DNA of 64,000 bases from Chryseobacterium sp. C-71. Its GTDB lineage: Bacteria > Bacteroidota > Bacteroidia > Flavobacteriales > Weeksellaceae. The notes beneath the pieces were generated by a model. The model saw nothing but the letters and a program-made list of their open reading frames with translations. It ran no database searches and had not been told where the DNA came from. This document shows positions 1-64,000 of this stretch, in pieces. Within the stretch, counting starts at the first letter, position 1; every line of letters starts with the position of its first letter. A program made the translations under genes and the position numbers. The stretch is taken from assembly GCF_020911865.1 (NCBI RefSeq), contig NZ_CP087131.1, positions 2,480,001 through 2,544,000 of the forward strand, in the 5' to 3' direction.

Positions 1-1173
1 CTTTTCAATACAAGTGCCTCATATTCTTATAACCAATCAGATTTAAATTTCTCGACAGAAACCAATGACATTGAATCAGAAAAAACACAATTGTTGAATG
101 ACGGAAATTATATCAATTTCAAAGCAGTTATCGATAGAAAAATCAATAAAATAAGTGCTTTGCGAGGCGGGTTTGAATTAAATTATGCAAATGAAAAACT
201 AAATTTCGGCGAAGTCAATAAAAATTATCGGGATTTGATTTCTTCTGCTTTTGTGGAAACAGATTTAGGTTTCAGCAATCACTTTTCTGCAAAAATTGGT
301 GTGAGAGGAGAAAACTCTTCTTATCTTAATAAAACTAATATTGCGCCACGTTTTGCTTTGGCCTATCGTTTAGCAAAAGACTGGACAACCTCTTTCGCTT
401 ACGGATTGTTCTTTCAAAATCCTGAAAGTAAATACATTAACTCTTCTGCTCAATTAGATTTTCAACAATCACAACACTTTATTTTTCAGGTTCAGCGATC
501 AACGGAAGGAAGAAGCTTGAGATTTGAAGCATTTTATAAAAAATATGATGAACTGATAAAAACTCAAAACATTATTCCGGACGCAGATCAAAATCAGCAG
601 GTACAAACGGCCTTTAACAATAACGGAAACGGTTTTGCAAAAGGATTAGAACTATTCTGGAGAGATAAAAAAACATTTGAGAACATAGATTATTGGGTTA
701 GCTATTCATTTCTTGATTCCAAAAGAGATTTTCTGAATTATCCTGTGAGCTTAAAACCGAATTTCGCTGCAGAGCACACCATTTCCCTTGTTGCCAAAAG
801 ATTTATCCCCGAATGGAAAACTGGCGTTAATTTATCATACACCTATGCAAAAGGCAGACCTTATTATGATATTGTTACTCAGAATGATAAAAATATTATT
901 CGAAATGAAGGCAGGCTGAAGGATTATAATTCTCTCAATTTAAGCTTTAATTATCTGCCTAATCTTGGTAAAAAAGATGCAAAAGCGTTTACCATTTTTG
1001 TTGTGAGTATTTCAAATGTTTTAGGGACAAAAAACATTTACGGCTATAACTTTTCACAAAACGGATCAAGAAGTTCAGCGGTCGTTCCGCCAGTTAACAC
1101 GTTTGTATTTGTTGGGATGTTTATCAGTTTTGGGGTAGATAAAACACAGGATGCAATTAATAATAATCTTTAA
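1..1173 (+). CDS. Outer-membrane beta-barrel receptor (TonB-dependent receptor-like), C-terminal part
   Basis: The reading frame is open from the first base of the window, so this is the 3' part of a longer gene; the leucine codon at 91 is not a real start. The 390 visible residues alternate polar and aromatic residues as in membrane beta-strands, for example the stretches around EFNYANEKLNFGE and the closing strand VGMFISFGVD. This resembles the OMP_b-brl_3 / TonB-dependent receptor barrels of Bacteroidota, which import substrates across the outer membrane with energy from TonB. No plug domain is visible because the N-terminus is outside the window. The substrate cannot be told. A secreted helical protein follows 46 bp downstream on the same strand. 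Confidence 0.75.
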   Translation, partial: LFNTSASYSYNQSDLNFSTETNDIESEKTQLLNDGNYINFKAVIDRKINKISALRGGFELNYANEKLNFGEVNKNYRDLISSAFVETDLGFSNHFSAKIGVRGENSSYLNKTNIAPRFALAYRLAKDWTTSFAYGLFFQNPESKYINSSAQLDFQQSQHFIFQVQRSTEGRSLRFEAFYKKYDELIKTQNIIPDADQNQQVQTAFNNNGNGFAKGLELFWRDKKTFENIDYWVSYSFLDSKRDFLNYPVSLKPNFAAEHTISLVAKRFIPEWKTGVNLSYTYAKGRPYYDIVTQNDKNIIRNEGRLKDYNSLNLSFNYLPNLGKKDAKAFTIFVVSISNVLGTKNIYGYNFSQNGSRSSAVVPPVNTFVFVGMFISFGVDKTQDAINNNL

Positions 1174-1219
1174 TATTATCTTTAAATCATAAAAAATAAC
1201 TTTAAAAAATTTAGAAATC

Positions 1220-1876
1220 ATGAAAAAATACATTTTAAGTTTTGCTTTATCTTGTATAAGCTTACTGTCTTTTGCTCAGAATAATTACGAAAAAGTAATG
1301 AAAGAGAAAATCGCTAAAATTGAAACCTGCAAAACACCGGAAGACTTTCAGGCTTTAGCCAACGATTTTCAGAGAATTGCTGAAAAAGAAACCACAAAAT
1401 GGCAGCCGAATTATTATACTGCTTTTTCCTATATTCAAAAAGGAAGAATTATGATGAGAGAAGGAAAAATGCAGGATTTGGATGTTGTCGCAGATCAGGC
1501 TCAAAAATATATTGATGCTGCAGGAAGTACAGATAAAGATAACTCCGAGATTCATTTGCTTCAGAAAATGGTTTATTCACTGAAAATGATGGTCAATCCT
1601 CAGGAAAGATATATGACTTTCGGTATGAAAGCACAGGAAGAATTAACGATTGCTGAAAAATTAAATCCCGATAACCCTAGAGTAAGCTTAATCAAGGCGG
1701 AAGACACCTACTTCACACCAGAACAGTACGGAGGAAGCAAAACTAAAGGCATTGAACAGTTCAAAACAGCCTTGGGAAAGTTTAATACTTTCAAGCCAAA
1801 AACCACATTAGATCCTGATTGGGGAAAACCGGAAGCTGAATATTTTATCGGATTGGGGACTTCAACCACAAAATAA
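1220..1876 (+). CDS. Secreted helical (TPR-like) protein of unknown function
   Basis: This 218-residue protein begins with a clear signal peptide (residues 1-19, hydrophobic core and a cut after SFA), so it is exported to the periplasm. The rest is mostly amphipathic helix; sections such as KYIDAAGSTDKDNSEIHLL and AEKLNPDNPRVSLIKAE look like degenerate tetratricopeptide units. No catalytic motif is visible. It lies 46 bp after the outer-membrane receptor and may be cotranscribed with it, and it is followed by a strong terminator at 1896-1921. A scaffold role next to the receptor is only a guess. Confidence 0.7.
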   Translation: MKKYILSFALSCISLLSFAQNNYEKVMKEKIAKIETCKTPEDFQALANDFQRIAEKETTKWQPNYYTAFSYIQKGRIMMREGKMQDLDVVADQAQKYIDAAGSTDKDNSEIHLLQKMVYSLKMMVNPQERYMTFGMKAQEELTIAEKLNPDNPRVSLIKAEDTYFTPEQYGGSKTKGIEQFKTALGKFNTFKPKTTLDPDWGKPEAEYFIGLGTSTTK

Positions 1877-1895
1877 TTCAAATAAGAACAACTTG

Positions 1896-1921
1896 AAAAC
1901 CTTCTATTGCGGAAGGTTTTT
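1896..1921 (+). terminator. Rho-independent terminator after the secreted helical gene
   Basis: A nine-base perfect stem (AAAACCTTC pairing with GAAGGTTTT) with a seven-base loop is followed by T residues, 20 bp after the stop codon at 1876. It closes the upstream unit just before the LytTR boxes begin. Confidence 0.8.
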
Positions 1922-1950
1922 CAGTTCAGAACATAAAATCAACCGTTCGG
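1921..1950 (+). promoter_or_regulatory. Predicted LytTR-type regulator site upstream of the 2TM kinase operon
   Basis: Two nine-base boxes, TCAGTTCAG (1921-1929) and ACCGTTCGG (1942-1950), stand as direct repeats with a 12-base spacer, so their centres are 21 bp apart on the same face of the helix. This is the geometry known for LytTR-domain regulators such as AgrA. An almost identical pair lies at 5776-5805. It sits just upstream of the promoter at 1962-1991, an activator position. The likely binder is the LytTR protein encoded at 6992, by inference. Confidence 0.7.
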
Positions 1951-1961
1951 TGACAAATAAT

Positions 1962-1991
1962 TTTTGCTGCAGATAATTTGATTTACTTTTG
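1962..1991 (+). promoter_or_regulatory. Promoter of the 2TM histidine kinase operon
   Basis: TTTTG (1962-1966) and TACTTTTG (1984-1991, matching TAnnTTTG) are 17 bp apart, fitting the Bacteroidota housekeeping promoter. The kinase ATG follows at 2009. Confidence 0.6.
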
Positions 1992-2008
1992 AATGAGAAT
2001 ATTACATC

Positions 2009-3334
2009 ATGAAACGTAAAGATTTTATAATACTACTTTGGATCTCTCTGGCAACAGCACTTTTCTTCTTCTTTTTCTTTAATCAGGAAATGACGTTTGA
2101 GAATTTTGCGATTACTTTTTTGATTTCGGCGATGTATTCATTTACTATTGGCGTTGGAAACGGCGTTATTAATGAGTTTCTTAATAAGAAGTTTCCCTGG
2201 TCTGAAAACACTAACAAGAGAGCAATTTTAAGTGTTATTTCCATTCTGATTGCCAATTTTGTGCTCGTTTATCTGTGTAATTATATCAATTTCGTGATTA
2301 TTCAAAAAGCGGCAACTACCGAGCAGTTCTTTGGTGGTGATTATAATTTCAGAAATTGGTTTATGATCAATATTGCTTTGCTGATTTCTGCATTTCTGCA
2401 TGCAAAAGGTTTTATGTCTGAGCTTAGCAAAACGTCCAGAAAAGAAGTTGTGGAGCAAAAGCTCATTGCAAAATCTGCCAATGCACAGTTTGAAAGCTTA
2501 AAAAACCAGCTCGATCCGCATTTTCTTTTTAATTCATTGAATGTTTTGAGTTCATTAATTGATGAAAACCCAACTCAGGCTCAAAAATTTACCGCTTCAA
2601 TGTCAAAAATTTATCGATATGTTCTCGAGCAGAAAGACAAAGAACTGGTGACTATAGATGACGAAATAGAATTTGCAAAAACCTATTGTGACTTGCTGAA
2701 AACAAGATTTGAGGACAGTGTCAATTTTATTTTTGATGTAAAAGATGAAGATTTACGAAGATTTGTCGTGCCGCTTTCTTTGCAGTTACTTTTAGAAAAC
2801 TGTATCAAACATAATTTAGCAACATCTTCAAAACCTTTATTAATAAGGATTTTTACAGAAAGAGATACGTTATGCATTGAAAATAATCTGCAGATTCGTG
2901 AGCAGATGAAAGAAAGTGCAGGGATTGGTTTGGCGAATATTGTACAGCGGTATTCTCTGCTTACCGATAAAAATGTTTTTGTTGAAAAATCGGAAGATTA
3001 TTTTAAAGTAAAGCTTCCGGTTCTTAATTATAAACCTAATATTGTCAATAATTTAGTTGATGAAGATATGCAAGCCTACGACAGGGCAAAAAAGAGAATG
3101 AAAGAAATAAAAAGTTTCTACGGAAACCTGATTGCTTATTGCATTATTATTCCGTTTTTAGCGATTGTGAATTTAATGACCTCTCCAAAAAATATCTGGT
3201 TTCTCTGGCCAATGTTAGGTTGGGGAATCGGTTTGGCAGCACACGGAATGGGCGCTTTTGCAATTGGAAGAAACTGGGAAGAAAGAAAAATAAGAGAAAT
3301 TTTAGACAAACAAAACAAACATGGAACATTCTAG
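2009..3334 (+). CDS. LytS/YehU-type sensor histidine kinase with C-terminal 2TM domain
   Basis: The 441-residue protein has an N-terminal membrane region (hydrophobic segments near 6-25, 35-52, 72-95 and 117-131), a HisKA_7TM-type His_kinase domain (PF06580 style) with the phospho-acceptor His171 in the motif LDPHFLFNSL, an N-box ENCIKHN at 263-269 and a G-box GIGLAN at 305-310. Unusually it continues into a 2TM domain (about 357-435) ending in NWEERKIREIL. That domain is close in sequence to the small stand-alone 2TM proteins downstream, especially the one at 5892. The next 2TM gene overlaps its end by 14 bases. The partner is very likely the LytTR regulator at 6992. The signal sensed is unknown; the 2TM domain may let it pair with the small 2TM proteins. 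Confidence 0.9.
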   Translation: MKRKDFIILLWISLATALFFFFFFNQEMTFENFAITFLISAMYSFTIGVGNGVINEFLNKKFPWSENTNKRAILSVISILIANFVLVYLCNYINFVIIQKAATTEQFFGGDYNFRNWFMINIALLISAFLHAKGFMSELSKTSRKEVVEQKLIAKSANAQFESLKNQLDPHFLFNSLNVLSSLIDENPTQAQKFTASMSKIYRYVLEQKDKELVTIDDEIEFAKTYCDLLKTRFEDSVNFIFDVKDEDLRRFVVPLSLQLLLENCIKHNLATSSKPLLIRIFTERDTLCIENNLQIREQMKESAGIGLANIVQRYSLLTDKNVFVEKSEDYFKVKLPVLNYKPNIVNNLVDEDMQAYDRAKKRMKEIKSFYGNLIAYCIIIPFLAIVNLMTSPKNIWFLWPMLGWGIGLAAHGMGAFAIGRNWEERKIREILDKQNKHGTF

Positions 3335-3620
3335 CAAAAACCACATCCGTTATCGTGAAGCGGAAAGAAGAGTAAAAAAAATCAAAGGATTTTATACGCA
3401 TGCAATGGTGTATTTTTTCGTCAATATTTTTGTCATTGGCGCAAAAGCACTCGATCTGGATCCGGGAGAAAAGTATTGGGAATGGGATTTATTGAAGCTT
3501 CCTCTGTTGTGGGGAATTGGTTTGGCTGCACATGGGTTAAGCATTTTCTTGCCAACAATGATTCTTGGTAGTGACTGGGAAGAAAAGAAGATCAAAGAAC
3601 TGATGGATAAAGATAAGTAA
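3321..3620 (+). CDS. Small 2TM-domain membrane protein
   Basis: This 99-residue protein is almost entirely one 2TM domain (PF13239 type). A basic amphipathic start (YREAERRVKKIKGFYTH) precedes two membrane helices (about 30-45 and 58-78), and a charged tail SDWEEKKIKELMDKDK follows. It overlaps the kinase gene by 14 bases and so is translationally coupled to it. The same layout is seen in the kinase C-terminus and in the proteins at 5892, 6192 and 6503. A role as a membrane partner or signal modulator of the kinase is inferred from the shared domain and the coupling. The family has no established biochemical function that I know of. Confidence 0.88.
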   Translation: MEHSSKNHIRYREAERRVKKIKGFYTHAMVYFFVNIFVIGAKALDLDPGEKYWEWDLLKLPLLWGIGLAAHGLSIFLPTMILGSDWEEKKIKELMDKDK

Positions 3621-3808
3621 ATGAATGTAATGTATTTACTTTTTTATGGTTCTATGGCGGTTTGGTTTCTAAGCGAATTTATTACAAGCAAAAATTTAAA
3701 TCAGAAAAAAAAGACCAAAAGAAAGATCAATCTCCACTCAATATTTTGTGGGTATTGATTCTTCCGTCGGTCTTTTTAGCGGTGAGAATTTCTAAACTGG
3801 CTACTTGA
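3621..3808 (+). pseudogene. Frameshifted, truncated membrane-protein gene (possibly isoprenylcysteine methyltransferase-like)
   Basis: An ATG directly after the stop of the 2TM gene begins a protein MNVMYLLFYGSMAVWFLSEF, a membrane helix typical of the start of small integral-membrane methyltransferase-like proteins. In the same frame it ends at 3758. If one A is restored to the run of eight A residues at 3705-3712, the reading continues as KDQKKDQSPLNILWVLILPS and a second helix to a stop at 3808. The two parts together make sense as one protein of about 62 residues, so a poly-A slippage is likely. Even repaired it is far too short for the methyltransferase family (usually about 200 residues), so the 3' end is also lost. 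The family assignment is tentative. Confidence 0.5.
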
Positions 3809-3835
3809 ACTATCAGAAATCAAAAGTAGCAGCTT

Positions 3836-5653
3836 CTATTTTTTCACGGTCATTTTAAAAACTTTTAAAACATTTCCTTTTTCATTATTTATTTTTAGCA
3901 AATAATTTCCTGTGTCTAATAGATTTTGCATGTCAAACTTCTGATTTTTAGATTTTTCCATTTGTTTTTTAATGATAAATCTTCCGGAAGTATCGTAAAC
4001 GGATAGACTGCAATCTTCTTTCTGCAACACATTTCCTGAAATACTGAAAATTCCATTGTTGGGATTATTGTATAAAACCAAATCTTTATCTAAACTCAAT
4101 TCGTTTACGGAAAGCTCCTGTCTTGAATTAAATCTTGCAAAAAAACCATTTGTAGCATAGCTATTATCAGGAATTCTGTTTGGCATAAATGCTCCTTCAG
4201 AAGCAAAACCGGTATTTGAATTGGTGTTACCATACAAGAAAAGTGAATGGTCATCGTATTTGATATTGATTGATTTTAAAATTGCAGTTGTCGTTGAGCT
4301 GCCTCCATAATATGAACTCCACTGAAGATTTCCGGACGCATTAAATTTAGCAAAGAAAGAATTACTTGATGTAGCAGTTGAACTCTGTGGTGTAGGCTGG
4401 TAAGATCCTGTGGTTGCTATATTATTTGTAGATCCGGTTGTTGTTCCTGTAATGAATATTTCTCCGCCGTTGAGTGCAATTACTTTATCAAATGTATTTA
4501 AATCATCTCCGTTTCCTCCAAAATAAGTGCTCCAGAGACGATTTCCATTGTGTGAAAATTTGGATAGAAATAAATCTGAACCACCACTAACCTGAGTTTT
4601 ATAAGCTCCAGGTGTAGCAAACATGTTGGTTCCATCAATATTAAAATCTGTACCTACAAGGTATAGACCTGTTTCGTTGACTGCTAGGTCATATAAAAAG
4701 GAAAATGAAACTAATGGTGATGGACCGTAGTATGTTCCCCAGGTTCTCTGTCCGTTTGATGTATCAATTTTGGTAATTGAAGAACTAGAAACGGTATTTT
4801 GAAAAGTTCCGGGAGTCGCCATTGTAGTAAGAGCAGGATTGGTATTCTTTGCAGTAATCATATACAACGCATTATCATAATACGCCATGTTGTGAACTTC
4901 TGATGGAAGATAGGTTGCCCATAAAAGCTGCCCGTTTGAATTTAATTTTGCCAAATAAGTATTCGCTATAAGCTGACCTTGTGCATACATAACGTCAAAA
5001 TTCTCCTGAAATACACCTGGTGTACTGATATTCTGCATGGTAGTTACGCCGGTAATGTAAATGTTTCCAGCGTCATCGGTAACAGAAATTGCATACATAT
5101 TGTCTTCAGGAAGATAGGTTGCCCAGATAATACTTCCCGTTGAAGATCTTTTGATGAGCATATTTTTAAATGTACTCAGCGGGTTTGTCTGCATCCACGT
5201 TCCTGGTGTTGCATTTATTACAGAGGTCAGGGGTCCGGTGTATCTTATTATTTTATTATCCTGACCATCAATTGCTGTAAGATGTTCTACAGAAGTAGTG
5301 TTATTGCCATCGTTGAGCTGATAGCCAAAATAATCAGGAATTCCGTCTGGACTAAAACGGGTTGAATAAAAATTGTGAGTACTGCCCGAAGAAGTATAAT
5401 TTCCGCCATTTCCGAGAACAAACTGATTGTAATAAGTGTTTGTGAGATTTGAATTATAAAATACAGTTCCTCTTATGTGCATGTTTTTTTGAGAATCAAA
5501 TGTAATTCCATTAGCAGAAAAGCCACCGTTAACTTCAATGCCTGATGGCCCAAAATAGGTTCCCCAAACTCTTTCATATTCTTGTGAGAGCAAAGGCGTT
5601 AAAGATAAATTGATCAAAAAAAGGCAGCAGATTTTCAGTAAATTTTTATTCAT
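3836..5653 (-). CDS. Secreted beta-propeller-like protein with T9SS type A sorting domain
   Basis: The 605-residue protein has a signal peptide (residues 1-23, ending PLLSQ), then a body of about 500 residues rich in Ser, Thr, Asn and Gly with recurring strand motifs such as VWGTYFG, IWATYLP, LWATYLP, TWGTYYG, LWSTYFGG and QWSSYYGG. These recall SBBP-type (seven-bladed beta-propeller) repeats. The last 85 residues (NELSLDKDLVLYNNPNNGIF to the end VFKMTVKK) form a Por-secretion/T9SS type A sorting domain, which sends the protein through the type IX system to the surface or medium. The gene lies on the opposite strand between the two 2TM units and does not belong to their operons. It may be an adhesin or surface protein; the ligand is unknown. 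Confidence 0.85.
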   Translation of the reverse strand: MNKNLLKICCLFLINLSLTPLLSQEYERVWGTYFGPSGIEVNGGFSANGITFDSQKNMHIRGTVFYNSNLTNTYYNQFVLGNGGNYTSSGSTHNFYSTRFSPDGIPDYFGYQLNDGNNTTSVEHLTAIDGQDNKIIRYTGPLTSVINATPGTWMQTNPLSTFKNMLIKRSSTGSIIWATYLPEDNMYAISVTDDAGNIYITGVTTMQNISTPGVFQENFDVMYAQGQLIANTYLAKLNSNGQLLWATYLPSEVHNMAYYDNALYMITAKNTNPALTTMATPGTFQNTVSSSSITKIDTSNGQRTWGTYYGPSPLVSFSFLYDLAVNETGLYLVGTDFNIDGTNMFATPGAYKTQVSGGSDLFLSKFSHNGNRLWSTYFGGNGDDLNTFDKVIALNGGEIFITGTTTGSTNNIATTGSYQPTPQSSTATSSNSFFAKFNASGNLQWSSYYGGSSTTTAILKSINIKYDDHSLFLYGNTNSNTGFASEGAFMPNRIPDNSYATNGFFARFNSRQELSVNELSLDKDLVLYNNPNNGIFSISGNVLQKEDCSLSVYDTSGRFIIKKQMEKSKNQKFDMQNLLDTGNYLLKINNEKGNVLKVFKMTVKK

Positions 5654-5775
5654 AATGATATGATTGTGAGTTGGTGTATAAAGATAATCAAATTCTCTAA
5701 ATAATGAATTATATTTTTAATTTTTCAAATTTATGTTAAATTGAAAAAACTACAAGCAGTTGAGTGAGAGTTTTT

Positions 5776-5805
5776 ACAGTTCAGCCTCAAAAATCTACCG
5801 TTCGG
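5776..5805 (+). promoter_or_regulatory. Predicted LytTR-type regulator site upstream of the three-gene 2TM operon
   Basis: ACAGTTCAG (5776-5784) and ACCGTTCGG (5797-5805) repeat the arrangement at 1921-1950: same boxes, same 12-base spacer. The distance to the -7 element (34 bp) is also nearly the same as in the first copy (33 bp). The first box matches the LytTR consensus exactly. Confidence 0.75.
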
Positions 5806-5815
5806 TTATATAAAG

Positions 5816-5847
5816 TTGAAGTGAAACGATTTCTTGACCTAAATTTG
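5816..5847 (+). promoter_or_regulatory. Promoter of the three-gene 2TM operon
   Basis: TTG (5816-5818) and TAAATTTG (5840-5847) are separated by 21 bp, which fits the Bacteroidota promoter. The first 2TM ATG follows at 5892. Confidence 0.6.
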
Positions 5848-5891
5848 ACTCAAGAAAACAAACAAATATTAATTTTTTAAAACAAAACATC

Positions 5892-6185
5892 ATGGAAAAT
5901 TTATCATTCAACAAAGAAAATTTAGCATACGAAAAGGCAGCAAAAAGAGTAAAAGATCTGAAAGGATTTTATGGCAATCTGACTTCTTATTGTTTAGTAA
6001 TTCCATTTTTATTGATTCTTAATCTTTTGACTTCGCCTGAGCATTTGTGGTTTTACTGGCCGATGCTAGGTTGGGGACTAGGTCTTACCATTCACGCAGT
6101 AGGCACTTTCGGAATCGGGAAAGATTGGGAAGAAAAGAAAATAAAACAATTGATGGAAGAGGAGAAAAGAAATGCTTTTAAATAA
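5892..6185 (+). CDS. Small 2TM-domain membrane protein
   Basis: The 97-residue protein is a single 2TM domain: a basic start (YEKAAKRVKDLKGFYGNL), two membrane helices (about 34-50 and 56-76) and the tail KDWEEKKIKQLMEEE. Of the small proteins here it is the closest to the C-terminal domain of the kinase at 2009; both share the block LLTSP/LMTSP, then WPMLGWG between the helices. It is the first gene of a tight unit with the proteins at 6192 (6-bp gap) and 6503, driven by a promoter with a LytTR-type site. The close match to the kinase domain suggests duplication from, or capture into, the kinase gene. Confidence 0.88.
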   Translation: MENLSFNKENLAYEKAAKRVKDLKGFYGNLTSYCLVIPFLLILNLLTSPEHLWFYWPMLGWGLGLTIHAVGTFGIGKDWEEKKIKQLMEEEKRNAFK

Positions 6186-6191
6186 TTAGCC

Positions 6192-6476
6192 ATGGAAAAT
6201 AACCTTGAAAAACTTAAATACAAGCGGGCTAAAAGTAGAATGGAAGAAATAAAAGCATTTTATATGATGCTTGGCGGATGCTTTTTACTCATGCCTTATT
6301 TAATTTTCATCAATATGAAAGTAAATCCCGAATTGCAGTGGTTTTGGTTTCCATTATTTGGGTTCGGAATAAGTATTTTAGGTTATGCACTTTATCTTTT
6401 TGCAGGAAAAGACTGGGAAGAGAAAAAAATAAAAGAACTGATGGAGGAGGAGAGAAGAAATTCAAAATCACTTTAA
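6192..6476 (+). CDS. Small 2TM-domain membrane protein
   Basis: This 94-residue protein is a further 2TM domain: basic helix YKRAKSRMEEIKAFYMML, two hydrophobic helices and the tail KDWEEKKIKELMEEERRN. It lies 6 bp after the previous 2TM gene and 26 bp before the next, clearly one transcription unit. It differs more from the kinase domain than its upstream neighbour does, lacking the WPMLGWG block (WFPLFGFG instead). Function unknown; it is presumed to act with the LytS/LytTR pair. Confidence 0.85.
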   Translation: MENNLEKLKYKRAKSRMEEIKAFYMMLGGCFLLMPYLIFINMKVNPELQWFWFPLFGFGISILGYALYLFAGKDWEEKKIKELMEEERRNSKSL

Positions 6477-6502
6477 TTAACAAACTTTAAAAAAGTAATA
6501 AA

Positions 6503-6778
6503 ATGAACTTTAATAACGCACAACAAAGAGTAAAAGACCTGAAATCATTCTATAAAAACTGTATGTGGTTTGGGATAGTAGCCTTGATCATATTTTTCAG
6601 AAGATTTATAAAAACTGGCGATTTATCTCAATCAATATTTAGCGGATCAATCATCCTGACGGTTTGGGGAATTATTTTGGCAGTAAAAGCAGTGAAACTA
6701 TTTATTTTCAATGCAGAATGGGAAAATAAAATTCTTGAGGAAGAAATGAGAAAGTCCAAAAAACCAATTAATTTTTAG
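6503..6778 (+). CDS. Small 2TM-like membrane protein (divergent)
   Basis: The 91-residue protein keeps the start pattern of the neighbouring 2TM proteins (NAQQRVKDLKSFYKNCMWFG) and has two membrane helices, but its tail is altered to AEWENKILEEEMRKSKK and the loop is unlike the others. It ends the three-gene 2TM unit that begins at 5892. I regard it as a divergent family member; the shared position and start motif are the main support. Confidence 0.78.
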   Translation: MNFNNAQQRVKDLKSFYKNCMWFGIVALIIFFRRFIKTGDLSQSIFSGSIILTVWGIILAVKAVKLFIFNAEWENKILEEEMRKSKKPINF

Positions 6779-6839
6779 AAACCGAAAAGATTTGATTATT
6801 TTTATTTAAAATTTATTATTGTCTGTAATCTAAGATAAC

Positions 6840-6935
6840 TGAAAAACTTAGTGAACTTTTATAAGTGAAACGGCTTTGTGTAACTTAAAAAAAAGTTTGT
6901 AGTTAAAAAATCGTTGTGAACTTTGCGTTAAAATT
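6840..6935. repeat. Degenerate intergenic repeat of the CTTTGTG type
   Basis: The stretch holds AAGTGAAACGGCTTTGTG and later GTTGTGAACTTTG. A related copy with AAGTGAAACGACTTTGTG and CTGTGAACTTAGTG is at 62198-62260, in the same order and with similar spacing. It lies between the last 2TM gene and the LytTR gene. Confidence 0.5.
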
Positions 6936-6942
6936 AAACATC

Positions 6943-6999
6943 ATGACTACTAAGAAATATTCAATTCAAATTAAACTAAAATACCAACTCAATGATTAA
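6943..6999 (+). other. Possible 18-residue leader peptide overlapping the LytTR start
   Basis: An ATG at 6943 opens a peptide MTTKKYSIQIKLKYQLND whose stop TAA lies inside the first codons of the LytTR gene, so the two overlap by 8 bases. Such an overlap could couple translation of the regulator to the leader. It is short and may be chance; there is no homology to judge it by. Confidence 0.25.
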
Positions 7000-7735
7000 A
7001 ACGGTCATCATAGAAGACGAAAAACCCGCTGCAAGAAAGTTAGAAAGAATGTTAAGTCTTTTCCCTGAATTACAGTTGGTTGCTAATCTGGAATCTGTGG
7101 AAGACGCCGTGCAATGGTTCTCAGAAAATGAGCATCCGCAGCTTATTTTTTCTGATATTGTTTTGGGTGACGGACTTTCGTTTGATATTTTTGAGAAAAT
7201 TTCCACTAAAGCTTTCATCATTTATACGACTGCGTTTGATCAGTATACTTTAAAAGCATTTAAATTAAACAGCATCGATTATCTTCTGAAACCCATCATG
7301 GATGAAGATTTGGCAGGTGCAATTGAAAAGTTTAAATCATTTCTTCCTTCAGATCAGTCGGTGAATTCGGATGATATCAAACAGCTCATCAAAAAAGAAA
7401 AATCAACGCTTTCAAGAATTTTAGTGAAAATAGGATACAACTTAAAAATCGTTCAGACGCACGAGGTCAGCTGTTTTTTTAGTGAAAATAAGATTGTATA
7501 TCTGCAAACTTCAGACAGAGTTTATCCTTCAGATTTTACTTTAGATGAATTGGCTGAAGTGCTTGATGATAAGAAATTTTTCCGTGTCAACAGACAGTTT
7601 ATTATCAATTCAGATTACATCAAAAATATCCATACTTCGCCTAATTATAAGGTTGAATTAAACTTTCAGCCACAAGAGGAAATTACAGTAAGCAGGGAGC
7701 GTGTAAAAGATTTTAAAGATTGGCTGGTATGTTAA
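6992..7735 (+). CDS. LytTR-family response regulator (LytR/AlgR type)
   Basis: The 247-residue protein has an N-terminal receiver domain (acidic pocket E8, D9, E10; phospho-acceptor Asp55 in FSDIVLGD; Thr80 in YTTAFD; Lys100 in YLLKPI) and a C-terminal LytTR DNA-binding domain (about 145-245, with FFRVNRQFIIN and VSRERVKDFKDWL). Domain order and length are normal for the family. LytTR proteins bind direct repeats of a nine-base box, and exactly such pairs stand before both 2TM transcription units (1921 and 5776). It therefore most likely regulates the kinase at 2009 and the small 2TM genes, and receives phosphate from that kinase. It is separated from the last 2TM gene by 213 bp and may have its own promoter. 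Confidence 0.93.
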   Translation: MIKTVIIEDEKPAARKLERMLSLFPELQLVANLESVEDAVQWFSENEHPQLIFSDIVLGDGLSFDIFEKISTKAFIIYTTAFDQYTLKAFKLNSIDYLLKPIMDEDLAGAIEKFKSFLPSDQSVNSDDIKQLIKKEKSTLSRILVKIGYNLKIVQTHEVSCFFSENKIVYLQTSDRVYPSDFTLDELAEVLDDKKFFRVNRQFIINSDYIKNIHTSPNYKVELNFQPQEEITVSRERVKDFKDWLVC

Positions 7736-7775
7736 TTTTTATTAAAACTAACAACTATCAACCAAAAACCATCAA

Positions 7776-8672
7776 CTATTTATAATCTATTCGGTTAGCC
7801 TCTGTATCTTCTAATTGTTTAATAATTGACGGCGGAATTTCGTCGCTGTCAATAGGAAAACTGATGGAGTCGGGCATAAAGTTTTTTCTGTCAGCTTTCT
7901 GAAAGATCTCGAAAAGAGCAATCGGCTCTTGATTAAAACTAATACAAGTACTTATAAAATGCAGTTCATAGAGCTTATATTCTGGGATTTTAATCTTCTC
8001 ATTGATGTCTTTTATTCTTGAGATAAAATGTCTTTGGCGGATAAACGTATTGCTGTTCATGATGATGAAAACATAATCTGAATACGCCGTTATTTTCCCA
8101 AAATACTTGTGGCGGTCGCCGCCGCTTCTTTCGACAAAATATTCACCCGAAGTTTCAGATTTGTAGATTTCCATTGCAGAGCGCCAGATTCGGTCGTCTT
8201 TTGCCTGAGAAGGGTTTTCCGGAAGATTTCTGTTGTAAGAATACCAACATCCGACAAGCCTGTCAAGCAATTCTGTGTTCTGTTTCACATTATTCATATC
8301 AATTCTCAAATCATTAAAATTGAATGATTCTGTATTTGAATTGATGAAATCAATATAATTTGAATAACCTAAAACTTTGACAATCAAGCTTAATTTTGCC
8401 AGATTTGATTTGCTTATAACCGAATTTTCGTTTTGATAATATTTCTTTAGTTTGTTAATAATCAAATGTTCATACAGGTAATTTGAGCCTAAGATGTCTG
8501 CCTCTTTCTTGATGTTTTTATCTGTGTTTTCACGGATAATTAAATCGTTAAGTTCTGCAACGATGTATGACCATTCGGTTTTTGAAACATCTTCCCAATG
8601 GTTTTTCTTTAAAAAATGCAGGCTCAGAAAGTTCATCAGTTTCTCCAAGTGCAGAATATCTTCTTTTTTCAT
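7776..8672 (-). CDS. Uncharacterised protein, 298 residues
   Basis: I do not recognise this protein. There is no signal peptide or membrane helix. The first 130 residues look all-helical (MKKEDILHLEKLMNFLSLHF and following); the second half is more mixed, with GCWYSYNRNLPENP, the core GKITAYSDYVFIIMNSN and an acidic C-terminus. The translation is free of low-complexity sequence and the codon use is like that of its neighbours, so it is probably a real cytoplasmic protein. It is convergent with the LytTR gene and divergent from the Gly/Cys-tail gene at 8789. No function is proposed. Confidence 0.7.
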   Translation of the reverse strand: MKKEDILHLEKLMNFLSLHFLKKNHWEDVSKTEWSYIVAELNDLIIRENTDKNIKKEADILGSNYLYEHLIINKLKKYYQNENSVISKSNLAKLSLIVKVLGYSNYIDFINSNTESFNFNDLRIDMNNVKQNTELLDRLVGCWYSYNRNLPENPSQAKDDRIWRSAMEIYKSETSGEYFVERSGGDRHKYFGKITAYSDYVFIIMNSNTFIRQRHFISRIKDINEKIKIPEYKLYELHFISTCISFNQEPIALFEIFQKADRKNFMPDSISFPIDSDEIPPSIIKQLEDTEANRIDYK

Positions 8673-8788
8673 TTAAGTTTTGTTTGATAAGACTAATTTA
8701 AGATTATTTTAAAACTAAAAAAGATTATTGCGAGACTTTTATATTTTTTATCAGTGCCATATTTGAATAGAAAATAAAAGTTAAAACA

Positions 8789-9526
8789 ATGGAAACAAAA
8801 ATCTTATTACAAAATGATTCTCTTTGGAACAGACTTCAAAGTTTTTCATTAGACACCCCAAATGTCGATTTTCCCTTTTCAAAAAAATTGGCAAAAGAAG
8901 AAAACTGGACTTTAGATTTCACTGCAAAGGCAATAGAAGAGTACAAAAAATTCGTTTATCTCTGTTGTACTTTACCAAACGGCGCTTCACCAAGCGAAGT
9001 TGTAGATAAAGTCTGGCACATGCATTTGATTTACACCCAAAATTACTGGGAAGAATTTTGCCCGAATATTTTAAAACGAAAACTTCATCATCATCCATCA
9101 AAAGGCGGTTTTGAAGAAAAAAATAAGCACACAAACTGGTTTTCGGATACATTAAACGGCTACAGACAAATTTTTCAGGAAGAAGCTCCGGAAGATATTT
9201 GGAAAAATAAAAATATTAAACAAAAATCTAAAGGGTTTTGGTTAAAAAATATCAGGATTTTTTCTTTAATCTTCATTGTATTGATATTAAATTCTTGCTC
9301 AGATAATGTTGGTTCTGCTTTGCTTACAGTGATATTAATCGGGGGCGTGTTATTCTTCATTTTTGGGATACTGGGTTCAATATTCGATGATAATAATGTG
9401 ACTGATTTAAAAAATAAAAAACAGAATGATGACTCGGGTGGAAGTTGCGGCGGCGGCGGAAGTGGTTGTAGTGGCGGAAGCGGTTGCGGCGGTGGATGCG
9501 GCGGTTGTGGTGGATGCGGCGGATAA
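8789..9526 (+). CDS. Glycine-rich domain (GRDP-like) membrane protein with Cys/Gly tail
   Basis: The 245-residue protein has an N-terminal cytoplasmic domain with the motif VDKVWHMHLIYTQNYW (about 72-87), the DxVWHxHL signature of glycine-rich-domain (GRDP/DUF1399-like) proteins. Two membrane segments follow (about 154-170 and 176-197). After a short polar linker comes a 29-residue tail (217-245) made only of Gly, Ser and Cys, with six cysteines spaced two to five residues apart and ending CGGCGGCGG. The small membrane protein at 9540 follows 13 bp later and is probably cotranscribed. The DxVWHxHL domain is known in plants and bacteria without a settled function; the tail could bind metal or form disulphides, by inference. 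Confidence 0.75.
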   Translation: METKILLQNDSLWNRLQSFSLDTPNVDFPFSKKLAKEENWTLDFTAKAIEEYKKFVYLCCTLPNGASPSEVVDKVWHMHLIYTQNYWEEFCPNILKRKLHHHPSKGGFEEKNKHTNWFSDTLNGYRQIFQEEAPEDIWKNKNIKQKSKGFWLKNIRIFSLIFIVLILNSCSDNVGSALLTVILIGGVLFFIFGILGSIFDDNNVTDLKNKKQNDDSGGSCGGGGSGCSGGSGCGGGCGGCGGCGG

Positions 9527-9539
9527 AAAATAAAAAGCT

Positions 9540-9890
9540 ATGAAAAAGATAATGATTCACATAATTCCGGTTATAATGAGCTTAGTTTGGCTTGTTATTA
9601 ATAAAGACACCTTCAATCCTATTTCTTTGAAAGGTCCTGATTTTTTAAAATTCTATTTAATTCTTTTATTTGGATTTTACAGCTCGGTTTTTGGTTTAAA
9701 ATTATTCAGAGAAAGTATTTCCAAAACTACATTTTATTTTATGATTTCTATATTCATATTAGGGATTGTAAAATTAATACGAGGACTGTTTTTAGGAAAA
9801 CCTGTCGGATTTTTAATACTAATTTTAATATTAGAATTCGTTGTTATATTGTTTGTTAATTTGAATAACCTAAAGTTTAAATTGAAATAA
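9540..9890 (+). CDS. Small integral membrane protein of unknown function
   Basis: The 116-residue protein is almost wholly hydrophobic, with four predicted membrane helices (about 4-20, 36-55, 64-84 and 90-109) and a lysine end. It starts 13 bp after the Gly/Cys-tail gene, so the two are likely translated from one message. I do not recognise a family. Confidence 0.65.
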   Translation: MKKIMIHIIPVIMSLVWLVINKDTFNPISLKGPDFLKFYLILLFGFYSSVFGLKLFRESISKTTFYFMISIFILGIVKLIRGLFLGKPVGFLILILILEFVVILFVNLNNLKFKLK

Positions 9891-9916
9891 TAAAGCAAAT
9901 ATTATTTCAAAAAATA

Positions 9917-9940
9917 AACCCGAAACAGAACGCTTCGGGC
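9917..9940 (-). terminator. Terminator between convergent genes
   Basis: The stem CCCGAA / TTCGGG (9919-9924 with 9934-9939) has a nine-base loop and, read on the minus strand, is followed by a T-rich run. It lies directly after the stop of the minus-strand gene at 9941 and 27 bp past the plus-strand gene ending at 9890. Confidence 0.6.
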
Positions 9941-10168
9941 TTATAAATTTCTCAATAAATTTTTACTTTTCTTCTTTTCCGTTGTTGGTTGTGTACCCAT
10001 ATTTTTTACAACGAAATAAGTAATTGCCAAAAGAATAAAACTCAAAATAAGATGTGATTTTTCCGGATGTACGATCGCCTGATAAAGGTTATATCCGAAC
10101 ACAGCGGAAACAATCGTAATTAAAATATTGTTGGTGTAAGCGTACTGATTTTTTAAAGAAGTTTTCAT
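9941..10168 (-). CDS. Small two-helix membrane protein, uncharacterised
   Basis: The 75-residue protein has two membrane helices (about 15-32 and 39-56) and a basic C-terminus (KKKSKNLLRNL). It stands alone between a convergent gene and the SDR operon terminator. It lacks the basic start and the WEEKKI tail of the 2TM family, so I do not place it there. Function unknown. Confidence 0.6.
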   Translation of the reverse strand: MKTSLKNQYAYTNNILITIVSAVFGYNLYQAIVHPEKSHLILSFILLAITYFVVKNMGTQPTTEKKKSKNLLRNL

Positions 10169-10236
10169 AATGATATTTTTTAATTGTATTTACTGAGTAA
10201 GTATCACAACTCCAAATATGTTACAGAAAAAAAATA

Positions 10237-10264
10237 AAAGTCCGGAAAATTATTTCCAGACTTT
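10237..10264 (-). terminator. Terminator of the SDR operon
   Basis: AAAGTC and GACTTT flank a second perfect stem GGAAA / TTTCC with one mismatch between them. It lies about 38 bp after the stop of the minus-strand SDR gene ending at 10303. Confidence 0.6.
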
Positions 10265-10302
10265 CTTATGAATGAATACTTAAATTTTTTGGTATCGAAA
10301 AA

Positions 10303-11073
10303 CTACTTCATCAAACTGATATTTGTAAGACCTCCATCAGCCAGAATTTCTGTTCCAACGATAAAAGATGACTCATCTGAGGCTAAAAATACCGCAGCAT
10401 TTCCAATTTCAGAAGGCAAACCTTGTCTTCCGATTGGCGTGATGTCTCTCCAGATTTGTTTTACTTGTTCCAAATGTTTTTCTGGCACCATTTTCCCGAA
10501 AACCGGAGTGTCAATAGAACCAGGGGAAAGGGCATTCACTCTTATTTTTTGCGGTAATAAATCTAGCGATAAACCTTTTGCCAATGAAATGACCGCTGCT
10601 TTTGCCGCCGCATAGATTGCCATTCCCGGCGCAGCACGATGAGCCGCGCTTGAACCAATCAGGATAACTGAAGCACCGTCGTTGAGGTAGGGAAGTGCTT
10701 TTTGTACAGTAAAATAGGAGCTTTTTAAATTTAATTCCATGTATTTATCATAGCTTTCTTCAGTAACTTCGTCAATAGTTCCCATCGCAACACCATCAAC
10801 GACGCCTCCAGCATTCACAACCAATACATCAATTCTACCAAATTTTTCGGCAGTTTGCTTAAAAGTATTTTCTAAATCTTCAAGATTGGTCACATCTCCC
10901 GCAATGCCGATAAATTCTTTGCCTAAAAGGTCTACGGAACTATCTAAAGTTGTCTTATTTCTTCCTGTGATCACACCAACTGCACCTTCATTTTTAAAAG
11001 CTTCGGCTATTCCAAATCCAATACCGCTGTTTCCGCCAGTAACGACGGCTACTTTATTTTTTAATCGGTTCAT
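10303..11073 (-). CDS. Short-chain dehydrogenase/reductase (SDR)
   Basis: The 256-residue protein is a classical SDR: cofactor motif TGGNSGIGFG (12-21), NAGG at 87-90, and catalytic Ser141/142, Tyr154 and Lys158 (YAAAK). Arg38 in TGRNK after the second strand suggests NADP(H). The substrate cannot be told. It is the second gene of a two-gene unit whose first gene, another SDR, ends 18 bp upstream; both are divergent from an HxlR regulator. HxlR regulators often control neighbouring oxidoreductases in response to reactive electrophiles or quinones, which would fit, but that is inference. Confidence 0.9.
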   Translation of the reverse strand: MNRLKNKVAVVTGGNSGIGFGIAEAFKNEGAVGVITGRNKTTLDSSVDLLGKEFIGIAGDVTNLEDLENTFKQTAEKFGRIDVLVVNAGGVVDGVAMGTIDEVTEESYDKYMELNLKSSYFTVQKALPYLNDGASVILIGSSAAHRAAPGMAIYAAAKAAVISLAKGLSLDLLPQKIRVNALSPGSIDTPVFGKMVPEKHLEQVKQIWRDITPIGRQGLPSEIGNAAVFLASDESSFIVGTEILADGGLTNISLMK

Positions 11074-11091
11074 TTTTTTAAATTTTAATAA

Positions 11092-11847
11092 TTAAAAACC
11101 ATAAACTCCACCGGAAACGGCAATTTGCTCGCCCGTAATCCATCCTGCATCATCAGAAGCAATAAATACGGCAACTTTTGCGATATCTTCTGGCTGTCCG
11201 GTACGTCCAAGTGGTGTAGTGGAGACTAATTTGGCTTCAAATTCACTACCGATAAATCCTGCGCTGCGAGAACCTTCTGTTTCTACCACACCAGGCAAAA
11301 TTGAATTAATACGGATATTTCTCCCTGCAAATTCTTTTGACAGAGCAACGGTAAAAGCATCTAATGCTGTTTTTGTTGCAGAATAAACCGAACCTGTCGG
11401 CAAGGGTGATCTGCTTGCTCCGGAACTGATGTTGATGATGTTTCCACCTTTTTCTCCAAATAATTTCAAAGCCGACTGAATCGCAAAAATTGATCCCAAA
11501 ACATTGATGTTGAATTGCTGGTGAAATGTTTCTGCCGATACCTGTTCGATAGGTTCGTAGTTGTAAATTCCTGCATTGTTAACCAGAATATCCAATGTGC
11601 CGAAAGCATTTTTGGTTTCATCAAACAGTCTGATGACGTCTTCCTGTTTAGAAACATCTCCTTGTACAGCAATGGCTGTTCCTCCATTTTTGGTGATCTC
11701 GTCGACCACTTTGTCTGCATCTTCTTTACTCGAAGCATAATTAACCACAACTTTCGCACCTTCTGCTGCAAAATATTTTGCGATTGATGCACCTATTCCT
11801 TTTGAAGCACCTGTAACAACAGCTACTTTATTTTTTAATTTACTCAT
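11092..11847 (-). CDS. Short-chain dehydrogenase/reductase (SDR), FabG-like
   Basis: I start this gene at the ATG at 11847 (MSKLKNKVAVVTG), giving 251 residues; the in-frame extension upstream has no SDR character and runs across the regulatory boxes. It has the cofactor motif TGASKGIG (12-19), NNAG at 90-93 and the catalytic set Ser141/142, Tyr155 and Lys159 (YSATK). It resembles FabG and glucose-dehydrogenase-like SDRs of broad substrate range. A -7 element (TAATTTTG on the minus strand, 11874-11881) lies 27 bp upstream. It is the promoter-proximal gene of a two-SDR operon, divergent from the HxlR gene at 11965. Confidence 0.9.
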   Translation of the reverse strand: MSKLKNKVAVVTGASKGIGASIAKYFAAEGAKVVVNYASSKEDADKVVDEITKNGGTAIAVQGDVSKQEDVIRLFDETKNAFGTLDILVNNAGIYNYEPIEQVSAETFHQQFNINVLGSIFAIQSALKLFGEKGGNIINISSGASRSPLPTGSVYSATKTALDAFTVALSKEFAGRNIRINSILPGVVETEGSRSAGFIGSEFEAKLVSTTPLGRTGQPEDIAKVAVFIASDDAGWITGEQIAVSGGVYGF

Positions 11848-11901
11848 TGTTTTATTTGTTTTAAAAACTTGAACAAAATTATCACATTGAAATTTATTTT
11901 G

Positions 11902-11960
11902 GTAACTTTGTAACAAAAAGTAACCGTAACCACAGAGTAACACGGTAACAAAAAAGTAAC
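11902..11960. promoter_or_regulatory. Array of seven GTAAC boxes between the SDR operon and the HxlR gene
   Basis: GTAAC occurs at 11902, 11910, 11920, 11926, 11937, 11945 and 11956, all in the same orientation. The gaps combine into overlapping direct repeats of about 16-19 bp. The array fills the divergent promoter region, and a TAnnTTTG element (TAACTTTG, 11903-11910) overlaps its left end. HxlR-type winged-helix proteins bind repeated short boxes in their own promoter region, so this is a candidate operator for the regulator at 11965. Confidence 0.55.
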
Positions 11961-11964
11961 CATT

Positions 11965-12375
11965 ATGAATTGTAAACCCCTTAAAAAAGAAGAACATAAG
12001 AAGGAAATGATGGCTGTTCAGGACTCTATGGATGTACTGAGTGGAAAATGGAAAATTGCCATTATCTCGTCAGTCTGTTATTATAACAAAAGAAGATTTT
12101 CGGATATTCTGAACGATGTCATTGGTATTTCTAACAAGATGTTGAGTAAAGAATTAAAAGAATTGGAAATCAATAAATTAATCAAAAGAACCGTTTTAGA
12201 AACCCAGCCTATAACTGTACAATACGAACTTACCCAGCATGGAAAATCCCTGAAAACGATTATCAATAATCTGACAGATTGGGGAATTGCACACAGAAAA
12301 GAAATTATTGGAAATACTTCTGAAGCTCCTGGTAATAGCGAATCGCAAGAAACAGTAACTGCAGATATAATTTAA
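11965..12375 (+). CDS. HxlR-family transcriptional regulator
   Basis: The 136-residue protein is a MarR/HxlR-type winged helix. The family signature lies near 20-75: DVLSGKWKIAIISSV, then RRFSDILNDVIGISNKMLSKELKELE, and YELTQHGKSL. Cys3 lies in the N-terminal position where redox-sensing HxlR relatives (HypR, YodB) carry a reactive cysteine, though the context MNCKPL is only suggestive. The ATG lies 4 bp after the last GTAAC box. The gene is divergent from two SDR genes and probably represses them and itself. Confidence 0.9.
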   Translation: MNCKPLKKEEHKKEMMAVQDSMDVLSGKWKIAIISSVCYYNKRRFSDILNDVIGISNKMLSKELKELEINKLIKRTVLETQPITVQYELTQHGKSLKTIINNLTDWGIAHRKEIIGNTSEAPGNSESQETVTADII

Positions 12376-12418
12376 TATGAATTTCCGTAATTAGTAATAA
12401 CTAAGTTTTTAACAGGAT

Positions 12419-12487
12419 TTTTGTCATTCCTTAGTAATCTCAACGTGCTAATAACAAGGTAGTTTAGATTCCTAAGGAATGACAAAA
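12419..12487. repeat. Dispersed palindromic element, copy 1
   Basis: The outer arms TTTTGTCATTCCTTAG and CTAAGGAATGACAAAA are inverted, with inner AATCT/AGATT also matching, leaving a short unpaired centre. Similar elements are at 18696, 39598 and 63592. It lies between the HxlR gene and mnmA with no coding capacity. Confidence 0.75.
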
Positions 12488-12553
12488 TGACTGCTGATTT
12501 TAGCGATATAATTAAAAACGGACATTCCTTTAATTTAATGATACTCTAAAGAA

Positions 12554-12577
12554 AAAAGACCTTAAAAAAGGTCTTTT
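12554..12577 (-). terminator. Rho-independent terminator of mnmA
   Basis: AAAAGACCTT and AAGGTCTTTT form a perfect ten-base stem with an AAAA loop, 7 bp past the mnmA stop. On the minus strand a T run follows. Confidence 0.85.
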
Positions 12578-12583
12578 AATATT

Positions 12584-13771
12584 TTACGAAATAACTCCGC
12601 TTCCAATCAATTCATCATCAATATACCACGAAGCAAACTGTCCTTCAGCGATAGCCGATTGAGGGTTTTCAAATTCCATATAAAAGGCATTTTCAAACTG
12701 ATAAATTGTCGATTTCTGAAGTTCCTGTCTGTAACGGAATCTTCCGAGAACCTCCATTGATTCTCCGTTTTTTAATCTTAGATCTTCTCGAACCCAATGA
12801 AGTTCAGAATTATCGATTTTTAAAGCTTTTTTATGTAAACCGGGGAAACTGTGACTTTCACCAACGAAAATGATATTGTTTTCCATGTCTCTGGAAACGA
12901 TAAAACAACTTTCTTTATGTCCGCCAATTCCTAGGCCTTTGCTTTGTCCGATTGTGAAAAACTGAGCACCTTGGTGCTTTCCGATAACTTTTCCGTCGGC
13001 TTTTTTATAATTAATTTTTTTACTTAAAAATTCAAGCTCTTCTTCTTTAGATGAAAATGTTGGAATTTCTTCAGAAAACAATGGTGAATCTTTAAAAATC
13101 TCTACAATTTCGCCTTCTTTCGGAACCAACTGTTGTTGTAAAAACTGAGGTAAACTTACTTTTCCGATAAAACACAATCCCTGAGAATCTTTTTTATCAG
13201 CCGTTACCAATCCGATTTCTTTTGCAATTTCTCTTACTTCAGGCTTTGTTAGTTCACCAATCGGAAATAAAGCTTTAGACAATTGATCCTGATTCAGCTG
13301 GCAAAGAAAATAAGACTGGTCTTTATTGTTGTCTTTTCCTGCCAAAAGATGAAAGATTTCCTTTCCGTTTTCATCAAAAGTAGAATCTACTCTTGCGTAA
13401 TGTCCGGTTGCCACTTTATCAGCACCCAAAGACATTGCCGTTTTCATAAAAACATCAAATTTCACCTCTCTGTTACACAAAACATCAGGATTCGGAGTTC
13501 TTCCTTTCTGATATTCATCAAACATGTAATCAACGATTCTTTCCTTATACAAATCGCTCATGTCAATCACCTGAAACGGAATTCCCAATTTCTGGGCAAC
13601 CATTAAGGCATCATTGCTGTCCTCAATCCATGGGCATTCGTCTTCCAAAGTTACGGAAGCATCGTTCCAGTTTCTCATAAATAAAGCCACAACTTCGTGA
13701 CCTTGTTGCTGCAGCAAATACGCTGTAACACTCGAATCTACACCTCCAGAGAGGCCTACTACTACTTTCAT
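12584..13771 (-). CDS. mnmA: tRNA-specific 2-thiouridylase MnmA
   Basis: The 395-residue protein thiolates U34 of tRNA-Lys, -Glu and -Gln. It has the PP-loop [10 protein letters not shown] (6-15), the catalytic Cys99 in [12 protein letters not shown], the second catalytic Cys200 in DSQGLCFIG, and HYARV and KDQSYFL in between, followed by the C-terminal PUA-like and beta-barrel parts. The insertion [11 protein letters not shown] near 44-54 resembles Bacteroidota members. Its length is slightly above the usual 360-370. It is a lone gene with its own terminator at 12554. Confidence 0.96.
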
Positions 13772-13924
13772 GTATTCAATTTTACGAAACTCTTAACGGG
13801 AGTTCTTAGTTGAGCAGCAAAATTACGATAATCCTATTCACAAAAAAAATGATAATTTTATGCATTGATAAAAACGATAGAATCATAAATTGTTTTAATT
13901 TTCACCAAACAAAAATATTTAAAT

Positions 13925-14452
13925 ATGAAAAAACTATTTATTTCTTCATTCATTCTGATTTCAGGATTATCATTTTCTCAGGTTTCTGTAGGAACACCAA
14001 CAACTGAAACCAATAAGTGGACTTTCGGTGGTGGTTTAGGCGTTGGATTTGGAAGCAATTCTTATTTTAATCTTCAAGTTGCTCCACGAGTAGGGTATCG
14101 TCTAACCAATGATTTGGAAGCTGGTTTAATTGGAAGCGTTTCCTGGCAGACTTCAGATTTTTATAAATCGACGATGTTTGGTTTTGGGCCGTTTGTGAAT
14201 TATTATTTTGCGAGATCTTTTTTTGTGAGTGGTAATTTGCAGCATTTCTTTATCAATTATGAAGATAAATTTTATGATTTTAAAGATAATCAGCAGGAGA
14301 CCGCTCTTTATTTAGGTGGTGGATATATGCAGCAAATCGGGAATAATTCTTTTATGCAAATCGGTTTGATGTATAATGTTTTGTACAAAGAAAACAGCAG
14401 TGTTTTTTCTGGCGGATTGATTCCGAGTGTAGGTTTTGTGGTGGGACTTTAA
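13925..14452 (+). CDS. Small outer-membrane beta-barrel protein
   Basis: The 175-residue protein has a signal peptide (1-19, ending SFSQ) and a body of alternating polar and hydrophobic residues rich in Gly, Phe and Tyr (GGGLGVGFGSNSYFNLQV, LYLGGGYMQQIGNNSFMQI). It ends in a strand-like segment, GFVVGL. This is typical of OmpA/OprF-like or porin-family eight-stranded barrels of flavobacteria. It stands alone. Function is not known beyond residence in the outer membrane. Confidence 0.75.
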   Translation: MKKLFISSFILISGLSFSQVSVGTPTTETNKWTFGGGLGVGFGSNSYFNLQVAPRVGYRLTNDLEAGLIGSVSWQTSDFYKSTMFGFGPFVNYYFARSFFVSGNLQHFFINYEDKFYDFKDNQQETALYLGGGYMQQIGNNSFMQIGLMYNVLYKENSSVFSGGLIPSVGFVVGL

Positions 14453-14548
14453 AATTTACGCAGATAATTGGGGAGAAAACATTTTACTCTCGCAGATTTT
14501 ACTGATCAATCAGATTTTTAAGTCATTATTCTAAATTTCTGCAACAGC

Positions 14549-14579
14549 ATCCGTGAAAATCTGTGAGATATGTGGGAGA
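14549..14579. repeat. Degenerate intergenic repeat with ATCCGTGAAAATCTG core
   Basis: ATCCGTGAAAATCTG followed by TGTGGGAGA matches the stretch at 46046-46076 at about 27 of 31 positions. Both lie in non-coding DNA. The 190-bp gap around this copy holds no gene. Confidence 0.55.
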
Positions 14580-14591
14580 AATAAAAACAAA

Positions 14592-14618
14592 AAAGCATCG
14601 GAAATTTCCCGATGCTTT
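14592..14618. terminator. Bidirectional terminator between the barrel gene and clpC
   Basis: AAAGCATCGG and CCGATGCTTT form a ten-base stem around a short palindromic GAAATTTC centre. A-rich and T-rich flanks allow it to serve both convergent genes, and it lies 27 bp after the clpC stop. Confidence 0.8.
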
Positions 14619-14644
14619 CATTATTAATTTAAAATTAATTATTA

Positions 14645-17173
14645 TTAAGATTTCTCAATTGCAGACTTTTTAGTCTTCTGAGTTTTTCCTTCTAATCCGT
14701 CTTTAGCTTCATTTAAATCTAAAGTTACTGTCTCTCCTTCAGTTAATTGTTTATTCACCAACATTTCTGCCAATAAATCTTCAATATACTTCTGAATAGC
14801 TCTCTTCAATGGTCGTGCACCAAAATCTTTGTCCCAACCTTTTTCAGAGATGAAATCTTTGGCTTCTGTAGTTAAATCTACTTTATACCCTAATTTTTCA
14901 AGTCTTGAATATAGTTTGCCTAATTCAATATCAATAATTTTAGAAATATCGGTTCTTTCAAGAGAGTTGAAGATAACGATGTCATCAATTCTGTTTAGGA
15001 ATTCCGGAGCAAATGCTTTTTTAAGAGCGTTTTCAATCGTACTTCTTGTTCTAGAATCTGAGTTGGTTTTCTTAGCATTCGTACCAAATCCTACACCATC
15101 ACCGAAGTCTTTAATATCTCTGGTTCCGATGTTTGAAGTAAGGATGATAATCGTATTTCTGAAGTCAATTTTTCTACCTAAACTATCAGTAACATGACCT
15201 TCATCTAAGATTTGCAACAAGATGTTGAACACATCTGGATGCGCTTTTTCAATCTCATCCAACAGAACTACCGCATAAGGTTTTCTTCTCACTGCTTCAG
15301 TTAATTGTCCACCTTCTTCGTATCCAACGTATCCCGGAGGCGCACCAACTAATCTAGAAACCGCAAATTTCTCCATATATTCACTCATATCAATTCTGAT
15401 CAAAGCTTCATCAGAATCGAAGAGTTCTCTTGCCATTACTTTTGCCAGCTCGGTTTTACCAACACCCGTTGTTCCTAAGAAAATGAATGTTCCAATCGGT
15501 CTGTTCGGGTCTTTCAATCCGGCCCTGTTTCTTTGGATTGCTTTCACAACCTTTTTTACAGCGTCTTCCTGTCCTATTACTTTTCCGTTCAGATTATTAT
15601 CCATTCCGGCCAATTTATCCAGCTCGTTCTTACCAACTTTCGTCACAGGAACACCACTCATCATTGATACTACTTCAGCAACACTTTCTTCAGAAACCGT
15701 TTCTTTCTTCTCTTTGACGTCTTTATCCCACTGATCCTGAGCAGAATTTAATTCCATTTGCAAACGCTCTTCTTCATCCTTCAGCTTTCTTGCTTCCAGA
15801 TAATCCTGAGCTTTTACAGCTTTTTGCTTTAGTTCTTTGATGTCTTCGATTTTCTTTTCAAAATCAATGATTTCAGTAGGAACTTTCATGTTTTTAATAT
15901 AAACACGAGATCCCGCTTCATCCATCGCATCAATTGCTTTGTCCGGTAAAAATCGGTCTGTAATGTATCTTGATGTCAAATTGACACAAGCAAGAATTGC
16001 TTCTTCAGTATACACGACATTGTGATGCTCTTCATATTTATCTTTAATCTGATTCAAGATCTGAATTGTTTCCTCAATATTGGTAGGCTCTACCATTACT
16101 TTCTGGAATCTTCTTTCTAAAGCACCATCTTTTTCGATGTACTGACGGTACTCGTCAAGAGTTGTAGCACCAATACATTGAATTTCTCCTCTTGCCAAAG
16201 CTGGTTTGAACATATTGGAAGCATCTAAACTTCCTGTAGAACTTCCTGCTCCAACAATTGTGTGCAACTCATCGATGAATAAGATTACATCACGGTTCTT
16301 TTCAAGTTCCGTCATGATGGCTTTCATTCTTTCTTCAAACTGACCACGGTATTTTGTTCCGGCAACTAAACTTGCCAAATCAAGCGTGATAACTCTTTTA
16401 CCAAAAAGAACTCTGGAAACTTTTTTCTGTTGAATTCTTAAAGCCAAACCTTCAGCGATGGCAGATTTACCAACACCAGGCTCACCAATCAACAACGGAT
16501 TGTTTTTCTTTCTTCTAGATAAAATCTGAGAAACTCTTTCAATTTCTTTCTCACGACCGATTACAGGATCTAATTTCCCGTCTCTAGCCAAAGAAGTCAA
16601 GTCTCTTCCAAAGTTATCCAATGTTGGAGTTTTACTTTTTGCAGAGCCTAAATTTCCTGTAGGCTTTCTCATTTGCTCAAATTCTTCTCTGTCGTCGTCG
16701 TCATCGTAAGCTGAGTTTTGAGGTGTCTGACCAGAATTTTTCAGCATCGTTTGATATTCTCTTGAAACTCCTTCATAGTCAATGTCGTAAGCTCCCAAAA
16801 TACTTGAAGTAGGATCCTCATATTTGTATAAAATGCCCAAAAGCAAGTGAACGGTATTGATCTCGTTGCTTTTATATTGTCTGCATTCTAATTCTGCACG
16901 TTTAATGGAATGATCTGCCATTTTGGTGAATGAAATATTGGTAACCTCTTCAGAAATAGGATTTAGACTTGCTGTATTTAAAGTTTCAATTTTTCTTCTG
17001 ATTTGTGTTAAATCGGCGTTGAGCCCTTGAAGGATTTCTTTTGCAGAGTTTTCTGTTTTTATAATACCTAAAAGTAGATGTTCTGTATTAAGAAATTCAC
17101 TTTTCAGCCGCTTAGCTTCATTTTTGCTTTGTTTGAACACTTGGCTCAAACCTTGTGAAAACTTATAATCCAT
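14645..17173 (-). CDS. clpC: ClpC-type AAA+ unfoldase (ATP-dependent Clp protease subunit)
   Basis: With the start at the ATG at 17173 (MDYKFSQGLSQV) it has 842 residues. Two Clp_N repeats occupy about 1-145. D1 has Walker A GEPGVGKSAIAEG near 230 and Walker B ILFIDELHTIVGAGS. A UVR/middle segment with KAQDYLEARKLKDEE follows, and D2 has Walker A GTTGVGKTELA and Walker B VVLLDEIEKAHPDV. The tail is basic and Lys-rich. It unfolds substrates for ClpP in the cytoplasm. A short in-frame extension MRYNI upstream is possible but the family usually begins with the MDYKFSQ-type sequence. The gene stands alone, divergent from the YgjV-like gene. Confidence 0.95.
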   Translation of the reverse strand: MDYKFSQGLSQVFKQSKNEAKRLKSEFLNTEHLLLGIIKTENSAKEILQGLNADLTQIRRKIETLNTASLNPISEEVTNISFTKMADHSIKRAELECRQYKSNEINTVHLLLGILYKYEDPTSSILGAYDIDYEGVSREYQTMLKNSGQTPQNSAYDDDDDREEFEQMRKPTGNLGSAKSKTPTLDNFGRDLTSLARDGKLDPVIGREKEIERVSQILSRRKKNNPLLIGEPGVGKSAIAEGLALRIQQKKVSRVLFGKRVITLDLASLVAGTKYRGQFEERMKAIMTELEKNRDVILFIDELHTIVGAGSSTGSLDASNMFKPALARGEIQCIGATTLDEYRQYIEKDGALERRFQKVMVEPTNIEETIQILNQIKDKYEEHHNVVYTEEAILACVNLTSRYITDRFLPDKAIDAMDEAGSRVYIKNMKVPTEIIDFEKKIEDIKELKQKAVKAQDYLEARKLKDEEERLQMELNSAQDQWDKDVKEKKETVSEESVAEVVSMMSGVPVTKVGKNELDKLAGMDNNLNGKVIGQEDAVKKVVKAIQRNRAGLKDPNRPIGTFIFLGTTGVGKTELAKVMARELFDSDEALIRIDMSEYMEKFAVSRLVGAPPGYVGYEEGGQLTEAVRRKPYAVVLLDEIEKAHPDVFNILLQILDEGHVTDSLGRKIDFRNTIIILTSNIGTRDIKDFGDGVGFGTNAKKTNSDSRTRSTIENALKKAFAPEFLNRIDDIVIFNSLERTDISKIIDIELGKLYSRLEKLGYKVDLTTEAKDFISEKGWDKDFGARPLKRAIQKYIEDLLAEMLVNKQLTEGETVTLDLNEAKDGLEGKTQKTKKSAIEKS

Positions 17174-17303
17174 AATATTGTATCTCAAATTGGAATAACG
17201 ACAACATTTATCGTTTATTCTATATCTAAATTACAAATATTTTACCAAAAAACAATTAATGACTTTATGGCAGATAAAAGTTTTTTATCTTACTGAAAAT
17301 GAC

Positions 17304-17311
17304 TAAGTTTG
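17304..17311 (+). promoter_or_regulatory. -7 element before the YgjV-like gene
   Basis: TAAGTTTG matches TAnnTTTG and lies 20 bp before the ATG at 17331. No clear -33 element was seen. Confidence 0.4.
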
Positions 17312-17330
17312 TCCTCCTCAAATTTTTCTC

Positions 17331-17555
17331 ATGAGCTCCGAAATTACAAATTACATCGGCTATGCCGCTTCAGTTTTCATCGTTTTGAGTTTTATACTTA
17401 AAGATTTAACCAAAATCAGAATTGTCAATTTGGTAGGATGTATCTGTTTTGTTATCTACGGAATTTTCAGCGGTCTGCTTTGGCCGATTATTATTCCAAA
17501 TGGAGTTATCTGTTTTGTACAGGTTTATCATTTATTGACAGCAAAGAAGAAATAA
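17331..17555 (+). CDS. YgjV-like small inner-membrane protein
   Basis: The 74-residue protein has two to three hydrophobic helices (about 7-24, 31-48 and 52-68) and the pattern IGYAASVFIVLSFILKDL, then RIVNLVGCICFVIYGIFSGL, then WPIIIPNGVICFVQVYHL, as in the YgjV (Imp-YgjV) family of inner-membrane proteins. Its stop overlaps the start of the glycosyltransferase gene by one base (TAATG), so the two are translationally coupled. Function unknown. Confidence 0.75.
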   Translation: MSSEITNYIGYAASVFIVLSFILKDLTKIRIVNLVGCICFVIYGIFSGLLWPIIIPNGVICFVQVYHLLTAKKK

Positions 17556-18652
17556 TGGCTCGAAAAAAAGTATTGACTTCCGCATTCAGCAACCTTTACA
17601 CCGACCAGAGAATCGAAAAAGTCTGCAGAACATTGCATCAAAACGGCTATGATGTTGAATTAATCGGTAACAATTGGGGTGGAGAAGAACAAATGTCTCG
17701 TCCATATCCTTTTTCAAGAATAAATCTTATTTCTAAAACTTTAAAAACTGCTTATTTTGAATTTAATTGGAAGCTTTATAAAGAATTGAAGAAAAAAGCT
17801 GACGAAAATACCATTCTTCACGCAAATGATTTGGATGCTTTACTGCCAAATTATCTCTTATCTAAAAAATTAAATATTCCCTTAATCTTTGACAGTCACG
17901 AAATTTTCTCGGAAATGCCTGCTGTTCAGGGTAAAATGTCTCAAAAAATATGGCGCTATCTGCAAAATAAAATTGTTCCGAATCTAAAATTCATGATTAC
18001 CGCAAGCGGAAGTTATGCACAATGGTTTCATCATAAATACGGAATCAAACCTGTTGTCGTTCAAAATGCTCCTAGAAAAATTGATTTTAAAATAGAAATT
18101 CCAGAAAATAATCCGAAGATTCTTCTGTATCAGGGCGCAATTAATCCTTTTCGTGGAATTGATAAAGCAATCTTGGCAATGCATCATCTTGAAAATGTTG
18201 TTTTTAAAATTGCCGGCGATGGTCCGAAGAAAAAAGAATATGAGGATTTAGTTATCAAAGAAAACCTTCAGAATAAAGTTAAGTTTTTAGGAAAATTGCT
18301 TCCGGAAGATTTAAGAAAAATTACTTTAAACGTCGACGTAGGAATGAGCATTGAAGAAAACGGAGGCGAGAGTTACGAATTTTCTCTTCCTAATAAAGTT
18401 TTAGACTGCATTCAGGCAAGAGTTCCTCTAATTTTATCTCCGCTTCCTGAAATGGTAAATATCAAAAATCAATTTGATGTAGGCGAAATTATAGAAAATC
18501 ATCAACCAGAAAATATTGCTAGAGCTGTAAGTTTAATTTTAAATAAAGGGCGAAAAAACTATCAACCTGAGTTGGAAAACGCTTCCGAAATTCTGTGTTG
18601 GGAAAATGAAGAGGTGAAATTGTTGGACGTTTTTGAAACAGCTTCCCTTTGA
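17555..18652 (+). CDS. Glycosyltransferase family 4 protein
   Basis: The ATG at 17555 (MARKKVLTSAFSNLYTDQ) gives 365 residues; the in-frame extension upstream overlaps the YgjV-like gene out of frame and is not credible. The protein has a GT-B fold pattern: N-terminal Rossmann part, ILHANDLDALLPNYL, LIFDSHEIFSEMPA, then ILLYQGAINPFRGIDKAI and the donor-binding segment ENGGESYEFSLPNKVLDCIQA, where the usual EX7E glutamates are partly kept. It transfers a sugar, probably to a surface glycan; the donor cannot be told. It starts on the stop of the YgjV-like gene. Confidence 0.85.
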   Translation: MARKKVLTSAFSNLYTDQRIEKVCRTLHQNGYDVELIGNNWGGEEQMSRPYPFSRINLISKTLKTAYFEFNWKLYKELKKKADENTILHANDLDALLPNYLLSKKLNIPLIFDSHEIFSEMPAVQGKMSQKIWRYLQNKIVPNLKFMITASGSYAQWFHHKYGIKPVVVQNAPRKIDFKIEIPENNPKILLYQGAINPFRGIDKAILAMHHLENVVFKIAGDGPKKKEYEDLVIKENLQNKVKFLGKLLPEDLRKITLNVDVGMSIEENGGESYEFSLPNKVLDCIQARVPLILSPLPEMVNIKNQFDVGEIIENHQPENIARAVSLILNKGRKNYQPELENASEILCWENEEVKLLDVFETASL

Positions 18653-18695
18653 TTTTTGTTATTTCTTTTTTTTCTTAAAAATTATTTCAACGAAG

Positions 18696-18777
18696 TTTGT
18701 CATCCCGGAGGGATCTAGGCGAAATATAAGAAAATAGAATGGAGAGATTCGTGTCCAGATCCATACGGGATGACAAA
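18696..18777. repeat. Dispersed palindromic element, copy 2 (GC-rich variant)
   Basis: The arms are TTTGTCATCCCGGAGGGATCT-type on the left and AGATCCATACGGGATGACAAA-type on the right, 82 bp in all. It is the same family as 12419, 39598 and 63592, with CATCCCG in place of CATTCCG. It lies between the GT4 gene and sufE. Confidence 0.7.
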
Positions 18778-18883
18778 CCTTATGTTTTTCTAAATATTTA
18801 AAACAAAAAATAAAATCTTTTAAAGATTATTACAAATCGCTTTTCATATTAAATCTGTTTTAAATTATCTTTTTTAAATTGGT

Positions 18884-18891
18884 TATCTTTG
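18884..18891 (+). promoter_or_regulatory. -7 element of the sufE-glycosyltransferase operon
   Basis: TATCTTTG matches TAnnTTTG and lies 18 bp before the ATG at 18910. It also shows that the TTG at 18889 cannot be the start codon, because it lies inside the promoter. Confidence 0.55.
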
Positions 18892-18909
18892 CCAAAAGAA
18901 AGTATAGAA

Positions 18910-19329
18910 ATGACCATAAAAGAAAATCAGCAGGAAATAATCGACGAATTTGCTTTTCTTGAAGACTGGGAGCAGAAATATGAGTATATCATTGATCTGG
19001 GTAAAGAACTTAAAGGTCTTCCGGAGGACAAGAAAACTGATGACAATCTGATTAAAGGTTGCCAAAGTAAAGTCTGGATTGATGCTGAATACAAAGATGG
19101 AAAACTATTTTTCAATGCAGATTCTGACGGAATTCTGCCAAAAGGAATCGTTTCTTTGCTGGTAAGCATTTACAGCGGCCATTCTACACAGGAAATTCTG
19201 GATTCTGATTTTGAATTTATTTCTGAAATCGGATTGCAGGAATTTTTATCCCCTTCCAGAGCCAACGGACTAATGGCAATGACCAAACAGATCAAATTTT
19301 ATGCAGTTGCATATCAACTGAAATCTTAG
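18910..19329 (+). CDS. sufE: SufE-family cysteine desulfuration protein
   Basis: The start at 18910 (MTIKENQQEIIDEFAF) gives 139 residues, the usual SufE length. SufE accepts persulfide from the cysteine desulfurase SufS for Fe-S cluster assembly. The key cysteine is in LIKGCQSKVWIDAEY, and LLVSIYSGHSTQEIL and SRANGLMAM are also typical. It is the first gene of a tight run with two glycosyltransferases (gaps of 2 and 5 bp), an odd pairing that probably reflects convenience rather than shared function. The rest of the SUF system is not here, apart from the SUF-like fragment at 63751. Confidence 0.93.
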   Translation: MTIKENQQEIIDEFAFLEDWEQKYEYIIDLGKELKGLPEDKKTDDNLIKGCQSKVWIDAEYKDGKLFFNADSDGILPKGIVSLLVSIYSGHSTQEILDSDFEFISEIGLQEFLSPSRANGLMAMTKQIKFYAVAYQLKS

Positions 19330-19331
19330 TT

Positions 19332-20297
19332 GTGATTAGAATTTTAGCATATCGTTTTTCCGCTTTTGGAGATGTAGCCATGACAGTTCCTGTTTTTCGG
19401 GAATTTCTGGAGCAAAATCCGGAGGTGGAAATTGTAATGGTTTCTCGAAGCAATTTTAAGGCTTTATATGCTGGTATTCCGAATGTTATCTTCAAAGGAA
19501 TCGATCTTGATGATTACAAAGGTTTTTTAGGACTTCGAAGATTGTCTAAAGAATTATTGAAGGAGTTTCGTCCGGATTATATTACAGATTTGCATGATGT
19601 AATACGCACAAAGATTTTAGATAAAATTTATGCGCGAAAAGGGTTGAAAGTCTTCAAAATCAATAAAGGAAAAGAAGAGAAAGAAGAACTTACAGATGTT
19701 TGGAATTTAAACAAAAAACAACTCAAATCTACAGTAGAACGGTACGCTGATGTTTTTCGGGATATGGGATTTACAGTAGAACTTTCGCATCAATTAAGGC
19801 CAATTTCTGATAAAAAATCTGGAATTGGTTTTGCGCCTTTTGCCCAACATAAAGGTAAAATGTTGCCGCTGGAAAAATCTTTCGAACTCATAAAAATTTT
19901 AGCAGAAAAGCATACCATTTACTTTTTCGGTGGTGGAAAAAAAGAAATAGAAACTCTTGAAAGCTGGGTGAAACAAATTCCAAACACTCAAAGTTTAGCC
20001 GGAAAACTTAATCTCTCTGAAGAACTGAATAGAATTTCTCAACTTGAAGTAATGATTTCGATGGATTCAGCTAATATGCATTTAGCGAGTATTGTAGGAA
20101 CTCGTTGCGTTTCTATTTGGGGATCCACGCATCCTTATGCGGGGTTTTTAGGTTTCGGCCAAAGTGAGGATGATGTTGTCCAAATTAATGATCTCACTTG
20201 CAGACCCTGTTCTGTTTTTGGTGATAAGGAATGCTATCGTGGAGATTGGGCTTGCCTGGAGGAAATACACGTACAGCAAATCATTGATAAAATTTAA
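19332..20297 (+). CDS. Glycosyltransferase family 9 (heptosyltransferase-like)
   Basis: The 321-residue protein starts with GTG at 19332, 2 bp after sufE; no ATG fits. It has the GT9 hallmarks: ILAYRFSAFGDVAMTVPVFR at the start, ITDLHDVIRTKIL, and in the C-terminal half ISQLEVMISMDSANMHLAS and CVSIWGSTHP. Such enzymes add heptose or related sugars to lipopolysaccharide core. The C-terminal sequence CRPCSVFGDKECYRGDWACL has four cysteines of the kind seen in many GT9 proteins. It is followed by a GT2 gene after 5 bp, together suggesting cell-surface polysaccharide assembly. Confidence 0.92.
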   Translation: MIRILAYRFSAFGDVAMTVPVFREFLEQNPEVEIVMVSRSNFKALYAGIPNVIFKGIDLDDYKGFLGLRRLSKELLKEFRPDYITDLHDVIRTKILDKIYARKGLKVFKINKGKEEKEELTDVWNLNKKQLKSTVERYADVFRDMGFTVELSHQLRPISDKKSGIGFAPFAQHKGKMLPLEKSFELIKILAEKHTIYFFGGGKKEIETLESWVKQIPNTQSLAGKLNLSEELNRISQLEVMISMDSANMHLASIVGTRCVSIWGSTHPYAGFLGFGQSEDDVVQINDLTCRPCSVFGDKECYRGDWACLEEIHVQQIIDKI

Positions 20298-20302
20298 TTT
20301 GA

Positions 20303-21187
20303 ATGAAGCTTTCTGTATGTATTCCGGTCTATAATTTTGATGTTCGGGAACTTGTTTTCGACCTGAAAAAAGAAATTGAAGAGAATCGTATAGATGCAGA
20401 AATTATTTTAATTGATGATGCTTCTGATGAAAATTTCAAAACAATTAATAGAGAACTTCAAAACGAAGTAAAGAACTTTATCTTACTCGAAAAAAATATC
20501 GGAAGATCGAAAATACGTAATCTTTTTTTACAATATGCTGAAGGTGATTATTTGCTTTTTTTAGATTGTGATGCTAAAATTGAAAACAGGGATTTTCTAT
20601 CTAATTATTTAAATGAAATTAATCAGGATAATCGAGTAGAGGTTATTTATGGCAACTTCAAAATTTCCCCACTGTACTCACAAAGTTTGCGAAATAAATA
20701 TTCAGTTGAAAGAGAAATTTTTCCAGGAAATAATTCGACAGATTTTGCGGTTTTCAAAACGGTCAATTTTGTCATTAAGAAAGAGGTTTTTAGAAAGTTT
20801 CCATTTCATGAAGAGTTGATTCATTACGGATATGAAGATTACGTTTTTGCTAAAAAGATGGAACTTGGGAATGTGAAATTTTCTGCAATTAATAATCCGG
20901 TCATTCATATTGATGAAACCGCCAATGATGTTTTTTTAGATAAAACGAAAACCGCAATAGATTCATTGTATCAACTTTCTCAAAATTCTGAAAACCTCAT
21001 CTACATAAAAGATATTAAAGTGTTTTTCATAGCTCAAAAGCTGAAAAAAAAGAATTTAGGCACCTTGTTTCTATTCTTTTATAGTATCTTGGAAAAGAAT
21101 TTAATTAAAAATCTTCTTTCGAATAAACCAAATTTAAGAAGTCTTGATTTTTTTAAGCTAGGATTACTTCTACGAAAGATGAGGTAG
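20303..21187 (+). CDS. Glycosyltransferase family 2 protein
   Basis: The 294-residue protein has a GT-A fold: LSVCIPVYNFDV at the start, ILIDDASDENF with the nucleotide-binding aspartates, NIGRSKIRN, LLFLDCDAKI as the DXD-type motif, and GYEDYVFAKKME as the ED region before the acceptor site. It probably transfers a sugar in surface glycan synthesis. It is the last gene of the sufE-GT9-GT2 run. Donor and acceptor are unknown. Confidence 0.9.
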   Translation: MKLSVCIPVYNFDVRELVFDLKKEIEENRIDAEIILIDDASDENFKTINRELQNEVKNFILLEKNIGRSKIRNLFLQYAEGDYLLFLDCDAKIENRDFLSNYLNEINQDNRVEVIYGNFKISPLYSQSLRNKYSVEREIFPGNNSTDFAVFKTVNFVIKKEVFRKFPFHEELIHYGYEDYVFAKKMELGNVKFSAINNPVIHIDETANDVFLDKTKTAIDSLYQLSQNSENLIYIKDIKVFFIAQKLKKKNLGTLFLFFYSILEKNLIKNLLSNKPNLRSLDFFKLGLLLRKMR

Positions 21188-21243
21188 TATTTTTCAATAA
21201 TTTGTAAAAAAATCCTGCAACTCCCATGAATAGGCATAAAATA

Positions 21244-21273
21244 AAAAACTCTCAGAATAATCTGAGAGTTTTT
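21244..21273 (-). terminator. Terminator of the tRNA-Val pair
   Basis: AAAAACTCTCAGA and TCTGAGAGTTTTT form a perfect 13-base stem with an ATAA loop directly after the second tRNA on the minus strand. Confidence 0.85.
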
Positions 21274-21274
21274 G

Positions 21275-21349
21275 TGGGCCCTGAGGGATTCGAACCCCCG
21301 ACCCTCTGGGTGTAAACCAGATGCTCTGAACCAACTGAGCTAAGAGCCC
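21275..21349 (-). tRNA. tRNA-Val (anticodon TAC), second of a tandem pair
   Basis: Read on the minus strand the 75 nt fold into a cloverleaf: acceptor GGGCTCT with AGGGCCC, D-arm GCTC/GAGC, anticodon stem TCTGG/CCAGA with loop TTTACAC (anticodon TAC), and T-arm with TTCGAAT. The discriminator is A and CCA is not encoded. It is identical to the copy at 21383 and lies 33 bp from it; a terminator follows at 21244. Confidence 0.95.
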
Positions 21350-21382
21350 TGAATTTTTTTGAAAGGTTTCAGTAAACCTTTG

Positions 21383-21457
21383 TGGGCCCTGAGGGATTCG
21401 AACCCCCGACCCTCTGGGTGTAAACCAGATGCTCTGAACCAACTGAGCTAAGAGCCC
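21383..21457 (-). tRNA. tRNA-Val (anticodon TAC), first of a tandem pair
   Basis: The sequence and fold are identical to the copy at 21275. A minus-strand promoter lies just upstream at 21484-21514, so both are probably transcribed from it. Confidence 0.95.
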
Positions 21458-21483
21458 TAGACGATTTCTCGTTTTGAGTGGTG

Positions 21484-21514
21484 CAAATATACATACTTAT
21501 TTTATATCAGTCAA
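21484..21514 (-). promoter_or_regulatory. Promoter of the tRNA-Val pair
   Basis: On the minus strand TTG (21512-21514) and TATATTTG (21484-21491) are 20 bp apart, close to consensus. It overlaps the 3' end of folC. Confidence 0.55.
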
Positions 21515-22741
21515 GTTTTTTTCTAAAAATTCTCCGACTACAAAGTTGCTTCCGCCAATAAAAATCAAATCTTCTGGTGTAGCTTGTTGTTTTGCAGAAA
21601 GATAGGCTTCTTGCACAGAATCAAAAATTTTATAAATTATTTTTGCTTGAAGTAATAAATCTTCATATTCTTTGGGGTTGCGACCTCTATTTATCGACGG
21701 TTTTGCAAAATAGAACTCAGAATTTTCGGGAAGTATCGTCATGACATCATCAATTTTCTTGTCATTCACGAAACCTAAAACGATATGTTTGTGTTTCGGG
21801 ATGGAATTTAATTGTGAAAAAACATATTCCAATCCCGCTTGGTTGTGTCCCGTGTCACAAATCGTCAAAGGATTTTGTGAAAATTCAAACCAGCGGCCGA
21901 TGAATCCAGTGTTCTGATGGACATTTAGCAATCCCTTTTCTAGATTTTCGTCATAAATTTTTACATCTAATTTTCTAAGCTCTTCAACTAAGGCTAAAAC
22001 AACCCGAATGTTCTTTTCCTGGTATTTTCCCTTTAAATCTGATTTTAAATTTGTTTTTAATAGAGTAGCGTCAATGAAAATCGTGTTTTCTTTTTCAGCT
22101 TTAACTTTAATAATATTTTTAACTACTTCATTATCATCACCAAAAATCACCGGAACATCTGTCTTAATAATTCCTGCTTTTTCAAAAGCAATTTCTTCAA
22201 TGGTATTTCCTAAAATATTCTGATGATCAAGCTGAACATTGGTGATTGCAGAAACTAATGGTTTAATGATATTCGTAGAATCTAATCTTCCTCCCAAACC
22301 AACTTCAATGATAGCAAAATCAACTTTCTTTTGATGAAAATATTCGAACGCCATAATCGTTGTAAATTCAAAAAAAGAGGGCAGAATATCTTCCGGTAAG
22401 GTTTTCAGCCTTTGAATAAATTGAAAAACAAATTCTTTATCACAGTTTTCACCATTTATTTTAATTCTTTCGGTGAAATCAATCAGATGAGGCGAATTGT
22501 ACAAACCAATTTTATAACCCGATTCCTGAAGAACAGATGCCAGCATATTGCTGGTAGAACCCTTTCCGTTGGTACCACCAATGTGAATGCATTCAATCTT
22601 CTCCTGCGGATTACCAAAAAAATCGCAGAGTTTTGTAATATTATCAAGTCCTGGTTTGTAAGCTTTTTCACCATCTATCTGATAATTTGGAGCTTGAACG
22701 AAAAGCCACTCAACGGCTTCCTGATATTCTTCGTTTGTCAT
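21497..22741 (-). CDS. folC: Folylpolyglutamate synthase/dihydrofolate synthase FolC
   Basis: The 414-residue protein is a Mur-ligase-type ATP enzyme that adds glutamate to dihydropteroate or folates. It shows the P-loop GGTNGKGSTSNML near 53-65, YNSPHLIDFTERIKING, the ligase motif AIIEVGLGGRLDSTN, VQLDHQNILG, and the C-terminal NQAGLEY and GFVNDKKIDDVM. The length is normal. It is a lone minus-strand gene ending just before the tRNA promoter. Confidence 0.95.
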   Translation of the reverse strand: MTNEEYQEAVEWLFVQAPNYQIDGEKAYKPGLDNITKLCDFFGNPQEKIECIHIGGTNGKGSTSNMLASVLQESGYKIGLYNSPHLIDFTERIKINGENCDKEFVFQFIQRLKTLPEDILPSFFEFTTIMAFEYFHQKKVDFAIIEVGLGGRLDSTNIIKPLVSAITNVQLDHQNILGNTIEEIAFEKAGIIKTDVPVIFGDDNEVVKNIIKVKAEKENTIFIDATLLKTNLKSDLKGKYQEKNIRVVLALVEELRKLDVKIYDENLEKGLLNVHQNTGFIGRWFEFSQNPLTICDTGHNQAGLEYVFSQLNSIPKHKHIVLGFVNDKKIDDVMTILPENSEFYFAKPSINRGRNPKEYEDLLLQAKIIYKIFDSVQEAYLSAKQQATPEDLIFIGGSNFVVGEFLEKNLTDIK

Positions 22742-22849
22742 GATGCAAAATTCCCAAAACTTTCATTAAAATGAAACAAGAATTTTTTAAAATTGTAACT
22801 TTTTTCAATTCTCTTCGTCTAATCGGTAAAAAGCAATAAATATCTACGT

Positions 22850-24190
22850 ATGAAAAAAGTTTTGATGATTATTTTAGGATTATCTGGTCTGGGTCTGAGC
22901 GCTCAGAAAAAGTGGTCTTTGAGAGAATGTGTAGATTACGCAGTAGAGCATAATCTTCAGGTCATTCAAAATCAATATTCGAAACAAATTCAGGATGTCA
23001 ATCTGAAAATTGCTCAGAATAATTATCTTCCGTCGGTTTCTGCCAATGTAGGAAACAATGTAAGTTTCGGCCAGGCTTCTTTAGGGACGGGAAGTATCAG
23101 AAACGACAGGTTTAGTAACAATGCAAACATTTCGGCAGATATTTTACTTTACAATAACGGAAGACTTGAAAAAACAGTCAGAAAAACCCAGTTTGATGTA
23201 GAAGCAAGTCAGTACGATATTGAAACCATAAAAAATGACATTTCTCTTCAGATTGCTCAACAATATTTGACCACTTTATTGAATAAAGAAATCGTGAAGA
23301 TTTCTCAAAGTGCGACTGAAAACGCCAAAAAGCAATTCGACAGAGCAAAAATAACCACAGATGTCGGTACAACAGCTCAAACAATTGTTGCAGAAGCAGA
23401 AGCGGCTTGGGCAAGAGAAAAGCAAAACCTGAAAACTGCCGAAATCAATGTTGGCAGAAGTTTGTTTGCGTTGGCTCAGCTTTTACAATTGCAGGATTAC
23501 AAAGATTTTGATGTTGAAAACGTAGAAATTGGTGAGCAATTGAGCCCGCAATTGATTTCTGTTGATGATGTTTTAAATACAGCTTACGAAAGCCAGCCCC
23601 AAATAAAAGCTGCTGAAAGCAGAATTAAATCTGCCTTGGCTCAGACTGAAGTTACCCGTACTGCTTTTTGGCCAACGGTGACTGCAAGTATCGGAGTTGG
23701 AAGTTTTTATAATAATTTATTGAATACCAATAATGTTGGTAGTGAATTATTTTATATTAATGAAAGAACATTTTTCCAGCAATACAAAGACAATTTTGGT
23801 CAGCAGGGTGGAGTTTCGATAAACATTCCGATTTTTAATAAAGGAATTACCAAGCTTCAGGTAGAGCAGTCTAAAATCAATGAAAGTATTGCTAAAAATT
23901 CTTTAGACCAACAAAAGCAAACGGTAAAACAAAACGTGCAAAAGGCGCAATTTGATGTTGATGCCAATTATGAAGTGTATTTAGCATCCGTTGAAGCAGA
24001 AAAAAGTACCAAACTGGCAATGGAATTTGCAGATAAAAGCTATGCGGCAGGTCGTACAACAATTTATGATTTAAATGTTGCCAGAAACAATTACGCAAAC
24101 GCTCAGGGTTCTGTGGAGCAGGCAAAATATAATTATCTTTTCAGTCTTAAATTATTGAATTTCTATGCAGGAATTCCATTAAGTTTGTAA
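22850..24190 (+). CDS. TolC-family outer-membrane efflux protein
   Basis: The 446-residue protein has a signal peptide (1-18, GLSAQ) and two TolC-type (OEP) repeats with long amphipathic helices and coiled coil (LRECVDYAVEHNLQVIQNQ, VAEAEAAWAREKQNLKTAE, QVEQSKINESIAKNSLDQQ). It would form the outer-membrane duct of an exporter, but no RND or membrane-fusion partner lies here. The next gene, SprT-like, starts 1 bp later, and a run of five plus-strand genes follows. Confidence 0.9.
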   Translation: MKKVLMIILGLSGLGLSAQKKWSLRECVDYAVEHNLQVIQNQYSKQIQDVNLKIAQNNYLPSVSANVGNNVSFGQASLGTGSIRNDRFSNNANISADILLYNNGRLEKTVRKTQFDVEASQYDIETIKNDISLQIAQQYLTTLLNKEIVKISQSATENAKKQFDRAKITTDVGTTAQTIVAEAEAAWAREKQNLKTAEINVGRSLFALAQLLQLQDYKDFDVENVEIGEQLSPQLISVDDVLNTAYESQPQIKAAESRIKSALAQTEVTRTAFWPTVTASIGVGSFYNNLLNTNNVGSELFYINERTFFQQYKDNFGQQGGVSINIPIFNKGITKLQVEQSKINESIAKNSLDQQKQTVKQNVQKAQFDVDANYEVYLASVEAEKSTKLAMEFADKSYAAGRTTIYDLNVARNNYANAQGSVEQAKYNYLFSLKLLNFYAGIPLSL

Positions 24191-24191
24191 A

Positions 24192-24782
24192 ATGTCTATT
24201 CAGTCTTTAGAAAAATATTTACCTCAAAACACTCTAAATCATTTAAGGAATTGGTTTTCTGATCATTCTATTCACATTAAAATTACAAGAAACCGAAATT
24301 CTAAGCTTGGAGATTACAGGAAACTTCGGGATCTTTCTCATGAGATAACGATCAATTCGACATTACAACCACAGCTTTTTTTCTTTGTGCTGACTCACGA
24401 GTTGGCGCATTTAATTGCCTTCGAAAAATTTGGAAGAAGAATTTCTCCTCACGGAAATGAATGGAAACATACTTTCAGAATCATGCTTTTGGAAAGTCTG
24501 GAAGTATATGAGGATGATTTAAAACCGATTATACTTAAATTTTCTAAATCGCCAAAAGCCAATTTCATGGCAAGCCCGGATTTGGTGAAGTATTTTCATA
24601 TTGAAAATCTGGATGATGATGAAATTTATATAGAGCAACTTATGAAAGGTGAAAACTTCATTTATCGGGATCAAAAGTATTTATTGGAAGGTCTGATTAA
24701 AAAAAACTATCTTTGTCTTAATCTGGCTACAGGAAGGAAGTACTCTTTCAAACCTTTGGCGAGAGTGAAAAAATGTAGTTAA
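24192..24782 (+). CDS. SprT-like zinc-metalloprotease-domain protein
   Basis: The 196-residue protein has the zinc motif HELAH (69-73) with a third likely ligand His87 in RRISPHGNEW, typical of the SprT-like domain related to Spartan, which in eukaryotes cuts DNA-protein crosslinks. The rest has no recognised domain. It starts 1 bp after the TolC gene and ends 2 bp before the guanylyltransferase, so it is part of one transcript. The bacterial role is not established. Confidence 0.88.
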   Translation: MSIQSLEKYLPQNTLNHLRNWFSDHSIHIKITRNRNSKLGDYRKLRDLSHEITINSTLQPQLFFFVLTHELAHLIAFEKFGRRISPHGNEWKHTFRIMLLESLEVYEDDLKPIILKFSKSPKANFMASPDLVKYFHIENLDDDEIYIEQLMKGENFIYRDQKYLLEGLIKKNYLCLNLATGRKYSFKPLARVKKCS

Positions 24783-24784
24783 AT

Positions 24785-25864
24785 ATGTCAAAATCAGATA
24801 AATACTGTGTGATTATGGCGGGAGGAATCGGTAGCAGATTCTGGCCTCTGAGCACACAGAAATTCCCAAAACAATTTCAGGATATTTTAGGAACGGGTCG
24901 TACCATGATTCAGCAGACTTATGACAGAATCAGTAAGGTGATTCCTAATGATAATATATTTGTCATTACCAATAAAGAATATGTACACCTTTCTCATCAG
25001 CAATTGCCTGAGATTCCTGCAGAAAATGTTGTTGGTGAACCTTTGATGAAAAATACTGCCGCCTGTAATCTTTACATGGCCAACAAAATCGCAGAGGTTA
25101 ATCCTGATGCGACGATGATAGTGCTTCCTGCAGATCATCTAATCTTAAAAGAAGAAACGTTTTTAGAAAAGGTAGAGTTGGCATTTAACATTGCTTCCAC
25201 ACACGATTATTTGGTGACTTTGGGTATTACGCCTACAAGACCAGATACAGGGTATGGCTATATTCAGTTTGTTGAGAAGAAAGATTCTGATTACTATAAA
25301 GTTAAAACTTTCACAGAAAAGCCAATGCTTGAACTCGCTAAAAGCTTTCTGGAAAGTGGTGATTTCCTTTGGAATGCTGGTATTTTTATTTGGAATGTAA
25401 ATTCAATCCATAAAGCATTTGAAATGTTTCTTCCGGAAATGACTCAACAGTTTACTGCATGCGAATATAATGCTGAAGCTGAGGAAAGCTGTATTGAGCT
25501 CATTTATCCGAAGATTCAGAAAATATCTATCGATAACGGGATTTTAGAAAAAGCAAAAAACGTATATGTAATTCCTGCAGATTTGGGCTGGAGCGACCTC
25601 GGGACCTGGACTTCAGTTTTTGAAAACAGCGAAAGAGACGAAAACGATAATGCAGTGAACATCAAAACGGCCCTTACTTACGATTCTACAGGCAATATTC
25701 TACATGTTAAAAATAATAAAGCGGTCGTCATAGACGGATTGAAGGATTTTATCGTTGTAGATACAGACAAAGTTTTATTGATTTGCCCGAGAGAACATGA
25801 TCAGCAGATTAAAGACTATGTTTTAGATTTAAAAAGCCTTAAAAAAGGCGAAAAATATATGTAA
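24785..25864 (+). CDS. Mannose-1-phosphate guanylyltransferase
   Basis: The 359-residue protein makes GDP-mannose from mannose-1-phosphate and GTP. It has the nucleotidyltransferase start VIMAGGIGSRFWPLS and PKQF, the metal-binding VLPADHLI, FTEKP, FLWNAGIFIWN, and LGWSDLGTW. It lacks the phosphomannose isomerase cupin domain of bifunctional ManC/AlgA, so it is the monofunctional form. GDP-mannose feeds surface glycans; the nearby glycosyltransferases may use it, though that is inferred. It sits inside the five-gene run starting with the TolC gene. Confidence 0.94.
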   Translation: MSKSDKYCVIMAGGIGSRFWPLSTQKFPKQFQDILGTGRTMIQQTYDRISKVIPNDNIFVITNKEYVHLSHQQLPEIPAENVVGEPLMKNTAACNLYMANKIAEVNPDATMIVLPADHLILKEETFLEKVELAFNIASTHDYLVTLGITPTRPDTGYGYIQFVEKKDSDYYKVKTFTEKPMLELAKSFLESGDFLWNAGIFIWNVNSIHKAFEMFLPEMTQQFTACEYNAEAEESCIELIYPKIQKISIDNGILEKAKNVYVIPADLGWSDLGTWTSVFENSERDENDNAVNIKTALTYDSTGNILHVKNNKAVVIDGLKDFIVVDTDKVLLICPREHDQQIKDYVLDLKSLKKGEKYM

Positions 25865-25897
25865 AGCAATGGCACAGTTTCTGCCGCAATCTCAATT

Positions 25898-26566
25898 ATG
25901 GTAAGATATCACAACCGCATTTTTATTTCTCTGTTTCTATTTTTAGGAATCACAGCATTTTCTCAGACTAAGAAAAAGTTTTCCAGTGTGGAAGGGGTTT
26001 TAGCTAGAATTATTCCTAACGAAAAGCTTGATTTTTGGGCATTGGTTTACAATAGTTATGGTAAAAACACAGAGGTTAGAACTTCTGGAACAAAGAAAGA
26101 TTATGTGCCGCAGTTTTCAGGTTTCAATTTGAGCCCGGCAGAAGATAGTTTTTATTACATCGTCTACTCGACCTCTGGAAAGGTGAATTATATCACAGAT
26201 ATTAAAGATTTAAAAGGTTTCATAGGAAAGATTGACAATGCTGAAGAGGCTGCTTTGGCCGCTGTTTTGGACGGTTATATGATCGACGAGCAATTTGTAG
26301 ATGTTGCTGCCAATCATTATGAAGATAAAGAGAATTATTATTTGGATTTAGGAAAGGTAACCTCGAAAGAATGTCCTTATCAGAAAAACCATTTTACATT
26401 GACAGTAAATAAATCGACTGGTACAGTTTCAAATGTAAAAGACAACGGAACCTATATTGAACTTTACAAAAAAAATTGCACCAATAATCCTCGACTTTTA
26501 AAAATCGAAAAGAAAGAAGAACCGAAAGATGAGCCAAAGAAAAAGCCTGTCAAAAAACGAAAATAA
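25898..26566 (+). CDS. Secreted protein of unknown function
   Basis: The 222-residue protein starts with a signal peptide (1-23, ITAFSQ) and ends in a very basic tail (KKKPVKKRK). The body has two hydrophobic-strand regions and no cysteine pair or catalytic motif I recognise. Its end overlaps the acetyltransferase start by 38 bases, so they are coupled. Function unknown. Confidence 0.7.
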   Translation: MVRYHNRIFISLFLFLGITAFSQTKKKFSSVEGVLARIIPNEKLDFWALVYNSYGKNTEVRTSGTKKDYVPQFSGFNLSPAEDSFYYIVYSTSGKVNYITDIKDLKGFIGKIDNAEEAALAAVLDGYMIDEQFVDVAANHYEDKENYYLDLGKVTSKECPYQKNHFTLTVNKSTGTVSNVKDNGTYIELYKKNCTNNPRLLKIEKKEEPKDEPKKKPVKKRK

Positions 26567-27068
26567 AGTTTACGAAACGGAAAGATTAATCATTCGTCCG
26601 ATGTCTTTGGAAGATGCAGATCTTATTTTGGAGCTTTATAATATGCCGAATTTTATTAAGTTTATCGGTGACCGAAACATCAATTCTCTTGCTGATGCTG
26701 AAAATTATATAAAAGCTAAATTTCTTCCGCAGTTTGAAAAAGTGGGATTTGGGAATTATTTAATCGAATTAAAAGATGGAAATATCAAAATCGGTGGAGT
26801 AGGAATCTTTGTAAGAGAAGGTTTAGATATCGTTGATATTGGCTTTTCTGTTTTGGAAAAATTTGAAGGCAAAGGCTATATGTTTGAGGCTGCTCAAAAA
26901 GTAAAATCCATCGGAATGGACGATTTTGGCTTAACGAAAATTTCGGCGATTACTGCAAAAGACAATTTCTCTTCTCAAAAATTAATTGAAAGACTAGGAT
27001 TAAAATTTCAGAAGTACGTCACACTTCCCAATGAAGATGAAGAGTTAATGTATTATGAAACGGAATAA
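26529..27068 (+). CDS. GNAT-family N-acetyltransferase (RimJ/RimL-like)
   Basis: The 179-residue protein has the GNAT pattern of the RimJ group: ETERLIIRPMSLEDADLIL at the start, IGGVGIFVREGLDIVDIGFSV, then the acetyl-CoA loop LEKFEGKGYMFEAAQ, and FSSQKLIERLGLKFQ. I keep the start at 26529, overlapping the upstream gene by 38 bases; a later start cannot be excluded. It probably acetylates a protein, peptide or small amine. Confidence 0.87.
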   Translation: MSQRKSLSKNENKVYETERLIIRPMSLEDADLILELYNMPNFIKFIGDRNINSLADAENYIKAKFLPQFEKVGFGNYLIELKDGNIKIGGVGIFVREGLDIVDIGFSVLEKFEGKGYMFEAAQKVKSIGMDDFGLTKISAITAKDNFSSQKLIERLGLKFQKYVTLPNEDEELMYYETE

Positions 27069-27084
27069 CTAAACACGAACAACA

Positions 27085-27155
27085 CAAATATTTTCACGAA
27101 TAAACGCTATGATGCTTGTGTAATTTGTGAAAATATTTGCGCAATTTGTGTTTGA
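27085..27155. repeat. Degenerate intergenic repeat with inverted CAAATATTTTCAC arms
   Basis: CAAATATTTTCACGAAT and ATTTGTGAAAATATTTG pair as 17-base inverted arms with one mismatch. A related CACGAAT-rich stretch lies at 45950-46020. No gene is in this gap. Confidence 0.45.
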
Positions 27156-27157
27156 AA

Positions 27158-27607
27158 TTATTCCTCTAAAATCTGCTCAGCCGCAGTCTTCGAAGTCACC
27201 TTCTCAATCACTCGTGTGCAGATTCCTTTTTCATCAAAAATAAAAGTGGTTCTTACAATTCCCATATAGGTTTTTCCGAACGTCTTCTTTTCCTGCCAAA
27301 CCCCGAATTTCTCAATGATATCACGGTTTTCATCCGCAATCAGATCATAAGGAAACGCAAATTTATTATGAAAATTCTTTTGCTTTTTAACCGAATCTCC
27401 ACTGATTCCCAATAATTGAAATCCTGCTTTTTCCAACTGAGAATAATTATCGCTGAGGTTACACGCTTCTACCGTACACGTCGGAGTATTGGCTTGCGGA
27501 TAAAAGAAAATAACCAATTTCTTTCCCATTAATTTTTCCGAATTTACGGCTTGTCCATCTTGATTGATTCCTTCAAAATTGGGTAATTTATCTCCTACTT
27601 TCAGCAT
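27158..27607 (-). CDS. bcp: Peroxiredoxin, Bcp/PrxQ type (thioredoxin-dependent thiol peroxidase)
   Basis: The 149-residue protein has the peroxidatic Cys44 in the motif TPTCTVEACN and a resolving Cys49 five residues on, as in 2-Cys Bcp proteins. GDKLPNFEGINQDG and FFYPQANTPTC are typical. It reduces hydroperoxides in the cytoplasm with electrons from thioredoxin. It is divergent from nth with a 33-bp gap, in which a shared promoter must lie. Confidence 0.94.
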   Translation of the reverse strand: MLKVGDKLPNFEGINQDGQAVNSEKLMGKKLVIFFYPQANTPTCTVEACNLSDNYSQLEKAGFQLLGISGDSVKKQKNFHNKFAFPYDLIADENRDIIEKFGVWQEKKTFGKTYMGIVRTTFIFDEKGICTRVIEKVTSKTAAEQILEE

Positions 27608-27640
27608 AATGATTTATTTTTGTTCAAATTTAATGATTAA

Positions 27641-28261
27641 ATGACAAAAAAGCAGAGAGCGGCGCTCGTTCAGTCAGAATTAGAGAAATTATATCCGCAA
27701 GTTCCTATTCCTTTAGACCACACCGATCCTTACACTTTGATGGTCGCAGTTGCTCTTTCTGCTCAAACAACCGATAAAAAAGTCAATCAGGTTACTCCCG
27801 AACTTTTTGCTGTTGCGGGAACACCGCAAAGAATGGCGAAATTGGAAGAGTATCAAATTAAAGAACTCATTAAAGAAATCGGACTTTCCAATACGAAAGC
27901 TAAAAACCTGAAAAGAATGGCTGAACTTCTTTTGGAAAGACACAACGGAATAGTGCCACAAACTTACGAAGAATTAGAGGCTCTTCCCGGAGTGGGTCAC
28001 AAAACTGCTTCTGTAGTCATGAGCCAAGGTTTCGGGTTTCCTGCTTTTCCCGTCGATACACACATTCACAGATTAATGACGCAATGGAAGTTGACTTCCG
28101 GAAAAAACGTTGTAGAAACCGAGAAAGATGCTAAAAATCTTTGGAAAGAAGAAGTTTGGAATACGCTCCATCTTCAGATTATTTTCTACGGAAGAGAGTA
28201 TTCTCCGGCAAGAGGAAAGGGTGAGAAAGATTTCATTACAAAAATGATGTTCGACAAATAA
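27641..28261 (+). CDS. nth: Endonuclease III-like DNA glycosylase, without the iron-sulfur cysteines
   Basis: The 206-residue protein removes oxidised pyrimidines in base-excision repair. The helix-hairpin-helix LEALPGVGHKTA carries the catalytic Lys121, and the catalytic Asp139 is in FPVDTHIHRL. After FYGREYSPARGKG the protein ends at KMMFDK, with none of the four cysteines that bind the [4Fe-4S] cluster in E. coli Nth; I count no cysteine in the whole protein. The length is a little short. Loss of the cluster is plausible in this lineage; truncation is the alternative. Confidence 0.9.
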   Translation: MTKKQRAALVQSELEKLYPQVPIPLDHTDPYTLMVAVALSAQTTDKKVNQVTPELFAVAGTPQRMAKLEEYQIKELIKEIGLSNTKAKNLKRMAELLLERHNGIVPQTYEELEALPGVGHKTASVVMSQGFGFPAFPVDTHIHRLMTQWKLTSGKNVVETEKDAKNLWKEEVWNTLHLQIIFYGREYSPARGKGEKDFITKMMFDK

Positions 28262-28265
28262 AAAA

Positions 28266-28336
28266 TTGCCATCCTCAAAATCCCCCTCCATTGGAGGGGT
28301 GGCGAAAATTCAGAAAATTTTTGACGGGGTGGTTTA
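28266..28336. repeat. Flavobacterial intergenic hairpin element
   Basis: Two hairpins lie in tandem: CCCCTCCATTGGAGGGG and AAAATT-CAG-AAAATTTT, followed by a GACGGGGTGG motif. The GC-rich CCCCTCC stem and the later GACGGGG are unlike the surrounding DNA. Elements with such motifs recur between genes in flavobacterial genomes, as far as I recall. Only one copy is seen in this window. Confidence 0.45.
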
Positions 28337-28371
28337 AGAAGCAATAATTTTAAAACGTTGTAATAAAATTT

Positions 28372-28734
28372 TTAGCTTCCTAAAAACAAATACAAAGATT
28401 TTATTTTTCCGCCATCTGTGATTGCTATATCTCCGCCTTTAGCAATCGTCTGTTGACCCGGAACACCCAATTGCCAAACGATATGCTGAATGTTGTGATT
28501 CGATTTCGGAGCCTCGGTTAAGACAAATTCAAAATCTGAAGGCCAGTCTTGCTGTATTTTTTGAATAAGTTTGTCAATCGCTGCAAATCCTACAAAAGCT
28601 TCACTTTCATTGCTTTCGAAAAATGAAATATCGGGAGTGTAGATTTTTTCCATCAGCTCAAGTCTTTCGGCTGAATTGCGGTTGTTCCAGATTAATAATA
28701 AGCTGTCCTGTAAAAGTGTTGATGATGTGTTCAT
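28372..28734 (-). CDS. SnoaL/NTF2-like protein
   Basis: The 120-residue protein fits the NTF2-like fold: helix at the start (LLQDSLLLIWNNRNSAERLEL), YTPDISFFE, a long beta-sheet part and a Val-Trp-Gln strand before the end. Polyketide cyclases and isomerases share this fold, so function cannot be told. It is preceded by two FNR-like operator sites (28796 and 28819) and a -7 element CAAAATTA (minus strand, 28765-28772). It is probably under control of the Crp-type regulator encoded next to it. Confidence 0.75.
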   Translation of the reverse strand: MNTSSTLLQDSLLLIWNNRNSAERLELMEKIYTPDISFFESNESEAFVGFAAIDKLIQKIQQDWPSDFEFVLTEAPKSNHNIQHIVWQLGVPGQQTIAKGGDIAITDGGKIKSLYLFLGS

Positions 28735-28795
28735 TGTAATTATTTTTTGATTAATTTATAAGAACAAAATTATCAATTGCATCCTTGACAAACCC

Positions 28796-28809
28796 TTGAC
28801 ATTTATCAA
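28796..28809. promoter_or_regulatory. FNR/CRP-like operator site A
   Basis: TTGACATTTATCAA is a 14-base site of the form TTGAC-N4-ATCAA. It lies about 44 bp upstream of the predicted start of the NTF2-like transcript and is 23 bp from site B. Confidence 0.6.
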
Positions 28810-28818
28810 ATAAATCAA

Positions 28819-28832
28819 TTGACCTTTATCAA
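28819..28832. promoter_or_regulatory. FNR/CRP-like operator site B
   Basis: TTGACCTTTATCAA is a second 14-base site 23 bp from site A (start to start). It lies in the same NTF2-like promoter region, beside the end of the regulator gene. Confidence 0.6.
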
Positions 28833-28849
28833 GAGTAGTCGTTTTCAAT

Positions 28850-29458
28850 TTACTTTTTCAGATTATTTTTTCGGATTCTGCTCAGCGTTTCAGGAGAAAT
28901 TCCGAGATAGGAAGCGATGAGACTTTGAGGAAAACGGTTCAGAAATTCCGGGTAGGATTTGATCAGTTGATCGTAACGCTCATCTGCACTTTGGCTTATC
29001 GAAGAATGAATTCGATTTTGAGTGGCTACGGTTCCTTTTTGATCTATATTCTTCACCATCAGATCTATCGCAGGTATTTCGGCGATGAGTTTTTGCATTC
29101 CGCTATGGTCAATCATCAGGACTTCAGAATCTTCCAGTACTTCGATGTTGTAACGTGAAGGTGTCAAATAATTATAACTTTCATAATCTCCAAGCCACCA
29201 GTTTTCTATAGCAAACCGAATAGTGTGTTCGTGGCCTTTTTCGTTAACCGAATACATTCGTCCGGATCCTTTTATCAGGAAGCACATATATTTACAAACC
29301 TCGCCTTCCTGCAGCAAGTATTGCTTTTTGCGCAGATGTTTTGTCTTGAAGGCAGATTGCAAAAGTTCTTTTTCGTCCGCATTCAAAATCAATGAAGATT
29401 TGGATTCTACATACTTAAAAAACGTTTCGAAGGAAATTGTTGCCAAGAGAAATATCAA
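28850..29458 (-). CDS. Crp/Fnr-family transcriptional regulator
   Basis: The 202-residue protein has an N-terminal cyclic-nucleotide-binding-like sensor domain (FLIKGSGRMYSVNEKGHEHTI) and a C-terminal winged helix with FPQSLIASYLGISPETLSRIRK (about 175-196). No ATG is available, so the start is TTG at 29458 or a second TTG at 29446. FNR-type cysteines are absent, so it is not an oxygen-sensing Fe-S protein. The binding sites on both sides suggest it controls the NTF2-like gene and the oxidoreductase pair and probably itself. Confidence 0.9.
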   Translation of the reverse strand: MIFLLATISFETFFKYVESKSSLILNADEKELLQSAFKTKHLRKKQYLLQEGEVCKYMCFLIKGSGRMYSVNEKGHEHTIRFAIENWWLGDYESYNYLTPSRYNIEVLEDSEVLMIDHSGMQKLIAEIPAIDLMVKNIDQKGTVATQNRIHSSISQSADERYDQLIKSYPEFLNRFPQSLIASYLGISPETLSRIRKNNLKK

Positions 29459-29498
29459 TTAAAATTAGAAAGTAAAAATACAAAATCTCTCGAAGGGA

Positions 29499-29512
29499 TT
29501 GACAAATGTCAA
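29499..29512. promoter_or_regulatory. FNR/CRP-like operator site C
   Basis: TTGACAAATGTCAA is a TTGAC-N4-GTCAA site upstream of the oxidoreductase operon. A degenerate second site (ACTGC-N4-GTCAA, 29522-29535) lies 23 bp on, the same spacing as sites A and B. A -7-like CAACTTTG (29558-29565) follows, putting the sites near -66 and -43. Confidence 0.55.
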
Positions 29513-29602
29513 GATCAATTTACTGCATTTGTCAATGCACACGTTTTCGCACTTCCGCAACTTTGTCCTGTTAAAAAAGTATAACTAAAAATTTTAGAAA
29601 AG

Positions 29603-30583
29603 ATGATACATCAAGAAAGCGGCGTGATCCAGATCAAAAAACAAGGTTCGCCATCCGTATTAGAATTTGTAAGTACAATAATAGCGGAACCAGCAGCCAA
29701 TCAGGTGGTTCTTCGTCAGGAAGCCATCGCATTGAATTTTGTCGATATAATGTTTCGCAATGGGACTTTTCCACTTAATAATTTTCCGGCTACAATTGGC
29801 GTAGAAGCAGCGGGCGTGATTGAGCAAGTAGGAAAAAATGTTACAGACTTTGCAGTCGGCGATCGGGTTGGTTATTTCTTTTCTTTAGGAGCTTATGCTG
29901 AAAGAAGATTGATCAACGCATCCGACTTGATCAGATTGCCGGATAATGTGTCATTCGACGAAGCAGCATCGATGATGGCGAAAGGTTTGACGGCAAGAAT
30001 GCTCATCAAGCAAGCTTATTCTGTTAAAAAAGGAGATATTGTTCTGGTTCACGCAGCGGCAGGCGGCGTGGGCTCGCTCGTAAGCAAATGGGCAAAAGCA
30101 CTGGGAGCAACGGTTATCGGAACTGTCGGAAGTGCGGGTAAGAAAAATTACGCCTTAAGCCACGGAATAGATCACGTTGTGGTTCTTGATTCTGAAGATC
30201 TGGTAAAAGAAGTAAATCATCTTACAGAAAACAAAGGGGTGGATGTTGTATTCGACGGTGTTGGAAAAGCGACTTTCAGCCAGTCTCTCACGCTTCTCAA
30301 AAACGGCGGAACAATGGTGCTTTTTGGTTCATCTTCGGGAGAACCTGCTATTGATAAATCGTTTTTAGACAAAAATAATATCAATCTCATCCGTCCTTCA
30401 GTTGGTAATTATCTTAATGATGCCGAAAGTATAAAACTGGCTTCCGAAGATATGTTCGACGCATTTGAAAAAGGAATTTTTGGAACCATCAATCCTACAA
30501 TTTATAACCTGAGGGACGCTTCAAAAGCACATCAGGATTTGGAATCCGGAATCACTAAAGGTTCTGTCATTTTTCATATTTAA
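29603..30583 (+). CDS. NADPH:quinone oxidoreductase-like (zinc-independent MDR) enzyme
   Basis: The 326-residue protein is a medium-chain dehydrogenase/reductase without zinc-ligand residues. It shows IALNFVDIMFRNG, GVEAAGVIEQVGKNV, GDRVGYFFSLGAYAE and the cofactor loop HAAAGGVGSLV. It reduces quinones or enones with NADPH. Together with the SDR 20 bp downstream it forms a pair preceded by FNR-like sites, so the Crp-type regulator on the other strand is the likely controller. Confidence 0.9.
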   Translation: MIHQESGVIQIKKQGSPSVLEFVSTIIAEPAANQVVLRQEAIALNFVDIMFRNGTFPLNNFPATIGVEAAGVIEQVGKNVTDFAVGDRVGYFFSLGAYAERRLINASDLIRLPDNVSFDEAASMMAKGLTARMLIKQAYSVKKGDIVLVHAAAGGVGSLVSKWAKALGATVIGTVGSAGKKNYALSHGIDHVVVLDSEDLVKEVNHLTENKGVDVVFDGVGKATFSQSLTLLKNGGTMVLFGSSSGEPAIDKSFLDKNNINLIRPSVGNYLNDAESIKLASEDMFDAFEKGIFGTINPTIYNLRDASKAHQDLESGITKGSVIFHI

Positions 30584-30603
30584 ATCTATAAAAATCTAAA
30601 ATA

Positions 30604-31341
30604 ATGTCTAAATTAAAAAACAAAACAGCCTTCGTAACTGGTGGGAGCCGTGGTATTGGCGCAGGAATCGTAAGACAGCTTGCCGCTGAAGGTGCAAATG
30701 TGATTTTCACATATGTGAATTCTGAAGAAAAAGCACAGGCACTTGTAGAAGAAGTAAAATTATTGGGTGTAAAAGCAAAAGCTGTAAAGGCAGATACCGG
30801 AGGTAAGGACTCAATAGATTTTGCCATCAAAGAAGCCTCTGAATGGGGAATTGACATTCTGGTCAACAGTGCTGGATTATTTGTGACCGGGGAAATTGAC
30901 AAAGAGAATGATCTTCAAAAGCTACAGCAGCAATGGGAAGTCAACGTTCACGGAGTTGTTCATACGGTACGTAACATTTTACCTTTTATGAAAAATGGCG
31001 GAAGAATTATTTCCATCGGCTCGACAGGTGCAAGCCGTTCCCCTTATCCGGGGATCGGAGATTATGCCGCAACAAAAGCTGCTCTTGCAGCCTACACACG
31101 TAGCTGGGCAAGAGATCTGGGCAGTAGAAATATTACTGTAAATATTATTCAGCCAGGTCTCATTAATACTGATATGAATCCGGCTGACGGAGCTTTCAGC
31201 TCGCAAATGTTACAATCTGTAGCTTTGGGGCATTACGGAGAACCAAAAGATATCGGAATGGCTGTTGCGTTTCTGGCAAGTGATGAAGCTCGTTACATTA
31301 CCGGCGTGACGTTGAATGTGGATGGTGGACAGACTACCTAA
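30604..31341 (+). CDS. Short-chain dehydrogenase/reductase (FabG-like)
   Basis: The 245-residue SDR has the cofactor motif TGGSRGIGAG, NSAG in place of NNAG, catalytic Ser in GSTGAS, and Tyr and Lys in DYAATKAAL. It ends in the typical ITGVTLNVDGGQTT. It is 20 bp after the quinone oxidoreductase gene and is followed by a terminator at 31373, so the two form one unit. A substrate cannot be assigned. Confidence 0.9.
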   Translation: MSKLKNKTAFVTGGSRGIGAGIVRQLAAEGANVIFTYVNSEEKAQALVEEVKLLGVKAKAVKADTGGKDSIDFAIKEASEWGIDILVNSAGLFVTGEIDKENDLQKLQQQWEVNVHGVVHTVRNILPFMKNGGRIISIGSTGASRSPYPGIGDYAATKAALAAYTRSWARDLGSRNITVNIIQPGLINTDMNPADGAFSSQMLQSVALGHYGEPKDIGMAVAFLASDEARYITGVTLNVDGGQTT

Positions 31342-31372
31342 ATTGAAATGTAATCACAATATAAATCCGAGG

Positions 31373-31391
31373 AACTTTCTTCGGATTTTTT
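31373..31391 (+). terminator. Terminator of the oxidoreductase-SDR operon
   Basis: AAATCCGA (31373-31380) and TCGGATTT (31381 on, after a loop-adjacent junction) form an eight-base stem followed by seven T residues. The spacing between arms is the ten bases GGAACTTTCT if the first arm is taken as 31363-31370; the alignment is approximate. Confidence 0.55.
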
Positions 31392-31435
31392 TGGATTAAA
31401 TTTCCGTAAAAATCAGATTTGAAAATTATTGATGA

Positions 31436-31885
31436 CTATTGAAAATCCAACAATCTTCTGTGATAATTGATCTGCCCCAAATGATAACTCAAATGTCCAA
31501 ACAAGTGAATCAGAAAATATTCTGTTGTCATTGTATATCCTAATGGTTCAATAGGATAATTTTTCGCCAAATCTTCTTTAGAAAGTTGATCAAGTGCTGA
31601 AATAACTACGTTTAAAGTTTCCTCAACTTGTTTTATCAGTTCAGTTCTCGATATATTTTTTAATGAAAATTCCTCTTCACGATTTCTTACATATCCTGAA
31701 TTTCCTAAGATTGCTCCGAAAAAATGATTAAGATTTCCAACCAAATGAAGGCAAAGATTTCCTCCGGAATTTAAAATGTTTTTATCAATTTTCCAAATTG
31801 CTTTTTCGTTTTGGTAAGATTCAATTTCTGTTTTTAATTTATTTAAATCTCTTGTGTAAAGTGATTGTAAAGATTCTGCTATCAT
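31436..31885 (-). CDS. DinB-like metal-binding protein
   Basis: The 149-residue protein is a four-helix DinB-family protein with three histidine positions likely to bind a metal: the first in LCLHLVGNLNHFFG, and two in LIHLFGHLSYHLGQINYHR near the end. Known members act in thiol-dependent or detoxification reactions. It overlaps the next gene upstream (31882-31885) by four bases. Function is inferred from the fold only. Confidence 0.85.
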   Translation of the reverse strand: MIAESLQSLYTRDLNKLKTEIESYQNEKAIWKIDKNILNSGGNLCLHLVGNLNHFFGAILGNSGYVRNREEEFSLKNISRTELIKQVEETLNVVISALDQLSKEDLAKNYPIEPLGYTMTTEYFLIHLFGHLSYHLGQINYHRRLLDFQ

Positions 31886-32439
31886 TTTGCTGATTTAATT
31901 TTAGTTCTGAAATAACCCTTGAATTTTTTGTCAATATGATTTTCGACGGTTGCGTGATAATAAATAGCTCCGTAAATACTATCATTTTTGCTAAACCGAT
32001 CATTATTTAGCACCAATTTTTGAAGAATAGGTTTTGCAGACAAAAACTTATCCTCACCTTTTAATGTTTTTGGATCAACGTCTTTAACGAAAAACTGACC
32101 GTCAAAAATTTTGATTAGGACGCCATTTCCAAAATACTTATTGCTGTTATTTAGCGAAATATTAAGTGTGTCATTTTCAATGGTAGCATTCGCTTTATAA
32201 TTGTCAAATTTCGTTGCTAAATTATATCCACTAACAGTCTGAACGATATATGCAGTTCTGGTTTTGCTTTCGACAACTTCGCTTCTAAATAATTTTAATT
32301 CAGAAAACTTTGCAAGAAGTTTAATAGTATCGTTATTAATGATATTGTTATCAACAATAAATTTGTCGTAAGAGTTCTTTTCATCAGTTTTACAGCTGAT
32401 TATCATTGTTAAAGCAAGTAAGATTAAACTGTTTTTCAT
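31882..32439 (-). CDS. Lipoprotein of unknown function
   Basis: The 185-residue protein has a lipoprotein signal (MIISC near 12-16) and a mostly beta-like body. It is the middle gene of a three-gene minus-strand run: 4 bp from the DUF885 gene and overlapping DinB by four bases. No family was recognised. Confidence 0.7.
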   Translation of the reverse strand: MKNSLILLALTMIISCKTDEKNSYDKFIVDNNIINNDTIKLLAKFSELKLFRSEVVESKTRTAYIVQTVSGYNLATKFDNYKANATIENDTLNISLNNSNKYFGNGVLIKIFDGQFFVKDVDPKTLKGEDKFLSAKPILQKLVLNNDRFSKNDSIYGAIYYHATVENHIDKKFKGYFRTKIKSAK

Positions 32440-32443
32440 TAAA

Positions 32444-34240
32444 TTACTTCTGCTTCTTCGCCCAAAGCTCCATCTTCCTATTCAAAACATCAAGCGGAAG
32501 ACAACCTTGGCTTAAAAGTTCATCATGGAATTTTGCAAGATTAAATTTATTTCCAAGCTGCTTTTGATATTGATCTCTCAGTTCACGGATTCTCAAAGAA
32601 CCGATTTTATAGCCCAAAGCCTGCCCAGGCATTGCCATATATCTTTCCACTTCAGCAGTTGCTCCTGCCTCGTCGTAAGCAATGTTGCTTAGGAAATAAG
32701 TAATTGCTTCTTCTCTCGTCATTTTTCCGGTGTGAATTCCTGTGTCAACTACCAGACGAACTGCTCTCAACATTTGATCGCTTAAATATCCCATTTTTTG
32801 GTAGGGATCTGTGTATAATCCAAATTCAGGCCCTAAAGTTTCACAATAGTGTGCCCAGCCTTCACCATAAGCTCCAAACCAGCCGAATCGCATAAATTTA
32901 GGAAGTTTTATGTTTTCCTGCTGCAGAGAAACCTGATAATGATGTCCCGGAATGGCTTCATGTAAAAAAAGAGATTCCATTCCTGAAGTAACGTTGAATT
33001 TTGAAGGGTCGGGAAGTGGCATGTAGAAAATCCCCGGTCTTTTTCCGTCTGGAGTTCCTTGTATGTATTCTGCACTCGCACTTGCTTCTCTGAATTTTTC
33101 GGTTTGTCTGATTTCAAATTTAGTTTTTGGCGTTACACTGAACATCGTTTTCAGCTTCGGAGTTATCTTCGCTAAAATTCCATTAAAACCATCTAAAACT
33201 TCTTTCGAGGTTTTGTAAGGCATAGCTTTTTGATCTGTTTTTACCGAATTGATAAATTCTTCCAGACTTCCGGTAAAACCAACCTGCTGTTTTACTTTTT
33301 CCATTTCGGCACGAAGCATTGCAACCTGATGTTGTCCGATTTTGTTGATTTCGTCCGGAGTTTTGTTGGTAGTTGTCCAGCTTTTTACATAATATTTGTA
33401 AATGCCTTCTCCTTTTGGAAGACTGTTGTAACCGTCTGTTTCTCTGGATTTAGGCAAGTATTCTTTCTCCAGAAATTCGCCCATTTTTGTGTAGGCCGGG
33501 ATGATGTTTTTAGCAACGGCATCTTTATAAAGTTTAGTGAATTTTTCTTTCTGTTCAGCAGTAAAATTTTTCGGGAAATTTTTTATTGGTCCGGAGAATA
33601 TGTTTTTATCAAAATCAGATGTGATGATTTCTTCCGCTTTCATCTGTGGAATCATTTTGATAACAAGCTTTCTCGGAAGGACGATTTTATTGGTTATTCC
33701 TTCACGGAAGTTTTCTGTAGCAGCGTTCATCCATTCCGGAAATTTCTCCATTCTTCTTAACCAGTCTTCATAATCCTTTTCGGTATTGAAAGGTTGGCTT
33801 CCCTGTCCGCTTCCGTACAGAGGGAAATTTAACGGTAAACCTTCAAATTGAGAAAAAGGAATATATTCCGGATGATAGCTATATTTTTCAGTTTTATCTT
33901 TTAAAGTAAAATCCAAAACATCATAAACTACTTTGTCTTCATCTGAAAGAGCTTTGTAATCAACATTTTCAAGCTGAGTTTGTACGGAATGGTAAAAAGC
34001 AATTTCACCCGAAATAAAATCTTTGTCAATGTTAATTGGCAATTGGTCGTTATATCTCAAATCTCCCTGCGAAGTGGCTTCCAAAGGATATAATTTTAAA
34101 TACTGCTCGTAATAGTTTGCAGCAATAGAATCCAGATTGGTTGGGGTAATTTTGGTTAGAGGTGAGTCGGTTTTTCTGCAAGAAGCAAGACTTACTATTA
34201 AACCTAATCCCAGTACAGCTTTTGATATGATGTTTTTCAT
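32444..34240 (-). CDS. DUF885 family lipoprotein (putative zinc metallopeptidase)
   Basis: I start at the ATG at 34240 (MKNIISKAVLGLGLIVSLAS) because the lipoprotein signal ending SLASC begins there; this gives 598 residues. The DUF885 hallmark is the segment LFLHEAIPGHHYQVSL (about 425-440) with a HExxxGHH zinc motif, and YGEGWAHYCE provides the further glutamate. DUF885 proteins resemble M32/M3-type metallopeptidases. It probably acts in the periplasm. It heads the three-gene minus-strand run ending with the DinB gene. Confidence 0.92.
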   Translation of the reverse strand: MKNIISKAVLGLGLIVSLASCRKTDSPLTKITPTNLDSIAANYYEQYLKLYPLEATSQGDLRYNDQLPINIDKDFISGEIAFYHSVQTQLENVDYKALSDEDKVVYDVLDFTLKDKTEKYSYHPEYIPFSQFEGLPLNFPLYGSGQGSQPFNTEKDYEDWLRRMEKFPEWMNAATENFREGITNKIVLPRKLVIKMIPQMKAEEIITSDFDKNIFSGPIKNFPKNFTAEQKEKFTKLYKDAVAKNIIPAYTKMGEFLEKEYLPKSRETDGYNSLPKGEGIYKYYVKSWTTTNKTPDEINKIGQHQVAMLRAEMEKVKQQVGFTGSLEEFINSVKTDQKAMPYKTSKEVLDGFNGILAKITPKLKTMFSVTPKTKFEIRQTEKFREASASAEYIQGTPDGKRPGIFYMPLPDPSKFNVTSGMESLFLHEAIPGHHYQVSLQQENIKLPKFMRFGWFGAYGEGWAHYCETLGPEFGLYTDPYQKMGYLSDQMLRAVRLVVDTGIHTGKMTREEAITYFLSNIAYDEAGATAEVERYMAMPGQALGYKIGSLRIRELRDQYQKQLGNKFNLAKFHDELLSQGCLPLDVLNRKMELWAKKQK

Positions 34241-34352
34241 TATGAAATCTTTAAAACACAAAAATAAAGAATATTAGCTCAAAACAGATTTGAAGAATCG
34301 TTATTTATAAAAAAATAATTTTGAAAATATTTTAAACATTCATACAATTTTT

Positions 34353-34360
34353 TATCTTTG
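34353..34360 (+). promoter_or_regulatory. -7 element before the acidic protein gene
   Basis: TATCTTTG matches TAnnTTTG and lies 48 bp before the ATG at 34409. Confidence 0.4.
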
Positions 34361-34408
34361 CCTAAAGCGTTTAACTATCATACTATTACTGTTCTTTTTT
34401 AAGAAATA

Positions 34409-34870
34409 ATGAAAGGGATTTTAAAAATTTACCATCCGGACGAAACATTGAAGTACAATATAAAAAGCACTTACTGCAAGGCTGTTTATAGTAATCAAGA
34501 GCATTTTCTAGAAGTAGAAGTCATTACGGATGACAGTTTAGATCATGTGGATGATGATTCATTGCAGTACAATTTTCCTCAACTTTCGTTGGAGATTATT
34601 GAATTTCCTATAGAATCTTCAGAGATCGAAGGAAAAACATTTGAAATCAATGATTCTGAAGATGAAATATTTACCGAAGTAGATTTGTTTGATGATGAAG
34701 AAGCTTTCATTTATGACAACGAACTTGTGTTTGATAAAAATGAAGAAGGCGAGCTACAAGTAACTTGGAAAGGAACCATCGACGATTTCTATACAGGATC
34801 TGACACTCCGCTTCCTTTCAGGCTTAAATGCGAGTTTACTCCAGATGAAATTATCGTAGACGAAGACTAA
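34409..34870 (+). CDS. Highly acidic cytoplasmic protein, uncharacterised
   Basis: The 153-residue protein has no signal peptide and is very acidic, with runs such as LDHVDDDSLQYNF and VDLFDDEEAFIYDNE, and only modest hydrophobic content. Acidic residues and beta-strand pattern (VTWKGTIDDFYTGSD, FRLKCEFTPDEI) suggest a small beta-rich fold. It lies upstream of the exbB operon but has its own -7 element. I do not recognise a family. Confidence 0.7.
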   Translation: MKGILKIYHPDETLKYNIKSTYCKAVYSNQEHFLEVEVITDDSLDHVDDDSLQYNFPQLSLEIIEFPIESSEIEGKTFEINDSEDEIFTEVDLFDDEEAFIYDNELVFDKNEEGELQVTWKGTIDDFYTGSDTPLPFRLKCEFTPDEIIVDED

Positions 34871-35002
34871 TCGTCATCTAATATTCACTGTAAATTTCTT
34901 TTCAAATATTTTTTGGAAAGAAATTTGCTGTTTTTAGGCGGAATATTTATTTTAAACTCATATTTTAAGCTTATTTTAAGATAAGTATTGATAATATTCC
35001 TT

Positions 35003-35010
35003 TATTTTTG
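35003..35010 (+). promoter_or_regulatory. -7 element of the exbB-exbD-tonB operon
   Basis: TATTTTTG matches TAnnTTTG and lies 30 bp before the ATG at 35041. No clear -33 was seen. Confidence 0.4.
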
Positions 35011-35040
35011 TCGTTCAAACCATTATAAATAAACTAATTG

Positions 35041-35745
35041 ATGCTGTTAACGGAACTTACTCAGATTTTATTTGCACAGGTCGCTGTACCTACAGTGCCT
35101 GTTGAAAAACTTGAATTTTCATTTTGGGACATCCTGTTTCATGGCGGTGCTTTTGCTAAAATAGTAATGGCAATCGTTTTGGCTTTGGGTGTTTTCTCAG
35201 TGTATCTTTTCTTTGAAAGATTTTTCTATATCAGAAGAATGACTACAAAGACAGATTCAAACTTCATGAATAACATCGAAGATTTCATCAGAGACGGGAA
35301 AATTGATGCGGCAGCAGATTATTGCAAAACACAAAACTCTCCGGAATCAAGAATTTTAGAAAAAGGAATTTCAAGATTGGGAAGACCTGTTTCAGATATT
35401 GTAAGCGCAATGGAATCTCAGGCTCAAATTGAAGTGGCCAATATGGAAAAAAACCTGAATCTTTTGGCTGTTGTTCCAAGTATTGCGCCGATGTTAGGAC
35501 TTTTGGGGACGGTTATCGGGATGATCATTGCTTTCTTTGATTTGTCGCATGCTGAAGGAGCCTTTTCTCCAAAAACATTGTCTGAAGGTATTTATACAGC
35601 ATTGGGACAAACGGCAGTTGGTTTGGCAGTGGCAATTCCGGCAAACTTTTTCTATAATATTTTGCTGACAAGAATCGATAAGTTTGTTTTGAGAACGCAG
35701 AATGTTTCGGGAGAATTTTTAGATTTAATTAATAAACCTTTGTAA
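35041..35745 (+). CDS. exbB: MotA/TolQ/ExbB proton-channel protein ExbB
   Basis: The start ATG at 35041 gives 234 residues; a TTG at 35038 could also serve. It has one N-terminal helix (about 35-60) followed by the MotA_ExbB domain with LAVVPSIAPMLGLLGTVIGM and LGQTAVGLAVAIPANFFYN, the pore helices that work with ExbD. It powers TonB-dependent import at the outer membrane with proton flux. exbD follows after 9 bp and tonB after a further 6 bp. Confidence 0.95.
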   Translation: MLLTELTQILFAQVAVPTVPVEKLEFSFWDILFHGGAFAKIVMAIVLALGVFSVYLFFERFFYIRRMTTKTDSNFMNNIEDFIRDGKIDAAADYCKTQNSPESRILEKGISRLGRPVSDIVSAMESQAQIEVANMEKNLNLLAVVPSIAPMLGLLGTVIGMIIAFFDLSHAEGAFSPKTLSEGIYTALGQTAVGLAVAIPANFFYNILLTRIDKFVLRTQNVSGEFLDLINKPL

Positions 35746-35754
35746 TATTCAAGT

Positions 35755-36150
35755 ATGAAAATTCAAAGAAGAAATAAAGCACATCCGGAATTCAGCTTAG
35801 CGGCGATGACCGACGTTATTTTGTTGATGTTGATCTTTTTTATGATCACCTCTTCGGCAGCTAATCAAAGTGCTATTGATGTAAAACTTCCTCAAACGGG
35901 AAGTGTGGAAGACAATATTCCGAATCCGATGACGGTAAGCGTAAAACGGGACGGTTCATATTATGTGGATGACAAACCTGTTGCGAGAGAATTGGTAGAG
36001 CAAACGATTGTGAGTGATCTTAACAGTAAATCTGCAAAGTCATTTACCATCAGAGCAGACGAAAGTACTATGCATAAAGACGTGGTTTTTTTAATGGAGA
36101 TTGCAGAAAAGCATAAATTGAATATTGCCATTGCAACGGTAAAAGAATAA
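35755..36150 (+). CDS. exbD: ExbD/TolR biopolymer transport protein
   Basis: The 131-residue protein has the single membrane helix FSLAAMTDVILLMLIFFMIT with the essential membrane Asp (TDV), and a periplasmic domain. It is one part of the ExbB-ExbD proton motor. It is between exbB and tonB in a tight operon. Confidence 0.94.
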   Translation: MKIQRRNKAHPEFSLAAMTDVILLMLIFFMITSSAANQSAIDVKLPQTGSVEDNIPNPMTVSVKRDGSYYVDDKPVARELVEQTIVSDLNSKSAKSFTIRADESTMHKDVVFLMEIAEKHKLNIAIATVKE

Positions 36151-36156
36151 ATCAAA

Positions 36157-37038
36157 ATGAGAGGTTACACCATCAATAGAGAAGAAGAAAAAAGAGACAA
36201 ACTGAAGAGCGCGGGACTATCTGTGCTTATTTGGTCTGCCATTCTGTTGTTCGTATTCATCTATAAAATGAAACCTTCAGAACGTCCGAAAGAAACTGAA
36301 GTTGTGACGACGATGCTCGTAAATTTTGGAGATAACAGAAACGGAGCAGGAATTGACGAACCAGCCAATCAAGAAGGAAGTTTAGCAGCAAAAGCTGAAG
36401 AAAATGCGCCAGAACCTGTAGAAAATGTGGTTTCTGAACCAAAAACGGTCATTACTCCAGATCCTAAGCCTGAATCAAAAAAGACCGAGGTAAAAGATAA
36501 AATCATTACCGGAAATAACTCTAAAGTTACCGCTCCGAAAAAAGAAGATTCAAAGACAAATAAAAAATCAACAGCAACTTCTACTACAAAAACCAAGGCT
36601 AAAAGCTCAGCTACAACTGCCAATTCAAAAACAGGAAATGGTGACGGAAAAGGAACCGCAGCAATCGGTAATCTTATCAAAGGTCGTGGAACAAAAGCCG
36701 GAAGCCAGGGAACAGGTGATGGAATTGGTAACAATGGCGATCCTCTAGGTGGTGATGGAAACGGTGACAGCAAAGTAGGAATCGACAGAAGATTGGTAGG
36801 CTACATTCCCGGAACAATGGGAAGAGGTGGTGCACAACCAAATCACAATTGTTCTGCAAGTGGTTCAATTACGATTTCCTACACCGTAGATAAGGCAGGA
36901 AATGTTTCATCAGCAAGAAGATCAGGTGGTGTTTCAGATCCCTGTGTAGTTTCCACTTCCGTGGGTTGGGTGAAAAAATATGTGAAGGCTGAAAAAGCCA
37001 GCGTTTCTTCCACAGGAAGCTACAGCATTACATTCTAA
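36157..37038 (+). CDS. TonB-like energy-transducing protein
   Basis: The 293-residue protein has one N-terminal membrane helix (about 20-38), then a long low-complexity Lys/Glu/Pro/Thr segment (about 50-180, with PEPVENVVSEPKTVITPDPK) and a Gly/Asn-rich linker, and a C-terminal domain ending SVSSTGSYSITF that would touch the receptors. This order matches TonB, though the C-terminal domain is only weakly TonB-C-like. Being third after exbB and exbD makes the function near certain. A terminator follows at 37044. Confidence 0.88.
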   Translation: MRGYTINREEEKRDKLKSAGLSVLIWSAILLFVFIYKMKPSERPKETEVVTTMLVNFGDNRNGAGIDEPANQEGSLAAKAEENAPEPVENVVSEPKTVITPDPKPESKKTEVKDKIITGNNSKVTAPKKEDSKTNKKSTATSTTKTKAKSSATTANSKTGNGDGKGTAAIGNLIKGRGTKAGSQGTGDGIGNNGDPLGGDGNGDSKVGIDRRLVGYIPGTMGRGGAQPNHNCSASGSITISYTVDKAGNVSSARRSGGVSDPCVVSTSVGWVKKYVKAEKASVSSTGSYSITF

Positions 37039-37043
37039 AATAC

Positions 37044-37070
37044 AAAAGCACTTTATTCAAGTGCTTTTTT
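37044..37070 (+). terminator. Terminator of the exbB-exbD-tonB operon
   Basis: AAAAGCACTT and AAGTGCTTTT form a perfect ten-base stem with a five-base loop and a T run, 6 bp past the tonB stop. Confidence 0.88.
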
Positions 37071-37146
37071 TATTTTATATGAAGATATTTATTGTTTTTA
37101 TTTGACATCTATAATCGCCTGATCATTATTGGTTTTTGCCGAAAAA

Positions 37147-37533
37147 TCAATTTTTGGCGATTTCGTTAATTCTGTTGATAATGGGAAGGGAGAATATTCC
37201 ACTGGTTTGTAAATAAAATTCGTAGAAGGTTTTTGCTTTATCCAGAAAATCATTGTTATTTACTACTTTACCATTGTAATAGAAAAGATTTCCGAGCATT
37301 TCATAATAATCTTTGTGGTCTCTTTCTTGCCTTTCGTTAACAATCTCAATGATTTCTTCTTTTGATTTTGATGAAAGTTCCTTAAAATCAAATTTAAAAA
37401 TATCTTTCATTAAAGAATCAAAATCGAGTTCTTTCTGCATTAAACTTTCTTCCGGTTTGTCTAAGATTAGTTTTTCTAAAGCTTGAGATAACTGACGTAT
37501 TAATCGTAATGTGAATTCTTTATCTGTAATCAT
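37147..37533 (-). CDS. Small helical cytoplasmic protein, uncharacterised
   Basis: The 128-residue protein is predicted helical and highly charged (KEEIIEIVNERQERDHKDYYE), with no signal peptide. It is the last of a three-gene minus-strand run with the SpmAB-like gene and a lipoprotein (gap 14 bp). A similarity to DUF6483-type proteins of other phyla is possible but uncertain. Confidence 0.65.
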   Translation of the reverse strand: MITDKEFTLRLIRQLSQALEKLILDKPEESLMQKELDFDSLMKDIFKFDFKELSSKSKEEIIEIVNERQERDHKDYYEMLGNLFYYNGKVVNNNDFLDKAKTFYEFYLQTSGIFSLPIINRINEIAKN

Positions 37534-37547
37534 AATTGGTTTAAAGT

Positions 37548-38096
37548 TTAATGTTTGTTGTTGATAAATTTTAGAGAATCATAATATTCTTTATGGTCTA
37601 ATGGGTTGTAAAACATCTTTAAATTGATAGAATTAAAAAAGTCTACAAAGTTTTGCATTTTTGCCAATATTGGTTTGCTACTTTTGATCTGACTGCATTC
37701 AAAACAAACTGAAATGTAATTGACTACTTTTTGATCTTTTAAAAATATAATGTTATGTCTTGGATAAAAGCAATCTGCTGATATAGCTGAATCTGAAAGA
37801 TTGCTATTTTCCTTTCCACTTAAAATATCGTTAAGTTTTTTAATTTGATTTAAATCTAATTTTCTGCTGATGGTATCTTTAAATTTTTTTACATCCAATT
37901 CTTTATCAAAATTACCGTCAAAATAATCCATTGGATCTACACTTGCAAAAGCAACCACTTTATCATATTTAAAATCAATATAATCGGTGCTATTTTTATT
38001 CTTAGTGACATTAGAATTCACTTCATTGTTTAATTGATCCTTTTTACAACCAATCAATAGTAAAAACACGAGTGTGATTATAAATATTCTTTTCAT
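37548..38096 (-). CDS. Lipoprotein of unknown function
   Basis: The 182-residue protein has a lipoprotein signal (VFLLLIGCKK, Cys17) and a mixed helical body. It starts directly after the SpmAB-like stop with no gap, so both are cotranscribed. The motif CFECSQ near 130 is a cysteine pair CxxC that could be redox active, but this is speculation. Confidence 0.7.
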   Translation of the reverse strand: MKRIFIITLVFLLLIGCKKDQLNNEVNSNVTKNKNSTDYIDFKYDKVVAFASVDPMDYFDGNFDKELDVKKFKDTISRKLDLNQIKKLNDILSGKENSNLSDSAISADCFYPRHNIIFLKDQKVVNYISVCFECSQIKSSKPILAKMQNFVDFFNSINLKMFYNPLDHKEYYDSLKFINNKH

Positions 38097-39500
38097 TTAA
38101 GCAAAAAACAAATACGCCAATCCAATCGCAGTAATAACGCCCACCAAATCAGCCAAAAGCATCGCAATTACCGTATATCTTGTATTCTTTACTGCTACTG
38201 CGCCAAAGTAAACTGCAATCACATAAAACGTCGTGTCTGAACTTCCTTGCAGAACTGCTGCCAATTTCCCTTGGAAACTGTCTGCTCCGAAAGTTGCCAT
38301 CGTGTCAACCATCATTCCTCGAGCTCCGGAGCCTGATAATGGTTTGATTAAAGCCGTGGGAAGTCCGTCAACAAATCTTGCGTCGAGATTGGTAGCATAA
38401 GCAACCCATTTCATTCCGTCAATAATAACATCAAAAACGCCTGAAGTTCTCAGAAGAGAAATAGCAATCAACATTCCGACTAAATAAGGAATAATTTTCA
38501 CACAGGTATAAAAACCTTCTTTTGCACCTTCGATAAAGGCATCAAAAACATTGATTTTTTTGTAAACAGCTCCAAGAACGATGGCTAAGAAGATGAAAAG
38601 TATTAAACCATTACTTAAAACTTTGCTGAAATCATCGAGTTCATTTTTACTTAACTGAACTAAATACACGACCAAAAGAGCAATAAGGGCTGAAATTCCA
38701 CCTACATAAGCAAGAACGATTGGTTTTAAAAGGTTGATCTTTTGATATAATGATACGATAATCATTGCTGCCATTGTCGCTGCAAAAGTAGCAATCATGC
38801 AAGGAAGAAAAATATCCGTTGGCGTTTTTGATCCCATTGAAGCTCTGATTGCAATAATAGAAACCGGTATCAATGTCATTCCCCCTGCATGAAGGCAGAG
38901 AAACATAATCTGTGAGTTGCTCGCAGTATCTTTATTTGGATTTAAAGTCTGCAGACTTTCCATTGCTTTCAAACCGAATGGTGTTGCTGCATTGTCTAAA
39001 CCTAAAAGATTGGCGCTGAAATTCATCAGCATATGACCAAACGCTGGATGGTTTTTAGGAATTTCGGGGAAGAGTCTTGAGAAAAAAGGCTGAATAAATC
39101 TACTTAATAAATTAATTCCGCCCGCTTTTTCAGCAATACTCATGAATCCCATGAAAAGCGTCATAATTCCAATCAATCCGATACATATTTTAACTGCCGT
39201 TTCTGAAGTTCCGATCACGCCGTCTGCTTCCTGAACTCGGTAAACTTTTACGTTTTGTTTCAGAGAATCGGTTTTATAATGAATTCTGCTGTCTGCAAAA
39301 TCATTTTTCTTCATCAAACTGTCTCTCACGATTGGAGAAAGGGCACTGATGTTTTGAGTTGCCACTTGTATCGTGTCACCGCCTTTTCCTACAACCATAT
39401 CATTGAAAATGGTTTTGTAGTGGTTAGACGAAATGTATTTTATACTGGCAATTGCAATTGCGATGATAATGAAAGCCGACCAAATTCTGCTGAGAACCAT
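38097..39500 (-). CDS. Fused SpmA/SpmB-like nucleoside-recognition membrane protein
   Basis: The 467-residue protein has about ten membrane helices and contains both halves of the spore maturation protein pair in one chain: an SpmA-like half with GLIGIMTLFMGFMSIAEKAG and an SpmB-like half near the end. The Gate (nucleoside-recognition) pattern is seen in NHPAFGHMLMNFSANLLGLD and LIKPLSGSGARGMM. Despite the name, flavobacteria do not sporulate; a transport role is likely. It is the first gene of a run of three. Confidence 0.88.
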   Translation of the reverse strand: MVLSRIWSAFIIIAIAIASIKYISSNHYKTIFNDMVVGKGGDTIQVATQNISALSPIVRDSLMKKNDFADSRIHYKTDSLKQNVKVYRVQEADGVIGTSETAVKICIGLIGIMTLFMGFMSIAEKAGGINLLSRFIQPFFSRLFPEIPKNHPAFGHMLMNFSANLLGLDNAATPFGLKAMESLQTLNPNKDTASNSQIMFLCLHAGGMTLIPVSIIAIRASMGSKTPTDIFLPCMIATFAATMAAMIIVSLYQKINLLKPIVLAYVGGISALIALLVVYLVQLSKNELDDFSKVLSNGLILFIFLAIVLGAVYKKINVFDAFIEGAKEGFYTCVKIIPYLVGMLIAISLLRTSGVFDVIIDGMKWVAYATNLDARFVDGLPTALIKPLSGSGARGMMVDTMATFGADSFQGKLAAVLQGSSDTTFYVIAVYFGAVAVKNTRYTVIAMLLADLVGVITAIGLAYLFFA

Positions 39501-39597
39501 TTGATTAAATTAATTGTTTAAACTTAGTTAAAAAAACTTCAGATTGCAAAAAGTGATGAAATATAATTTCTGTTGACGTGAAGAAATTCCCAGAATG

Positions 39598-39668
39598 TTT
39601 GTCATTCCGTAGGAATCTCAGCAAAATTTCTTTTAAAATAAAAGTTTAGATTCCTACGGAATGACAAA
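39598..39668. repeat. Dispersed palindromic element, copy 3
   Basis: Arms TTTGTCATTCCGTAGGAATCT-type and AGATTCCTACGGAATGACAAA-type are perfectly inverted for 20 bases around a 29-bp centre. It is the cleanest copy of the family also seen at 12419, 18696 and 63592, lying between the DUF6973-like gene and the SpmAB-like gene. Confidence 0.8.
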
Positions 39669-39695
39669 CTATACGATAATTAACGAACAAAAAAT

Positions 39696-40208
39696 TTACT
39701 TCTCATCCAGATAAACCAATTCTCCTGCAAAATCATCATCCAGATTTTTCAAAACCTTTGCATTGACGGTTTTCTTCTTTAATTCATCAATGAAAAAACT
39801 TTTCTCAAAAAACTGACGGTGAATTCCCGGTAAAAGTTCCATGAAATAATCCATACCGATTTTGTTGTTGTGGAGATCCATTTTGGTTTCTAAAGGTTGA
39901 TTTGGAAATAATTCTTCGTGCAAATCTGTAATTTTCTTGCAGAAATCCAACGCTTTTTCGGGCGAAGAAATTTTGCTGCAATACATCATAATTAAGCAAC
40001 ACCAAAGCGAATGTCTGAAAGCATTTCCCTCGCCATTGTTAGATGCCGTTTTGGGATATAATTTTTGTGCAATAGAAAAAGCTTTCACCGTTGCATAAAA
40101 ACTCAAAATTGAAAATAGGGGATGAGGTAAAACAGCAGATAAGAGCTTAAGAATTTTCTTAAAACTCATGCTTCTAATTGTATTGAAAATTACTTTGAAA
40201 GTCCTCAT
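39696..40208 (-). CDS. DUF6973-like protein
   Basis: The 170-residue protein has the pattern NEGNAFRHSLWCCLIMMY followed by helices and MDLHNNKIGMDYF, as I recall for the DUF6973 family. The conserved His residues (FRH, LHNN) may form an active or metal site. It lies downstream of accD and may be a separate unit. Function unknown. Confidence 0.72.
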   Translation of the reverse strand: MRTFKVIFNTIRSMSFKKILKLLSAVLPHPLFSILSFYATVKAFSIAQKLYPKTASNNGEGNAFRHSLWCCLIMMYCSKISSPEKALDFCKKITDLHEELFPNQPLETKMDLHNNKIGMDYFMELLPGIHRQFFEKSFFIDELKKKTVNAKVLKNLDDDFAGELVYLDEK

Positions 40209-40303
40209 AGTTTAGCTGTTGGCAATTGGCTTATTGCTTTTGGCTTTAAAATCAAGCCGTTTATATTTTAAAATAAATAAATTATCACCAATATTCAAAC
40301 AAA

Positions 40304-40329
40304 AATCTCTCCCGAAATAGAGAGAGATT
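40304..40329 (-). terminator. Terminator of accD
   Basis: AATCTCTC and GAGAGATT form a stem 22 bp after the accD stop, with a T run on the minus strand. Confidence 0.75.
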
Positions 40330-40350
40330 GTATGATTTTTAGTTTAAATT

Positions 40351-41205
40351 TTAAGCTTTTGCGGCTAATAAATTCACTGTTTTAGAAACGACTTCTTTGA
40401 TTTCGGTTCTTTTCACAATGAAATCTACGAAACCTTTTTCCTGCAAAAATTCCGAAGTTTGGAAACCTTCCGGTAAATCTCTACCGATTGTTTCACGGAT
40501 CACTCTTGGTCCGGCAAATCCGATCAATGCTTTTGGCTCGGCCATAATAATGTCTGCAGTCATTGCAAATGATGCTGTAATTCCACCGAAAGTCGGGTCA
40601 CATAGGTAAGCGATGTATAAAAGTCCGGCTTCTGAAAGCTGAGCCAGTTTCGCCTGAACTTTTGCCAACTGCATTAGTGAATACGTTGCTTCCTGCATTC
40701 TTGCGCCTCCGGACTGACAAATAATCATATACGGAAGTCTTTTTTCTATACAGTAGTCAATCGCTCTTCTGATTTTTTCTCCCATTACAGAGCCTAAAGA
40801 TCCTCCGATGAAAGCAAAATCCATACATGAAACCACCATTTCAGTTCCGTTTACAGTTCCAACTCCGTTTCTGATAGAATCTGTAAGTTTGGTTTTGGCT
40901 TTCACCTCTTTCAGGCGGTCGGTGTACGATTTTGTATCTTTAAATTGAAGCATGTCAATACTTTCAACATTCGCATCGAGCTCAGTGAATTTTCCTTCGT
41001 CAAAAAGAATACTGAAAAACTCAGCACTTCCGATTCTTACATGAAATCCGTCTTCAGGAGAAACATAATTGTTTTTCTTTAGTTCGTCGTGTTCCACAAC
41101 TTTCCCTGACGGAGTCTGATGCCACAATCCTTTCGGTACATCTTTTTTCTCGTCGGTAGAAGTGGTAATATTTTGTGCTTTTCTTTTAAACCAGTCGAAT
41201 GCCAT
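40351..41205 (-). CDS. accD: Acetyl-CoA carboxylase carboxyltransferase subunit beta AccD, zinc ribbon lost
   Basis: The 284-residue protein is the beta subunit of the carboxyltransferase that makes malonyl-CoA. The crotonase-like core is intact: [58 protein letters not shown]. The N-terminal zinc ribbon of E. coli AccD (four Cys) is not kept: in the aligned positions I see Thr31, Gly34, Ser49 and Asp52. The fold may persist without zinc. It follows fbaA by 87 bp in a minus-strand block of metabolic genes. Confidence 0.94.
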
Positions 41206-41230
41206 ATCTGTATAATTGATGTATGAAAAA

Positions 41231-41284
41231 TGATAAAAGATGAGGAAAAGCGTTTTGAAATCACTTATCGCTCATCTTTTATCA
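41231..41284. repeat. Inverted repeat between accD and fbaA
   Basis: TGATAAAAGATGAG and CTCATCTTTTATCA are perfect 14-base inverted arms with a 26-base centre. It lies in the 87-bp gap between the two genes, near the fbaA stop; it may serve as a terminator or be a mobile-element relic. Confidence 0.5.
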
Positions 41285-41292
41285 ATTATAAT

Positions 41293-42363
41293 TTATTTAA
41301 GCGTATTTACGTTATTTAAATCTTCAAATGCTCTTACCAATCTCTTAGAGAAAGTTTCTTCACCTTTTCTTACCCAAACTCTAGGATCATAGAATTTTTT
41401 GTTAGGCTTTTCTTCTCCGTCAGGATTTCCGATTTGAGTTCTCAGATATTCTACATTGTCTACCATATAATCTCTGATTCCTTCTGTGTAAGCAAACTGA
41501 AGATCGGTATCAATATTCATCTTAATTACCCCGTAATCAATAGCTTCTCTGATTTCTTCTAAAGTAGAGCCTGAACCACCGTGGAATACAAAATTAATTG
41601 GCTTATCAGCAGTTCCAAATTTCTCCTGAACAAATTTCTGAGAGTTATCTAAGATTTTTGGAGTTAAAACTACGTTTCCTGATTTGTAAACTCCGTGTAC
41701 ATTTCCGAAAGCTGCTGCAATAGTGAAATTGTCAGAAATCGCTTTCAGTTTTTCGTATGTGTAAGCTACATCTTCAGGTTGAGTATATAATTTAGAATTG
41801 TCGATATCAGAATTGTCAACACCATCTTCTTCACCTCCTGTTACGCCGATCTCAACTTCTAAAGTCATCTGCATTTTTGCCATTCTTTCGAAATATTCAG
41901 CAGAGATTTCAAGGTTTTCTTCCAAAGATTCTTCAGAAAGATCAAGCATGTGAGAAGAGTAAAGAGATTTTCCGGTTTGCTTGAAGAATTCTTCGTTAGC
42001 CGCCATCAAACCGTCGATCCAAGGCAATAATTTTTTTGCAGCGTGATCGGTATGTAAAATTACTGTTGCTCCGTAAGCTTCAGCAAGGGTATGAATATGT
42101 CTTGCTCCTGCGATACCACCTAAAATAGCTGATTTCTGAGCGTCATTGCTTAGTCCTTTTCCAGCGTTAAAAGATGCTCCGCCGTTAGAAAACTGAATGA
42201 TGACAGGTGAGTTTAATTTTGCTGCAGTTTCCATTACTGCGTTTACGTTGCTAGAACCGATTACGTTCACTGCAGGCAATGCAAATTTGTTTTCTTTTGC
42301 ATGCTGAAAAATATCTGTAACTAACTGACCTGTGGCAACTCCTGCCGGGAAAATTCTGCTCAT
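41293..42363 (-). CDS. fbaA: Class II fructose-bisphosphate aldolase
   Basis: The 356-residue protein is the zinc-dependent aldolase of glycolysis and gluconeogenesis. The zinc-ligand histidines are visible in LHTDHAAKKLLPW and FGNVHGVYKSGN, with the phosphate-binding FHGGSGSTLEEI and NIDTDLQ. Its length is like E. coli FbaA. It is divergent in direction from nothing nearby and belongs to the minus-strand block with nadK. Confidence 0.96.
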   Translation of the reverse strand: MSRIFPAGVATGQLVTDIFQHAKENKFALPAVNVIGSSNVNAVMETAAKLNSPVIIQFSNGGASFNAGKGLSNDAQKSAILGGIAGARHIHTLAEAYGATVILHTDHAAKKLLPWIDGLMAANEEFFKQTGKSLYSSHMLDLSEESLEENLEISAEYFERMAKMQMTLEVEIGVTGGEEDGVDNSDIDNSKLYTQPEDVAYTYEKLKAISDNFTIAAAFGNVHGVYKSGNVVLTPKILDNSQKFVQEKFGTADKPINFVFHGGSGSTLEEIREAIDYGVIKMNIDTDLQFAYTEGIRDYMVDNVEYLRTQIGNPDGEEKPNKKFYDPRVWVRKGEETFSKRLVRAFEDLNNVNTLK

Positions 42364-42434
42364 ATTTTAGCTTTTATATAAAATTAGGGTATATTTTAAA
42401 AATTCTTGTAAAGGTAATGATTTTTGAGAAATTA

Positions 42435-43301
42435 CTAATTTCTTTTATCTCTCCCCCAAAGTAGCTTTTGGCGGATGGTTTCATAGAAACTTAAATTATT
42501 CGGCTGTACCAGTAGTAGCTGGAAACTCGCCTTTCTGATCACAATTTCCTTATCAGTTTCGATATGAATTAATCTTGAATCCAATGAAAGAGAATATTGC
42601 GGAACTCGGCTTTCTACTTTAAATTTAATTTCAACCTTATCATTCACAACCAAAGGACGCACATTTAAATTATGTGGCGCAATCGGAGTAATGACAAAGT
42701 TTTCGTTATTTGGAGAAATGATGGGTCCTCCACAGCTCAAAGAGTAAGCTGTAGAACCTGTTGGTGTAGAAACAATCACACCGTCGCCCCAGAAAACATT
42801 CAGAAATTCATTGTTGATATAAGAATCTACCGTTACCATAGATGTGGTTTCTTTTCTGGAAATCGTCACATCATTTAAAGCATACGGAAAAAATTCGTCA
42901 GATTTTGGTGAAACGACTTCGATCACTGATCGTCGGCTGGTTTTTACATCACCTTTCAAAATAGAGTCTAATTCTTTGAAGGCTTCTTCTTTGGTAAAGC
43001 TTGCCAAAAACCCAAGTCTTCCGGTGTTGACACCCACGACAGGAATTTCAAGATCTTCTATGAAAGTCAGTGAATTAACAATCGTTCCGTCGCCACCAAA
43101 GGTGAAGAAAAGATCAATTTCTCTGTCGATAAGATCCTGTTTGTTGCCAAAAGTCTCAAATATTTTCGAAAATTGAAGCGCTTCAGCCATTTCGTCAAAC
43201 AAAACAGATTTTACGCCTCTGCTTTCCAGTTCAGAAATAAATTTGCTTAAATATAAAAAAGTATCAAGATCTTTTTTCTGAGAATATATGGCTGCCTTCA
43301 T
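42435..43301 (-). CDS. nadK: NAD kinase
   Basis: The 288-residue protein makes NADP from NAD with ATP. It has the signature FFTFGGDGTIVNSL, VNTGRLGFLA, and the C-terminal DGVIVSTPTGSTAYSLSCGGP. It starts 1 bp after the CBS-domain gene and is followed by fbaA after 71 bp. The length is normal for the family. Confidence 0.95.
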   Translation of the reverse strand: MKAAIYSQKKDLDTFLYLSKFISELESRGVKSVLFDEMAEALQFSKIFETFGNKQDLIDREIDLFFTFGGDGTIVNSLTFIEDLEIPVVGVNTGRLGFLASFTKEEAFKELDSILKGDVKTSRRSVIEVVSPKSDEFFPYALNDVTISRKETTSMVTVDSYINNEFLNVFWGDGVIVSTPTGSTAYSLSCGGPIISPNNENFVITPIAPHNLNVRPLVVNDKVEIKFKVESRVPQYSLSLDSRLIHIETDKEIVIRKASFQLLLVQPNNLSFYETIRQKLLWGRDKRN

Positions 43302-43302
43302 A

Positions 43303-43953
43303 TTATATTTCGATAAATTTTTGTAAAAAACCTAAACGGTCTTTGAAAAGATCTGTTTTCTCATCAGAATAATATTTTTCAACAATTCTGTAATCATAAC
43401 GGTCAAAAGTAGCGTCAATAGAAGCTAAATTTTCGTTGCTGATCTTGATGGTGATGTGAATAAATTCGTCTGACATGAAACTGATAAACCCGCCGTAGAA
43501 CTTAGAATTGTTGCTCTCGACGATGTTGGCAATTTCGGTCATAGAATATTTTCTTGCCGGAGTTTCTATGGTTAGTGTAGCACCGGTTTCCGAAAACAGA
43601 GGGTATTTTGAAAAAGTTTGGAAAACATCATCACAACAGATGTACCCCAGATATTTTTCGTTTTTATTGATCACAGGAATCACGTTGGCATTGAATGTAT
43701 AAAACAATCGTATGCTGTCCATGATATTATTATCCTCCAAAATGGCGAAGCGCTCGATCTGATGTTCGAGGTTCTTTAAAGTTCCTTCTTCCTCATAAAG
43801 AAAGTCTTTGGCGATGGCTCCGTAAAAATGGTGTGATTTTTTGATGAAAATATGCGTATATCCAAATGCTTCTAGGGTTTCCCTAGCTGATTCGATAGAG
43901 TCAGTCAGATGAAAACACGGAAAATCTTTTGAGATATAGTCCTTGATAAACAT
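43303..43953 (-). CDS. CBS-domain protein
   Basis: The 216-residue protein has two CBS domains: the first at about 1-65 (SIESARETLEAFGYTHIFIK) and the second at about 75-125 (SIRLFYTFNANVIPVINKNEKYLGYICCDDVF), followed by an ACT-like part. Such modules bind adenosyl nucleotides and control partner proteins. It is 1 bp from nadK, so a link to nucleotide balance is possible. Its partner is unknown. Confidence 0.87.
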   Translation of the reverse strand: MFIKDYISKDFPCFHLTDSIESARETLEAFGYTHIFIKKSHHFYGAIAKDFLYEEEGTLKNLEHQIERFAILEDNNIMDSIRLFYTFNANVIPVINKNEKYLGYICCDDVFQTFSKYPLFSETGATLTIETPARKYSMTEIANIVESNNSKFYGGFISFMSDEFIHITIKISNENLASIDATFDRYDYRIVEKYYSDEKTDLFKDRLGFLQKFIEI

Positions 43954-44036
43954 TGTGCTAATTTATAAAATTTTAAACGAAACGTTTGTTATAAAAGTAC
44001 GTTATTTTCAGAAAAATTTAAAAAAGCAAAAATAAA

Positions 44037-44068
44037 TTTTGTTGGTTTAAGATATTAAATTATCTTTG
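44037..44068 (+). promoter_or_regulatory. Promoter of the candidate small RNA
   Basis: TTTTG (44037-44041) and TATCTTTG (44061-44068) are 19 bp apart, the ideal spacing of the Bacteroidota promoter. There is no start codon of a plausible gene downstream. Confidence 0.65.
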
Positions 44069-44074
44069 TCGCCT

Positions 44075-44143
44075 TTCATTTTTACTTTTTATTAGATTTA
44101 TTTCAAACTGCACTGTCTTTTTAGACAGCCGCAGTTTTTTTAT
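44075..44143 (+). ncRNA. Candidate small RNA, about 65-70 nt
   Basis: A transcript from the promoter at 44037 would start near 44075 and end in the hairpin AAACTGC-A-CTGTCT / AGACAG-CC-GCAGTTT (44105-44137) followed by seven T residues. Between them is an A/T-rich leader without a reading frame. No plus-strand gene follows before mutS at 46150, so the promoter and terminator form an isolated unit. Homologues are unknown to me. Confidence 0.55.
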
Positions 44144-44297
44144 TTTAGGGCTTTTGCGAATTTTTTAAAACTATTTTTAACGCAAAGCTCGCTAAGATTT
44201 TTTTTAATATTGTTTTGCGTATTTTTTGTTCGCAAAGGCGTTCTACTTAGCAAAGGCCTCAAAGTTTTTTAATTGAAGTTTACTAGCAATAGTTTTT

Positions 44298-44834
44298 TTA
44301 TTTTAAACCTAAAACTTTTGCGAATTCCCACATCACGATTCCTCCGCATACGCTTACATTTAAAGAATGCTTGGTACCGAGTTGTGGAATTTCAATAAAT
44401 GAATCAATATTCTGCAAAGCTTCATCACTGATTCCTTCTACCTCGTTGCCCAAAATCACTGCATATTTTTTTGTTTTGTCAATTTTAAAATCGGTAATCA
44501 TTTGACTGTTTGTGGTCTGTTCGATTCCTACAACCTCAAAACCCTGAGTTTTTAAATCATTAATCGTGACATTAATATCTGCTTCATGCGACCAATCTAC
44601 ACTTTCTGTTGCACCCAAAGCCGCTTTGTGAATTTCACGATGCGGAGGTTGAGGTGTAATTCCGCAAAGAATAATTTTTTGAATCAAAAATGCGTCTGCC
44701 GTTCTGAATGTTGCTCCCACATTATGCATGCTTCTGATGTTATCCAGAACAACAATCAAAGGAATTTTCTCAACTTTTTTAAATGTTTCTACATCGATTC
44801 TGTTAAGCTCTTCGAGTTTTAATTTGTGTACCAC
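44298..44834 (-). CDS. TrmH/SpoU-family RNA methyltransferase
   Basis: The 178-residue protein has the SPOUT knot motifs: VVLDNIRSMHNVGATFRTAD (motif 1), AVILGNEVEGIS (motif 2) and IPQLGTKHSLNVSVCGGIVMWE (motif 3). It methylates the 2'-O of ribose in tRNA or rRNA, with S-adenosylmethionine bound in the knot. The target cannot be told from sequence; length fits TrmL/TrmH-like proteins without an extra N-terminal domain. Confidence 0.92.
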   Translation of the reverse strand: MVHKLKLEELNRIDVETFKKVEKIPLIVVLDNIRSMHNVGATFRTADAFLIQKIILCGITPQPPHREIHKAALGATESVDWSHEADINVTINDLKTQGFEVVGIEQTTNSQMITDFKIDKTKKYAVILGNEVEGISDEALQNIDSFIEIPQLGTKHSLNVSVCGGIVMWEFAKVLGLK

Positions 44835-44903
44835 TATATATTTGTTGAGATTAATTTATATTTATTATTTACGAAATCCGATGTCTTTTCAGATTTACAA
44901 ATT

Positions 44904-45785
44904 TTACTTTTTTGTTCCCATAATCTGGTGAACATTTTTCTCGATATTCTGAGCAATTGTTTCCATTGGAATATCGTTTTCATCATTATTAAAGGGATCT
45001 TCAATTTCTTCAGCAATCAATTCCAGACTCATCAAAACGTAATATACAAAAACCGTCAGCGGAATCATAAATAATCCGAGGTTGATGACATACGCAATAG
45101 GCAAAGCTAAAACATATAAAATGATAAACTTTTTAATGAATGAAGAGTAAGAATAGGGGATTGGTGTGTTTTTAATTCTTTCACAACCACCACAAACATC
45201 TAGAAAACCTGAAATCTGGGTGTCTAAATACAACATTTCAACATCTGAAATCTTTCCTTCTTTTTTAAGCTGATGTAATTTATAAGTCAGATGAATAATC
45301 ATATCGGTCGGTCCGTGACTTCTCAAAGATTTTTCAATTTCAGAATAATCTTCATCCAAAGCGAGTCTTGTCGACTCTTGTGAAAGATGTTTTGCTAAAA
45401 AATGCGGGAAATATTTTAAATATCTTGCAATTTGATCAGCGGATTGTCTGTCGTCAGCAAGAATAATATTGATTTTTATGGCGAAATTTCTTGTGTCGTT
45501 GACTAATTTACCCCACAGTTTTCTTCCTTCCCACCACCTGTCATAGGCAGTATTTGTTCTGAAAACCAATAACAAAGACAAAACAAAACCAAGTAGAGAA
45601 TGAATCATTCCAACATTGCTGACTTTAGATTTCGATGTTAAATGAAGATATTCTATTTCCAAATATTGTATCCCGAAAGAATAAATTCCCATCAAAACCA
45701 TCGTTGGAAAAAGGATTTTCATAGTGTCGCTTTTGTGTAAGCTGACCAGTATTTTTAGGAAATGTTTTGTATTGTAAACTCTCAT
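44904..45785 (-). CDS. Bestrophin-family membrane protein
   Basis: The 293-residue protein shows the bestrophin (UPF0187) pattern: LLGFVLSLLLVFRTNTAYDRWWEGRKLWG, then CGGCERIKNTPIPYSYSSFI and FVYYVLMSLELIAEEIEDPF, where the last is near the acidic pore cluster. Bestrophins are anion or cation channels; KpBest-like proteins are bacterial examples. It is probably a homopentameric channel in the inner membrane. It lies between trmH and mutS. Confidence 0.92.
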   Translation of the reverse strand: MRVYNTKHFLKILVSLHKSDTMKILFPTMVLMGIYSFGIQYLEIEYLHLTSKSKVSNVGMIHSLLGFVLSLLLVFRTNTAYDRWWEGRKLWGKLVNDTRNFAIKINIILADDRQSADQIARYLKYFPHFLAKHLSQESTRLALDEDYSEIEKSLRSHGPTDMIIHLTYKLHQLKKEGKISDVEMLYLDTQISGFLDVCGGCERIKNTPIPYSYSSFIKKFIILYVLALPIAYVINLGLFMIPLTVFVYYVLMSLELIAEEIEDPFNNDENDIPMETIAQNIEKNVHQIMGTKK

Positions 45786-46149
45786 GGTTTGCGTGTGTTG
45801 TGCAAAGATAAAATATTCGGATTATTGTTTTTCGTAGAACTTTTAATTTTGGCTGAAATGTATCCCGTAGATTAAACTGAAGTCGCAGATTTTTTTAATT
45901 TATGAAAATTCTAGCTATTTACTTATTTCAAAAGATTTTTTGCCACGAATGCACGAATTTTTTAAAATGAAATTTAATTTAGCAACGATAATATTAATTT
46001 GTGAATTCGCAGCAAATTTGTTTTAAAAAAAATTTATTCTCAATCATCCGTGAAAATCTGCGGAATCTGTGGGAGATTTTAAAATCAATCATTTGCCTCC
46101 AAATTTAAATTTCCTATTTTTACCAACCCAATTTCAACCCACATTTTCA
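45786..46149. other. Intergenic region of 364 bp before mutS
   Basis: The gap contains degenerate repeats: CACGAATGCACGAATTTTT near 45951 and the ATCCGTGAAAATCTG element at 46046-46076, related to that at 14549. The rest is A/T-rich and has no gene. The upstream extension of the mutS frame (from 46069) begins inside the repeat and is unlikely to be coding. Confidence 0.65.
46046..46076. repeat. Degenerate intergenic repeat with ATCCGTGAAAATCTG core, second copy
   Basis: It matches the stretch at 14549-14579 at about 27 of 31 positions (ATCCGTGAAAATCTG, then TGTGGGAGA). Confidence 0.55.
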
Positions 46150-48738
46150 ATGGCAAAGGCGACGAAGAAAGAAACCCCGTTAATGACGCAGTACAATACC
46201 ATCAAGGCGAAATATCCTGATGCGCTTTTGCTTTTTAGAGTGGGAGATTTTTACGAAACCTTTGGGCAGGATGCCGTGAGGACTTCCCAAATTTTAGGAA
46301 TTGTCTTGACGAAAAGAGCCAATGGTGATGGTCACATCGAACTGGCGGGATTTCCGCATCATTCTGTGGATTCCTATCTGCCAAAGTTGGTCAGAGCAGG
46401 AATTCGTGTGGCGATTTGCGACCAATTGGAAGACCCGAAAACAGTAAAAGGAATTGTAAAACGTGGTGTAACAGAATTGGTAACGCCCGGAGTGACGTTC
46501 AATGATCAGGTTTTGACTTCCAAAAAGAACAACTTTCTGCTTTCTCTTCACAAAGAAAAAGAAAAATACGGAATTGCTTTAGTTGATGTTTCCACTGGAG
46601 AATTTTTGGTAAGCGAAGGAAATTTAGATAAAATTTTACACATCATCAATACATTTGATCCGAGTGAAATTATTTATCAGCGAAGCGTACAAATTCCGGA
46701 TCAGCTGAAAAACAGAAATGTTTTCAAACTAGAAGATTGGGCATATCAATATAATTTTGCTTACGAAAAGCTGACGAATCAATTCAGAACCAATTCATTA
46801 AAAGGTTTTGGAGTTGAAGGCTTACCGTTGGCAATTACCGCAGCAGGAGCGATTTTCGCTTATCTGGTTGAAGATACGCATCACAAATTACTGGCGCACA
46901 TCACCAAAATTCAGATTATTCCGCAGGAAGATTATCTGATGATGGATCATTTTACGCTGAGAAACCTCGAAATCGTTTATCCGAGTCATCCGAAAGGAAA
47001 ATCTTTGCTGGATATTATTGATAAAACTTCTACACCAATGGGCGGAAGATTATTGAGAAGAAGAATTATTCTGCCTCTAAAATCTGTCGAAGAAATTGGA
47101 CGCAGACTTTCATTGATTGACTTTTTAAACGAAAATGATCAGCTTAAATATGAAATTTCTGAATTATTGAGAGCTATTTCAGATTTAGACCGATTGATGG
47201 GAAAACTGGCGGCAGAAAAAATTTCACCGAAAGAATTAGGTTATCTACGTCAGAGCTTGATTAATATTCAGAAAATTAAAGGATTGCTTCATCCTCATGC
47301 TGATGTTTTAGCTTGGCTGGAACCTTTGAATTCTTTAGATGAACTAATTCAATTGCTTAAAAATCATTTAAATGAAGAGCTTCCGGTCAATCTTGCTAAA
47401 GGAAATGTCATCAAACAAAATATCTCCGAAGAACTTGATCATTTGAGGGGCTTGCAGAACAAAGGAAGAGGTTTTCTTGACGAAATGTGTCAACGTGAAG
47501 TGGAACGCACCGGAATCACAAGCCTGAAAATTGATTTTAATAATGTTTTCGGATATTTTATTGAAGTAAGAAATACGCATAAAGATAAAGTTCCGAGTGA
47601 TTGGATAAGAAAGCAAACGTTGGTCAATGCGGAAAGATATATTACCGAAGAACTGAAAGAATACGAAAGTCAGATTCTGGGTGCTGAAGAAAAGATCAGT
47701 GTTCTGGAGAATCAATTGTATCGAAAAGTGTGTTTGGATACCATTATTTATATGGATAGAATTCAGGAAAATTCAAATATCATTGCACAGCTTGATGTCG
47801 CAGTGGGTCTGTCTGAACTGGCGGTTTCTGAAAGTTATACAAAACCTGTTTTGAATGACTGTTTTAAAATTGATTTAAAGGAAGCCAGACATCCTATCAT
47901 TGAAAATGCACTTCCTTTAGGCGAAAAATATATCCCGAACGACATCTTTTTAGATAAAGATTCTCAGCAGATCATCATGGTTACCGGCCCCAACATGGCG
48001 GGTAAATCTGCAATCCTTCGTCAGACCGCAATTGTTTGTCTGATGGCGCAAATCGGAAGTTTTGTTCCTGCGAAACACGCTGAAATCGGAGTTTTAGATA
48101 AAATCTTTACAAGAGTTGGAGCGAGCGATAATATTTCTGCGGGGGAATCTACTTTTATGGTCGAAATGAATGAAGCAGCTTATATTTTAAATAATATTTC
48201 AGATCGAAGTTTGATTTTGTTAGACGAAATCGGTCGTGGAACATCAACGTATGACGGGGTTTCCATTGCGTGGGCGATTGCAGAATATCTGCATCAGCAT
48301 CCGACTCAGGCAAAGACTTTATTTGCAACGCATTACCACGAGTTGAATGAGATGACTGTGAATTTTGAACGTGTGAAAAATTTCCATGTTTCTATTCAGG
48401 AAAACAAAGGAAATATCATTTTCTTAAGAAAATTAATTCCTGGCGGAAGTGAACATAGTTTCGGTATTCATGTGGCAAAATTAGCAGGAATGCCGTCAAA
48501 AGTAGTGAACAGAGCCAATGATATTTTGAAAACTTTGGAAGCCAGCCGTTCACAAAGCGGAAGCTCAGACACGATAAAAAGAGTAACGGAAGAAAATATG
48601 CAGCTTTCTTTCTTTCAGTTGGATGATCCGGTTTTGGAAAATATCAGAGAAGAACTGACAAAAATCGATATCAATACGTTGACTCCGATTGAAGCTTTGA
48701 TGAAACTGAATTCGATTAAGAAGATGATTGGAAAGTAA
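46150..48738 (+). CDS. mutS: DNA mismatch repair protein MutS
   Basis: The ATG at 46150 (MAKATKKETPLMTQYNTIKA) gives 862 residues, the usual length. The N-terminal mismatch-recognition motif is in LLFRVGDFYETFGQDA (Phe-x-Glu). Core domains follow and the ATPase has Walker A in VTGPNMAGKSAILRQT, Walker B in LILLDEIGRGTSTYDG, and ATHYHELNEM. MutS finds mismatches and starts repair. An upstream start at 46069 would place the start in a repeat. The TonB-C cluster follows on the opposite strand. Confidence 0.97.
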   Translation: MAKATKKETPLMTQYNTIKAKYPDALLLFRVGDFYETFGQDAVRTSQILGIVLTKRANGDGHIELAGFPHHSVDSYLPKLVRAGIRVAICDQLEDPKTVKGIVKRGVTELVTPGVTFNDQVLTSKKNNFLLSLHKEKEKYGIALVDVSTGEFLVSEGNLDKILHIINTFDPSEIIYQRSVQIPDQLKNRNVFKLEDWAYQYNFAYEKLTNQFRTNSLKGFGVEGLPLAITAAGAIFAYLVEDTHHKLLAHITKIQIIPQEDYLMMDHFTLRNLEIVYPSHPKGKSLLDIIDKTSTPMGGRLLRRRIILPLKSVEEIGRRLSLIDFLNENDQLKYEISELLRAISDLDRLMGKLAAEKISPKELGYLRQSLINIQKIKGLLHPHADVLAWLEPLNSLDELIQLLKNHLNEELPVNLAKGNVIKQNISEELDHLRGLQNKGRGFLDEMCQREVERTGITSLKIDFNNVFGYFIEVRNTHKDKVPSDWIRKQTLVNAERYITEELKEYESQILGAEEKISVLENQLYRKVCLDTIIYMDRIQENSNIIAQLDVAVGLSELAVSESYTKPVLNDCFKIDLKEARHPIIENALPLGEKYIPNDIFLDKDSQQIIMVTGPNMAGKSAILRQTAIVCLMAQIGSFVPAKHAEIGVLDKIFTRVGASDNISAGESTFMVEMNEAAYILNNISDRSLILLDEIGRGTSTYDGVSIAWAIAEYLHQHPTQAKTLFATHYHELNEMTVNFERVKNFHVSIQENKGNIIFLRKLIPGGSEHSFGIHVAKLAGMPSKVVNRANDILKTLEASRSQSGSSDTIKRVTEENMQLSFFQLDDPVLENIREELTKIDINTLTPIEALMKLNSIKKMIGK

Positions 48739-48769
48739 TTGAGTTGGAGCGTTGGAGTGTTTGTGAGTT

Positions 48770-49210
48770 TTAATGGGAATTTATTACAATAGGAATCTGC
48801 ATTGTACTCCTTACTACATTCCCGTTTTCCTTTGCCGGAACCCATTTTCCTTTGATTTGTTTTGTGGCAAGTTTAATAGCATTATTAAACTTTTCATTTG
48901 TACCACTTACCTGAATTCCTGAGATAGTTCCATCTCTTTCCACAATGAAATTGAGAATCGCTTTAAAAATCTTTTCTCCTTTTTTTAATTTAACAGATTC
49001 CAATGTAATAACATTCTCAATCTTTTTGGTGAAACCTTCTTTACCATCGGGAAAGTAAGCTTTATGATCGGGAAAATCGTGACATATTGTAGCTGTAGAG
49101 ATATTCTCAATTTCTTTTGGTTTTGACGGAGTTGTACGAGGAGCACTGATTTGCCCGAAAACAAAACCATTTAAAATAATAGCTGAAAATAAGGTTAAAT
49201 GTCTTTTCAA
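48770..49210 (-). CDS. Secreted TonB-C-domain protein (paralog 1)
   Basis: The 146-residue protein has a signal peptide (1-19, GFVFGQ) and one TonB C-terminal-like domain (about 50-145): LNFIVERDGTISGIQVSGTN, FNNAIKLATKQIKGKWVPA, and STMQIPIVI. It lacks a membrane anchor and Pro-rich linker, so it is not a full TonB. It is the last of four similar genes on the minus strand. Function unknown; a role as a periplasmic partner of a receptor or sensor is possible. Confidence 0.8.
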   Translation of the reverse strand: MKRHLTLFSAIILNGFVFGQISAPRTTPSKPKEIENISTATICHDFPDHKAYFPDGKEGFTKKIENVITLESVKLKKGEKIFKAILNFIVERDGTISGIQVSGTNEKFNNAIKLATKQIKGKWVPAKENGNVVRSTMQIPIVINSH

Positions 49211-49217
49211 AATTAAT

Positions 49218-49670
49218 TTAAAGTTTATTAGCCATGAAAACAGGAATATTTAATCTGCTTCTTACAATTTTACCTTTATATATGGCTGGATTCCATTTGT
49301 TTTTAATGCTTCTGACTGCTCTTTTAACTTCTGCATTGAAACTTTCATTTAATCCAGTAACTTTCACATCCGTCATACTTCCGTCTCTTTCAATCACAAA
49401 ACTGAGCATTCCTTTCAATTTATCTTCATTTTCTGAAGTTTTCACAGCTTCTAAGACAACCTCTTTTAGAAGTTTATTCCTGAATTCTTTATTTCCTTCA
49501 GAAAATTCTGCTTCCTGATCGGGATTTTCATAAACAGTAACAACATCTACAGATTCGGTCGGATAAGGATATTTATTAGTTGTAGGCGGTGGTGGAGAAG
49601 GAGAATTGGTATATTGCCCAAAAGCTATTTCGCTAAAAATTAAAGAAATGAATAAAATAAATTTTTTCAT
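49218..49670 (-). CDS. Secreted TonB-C-domain protein (paralog 2)
   Basis: The 150-residue protein has a signal peptide (1-18, EIAFGQ) and a Pro-rich stretch SPSPPPPTTNKYPYP, then a TonB-C-like domain with LSFVIERDGSMTDVKVTGLN, FNAEVKRAVRSIKNKWNPA and SRLNIPVF. It is 7 bp upstream of the neighbour at 48770. The two share the same domain with moderate identity. Confidence 0.8.
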   Translation of the reverse strand: MKKFILFISLIFSEIAFGQYTNSPSPPPPTTNKYPYPTESVDVVTVYENPDQEAEFSEGNKEFRNKLLKEVVLEAVKTSENEDKLKGMLSFVIERDGSMTDVKVTGLNESFNAEVKRAVRSIKNKWNPAIYKGKIVRSRLNIPVFMANKL

Positions 49671-49738
49671 GATTAAATTTTTCCAAAAATAGAAAATATT
49701 TGCAAGGTTTATGATTCTGATAAATTGTAATAAATAGT

Positions 49739-50164
49739 TTATTTAAAACTTATTGTTAAAGGTACTTTGAATTTATAACGAATTTTCTCTCCATTGAGTT
49801 CTGCAGGAATCCATTTCTGTTTAATTTTTGAAATGGCTCTTATAGCTTCGTTGTTAAAGCTTTCGTTGGTACCAAAGGATTTAATTTCTACCATAGAACC
49901 ATCTTTGTCTACAATAAAAATTATTTGGCAGGTTTCTGTTTCTAAATTCGTAACAACTTTTCGAACTTTAAAATTCTTACTGATGAGATTCTGAAATTCA
50001 ATATTTCCGAGAGAAAAAACAGCTGGTTTCTCGGCATCTATTTTTATCTTACCATTCTTTTGAATTAATGCTAATTCATTAAGTTCTGTTGTTCCATCAA
50101 TGGCTTCTTGCCCGAAAATGAAACGGAAAAATATCAAAGAAAATAGCGTTAAAAATTTTGTCAC
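49739..50164 (-). CDS. Secreted TonB-C-domain protein (paralog 3)
   Basis: The 141-residue protein has a signal peptide (1-18, FIFGQ) and a TonB-C-like domain with QIIFIVDKDGSMVEIKSFGTN, FNNEAIRAISKIKQKWIPA and YKFKVPLTI. The domain matches the other paralogs in the same places. It lies between the double-domain gene at 50198 and paralog 2. Confidence 0.8.
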   Translation of the reverse strand: MTKFLTLFSLIFFRFIFGQEAIDGTTELNELALIQKNGKIKIDAEKPAVFSLGNIEFQNLISKNFKVRKVVTNLETETCQIIFIVDKDGSMVEIKSFGTNESFNNEAIRAISKIKQKWIPAELNGEKIRYKFKVPLTISFK

Positions 50165-50197
50165 AGATAAAAGTTTTAGCTAAGATAAACTTTAGAA

Positions 50198-51076
50198 CTA
50201 ATATTTTTTACTTGTTAAAGGAAAATAGAATAAATAACGAACAGGTTTTCCGCCTGATTTTGCAGGTTTCCAGCGTGCAAATATTCCTCTTACCCCTAAT
50301 TCTGCAGCTTCAACGTGCTTTTTATTGCTTCCGACAGCAACAACATTTCTTACATATCCTGTTTTTTCAACAACGAAATAAAGACGGGTATCTATTTTTT
50401 CGTTGTTTTTTAAATCTAATGTTTCTATACTTTCAAAATATTTTCTCTTAAAAGCCTCCATTCCACCGGGAAATTCAGGTTTCTCATCAGCATTTGTTAC
50501 AGCATCTTTGATATCTATTTTTGATTTTACATATTCAAAATCAGGAATTCCAGAAGAAGCTAAACCTTTATTCGTACCCTCATTATTAGTTTTTTCAGAA
50601 ACATTTTTGTTTTCCATATGAGAATTAGATTCTTCTAAAGGAAAATAAATAAGGTATCGCACTGCCTGATTATTAATTAATGCTGGTTTCCATCTTTCAA
50701 AAACACCTTTTATGGCTGTTTCTGCTTCTTTAATCTCGCTTTTGTTTGATCCAACAGCGGTGAAACTCTTTATATATCCCGTTTTTTCAATAATAAAATA
50801 TAAGCGGGTGTCGTTTGCTTTTTTCTTTTTGGAATCTGACGATTTTAAACTTTCAAAAAAGCGTTTCTTAAATTTTTCTATTCCACCAGGAAATTCCGGG
50901 AGTTGATCTGCTTTCGTAACAACATCATTTAAATCTATTTTACTTTTTACGATTTCATAATCGGGAATTTGGTTTATTTCACTAGCCGTACCCTGATTTA
51001 TGCTGTCTCCATAATGGTTTTGAGCAGACGCAATTATTCCGAAAAACAGACCGAAGAAAAGAATCGCCTTTTTCAT
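50198..51076 (-). CDS. Secreted protein with two tandem TonB-C-like domains (paralog 4)
   Basis: The 292-residue protein has a signal peptide (1-18, IIASAQ) followed by two copies of the same module of about 115 residues. The first has PDYEIVKSKIDLNDVVTKAD, LPEFPGGIEKFKKRFF, RLYFIIEKTGYIKSFTAVG and RWKPALINNQAVRYLIYFP; the second has PDFEYVKSKIDIKDAVTNAD, KPEFPGGMEAFKRKYF, RLYFVVEKTGYVRNVVAVG and RWKPAKSGGKPVRYLFYFP. The clear internal repeat shows a recent duplication. It heads the four-gene run. Function unknown. Confidence 0.85.
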   Translation of the reverse strand: MKKAILFFGLFFGIIASAQNHYGDSINQGTASEINQIPDYEIVKSKIDLNDVVTKADQLPEFPGGIEKFKKRFFESLKSSDSKKKKANDTRLYFIIEKTGYIKSFTAVGSNKSEIKEAETAIKGVFERWKPALINNQAVRYLIYFPLEESNSHMENKNVSEKTNNEGTNKGLASSGIPDFEYVKSKIDIKDAVTNADEKPEFPGGMEAFKRKYFESIETLDLKNNEKIDTRLYFVVEKTGYVRNVVAVGSNKKHVEAAELGVRGIFARWKPAKSGGKPVRYLFYFPLTSKKY

Positions 51077-51322
51077 TAAATTTAATTTTAGTAATACTGA
51101 TTCTGAGATAATTATCAGATGTATAGTTAATGAAGAGTAATCAAACTTAATACCAATAATTCACTAAATGAACATTGGTTTTCGTGTGCTATCTTAATCA
51201 GAAATTAGTTTGGAAAAAATGAGATTCTGATTTTAAATTTTAAGCGGGTGTATTTTAATTAATTAACAAAATTTAACAAGCTGCTTCTTATTGGTTTGAA
51301 AATGCTTTCTGTAATTTTGAGT

Positions 51323-51823
51323 ATGAAGAAATTTTTTAGCTTAATTGTATTGATTTTCAGTGTTTCATTCTGTTATTCACAAGAGCAAATTATCGTAAAT
51401 GATATTCCGATGATTAAATATGAGCAGCTGGAAAATAAAATAAAGGAAGAAAAAGATGTAGTATTGGTTTTAAATTTTTGGTCGACAACCTGTGCTCCCT
51501 GCGTGAAAGAGCTTCCGGATTTTATGGAAGTCAATAAAAAATTCAAGGGTAATCCTAAATATAAAATGCTCTTGGTTTCTTTAGACCGGACAAAAGATAA
51601 AGAACGTGTGATTGAATTCATCAAAAAGAAAAACCTGACTGCGGAAGTGGTTTTATTGGATGATATTAAAAGAATGAATACCTGGATTCCTCGTTTCGAG
51701 AAAAACTGGGACGGAAATATTCCGGTGACTATTTTCTATAAAAACGGTGAAAAAGTACATTTCAATGACGGCGAAATGAGTAAAGAAGATCTTGAAAACA
51801 CCATCGTGAAAAATTTAAATTAA
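51323..51823 (+). CDS. Thioredoxin-like (TlpA-type) disulfide reductase
   Basis: I start at 51323 (MKKFFSLIVLIFSVSFCYSQ) because a signal peptide begins there; an earlier ATG at 51302 or TTG at 51296 is possible. The 166-residue exported protein has the redox motif FWSTTCAPCVKELPDF (CAPC) of TlpA/ResA proteins, and a thioredoxin fold. It probably keeps cysteines of periplasmic proteins or cytochromes reduced. A second thioredoxin-like gene follows after 16 bp. Confidence 0.9.
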   Translation: MKKFFSLIVLIFSVSFCYSQEQIIVNDIPMIKYEQLENKIKEEKDVVLVLNFWSTTCAPCVKELPDFMEVNKKFKGNPKYKMLLVSLDRTKDKERVIEFIKKKNLTAEVVLLDDIKRMNTWIPRFEKNWDGNIPVTIFYKNGEKVHFNDGEMSKEDLENTIVKNLN

Positions 51824-51839
51824 ACAAAATCAAAATACT

Positions 51840-52496
51840 ATGAAAAACTTTAAAATTTTAATGACAGCTCTTGTTGTCGGACTTGGATTACTGAGTTTTA
51901 CAAAAATCAACAGCGATAAAAATGAAAATCAAATACACGAAGTTTCTTATGCAAAAGGATATGAAGTCGGTGATGAAGCAGCCGATTTTAAACTAAAAAA
52001 TATCGACGGAAAAATGGTTTCGTTGAGTGATTTTAAAAAAGCAAAAGGTTTCATTGTAATTTTTACCTGTAATCACTGTCCGTACGCAAAAAAATATGAA
52101 GAAAGAATCGTAGCGCTCGATAAAAAATATAAATCTCAGGGATATCCCGTGATTGCCATCAATCCGAATGATCCGAATGTGCAACCTGAAGACAATTATC
52201 AAAAAATGATTGAAAGAGCGAAAGAAAAAGGTTTTACATTCCCGTATTTGGTGGATGAAGGTCAGAAAATCTATCCTCAATATGGTGCGACAAAAACACC
52301 ACATGTTTTTGTTCTTCAGAAAGAAAACGGTAAAAATGTTGTAAAATATATTGGCGCAGTTGATAATAATTATGAAGATCCGAATGATGTTTCAGAACGT
52401 TATGTAGAAGATGCTGTTGATGCATTGGTTAAAAATCAACCGATAAAAATGAATAAAACCGTTGCCATCGGATGTACCATAAAAGTGCAAAAATAA
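51840..52496 (+). CDS. Exported AhpC/thioredoxin-family redox protein
   Basis: The 218-residue protein has an N-terminal hydrophobic signal (about 5-22) and a redoxin domain starting GYEVGDEAADFKLKNIDGKM. The redox cysteines lie in FTCNHCPYAKKYEERI (CNHC). YPVIAINPNDPNVQPEDNYQ and YGATKTPHVFVL are typical of the peroxiredoxin-like thioredoxin family. It is probably cotranscribed with the TlpA-type gene 16 bp upstream, giving a periplasmic redox pair. Confidence 0.9.
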   Translation: MKNFKILMTALVVGLGLLSFTKINSDKNENQIHEVSYAKGYEVGDEAADFKLKNIDGKMVSLSDFKKAKGFIVIFTCNHCPYAKKYEERIVALDKKYKSQGYPVIAINPNDPNVQPEDNYQKMIERAKEKGFTFPYLVDEGQKIYPQYGATKTPHVFVLQKENGKNVVKYIGAVDNNYEDPNDVSERYVEDAVDALVKNQPIKMNKTVAIGCTIKVQK

Positions 52497-52526
52497 TTTC
52501 GGATATTTAAATAAAATGCAGATATT

Positions 52527-52553
52527 GGGCGGACTTTAGTCCGCTCTTTTTTT
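52527..52553 (+). terminator. Terminator after the thioredoxin-like pair
   Basis: GCGGACT and AGTCCGC (52529-52544) form a stem with a TT centre, followed by a T run of seven. A weaker GGCTTTAGCC hairpin follows at 52568-52577; such sequence pairs recur between flavobacterial genes. Confidence 0.75.
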
Positions 52554-52587
52554 AACACAAAACCAAAGGCTTTAGCCAAAATTAATC

Positions 52588-52989
52588 ATGATGAAATTTA
52601 AATTTAACCTGAAATATTTCTTTTTAACCCTCCTTATTTTCCTTGTTGAGGTTTTAATTGCCACCGTTTTAAAAGATCAATTCTTTATCCGAGCATACTT
52701 GGGAGATGTCATCGTTGTCATGCTTTTATATACTCTTGTGAAAAGCTTTTTCATAACCAACGATACAAAATTAATTCTCGGAATTTTTGCTTTTTCTTGC
52801 ATGATAGAGTTTGCCCAATTTTTCAATATTGCAGACAAATTAGGCTTCCCTGAAGGAAGCCTGATGTATATCGTAGTCGGAAATTCTTTCTCGTGGATTG
52901 ATATTATATGTTATGGAGTGGGATGTTTGATCCTTTATCTTTTGGTTATAATTAAATTTAATCAAAAGGAATCTTCAAAATCCGTTTAA
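52588..52989 (+). CDS. DUF2809 small membrane protein
   Basis: The 133-residue protein has four membrane helices and the pattern of DUF2809: IRAYLGDVIVVMLLYTLVKS, CMIEFAQFF and WIDIICYGVG. The family consists of small membrane proteins of unknown role. It lies alone after a terminator and is convergent with the YARHG gene. Confidence 0.82.
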   Translation: MMKFKFNLKYFFLTLLIFLVEVLIATVLKDQFFIRAYLGDVIVVMLLYTLVKSFFITNDTKLILGIFAFSCMIEFAQFFNIADKLGFPEGSLMYIVVGNSFSWIDIICYGVGCLILYLLVIIKFNQKESSKSV

Positions 52990-53001
52990 TCTTCGGGAAA
53001 A

Positions 53002-53922
53002 TTATCTTCCAAAAGAATTATATTTATCTTCCGCATATTTTATAAAACGGTTCAGCAACGCAACATTATCTTTTTCCATCGGAGAAAGTTCGCTGTCAAC
53101 ATTGTTAGAAACCGGAATATACCAATCAGTCTGCTCAAAAAAGTTTCTGTACGTCTGTTTTTTGAAAGAATAACCATGTCTAGCGAAAACTGCATTTTTA
53201 ATGATTTCCATATCAAGTTTTCTCAGGTTTTTGATGTCTTTTTCGCTCAATTTTTGTTTGGAAGCATTGATTTTAAAAACGGCATCAGAAGCAACTCTGT
53301 TTTTAGATTGGGTATAAGTTTCGGTTTTACCTGTTTCTTCGTCAGTATATTTTTCTTTAAAATCTCTTGGGTTTTCCCAGTCAATCAATTCAGAATTTTG
53401 ATCCAGCATAAAATTCGGATTGTAGACGAACTCTTTTTTGATCAGCTTTAAATTTTTCAGAGGAGCTTTTACCGCAGATTTATTAAATGCGGTCCATTTT
53501 CCGGTGATACTGTCGTTTTTTAATTTAACTTCAAATCTTCCGTCTGTTTTATCATTCCCTGGTTCATCAAGAATAAAAGACTGAGAACCTTCATTGAAAA
53601 CCCCTCTGAAAGGTCTTTGAGTTCCGTTCACAATGCTCTGTCCGTACACAGAATCCTGAGTAATTCTATTGATCTTTAATGAAAGCCTTTTATAATCGGT
53701 TCCTTCATAATATTCTTTTGTTTCGTTGTCATAAAGCTCGCCTTTGCCAGCAAATTCTCCGGTGTAAATTCCGTAATATTCTTTATGAACTTCGGGGATT
53801 ACTACAGAATCTTTTTTTGCAGTCAAGCTGTCTTTAGATTTTTCTTCAGTTTTAGCGTCTTTTTTGCAGCTTATAAAACCGATTGTAAACATAGTGATTA
53901 AGGTAAATTTTAAAATTTTCAT
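53002..53922 (-). CDS. YARHG-domain lipoprotein
   Basis: The 306-residue protein has a lipoprotein signal (TIGFISCKK, Cys20) and a C-terminal YARHG domain (about 220-300): NAVFARHGYSFKKQTYRNFF then DWYIPV and MEKDNVALLNRFIKY. The YARHG domain occurs in extracellular proteins without known function. The middle has a beta-like repeated part. It is the last gene of a minus-strand run with the DUF2306, TonB-C and BaiN genes. Confidence 0.85.
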   Translation of the reverse strand: MKILKFTLITMFTIGFISCKKDAKTEEKSKDSLTAKKDSVVIPEVHKEYYGIYTGEFAGKGELYDNETKEYYEGTDYKRLSLKINRITQDSVYGQSIVNGTQRPFRGVFNEGSQSFILDEPGNDKTDGRFEVKLKNDSITGKWTAFNKSAVKAPLKNLKLIKKEFVYNPNFMLDQNSELIDWENPRDFKEKYTDEETGKTETYTQSKNRVASDAVFKINASKQKLSEKDIKNLRKLDMEIIKNAVFARHGYSFKKQTYRNFFEQTDWYIPVSNNVDSELSPMEKDNVALLNRFIKYAEDKYNSFGR

Positions 53923-53927
53923 ATAGA

Positions 53928-54563
53928 TTAAATGTGTTTTTTTCTGATTAAATATTCAATTAAAATAATATTCGGAATCCAACCGAGCCAAGCAATGATT
54001 TGGTAAACATCCATCGGATTTGGATGGAATAAATATACAATAATTACTTTCCACATTCTCAAAGTGATGGCAGAAATTGTGAGAGCAAAACTTCGCCACA
54101 TCCATTGTTTGTGTTCTTTAAATTTCTTCTGTCGGGCAAGTTGATAAGCTTTAAAAGTTGTAAACCACCACAGACAGCCCAAAATCACAAAAGAAATTTT
54201 GGATAAGAATCCGCCGTTGGCAAAAATTCCCATGTAAATTCCTGATGGTGCTGCGATAAGAAGAATTAGAAAAATATAAATTTTCCCTGCGTTTTTGTGA
54301 AAGTTTTTAATGGCGAAATTTTTTCTTAAAATAGCTAAAAATCCTGCCAATAAAACAAAAATACTGATATAAACGTGAGTGTAGAAAAAGTAAAGATATT
54401 CTGGTCTTTGTTCTACTTCTGTCTGCTTAATCATTAAAAAACTGACATTCGTATCTAATGGAATGTATTCTAAAGTGATTTTCAACATCAGCCAAAAGAA
54501 ATACCCGAATCCTATGATAAGAAGAATTTTTAAAACGGACAAAATTTTTTTGACTGAAAGCAT
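53928..54563 (-). CDS. DUF2306 membrane protein
   Basis: The 211-residue protein has about six membrane helices and the DUF2306 pattern: VYISIFVLLAGFLAIL, KNAGKIYIFLILLIAAPSG, and MWRSFALTISAITLRMW, with histidines that could bind haem or metal. The family is a set of predicted membrane proteins of unknown role. It starts 5 bp after the end of the broken TonB-C gene, and the YARHG gene follows after 5 bp. Confidence 0.85.
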   Translation of the reverse strand: MLSVKKILSVLKILLIIGFGYFFWLMLKITLEYIPLDTNVSFLMIKQTEVEQRPEYLYFFYTHVYISIFVLLAGFLAILRKNFAIKNFHKNAGKIYIFLILLIAAPSGIYMGIFANGGFLSKISFVILGCLWWFTTFKAYQLARQKKFKEHKQWMWRSFALTISAITLRMWKVIIVYLFHPNPMDVYQIIAWLGWIPNIILIEYLIRKKHI

Positions 54564-54567
54564 TTAT

Positions 54568-54960
54568 TTAATCTTTAGCAAAAGTAATTTCAACAGGTAA
54601 GCTATATGTAGAATCAATCGGTTTACCGTTTAGCTTCTTCGGAATCAATTCGAATTTGTTCATTTCGTTGATTGCTCTTTCCATCTCTCTATTCATGGAA
54701 ACATTCGTTCCTGTTGTTTTTATATTAGTGATTTAGCCTTCTGACGTGACAATGAATGTGACTTCGGACTTTACTGTTCCTTTTCCGTTGACTTTATCCA
54801 TGTCAAAAACTTCAGAAAACCTTTGTCTGAAACTATACATTTCTTTAAGATGAGGAGTGTCATAAATTTTATGAACTTTCTCGCTTTTTGAAAGGCTTTC
54901 TTCTTGCGAGAAAATTTTTCCACAACTCATAAGTACAATAAAAAGAAGTAATTTTTTCAT
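54568..54960 (-). pseudogene. TonB-C-domain protein gene interrupted by an in-frame stop
   Basis: The frame opens with a signal peptide (MKKLLLFIVLMSCGKIFSQ) and reads 75 codons to a TAA at 54733-54735 just after FIVTSEG, inside the TonB-C-like domain. Downstream in the same frame the sequence continues as ITNIKTTGTN, MNREMERAINEM and STYSLPVEITFAKD to the stop at 54568, exactly the remaining half of the domain of the paralogs at 48770-50198 (ISGIQVSGTN, IPIVI). So a single nonsense change splits an otherwise whole gene of 131 codons. Sequencing error is the alternative. It overlaps no neighbour and lies 10 bp after the BaiN gene. Confidence 0.75.
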
Positions 54961-54970
54961 TTGAAATTTT

Positions 54971-56173
54971 TTATAAATTATTCAAATCCTGAGCAATCAG
55001 CCACGCTTCACTCCAGCATGCCTGAAAATTAAATCCACCGGTTACGGCATCAATATTCAATACTTCTCCGGCAACGTAAAAGTTAGGCAAAATTTTCGAA
55101 GACATATTTTTAAAATTAATTTCCTTTAAATCTACTCCTCCTGCGGTGACAAATTCATCTTTAAAAGTCGATTTTCCTGTAACCTGAAATTTCTTTCTGC
55201 ATAAATTTTCCAAAATCGTCTGCATTTCTTTTCCGGAAATGTTGGCAATTTGTTTGTTCGGATCAACTTTCGAAACTTCTAAAATTCTCTGCCAGAAACG
55301 ATTGGTCACATCAAAAATCTTCGACGATCCAATTAGCTTTTTAGGGTTGGAAATTTTAAAATTCTGAAATAATTCTTCAGCTTCATCAATATCTTTAGAA
55401 ATAAAATTTACCTGAACTTCAAAGTTATATTTTACTTTCGCCAGATTAATCGCTTCCCAGGCAGAAATTTTCAAAATCGCTGGTCCAGAAAGTCCCCAAT
55501 GCGTAATCAACAAAGGGCCGCTTTCTTCAGTTTTTAACTTTGGAATAGACGTTTCTGCCATTTCGAAGCTTGTTCCCAAAAGATCTTTTAGCAAATCATC
55601 TTTTATATTAAATGTAAATAAAGAAGGAACCAAATCAATGATTTTATGTCCTAAATTTTCAATCATTTTTAAAGACTTTGGAGAACTTCCAGTCGTGTAA
55701 ATCACAAAATCAGCTTCAAAATTACCTAAACTTGTTTTTACAAGATATTTTTCGTCTTGTTGCTCAATTTCTTTTACAGAACATTTTGTTTTTACTTCAA
55801 CGTTTTTCTGCTGAATTTCATTCTGAAAAGTATTGATAATCGTTTGTGAAGAATTGCTTTCCGGGAAAACTCTGTTATCATTTTCAATCTTCAACGAAAT
55901 GTTTCGTTTTTCAAACCAGTCCATTGTATCTCCTGGCTGGAATTTTGTGAAAACACTCAACAATTCTTTGTTCCCACGGGGATAGAACTGAACCAATTCT
56001 TTTGGATCAAAACAGGCATGAGTAACATTGCATCTTCCGCCTCCCGAAATTTTCACTTTTTGAAGTACATCTGAGTTTTGTTCGAGAATAGTAATTTTAT
56101 ATTTCTTTTCGTCAAGATTTGCTGCACAGAAAAATCCTGCGGCACCACCTCCGATAATGATAATTTGCTTCAT
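54971..56173 (-). CDS. BaiN/HI0933-family flavoprotein oxidoreductase
   Basis: The 400-residue protein has the FAD-binding Rossmann motif IIIGGGAAGFFCAANL (4-19), KISGGGRCNVTHA (HI0933 signature), LLITHWGLSGPAIL and the C-terminal VAGEVLNIDAVTGGFNFQACW. The family includes BaiN of bile-acid metabolism but most members are uncharacterised. It is the first gene of the minus-strand run that includes the broken TonB-C gene. Confidence 0.94.
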   Translation of the reverse strand: MKQIIIIGGGAAGFFCAANLDEKKYKITILEQNSDVLQKVKISGGGRCNVTHACFDPKELVQFYPRGNKELLSVFTKFQPGDTMDWFEKRNISLKIENDNRVFPESNSSQTIINTFQNEIQQKNVEVKTKCSVKEIEQQDEKYLVKTSLGNFEADFVIYTTGSSPKSLKMIENLGHKIIDLVPSLFTFNIKDDLLKDLLGTSFEMAETSIPKLKTEESGPLLITHWGLSGPAILKISAWEAINLAKVKYNFEVQVNFISKDIDEAEELFQNFKISNPKKLIGSSKIFDVTNRFWQRILEVSKVDPNKQIANISGKEMQTILENLCRKKFQVTGKSTFKDEFVTAGGVDLKEINFKNMSSKILPNFYVAGEVLNIDAVTGGFNFQACWSEAWLIAQDLNNL

Positions 56174-56533
56174 AACTATGTAATCTTATGCTGAAGATTA
56201 TTTTTGCAAAACTACAATTTTTATAAACCATCTTATTTGAGTAATTTTGAGGATTGTAATTTTTGAACTTTCAACCTAAAATTATAATCACAAATCGAAG
56301 ATTAGACGTAGTCAAAAGTCACAAAAGCTTTTGAAACACATTAGTTTATTTAAGTTGCCTTTCAACAATTTATAGAAGAACACATTAGTTTTTAAAAAAA
56401 ATCTTTGATTTTTGCTTATGTGAACTTAATATTTTCAAAGTTGTAAACTTTCTTAAGTGTTCTAAGGTGTCTTAAAACTGAGATACGTTTCTGTGATTAA
56501 GTAATAAGTTCAATTTTAAAACTATTATTAAAA
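56174..56533. other. Intergenic region of 360 bp with short direct repeats
   Basis: It contains ACACATTAGTTT twice (56336-56347 and 56380-56391), and a CTTAAGTGTTCTAAGGTGTCTTAA-type stretch near 56450, both A/T-rich and resembling degraded intergenic repeats. No gene or clear terminator is seen. Confidence 0.55.
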
Positions 56534-57028
56534 ATGATTTTTTACCATACATTTGAAGTTCGCTGGAGCGACCTAGACGCCAATAAACATCTTGCCAACT
56601 CGTCTTATGTACAATATTGTGCGCAGACTAGAATGGCTTTTATGAAAAAAGAAAAAATGGGAGTTACCCAAATGAGCCGATGGGGAATTGGCCCTGTAAT
56701 TATGCATGAAAGATTTTCTTTCTTTAAAGAAATCTTTGCTGACCAGAAAGTTATTGTGAGCCTTGAAATCGACGGATGTGCCGAAGATGCAGCGATCTAC
56801 CGTTTTTTGCACAAGTTTTATCTTCCAGACGGCTCACATTGTGCTACTTCTGAAGCAACAGGCGTTTGGATCGATACGATGCTCAGAAAAATGACTTCTC
56901 CACCAGATGATGTTGTTGAAGCAATGAATAAATATAAAACTGCTGAAACGATTTTAATGACGAGAGAAGATTTTAAAAAGCTTCCTTTCCGTCCGGAAAA
57001 TATAGATCCGGCAATTTTTACTAAATAA
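56534..57028 (+). CDS. Acyl-CoA thioesterase (hotdog fold)
   Basis: The 164-residue protein has the 4HBT-type start FEVRWSDLDANKHLANSSYVQYC, with the catalytic Asp in the SDLDANKH motif, then a sheet around VIVSLEIDGCAEDAAIYRF. It hydrolyses acyl-CoA thioesters, or a similar substrate. It lies 75 bp upstream of thiL. Confidence 0.9.
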   Translation: MIFYHTFEVRWSDLDANKHLANSSYVQYCAQTRMAFMKKEKMGVTQMSRWGIGPVIMHERFSFFKEIFADQKVIVSLEIDGCAEDAAIYRFLHKFYLPDGSHCATSEATGVWIDTMLRKMTSPPDDVVEAMNKYKTAETILMTREDFKKLPFRPENIDPAIFTK

Positions 57029-57103
57029 ATGATAATCGATTAAATGTTGATTGATTTTTTGTCATCATTTATCAATTATCAACCATCAATTATATAAGAA
57101 TTT

Positions 57104-58168
57104 ATGTTTGAAGATAAAGAACCAGAATTAACGCCCATCTCTAAATTAGGAGAATTCGGACTTATAAAACACCTAACTCAATTTTTTCCTTTATCCAACG
57201 AGTCTTCGGAAGTTGGAGTAGGAGATGATGCTGCAGTAATCAATCCAGGAAACAAAAGAGTTGTGTTAACGACAGATGTTTTGGCGGAGGGCGTTCATTT
57301 CAATTTGGGATATGTTCCATTGAAGCATTTAGGCTACAAAGCGGTTGTTGTGAATCTTAGTGATATTGCGGCAATGAATGCAACACCAACGCAGATTTTG
57401 GTTTCTCTTGCAGTTTCGAACCGTTTTCCGGTAGAAGCTCTGGAAGAATTGTATTCCGGGATTCAGGCGGCTTGCGGAAGATATAAAGTTGATTTAATTG
57501 GCGGAGATACAACGAGTTCAAACGCCGGTTTGGTCATGAGTATTACTGCTATCGGAATTGAAGACAAAGAAAATATTGTCAAAAGAAGTGGCGCAAAACC
57601 AAATGATTTGCTTGTAGTTTCAGGAGATTTGGGTGGAGCTTATATGGGACTTCAGATTTTGGAAAGAGAACATGCTATTTTCTTAGCAGATCCCAATATG
57701 CAGCCTGAAATGGAAGGTTTCGATTATATTTTGGAAAGACAATTAAAACCTGAAGCAAGAACGGATGTAAGAGGAATGTTAGAACAGTTAGATATCAAAC
57801 CAACCTCTATGATTGATATTTCTGACGGTTTGGCTTCAGAAATTCTGCATCTTTCAGACCAATCAAAAGTTGGTTTCAGATTGTATGAGGAGAAAATCCC
57901 GATGGATAATCTGACGATTACTACAGCAGACGATTTAAATTTAAATCCCGTGATGACGGCTTTAAGTGGGGGAGAAGATTATGAATTATTGTTCACGATT
58001 TCACCAAATGATTTTGAAAAGATGAGAAATCACCCGGATTTTACTATTATCGGTCATGCCGTTGAAAAGGAAGAAGGGAATTTCATGGTAGCAAGAGGAT
58101 CTAATCAATTGGTTGCGTTGACGGCGCAAGGTTGGGATGCTTTCTTAGGAAATCAACAGAATGATTAA
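57104..58168 (+). CDS. thiL: Thiamine-monophosphate kinase ThiL
   Basis: The 354-residue protein phosphorylates thiamine monophosphate to thiamine pyrophosphate. It has LGEFGLIKHLTQFF, EVGVGDDAAVI, the metal-binding TTDVLAEGVHF, VVNLSDIAAM, DLIGGDTTSS, DLLVVSGDLGGAYMGL, IDISDGLASEI and ALSGGEDYELLFTI, in family order. No riboswitch is seen in the short gap upstream. A terminator follows at 58190. Confidence 0.95.
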   Translation: MFEDKEPELTPISKLGEFGLIKHLTQFFPLSNESSEVGVGDDAAVINPGNKRVVLTTDVLAEGVHFNLGYVPLKHLGYKAVVVNLSDIAAMNATPTQILVSLAVSNRFPVEALEELYSGIQAACGRYKVDLIGGDTTSSNAGLVMSITAIGIEDKENIVKRSGAKPNDLLVVSGDLGGAYMGLQILEREHAIFLADPNMQPEMEGFDYILERQLKPEARTDVRGMLEQLDIKPTSMIDISDGLASEILHLSDQSKVGFRLYEEKIPMDNLTITTADDLNLNPVMTALSGGEDYELLFTISPNDFEKMRNHPDFTIIGHAVEKEEGNFMVARGSNQLVALTAQGWDAFLGNQQND

Positions 58169-58189
58169 AATTTAATTTTAAATATTGTG

Positions 58190-58217
58190 AAGCCACTGCA
58201 TTTTTTGAGGTGGTTTT
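58190..58217 (+). terminator. Terminator of thiL
   Basis: AAGCCAC and GTGGTTT (with one G-T pair) form a stem followed by T residues, 22 bp past the stop. Confidence 0.6.
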
Positions 58218-58275
58218 TTGTTACTATCAATTATCTAATTTATAAAATTAATTTTTTAAATTAGATAAAATAAAA

Positions 58276-58794
58276 ATGATGAAAAATAGTATTGCTGAAA
58301 ATTTTGTAATGCAAACTAAGCAACTTTATAACTTAGGAATTGAATTGAATCCTAATGATGAAATTGCTGAGGAAGTTTTAAAAGAAGCTTTAATTATAAA
58401 ACCTAAAGAATCGGAGTATTTATATAATGAAAATCCTATTTTAGATCTCATAAAAAATTATCATACTGAAACATTTGATATTGGAATGATTCATTTTTAT
58501 GATGATAAAAAACTTCAGTCATATGAAGATTACATAATTGTAGGCAGCGATGGAGCTGGAGAATTTATTTCAATTCAAAAAAGCACAGATAAAATTTACT
58601 TATTGGATGGTTACTTTGAGCAGATTTTATTTTGCTGTGAATCTGCTGAGATATTTTTAAATAATCTTATAAAAATTGGTGAAGCCAATATTATTAAATT
58701 ATCAACTGATGAAAAATACAGATTGGCAAAAAGCATGAGTAGCAATGATGAAAACCTAGGTTTTTACTTGGATTCATTAGGAGCTACTCAATAA
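58276..58794 (+). CDS. SMI1/KNR4 (SUKH)-like protein
   Basis: The 172-residue protein resembles the SUKH fold: a helical start, then beta-strands IGMIHFYDDKKLQSYEDYIIVG, the pattern GSDGAGEFISIQ, then KIYLLDGYFEQILF and helix FLNNLI. SUKH proteins are immunity proteins of toxin systems and cytosolic regulators. No partner toxin is near; the nearest foreign DNA is the IS982 element 40 bp downstream. It stands alone with a terminator at 58799. Confidence 0.72.
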   Translation: MMKNSIAENFVMQTKQLYNLGIELNPNDEIAEEVLKEALIIKPKESEYLYNENPILDLIKNYHTETFDIGMIHFYDDKKLQSYEDYIIVGSDGAGEFISIQKSTDKIYLLDGYFEQILFCCESAEIFLNNLIKIGEANIIKLSTDEKYRLAKSMSSNDENLGFYLDSLGATQ

Positions 58795-58798
58795 TACA

Positions 58799-58824
58799 AA
58801 ACCCACTATAATCGTAGTGGGTTT
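58799..58824 (+). terminator. Terminator of the SUKH-like gene
   Basis: AAACCCACTA and TAGTGGGTTT form a ten-base stem with a six-base loop, next to the insertion sequence. Confidence 0.8.
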
Positions 58825-58834
58825 CTCTATATTT

Positions 58835-59868
58835 AACCTGAGTTCGGTTTAAGCAAAATTTAAAAACAATTGACCATCATTTACTTTTTTTAAGTTTAAT
58901 GATGGTTTTTTGGGGAAGAAACAATAAGCAGTTAAGCTCCCCAAAATATTCATCATAAAATTACTAACACTTCTGTGGCGAGTATGTTCCACTTGACAAT
59001 GGTTCTTTAATTCATCATTGATCGTTTCAATGATGGCTCTTTTTCGGAGCAAAATTTTGTCTTCCATTTTCATAATATGATTCTTCATATTCTTACGAAG
59101 TTTAGTAAAAAGCTGGATTCCATCAGCAAAAAGCATTTCCCAAAGAGCCTTGGAAAGATATCCTTTATCGGCAAATAGTTTTCCAAAAAGCTGCTGCGTC
59201 ATTTTTTTGATATGCTTTGGGTTTCTGTCATCAATATTTCCTTTCGTTATATAAAAGGATAAAAGTTCTCCCTTTTCATTACAAACCAAATGCAGTTTAA
59301 ACCCATAAAACCAACCCATCGAAGATTTTCCTCGCTCTGCCAAACCTTTGAAAACTTTGTGATTGTGAATCCTTTGGTTTCTGCAAACTTTTAAAGTTGT
59401 GCTGTCCATAAAGCTGATTCCAGTACATTTACCCAGACATTTTTCTTTCAAAAATAAGGCAAAAACCACAAAGCTTCTTTGCTGAAGTTCTATAAATCTA
59501 TTGTAGGAAAGGGCTTTGGGAAAAAAATTATTCCAATAACCACAAACTATTTCCTGATAATAATGCTTAAATGTTTTGTGTGCACCCAGATGAAAACCAA
59601 TCATAATCGTAATAATTTCAGAATCCGACATCATAGATCTTCTGTTTCTTCTCTTCTTTTGGTCGCCGAGCGCCTGAAATTTCATGTGTTTGATTTGGAA
59701 ATCAAATTCTTTACAGAAATCATCAACTTGTACAAAAATATTTGTAATTTGGTCTTTCAAAATCATAAGCAATAGTTCGTTTAAATATTTGAATGTTAGA
59801 TACTTAAATATACGAATTATTGCTTTTTATTGCAAATTTATTTTGTATTCTTATCCCGAACTCAGGTT
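58835..59868 (-). mobile_element. IS982-family insertion sequence, 1034 bp
   Basis: The ends are inverted repeats: AACCTGAGTTCGG (58835-58847) and CCGAACTCAGGTT (59856-59868), perfect for 13 bases. An ATTT word lies directly outside both ends (58831-58834 and 59869-59872) and may be the target duplication. The transposase fills the element on the minus strand. The size fits the IS982 family. Confidence 0.88.
58849..59772 (-). CDS. IS982-family transposase
   Basis: The 307-residue protein is a DDE transposase. SFMDSTTLKVCRNQR contains the first Asp, LFADKGYLSKAL the second, and RAIIETINDELKNHCQVEHTRHRS the catalytic Glu with the trailing Arg/His signature. The frame is intact, so the element may be active. 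It starts 96 bp inside the right end. Confidence 0.94.
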   Translation of the reverse strand: MLMILKDQITNIFVQVDDFCKEFDFQIKHMKFQALGDQKKRRNRRSMMSDSEIITIMIGFHLGAHKTFKHYYQEIVCGYWNNFFPKALSYNRFIELQQRSFVVFALFLKEKCLGKCTGISFMDSTTLKVCRNQRIHNHKVFKGLAERGKSSMGWFYGFKLHLVCNEKGELLSFYITKGNIDDRNPKHIKKMTQQLFGKLFADKGYLSKALWEMLFADGIQLFTKLRKNMKNHIMKMEDKILLRKRAIIETINDELKNHCQVEHTRHRSVSNFMMNILGSLTAYCFFPKKPSLNLKKVNDGQLFLNFA

Positions 59869-59882
59869 ATTTATGTAAATTC

Positions 59883-61130
59883 TTACGCCTTCACAATATT
59901 CACAATCACCTCAACAGCTTTCTCCATACTTTCCAATGCTACATATTCATAAGGTCCATGGAAATTCATTCCACCAGCGAAGATATTTGGACAAGGCAAT
60001 CCCATGTAAGATAGCTGTGCTCCGTCTGTTCCGCCTCTGATTGCCTTAATTTTAGGTTCAATTCCCGCTTCTTTCATCGCTTTTGCAGCAAGATCAATGA
60101 TGTACATTTTGCCTTCAAACTGCTGTTTCATGTTGCGGTATTGTTCTTTAATCTCCACTTCAGCGGTTTTTTCTCCGTGTTTTTGATTAAATTCTGCAAC
60201 TTTTTCTTCCATGAATTTTTTTCTAGCCTCAAATTTTTCATCGTCATGATCACGAATGATGTATTGAAGTTTACACTCCGAAACATCAGAAGTCACATCC
60301 ATCAAATGATAAAAACCGTCAAAACCTTTTGTGGTAGAAGGAGTTTCGTTCGAAGGTAAAGATTGGATAAATTCAGCCGCCAAAAGACTTGCATTCACCA
60401 TTTTTCCGAAAGCATAACCAGGATGTACACTTAATCCGTGGATTTTTACCACTGCTCCGGCTGCGTTGAAGTTTTCATATTCCAGTTCTCCAACTTCACT
60501 TCCGTCCATTGTATAAGCGAATTCTGCCCCGAATTTTGTAACATCAAATTTATGTGCACCTCTTCCGATTTCTTCATCCGGAGTGAAACCAATTGCCATT
60601 CTTCCATGTTTGATTTCAGGATGTGCAATCAGATATTCTGCTGCCGTTACAATTTCTGCACAACCTGCTTTGTCATCAGCTCCGAGAAGTGTATTTCCGT
60701 CAGTTGTAATTAAAGTTTGACCGATATGTTTTTTTAAACTTTCAAATTTTGAAGGAGATAGGGTAAAATTGCTTTCTTTATTTAAAATTAAATCTTCTCC
60801 CTGATAATTTTCCCAAACCTGAGGTTTTACGTTTTCACCACTGAAATCCGGTGAAGTATCATAATGAGAAATAAATCCGATGGTTGGCTGATTATCATTC
60901 TCCAAATTAGAAGGAACATATGCCATAATATACCCATGATCATCAATAGAAATATCTTCCAGCCCGATTGTTTTCAGTTCTTCAACGATGTAATTGGCGA
61001 TGTCCCACTGTCTTTCTGTAGAAGGTGTTGTTTCGCTTTCTGCGTCACTGGTTGAATATATTTTTACATAACTGAGAAAACGGTTTAGTAATTTTTCTCT
61101 CCACATTTCGTTGAATTCGATAGTACTCAT
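59883..61130 (-). CDS. pepT: Peptidase T (tripeptidase)
   Basis: The 415-residue protein is an M20 zinc aminopeptidase that splits tripeptides. It has GFISHYDTSPDFSGENV, TLLGADDKAGCAEIV, FTPDEEIGRGAHKFD, NAAGAVVKIHGLSVHPGYAF and RGGTDGAQLSYMGLPCPNIF, with the metal ligands. The length is normal. The IS982 element ends 14 bp past its stop. Confidence 0.96.
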   Translation of the reverse strand: MSTIEFNEMWREKLLNRFLSYVKIYSTSDAESETTPSTERQWDIANYIVEELKTIGLEDISIDDHGYIMAYVPSNLENDNQPTIGFISHYDTSPDFSGENVKPQVWENYQGEDLILNKESNFTLSPSKFESLKKHIGQTLITTDGNTLLGADDKAGCAEIVTAAEYLIAHPEIKHGRMAIGFTPDEEIGRGAHKFDVTKFGAEFAYTMDGSEVGELEYENFNAAGAVVKIHGLSVHPGYAFGKMVNASLLAAEFIQSLPSNETPSTTKGFDGFYHLMDVTSDVSECKLQYIIRDHDDEKFEARKKFMEEKVAEFNQKHGEKTAEVEIKEQYRNMKQQFEGKMYIIDLAAKAMKEAGIEPKIKAIRGGTDGAQLSYMGLPCPNIFAGGMNFHGPYEYVALESMEKAVEVIVNIVKA

Positions 61131-61291
61131 TAGATGTCTAAAATTTTAACAAAGTTAACAAATTTGATGCTGAGAACACGTTTTTTGTATTTGAATATGA
61201 GATATTGAAATTATAAATCAGATATAAATTATTGGTTATCAAAAGAATCTTAGCTTTGTTTTGTGCAAAGAACGAATTGTTTTAGTTTTAT

Positions 61292-61299
61292 TATATTTG
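61292..61299 (+). promoter_or_regulatory. -7 element before the HMG-CoA lyase gene
   Basis: TATATTTG matches TAnnTTTG and lies 18 bp before the ATG at 61318. It shows that the frame upstream is untranslated. Confidence 0.45.
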
Positions 61300-61317
61300 A
61301 GAAAATCAAAAGTGAAA

Positions 61318-62166
61318 ATGTTTCTTACAGAATGTCCTAGAGATGCCATGCAAGGTTGGGGAGAATTTATCCCGACTGCCAAAAAAATCGATTATATCAA
61401 CTCATTAATGGAAGTGGGTTTTGATGTTCTGGATTGCCTGAGTTTTGTGTCTCCAAAAGCAATTCCACAAATGGCTGATTCTGCTGAAGTTGCAGAAAAC
61501 ATAGATAAATCTTTATCCGATACTAAAGTTTCTGCGATTATTGGAAATTATAGAGGTGCAGAAAAAGCACTGGCGCATCAGTCTGTGGATATTTTAGGGT
61601 TTCCTTTTTCTATTTCTGAGACTTTTCAGCACAGAAATACAAATAAAAGCCAGGAGGAAGCTTTTGATGAAGTGGTAAAAATGCTGGAACTTACCAATAG
61701 CACCGGCAAAGAACTGAATCTTTATTTTTCAATGGCATTCGGAAATCCTTACGGTGAAATGTGGAAATGGGAAGATGTAGATTTTTGGGCAAAAAGATTT
61801 TCGGAAATTGGAATTAAAAACATCTTATTGTCTGATACTACAGGAGTTGCAACAACGGAAACGATCTCTGTTTTATTTGAAAAAATCCCTTCAAAATATC
61901 CAGATATTGATTTTGGAGCACATTTTCATAACCGATATGAAGATTCTTATTCTAAATTAAAATCTGCTTATGATAAAGGTTGCCGAAGATTTGATTCTGC
62001 CATCAAAGGAATTGGTGGTTGCCCAATGGCAAAAGATGATTTGGTGGGAAATATGCCGACCGAGCAAGTGATCAACTTCATGAGTTTAGAAAAAGCGGAA
62101 CACAAGTTGAACTTATTGAATTTCGAAAGTTCTTATAATAGAGCAAAGGATATTTTTCATTTTTGA
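61318..62166 (+). CDS. Hydroxymethylglutaryl-CoA lyase
   Basis: The start at 61318 (MFLTECPRDAMQGWGEFI) gives 282 residues. It cleaves HMG-CoA into acetoacetate and acetyl-CoA in leucine breakdown. LTECPRDAMQGW holds the divalent-metal/catalytic part, LDCLSFVSPKAIPQM the second motif, and AIKGIGGCPMAKDDLVGNMPTE the catalytic Cys with the GNV/L-type loop. An OsmC gene follows 113 bp later. Confidence 0.94.
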   Translation: MFLTECPRDAMQGWGEFIPTAKKIDYINSLMEVGFDVLDCLSFVSPKAIPQMADSAEVAENIDKSLSDTKVSAIIGNYRGAEKALAHQSVDILGFPFSISETFQHRNTNKSQEEAFDEVVKMLELTNSTGKELNLYFSMAFGNPYGEMWKWEDVDFWAKRFSEIGIKNILLSDTTGVATTETISVLFEKIPSKYPDIDFGAHFHNRYEDSYSKLKSAYDKGCRRFDSAIKGIGGCPMAKDDLVGNMPTEQVINFMSLEKAEHKLNLLNFESSYNRAKDIFHF

Positions 62167-62179
62167 TACTTTAATTAAG

Positions 62180-62270
62180 TCTTTGTGGGCTTTTAAAAGT
62201 GAAACGACTTTGTGAAACTTTAAAGAGCCAAACAAAAAACACTGTGAACTTAGTGTTCAAAATTATTAAA
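62180..62270. repeat. Degenerate intergenic repeat of the CTTTGTG type, second copy
   Basis: AAGTGAAACGACTTTGTG and CTGTGAACTTAGTG repeat the arrangement at 6840-6935, between the lyase and OsmC genes. Confidence 0.5.
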
Positions 62271-62279
62271 TGCATATTT

Positions 62280-62681
62280 ATGACATCAAAAATAACATAC
62301 CTCGGTGGACTAAGATGTTCAGCTGAACATTTACAGTCAGGAACTATCATCGAAAGTGATGCGCCAACCGACAACCACGGGAAAGGAGAAAAGTTTTCAC
62401 CAACCGATCTTTGCGCAACTTCATTAGCAGAATGCGCATTAACGACTATTGCAATTTTGGGCAAAGACAAAAAAATCAATATTGACGGAGCGTACTGTAC
62501 ACTTCAGAAAATTATGAAAACCGAGCCAAGAAGAATTGGTGAAATCGTTTGTAATTTTGTTTTTCCAGATTCCTATTCAGATAAGGAAAAAGCGTTCATC
62601 GAAGAAACCGCTCACAATTGTCCGGTAGCGAGAAGCCTTCATCCGGAATTGGTACAAACTATGATTTTCATTTATCAATAA
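62280..62681 (+). CDS. OsmC-family peroxiredoxin-like protein
   Basis: The ATG at 62280 (MTSKITYLGGLRCSAEHLQS) gives 133 residues; the earlier in-frame codon at 62199 lies in a repeat. OsmC/Ohr proteins reduce organic hydroperoxides with two cysteines, here in LCATSLAECALT and NCPVARSLHPEL. It follows the HMG-CoA lyase gene and ends in a terminator at 62685. Confidence 0.9.
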   Translation: MTSKITYLGGLRCSAEHLQSGTIIESDAPTDNHGKGEKFSPTDLCATSLAECALTTIAILGKDKKINIDGAYCTLQKIMKTEPRRIGEIVCNFVFPDSYSDKEKAFIEETAHNCPVARSLHPELVQTMIFIYQ

Positions 62682-62684
62682 TAT

Positions 62685-62710
62685 AGCCGCAGAAATTTCT
62701 GCGGTTTTGT
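62685..62710 (+). terminator. Terminator of the OsmC gene
   Basis: CCGCAGAAA and TTTCTGCGG form an uninterrupted palindrome followed by a T-rich run, 5 bp after the stop. Confidence 0.8.
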
Positions 62711-62732
62711 TTTTTACGACTATAAAACTTAT

Positions 62733-63578
62733 ATGAACAAAATATCACCAATAATTTCAGCTTCTGAGTTAAAAAATATTCCTAACGAAAATTTAATTAT
62801 TCTTGACGCACGAGTCGGAAAAGATGCTTGTCAAAGCTATTTAAATAAACACATCCAAGGAGCAAGGTTTGTAGATTTAGATAAAGATTTGGCTGAAATT
62901 GGAGAAGATGTTGCTTTCGGAGGAAGACATCCGCTTCCAAGTATTGAAAAGTTTAGAGAAACATGTTCAAATCTTGGAATTGCTGAAGATTCTCACATTA
63001 TAATTTATGATGATAAAAATGGTGCAAATGCAGCAGCAAGAACATGGTGGATGCTTAGATCTTTTGGATTTCAAAATGTACAGGTTTTAGATGGTGGAAT
63101 TCAGGAAGCTGAAAGAGAAGGTCTAGAATTTTCTTCAAAAGAAGAAACTTTTGAGAAAGCAGAAATCATCAAAAGACAAGATTGGCTTCTGCCAATTTCA
63201 ACCTTGGAAGATGTTGAAAATGAATTGACAAGCGATTCTGCAACCGTTATTGATGTAAGAGATTCTTACCGATACAAAGGAGAATCAGAACCAATTGATT
63301 TAGTTGCCGGGCATATTCCTGGAGCGATCAATATTCCTTTTTCTGAAAATTTAGATGAGAACGGATTTTTCCTGAAACCTGAAATTTTAAGAGAGAAATA
63401 TTTAAAATTACTACAAAACAAACCTAAAAGATTAATCATTCACTGTGGTTCCGGAGTTACTGCTTGTCATACAATTCTGGCTCTTGATTATACTGGTTTT
63501 GAAATTCCGAATCTGTACGTGGGTTCGTGGAGCGAATGGAGCAGAAGAGAAGGAAAAGAAGTTGCAAAGGAGATTTAG
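62733..63578 (+). CDS. Rhodanese-type sulfurtransferase (thiosulfate/3-mercaptopyruvate)
   Basis: The 281-residue protein has two rhodanese domains: an inactive N-terminal one (about 10-130) and an active C-terminal one with the cysteine loop HCGSGVTACH, motif CGSGVTA of mercaptopyruvate-type sulfurtransferases. VIDVRDSYRYKGE and HIPGAINIPFSE are also typical. It moves sulfane sulfur in the cytoplasm. Confidence 0.94.
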   Translation: MNKISPIISASELKNIPNENLIILDARVGKDACQSYLNKHIQGARFVDLDKDLAEIGEDVAFGGRHPLPSIEKFRETCSNLGIAEDSHIIIYDDKNGANAAARTWWMLRSFGFQNVQVLDGGIQEAEREGLEFSSKEETFEKAEIIKRQDWLLPISTLEDVENELTSDSATVIDVRDSYRYKGESEPIDLVAGHIPGAINIPFSENLDENGFFLKPEILREKYLKLLQNKPKRLIIHCGSGVTACHTILALDYTGFEIPNLYVGSWSEWSRREGKEVAKEI

Positions 63579-63591
63579 ATTAAACTATACT

Positions 63592-63661
63592 TTTGTCATT
63601 CCGATTAGGAATCTAAGCTATTATAATTAAAACATTGCCGAGATTCCTACGGAATGACAAA
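63592..63661. repeat. Dispersed palindromic element, copy 4
   Basis: TTTGTCATTCC and GGAATGACAAA at the ends, with GGAATCT and AGATTCC further in, are inverted with a 3-base offset in the left arm. Same family as 12419, 18696 and 39598, between the rhodanese gene and the SUF-like gene. Confidence 0.75.
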
Positions 63662-63702
63662 CATATATTTAAAGAATAAAAAAATCAGGATTTGTCAGAA
63701 GC

Positions 63703-63731
63703 AAAAAAAGCTGCCAAAAAATTGACAGCCC
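63703..63731 (-). terminator. Terminator of the SUF-like gene
   Basis: GCTGCCAA and TTGACAGC form an eight-base stem with a G-T pair, followed on the minus strand by seven T residues, 20 bp past the stop at 63751. Confidence 0.75.
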
Positions 63732-63750
63732 ATTTATTTTTAATCAAAAT

Positions 63751-64000
63751 TTAAAGCATTCCCAGCTCAAATTTCGCCTCTTCACTCATCATATCTTTGT
63801 TCCAGGTGGGCTCGAAAGTAAGTTCCAAATCTACGCTTTTTACATTTTCTACTTCGGCAGTTTTGTCTTTTACTTCTTGCGGCAGACTTTCTGCAACGGG
63901 ACAGTTAGGGCTCGTTAAGGTCATGATGATTTTCACATCGGCTTCTTCCGAAATCTGAACGTCATAAATCAATCCCAATTCGTAAATATCCACCGGAATT
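63751..64000 (-). CDS. SUF/PaaD-type (MIP18-like) assembly protein, 5' part outside the window
   Basis: The frame is open to the window end, so the N-terminus is missing; the 82 residues visible include the motif IPVDIYELGLIYDV and TLTSPNCPVAESLPQEV, characteristic of DUF59/MIP18-like proteins (SufT/PaaD) that help Fe-S assembly. The Cys in SPNCPVAE is the family's conserved cysteine. It may belong to a larger SUF operon beyond the end. Confidence 0.88.
   Translation of the reverse strand, partial: IPVDIYELGLIYDVQISEEADVKIIMTLTSPNCPVAESLPQEVKDKTAEVENVKSVDLELTFEPTWNKDMMSEEAKFELGML

What the first reader, a model, noticed from the sequence alone, without database searches (positions are those of the whole stretch)
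1921..5847. Matching LytTR-type operator pairs at both 2TM promoters
Seen: TCAGTTCAG-N12-ACCGTTCGG (1921-1950) and ACAGTTCAG-N12-ACCGTTCGG (5776-5805), each just upstream of a consensus promoter with the same distance to the -7 element (33 and 34 bp). Known: LytTR regulators such as AgrA bind direct repeats of a nine-base box with a 12-base spacer. Inferred: the LytTR regulator at 6992 activates both the kinase operon and the 2TM operon, closing an autoregulatory loop.
Basis: partly seen in the sequence, partly recalled or inferred. Interest (0 to 1): 0.8.

Follow-up and report, generated by a model that had tools for sequence, protein, structure and literature searches.

The report
LytTR operators of a haem-uptake regulon
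Two matching DNA docking sites for a gene switch are real and conserved in relatives, and the same kind of site stands in front of genes that look like a haem-scavenging system, so the switch probably controls haem uptake as well as its own sensor.

The parts
1..1173 (+). C-terminal part of a TonB-dependent receptor gene; it begins 1.05 kb before the window and carries the third operator about 90 bp before its start
   Evidence: Pfam CarbopepD_reg_2 and Plug in its first 550 residues
1220..1876 (+). HusA-like haemophore gene, 218 aa with a signal-like N-terminus, no Pfam family
1921..1950 (+). LytTR-type operator of the kinase promoter: boxes 1921-1929 and 1942-1950, spacer 12
1984..1991 (+). 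-7 element TACTTTTG, 33 bp behind the operator
2009..3334 (+). LytS-type histidine kinase with a C-terminal 2TM domain (441 aa)
   Evidence: Pfam PF06580 and PF13239; H171, N264, G305 and G307 invariant in 10 aligned sequences
3321..3620 (+). 2TM protein, 99 aa, overlaps the kinase end
5776..5805 (+). LytTR-type operator of the 2TM promoter: boxes 5776-5784 and 5797-5805, spacer 12
5840..5847 (+). -7 element TAAATTTG, 34 bp behind the operator
5892..6185 (+). 2TM protein, 97 aa
6192..6476 (+). 2TM protein, 94 aa
6503..6778 (+). 2TM protein, 91 aa
6992..7735 (+). LytTR response regulator (REC + LytTR), the proposed binder
   Evidence: motif FFRVNRQ

Best explanation
The two pairs are activator sites for the LytTR response regulator encoded at 6992-7735. 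A phosphorylated regulator dimer would bind the two 9-bp boxes on one face of the DNA (21-bp period), end about 10 bp before the -33 region and recruit RNA polymerase to a Bacteroidota-type promoter (TAnnTTTG 33 or 34 bp further on). In this genome it acts at three promoters: the TonB receptor plus HusA-like haemophore operon, the kinase-2TM operon, and the 2TM-2TM-2TM-LytTR genes. The switch therefore turns on a haem or porphyrin uptake pair together with its own kinase and membrane proteins, a positive feedback loop. The free 2TM proteins may tune the kinase through its own C-terminal 2TM domain. Shown: operator anatomy, conservation, co-occurrence, the gene set, and the HusA relationship of the 1220-1876 protein. 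Inferred: operon structure, binding by this regulator, activation rather than repression, the haem or porphyrin cargo and signal, and the role of the 2TM proteins.
For: Exact boxes and spacing. Spacer 12 and distance 33/34 stand out in 81 family loci, and spacer 12 with distance 33 in 46 further loci with the unchanged consensus. 72 of 120 family genomes match the full pattern with up to 2 mismatches, against 6 of 120 for the reversed control. When another gene heads the operon, the site usually sits before that gene. In this genome only three places fit the pattern with its -7 element within 1 mismatch; the next ones have 3 mismatches, the level of the control. The haemophore assignment rests. 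Published LytTR direct repeats are 9 bp, mostly 12 bp apart, with a strong bias to 10 bp before the -35 (passages of PMC6193735).
Against: No binding or expression data exist here. The kinase-promoter site is absent in 3 of 11 congener loci (L077, L079, L080). 6 of 64 genomes with a full-length kinase orthologue have no site at up to 2 mismatches and spacing 33, and only 11 of 26 intermediate genomes have one; 15 of 81 family loci have none under the criterion. Five other LytTR genes are in the genome. The 2TM-to-LytTR gap in this genome is 213 bp and holds a dispersed repeat. The DNA-contact motif differs from the common LytTR form. No haem-degrading enzyme was recognised among the linked genes that were named.
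Confidence: 0.78

Rival explanations
1. The sites are LytTR operators, but the signal and cargo are not haem or porphyrin; the HusA-like protein and its receptor carry another ligand, and the regulon answers for example to membrane stress sensed by the 2TM part.
For: The window protein is only about 30% identical to HusA. Other target genes (alpha/beta hydrolase, DUF2141, PEMT/ICMT-like) have no clear haem role. [quoted passage not shown]
Confidence: 0.25
2. Another LytTR regulator of the genome binds the sites, or several do.
For: Six LytTR genes in the genome. One paralogue locus has ACAATTCAA repeated with a 21-bp period before a hybrid kinase gene.
Against: The 6992 regulator type lies with the kinase in all 81 loci, and the sites go with that kinase; the other five were not traced through the relatives. 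The paralogue repeat has no TAnnTTTG before the start codon. Four of the five paralogues keep H at the fifth position of the contact motif, this regulator has N.
Confidence: 0.08
3. The regulator represses from these sites instead of activating.
For: LytTR proteins can repress; the AgrA paper describes derepression when AgrA leaves a site just downstream of a promoter (passage of PMC4227749).
Against: The sites lie upstream of the -33 region at a nearly fixed distance, the published place for activation, and do not overlap the -7 element.
Confidence: 0.07
4. Chance or shared descent of neutral DNA.
For: Two sites alone, read by eye, would be weak, and the loose consensus is common.
Against: flanks and much of the spacer vary while boxes, spacing and -7 element are kept.
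Confidence: 0.01

Closest known systems
LytTR regulatory systems of Streptococcus mutans (HdrRM, BrsRM)
   Same: LytTR regulator encoded with membrane proteins; 9-bp direct repeats with 12-bp spacer before its own operon; positive feedback (passages of PMC6193735).
   Different: Here a histidine kinase and a REC domain are present, so it is a two-component system; the membrane proteins are of the 2TM family; the predicted targets are an uptake pair, not bacteriocin and competence genes.
Staphylococcus aureus AgrA operators
   Same: Pairs of direct repeats just upstream of the promoter, the proximal repeats centred near -60 (passage of PMC4227749).
   Different: Box sequence, promoter type and target genes; contact motif FFRCHNS in AgrA, FFRVNRQ here.
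E. coli BtsS/BtsR and YpdA/YpdB
   Same: LytS-type kinase with LytTR regulator; BtsR is the best NCBIfam match of the regulator, 107.2 bits, below the cut-off of 246. Targets are transporter genes (passages of PMC5552118).
   Different: Those systems answer to pyruvate. No 2TM proteins are part of them as far as I recall.
Porphyromonas gingivalis HusA/HusB haem uptake
   Same: HusA-family TPR-like protein with a TonB-dependent receptor.
   Different: Here linked to a LytTR/2TM regulon. The receptor was not compared with HusB by sequence.

Membership tests
LytTR-type operator | two 9-bp direct repeats, mostly 12 bp apart (11-13) | tested here: met
   published geometry
LytTR-type operator | position just upstream of the -35/-33 element | tested here: met
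   TT of the -33 region about 10 bp behind the second box in the site consensus; TTG itself at offset 10 or 11 in 31 of 100 (distance 33) and offset 10 in 14 of 22 (distance 34) distinct sites of the family set
LytTR-type operator | bound by a LytTR protein | not testable with these tools
   needs gel shift or footprint
LytTR response regulator | REC plus LytTR domain over curated cut-offs | tested here: met
   PF00072 40.4 bits (cut-off 30.2), PF04397 77.7 bits (cut-off 22.6)
LytTR response regulator | FhRhHRS motif (most conserved stretch, not a strict requirement) | tested here: inconclusive
   FFRVNRQ: F, h, R, h and the second R kept, H and S changed; N or S, never H, in the 79 of 81 hits where the motif was found (motif)
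LytTR regulatory system (LRS) | works as regulator plus membrane inhibitor, set apart from two-component systems | tested here: not met
   a kinase gene is present in all 81 loci and the regulator has a REC domain; filed as resembling an LRS, not as a member
LytTR regulatory system (LRS) | membrane protein inhibits the regulator | not testable with these tools
   needs deletion of the 2TM genes
HusA haemophore family | sequence relation to HusA | tested here: met
   profile of 17 sequences against PDB sequences, E 1.5e-38 over profile positions 21-213
HusA haemophore family | HusA fold | tested here: met
HusA haemophore family | binds haem or porphyrin | not testable with these tools
   groove positions M116, L122, L123, P126, W130, L157, Q160, Y164 of HusA fall on M117, M123, M124, P127, Y131, I158, E161, F165 of the window protein by my reading; F80 was not mapped
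2TM domain family PF13239 | Pfam cut-off 24.8 bits | tested here: met
   48.8 to 105.5 bits for the kinase and four small proteins

The most novel reading that the evidence does not exclude
A Flavobacteriales-wide haem or porphyrin-responsive LytTR regulon in which free 2TM proteins, made under the same switch, feed back on the kinase through its own C-terminal 2TM domain: a new way of coupling outer-membrane haem capture to inner-membrane sensing, and a first function for the 2TM family.
Probability: 0.3. Interest if true: 0.8.

Novelty: new member of a known kind. Interest (0 to 1): 0.6.

Why it matters
It gives a testable operator, regulator and gene set for a widespread and, as far as I found, uncharacterised two-component system of Flavobacteriales, and a physiological context for the 2TM domain family. 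It also puts HusA-type genes, whose homologues in free-living Bacteroidetes had been noted before (passage of PMC6173696), under a predicted switch. These lists are capped (for example 25 of 537, 20 of 1,449, 20 of 24) and the library holds open-licence papers only.

Tried and rejected
Loose LytTR consensus as a genome scan: not distinctive. Third window match at 8549: inside the coding region 7776-8672 on the other strand, no -7 element behind it; similar matches (1 to 4 mismatches) recur at the same gene in 8 of 11 congener loci (L077-L080, L084-L087), which I read as protein-coding conservation. Extra own-genome pair at C1:2006326: not pursued. The 3-mismatch genome hits at C1:3868746 and C1:3301920 are at the level of the reversed controls and were left. 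Rfam: no match in 1800-7000. Sigma-70 and terminator scan: promoter-like 22 found against 20.4 in shuffles, terminator-like 3 against 2.7, so no information. ACAATTCAA repeat at an own LytTR paralogue: no TAnnTTTG behind it. Regulator against PDB sequences: single sequence and profile find mainly receiver domains; among the 60 of 117 profile rows shown, one (3d6w) covers the LytTR part and AgrA is not listed. Loci L300-L325 (26 of 80, weaker kinase matches) and the 53 family genomes' weaker kinases were not scanned for sites. The one search count (72 of 81 loci) uses a loose criterion and is not relied on; the consensus had been relaxed after I had seen those loci (44 of 46), so with the unchanged consensus is used instead. 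Sets named family_extra were fetched because they carry sites and are not used as evidence of conservation. Riemerella paper PMC5399024: its regulator is predicted OmpR family, so not this system; the two other Riemerella papers (PMC10986502, PMC5429918) do not mention a LytTR regulator in the passages seen. PMC7139808 mentions LytTR only for AgrA. PMC11237479 and PMC10197871 do not treat this system in the passages seen. Of ten papers I saw passages only: these six plus PMC6193735, PMC4227749, PMC5552118 and PMC6173696; none was read whole. A literature search with DUF2141 and LytTR gave no paper.
Full report
Observation. Both box pairs are present exactly as described. Within the 64 kb window only three places match the joint pattern with up to 3 mismatches, 0.03 being the mean in 100 shuffles; two are these and the third lies in a coding region on the other strand. 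The -7 elements TACTTTTG (1984-1991) and TAAATTTG (5840-5847) follow at 33 and 34 bp.

Neighbourhood. Pfam shows a kinase with an added C-terminal 2TM domain (2009-3334), four small 2TM proteins (3321-3620, 5892-6185, 6192-6476, 6503-6778) and a REC-LytTR regulator (6992-7735). All five 2TM domains found in the genome are in this cluster; five further LytTR genes lie elsewhere. The genus is Chryseobacterium: contig G116:C32 of the same genus has the length of NZ_FQVO01000008.1, C. takakiae, and the same 79% kinase match.

Conservation in the family. The kinase query matched 111 of 120 family genomes, part of them only through other LytS-type kinases. 80 loci were fetched, 80 of the 82 best-scoring genomes besides the window's own (G001 and G034 were left out there and fetched later). 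Kinase and LytTR gene are together in these 80 loci and in the window. In the 81 loci the spacer histogram of ACNRTTCRG boxes (at most 1 mismatch each) has 67 pairs from 17 genera at spacing 12 and at most 5 at any other spacing from 3 to 40; behind N12 pairs the element TAnnTTTG lies at 33 (32 cases) or 34 (16), once at 12, nowhere else between 10 and 60. Counting boxes and -7 element together (at most 2 mismatches, slightly relaxed consensus) 66 of 81 loci have at least one site. Where a 2TM gene or the HusA-like gene heads the operon, the site usually lies before that gene.

Test on loci not used for the consensus. The consensus was formed in the family. In 46 loci (L254-L299; Flavobacterium, Tenacibaculum, Polaribacter, Winogradskyella, Lutibacter and others, some MAGs of uncertain family) it finds spacer 12 with distance 33 in 28 loci (30 sites) at up to 2 mismatches, where every other spacer from 6 to 18 gives 0 and every other distance from 20 to 47 gives 0 to 5; at up to 3 mismatches it finds 41 loci (51 sites), other spacers 0 to 2, other distances 0 to 16. 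With a consensus relaxed at two positions after I had looked at these loci, 44 of 46 have a site. The remaining 26 loci (L300-L325) were not scanned.

Co-occurrence. With spacing 33 and at most 2 mismatches, 72 of 120 family genomes match, the reversed control in 6. By kinase orthologue: 58 of 64 with a full-length one, 11 of 26 intermediate, 3 of 30 with only weak or no match (Fisher 1.2e-14 for the first against the last; classes and cut set by me). One of the three exceptions (G076) has a perfect site in front of a HusA-like gene of which only about the first 32 residues are found, with no kinase or regulator match in the 4.5 kb examined: probably a relic. The other two (G003, G031) have 2 mismatches and were not followed.

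Regulon. In this genome the full pattern within 1 mismatch finds three promoters: the two of the finding and C1:2478862-2478932, 1.1 kb before the window, in front of a TonB-dependent receptor gene (pair-only search). In a sample of 60 genus genomes all match at up to 3 mismatches, but at that level single hits are near the control and I rely on the tighter counts. In the sampled congeners L077-L087 the 2TM site (distance 34) is in 11 of 11 at up to 2 mismatches and the kinase site (33) in 8 of 11; it is missing in L077, L079 and L080. Further sites in some relatives precede a probably secreted alpha/beta hydrolase, a ChaN-like or a DUF2268 protein, or, in the further loci, DUF2141 and HusA-like genes. 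Over all four locus sets, which overlap in part, 15 of 201 sites had no recognised gene behind them.

Site anatomy. Besides the boxes, the spacer centre is A/T-rich and TT recurs about 10 bp behind the second box. Published LytTR operons show 9-bp repeats, mostly 12 bp apart, with a strong bias to 10 bp before the -35 (passages of PMC6193735). That Bacteroidota promoters use a -33 and a TAnnTTTG -7 element is recalled.

Which regulator. The linked LytTR protein is the best candidate. Its DNA-contact motif is FFRVNRQ in 60 of 81 hits and never has H in the 79 where the motif was found, against FhRhHRS in general and FFRCHNS in AgrA (passage of PMC4227749); four of five own paralogues keep H. 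A different contact motif fits a private operator, but no specificity test was possible, and the paralogues were not traced through the relatives.

Against. No binding or expression data. In this genome the gap between the last 2TM gene and the LytTR gene is 213 bp with a dispersed repeat (41 matches in the genome, itself included), so feedback on the regulator itself is less sure than feedback on the kinase. Some kinase-bearing genomes lack a recognisable site (6 of 64), and most of the 26 intermediate ones do (15).

Verdict.

Noticed in passing
3621-3823: Remnant of a gene that a congener holds intact behind the kinase-2TM genes (188 aa, PEMT/ICMT-like methyltransferase, L183): only about the first third is recognisable, in more than one frame.
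   Followed up: partly
3836-5653 (-): A gene with a type IX secretion sorting tail lies between the kinase and 2TM operons, on the other strand, where L183 and L184 have the methyltransferase gene.
   Followed up: partly
6840-6978: Dispersed intergenic repeat with 41 matches in the genome including this one; it lies between the 2TM genes and the LytTR gene.
   Followed up: partly
8549-8578: Third, weaker match to the paired boxes inside the gene 7776-8672 (-); similar matches recur at the same gene in eight of the eleven congener loci L077-L087.
   Followed up: partly
L166-L172, L178-L179, L215-L216, L218-L220, L222-L224: An unlinked, probably secreted alpha/beta hydrolase gene carries the same operator and -7 spacing in these relatives.
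   Followed up: partly
L226 501-720: Genome G076 keeps a perfect operator in front of a HusA-like gene of which about 32 residues remain.
   Followed up: yes
L160 (own genome C1:3910000-3915500): ACAATTCAA repeated with a 21-bp period directly before a hybrid kinase gene next to another LytTR gene.
   Followed up: partly
L231, L232: In two genomes of genus g21 a site with 1 mismatch precedes a 215-aa protein that looks like a membrane protein by eye and fits no class used here.
   Followed up: no
8789-9526: Protein with a cysteine- and glycine-rich C-terminus downstream of the cluster.
   Followed up: no
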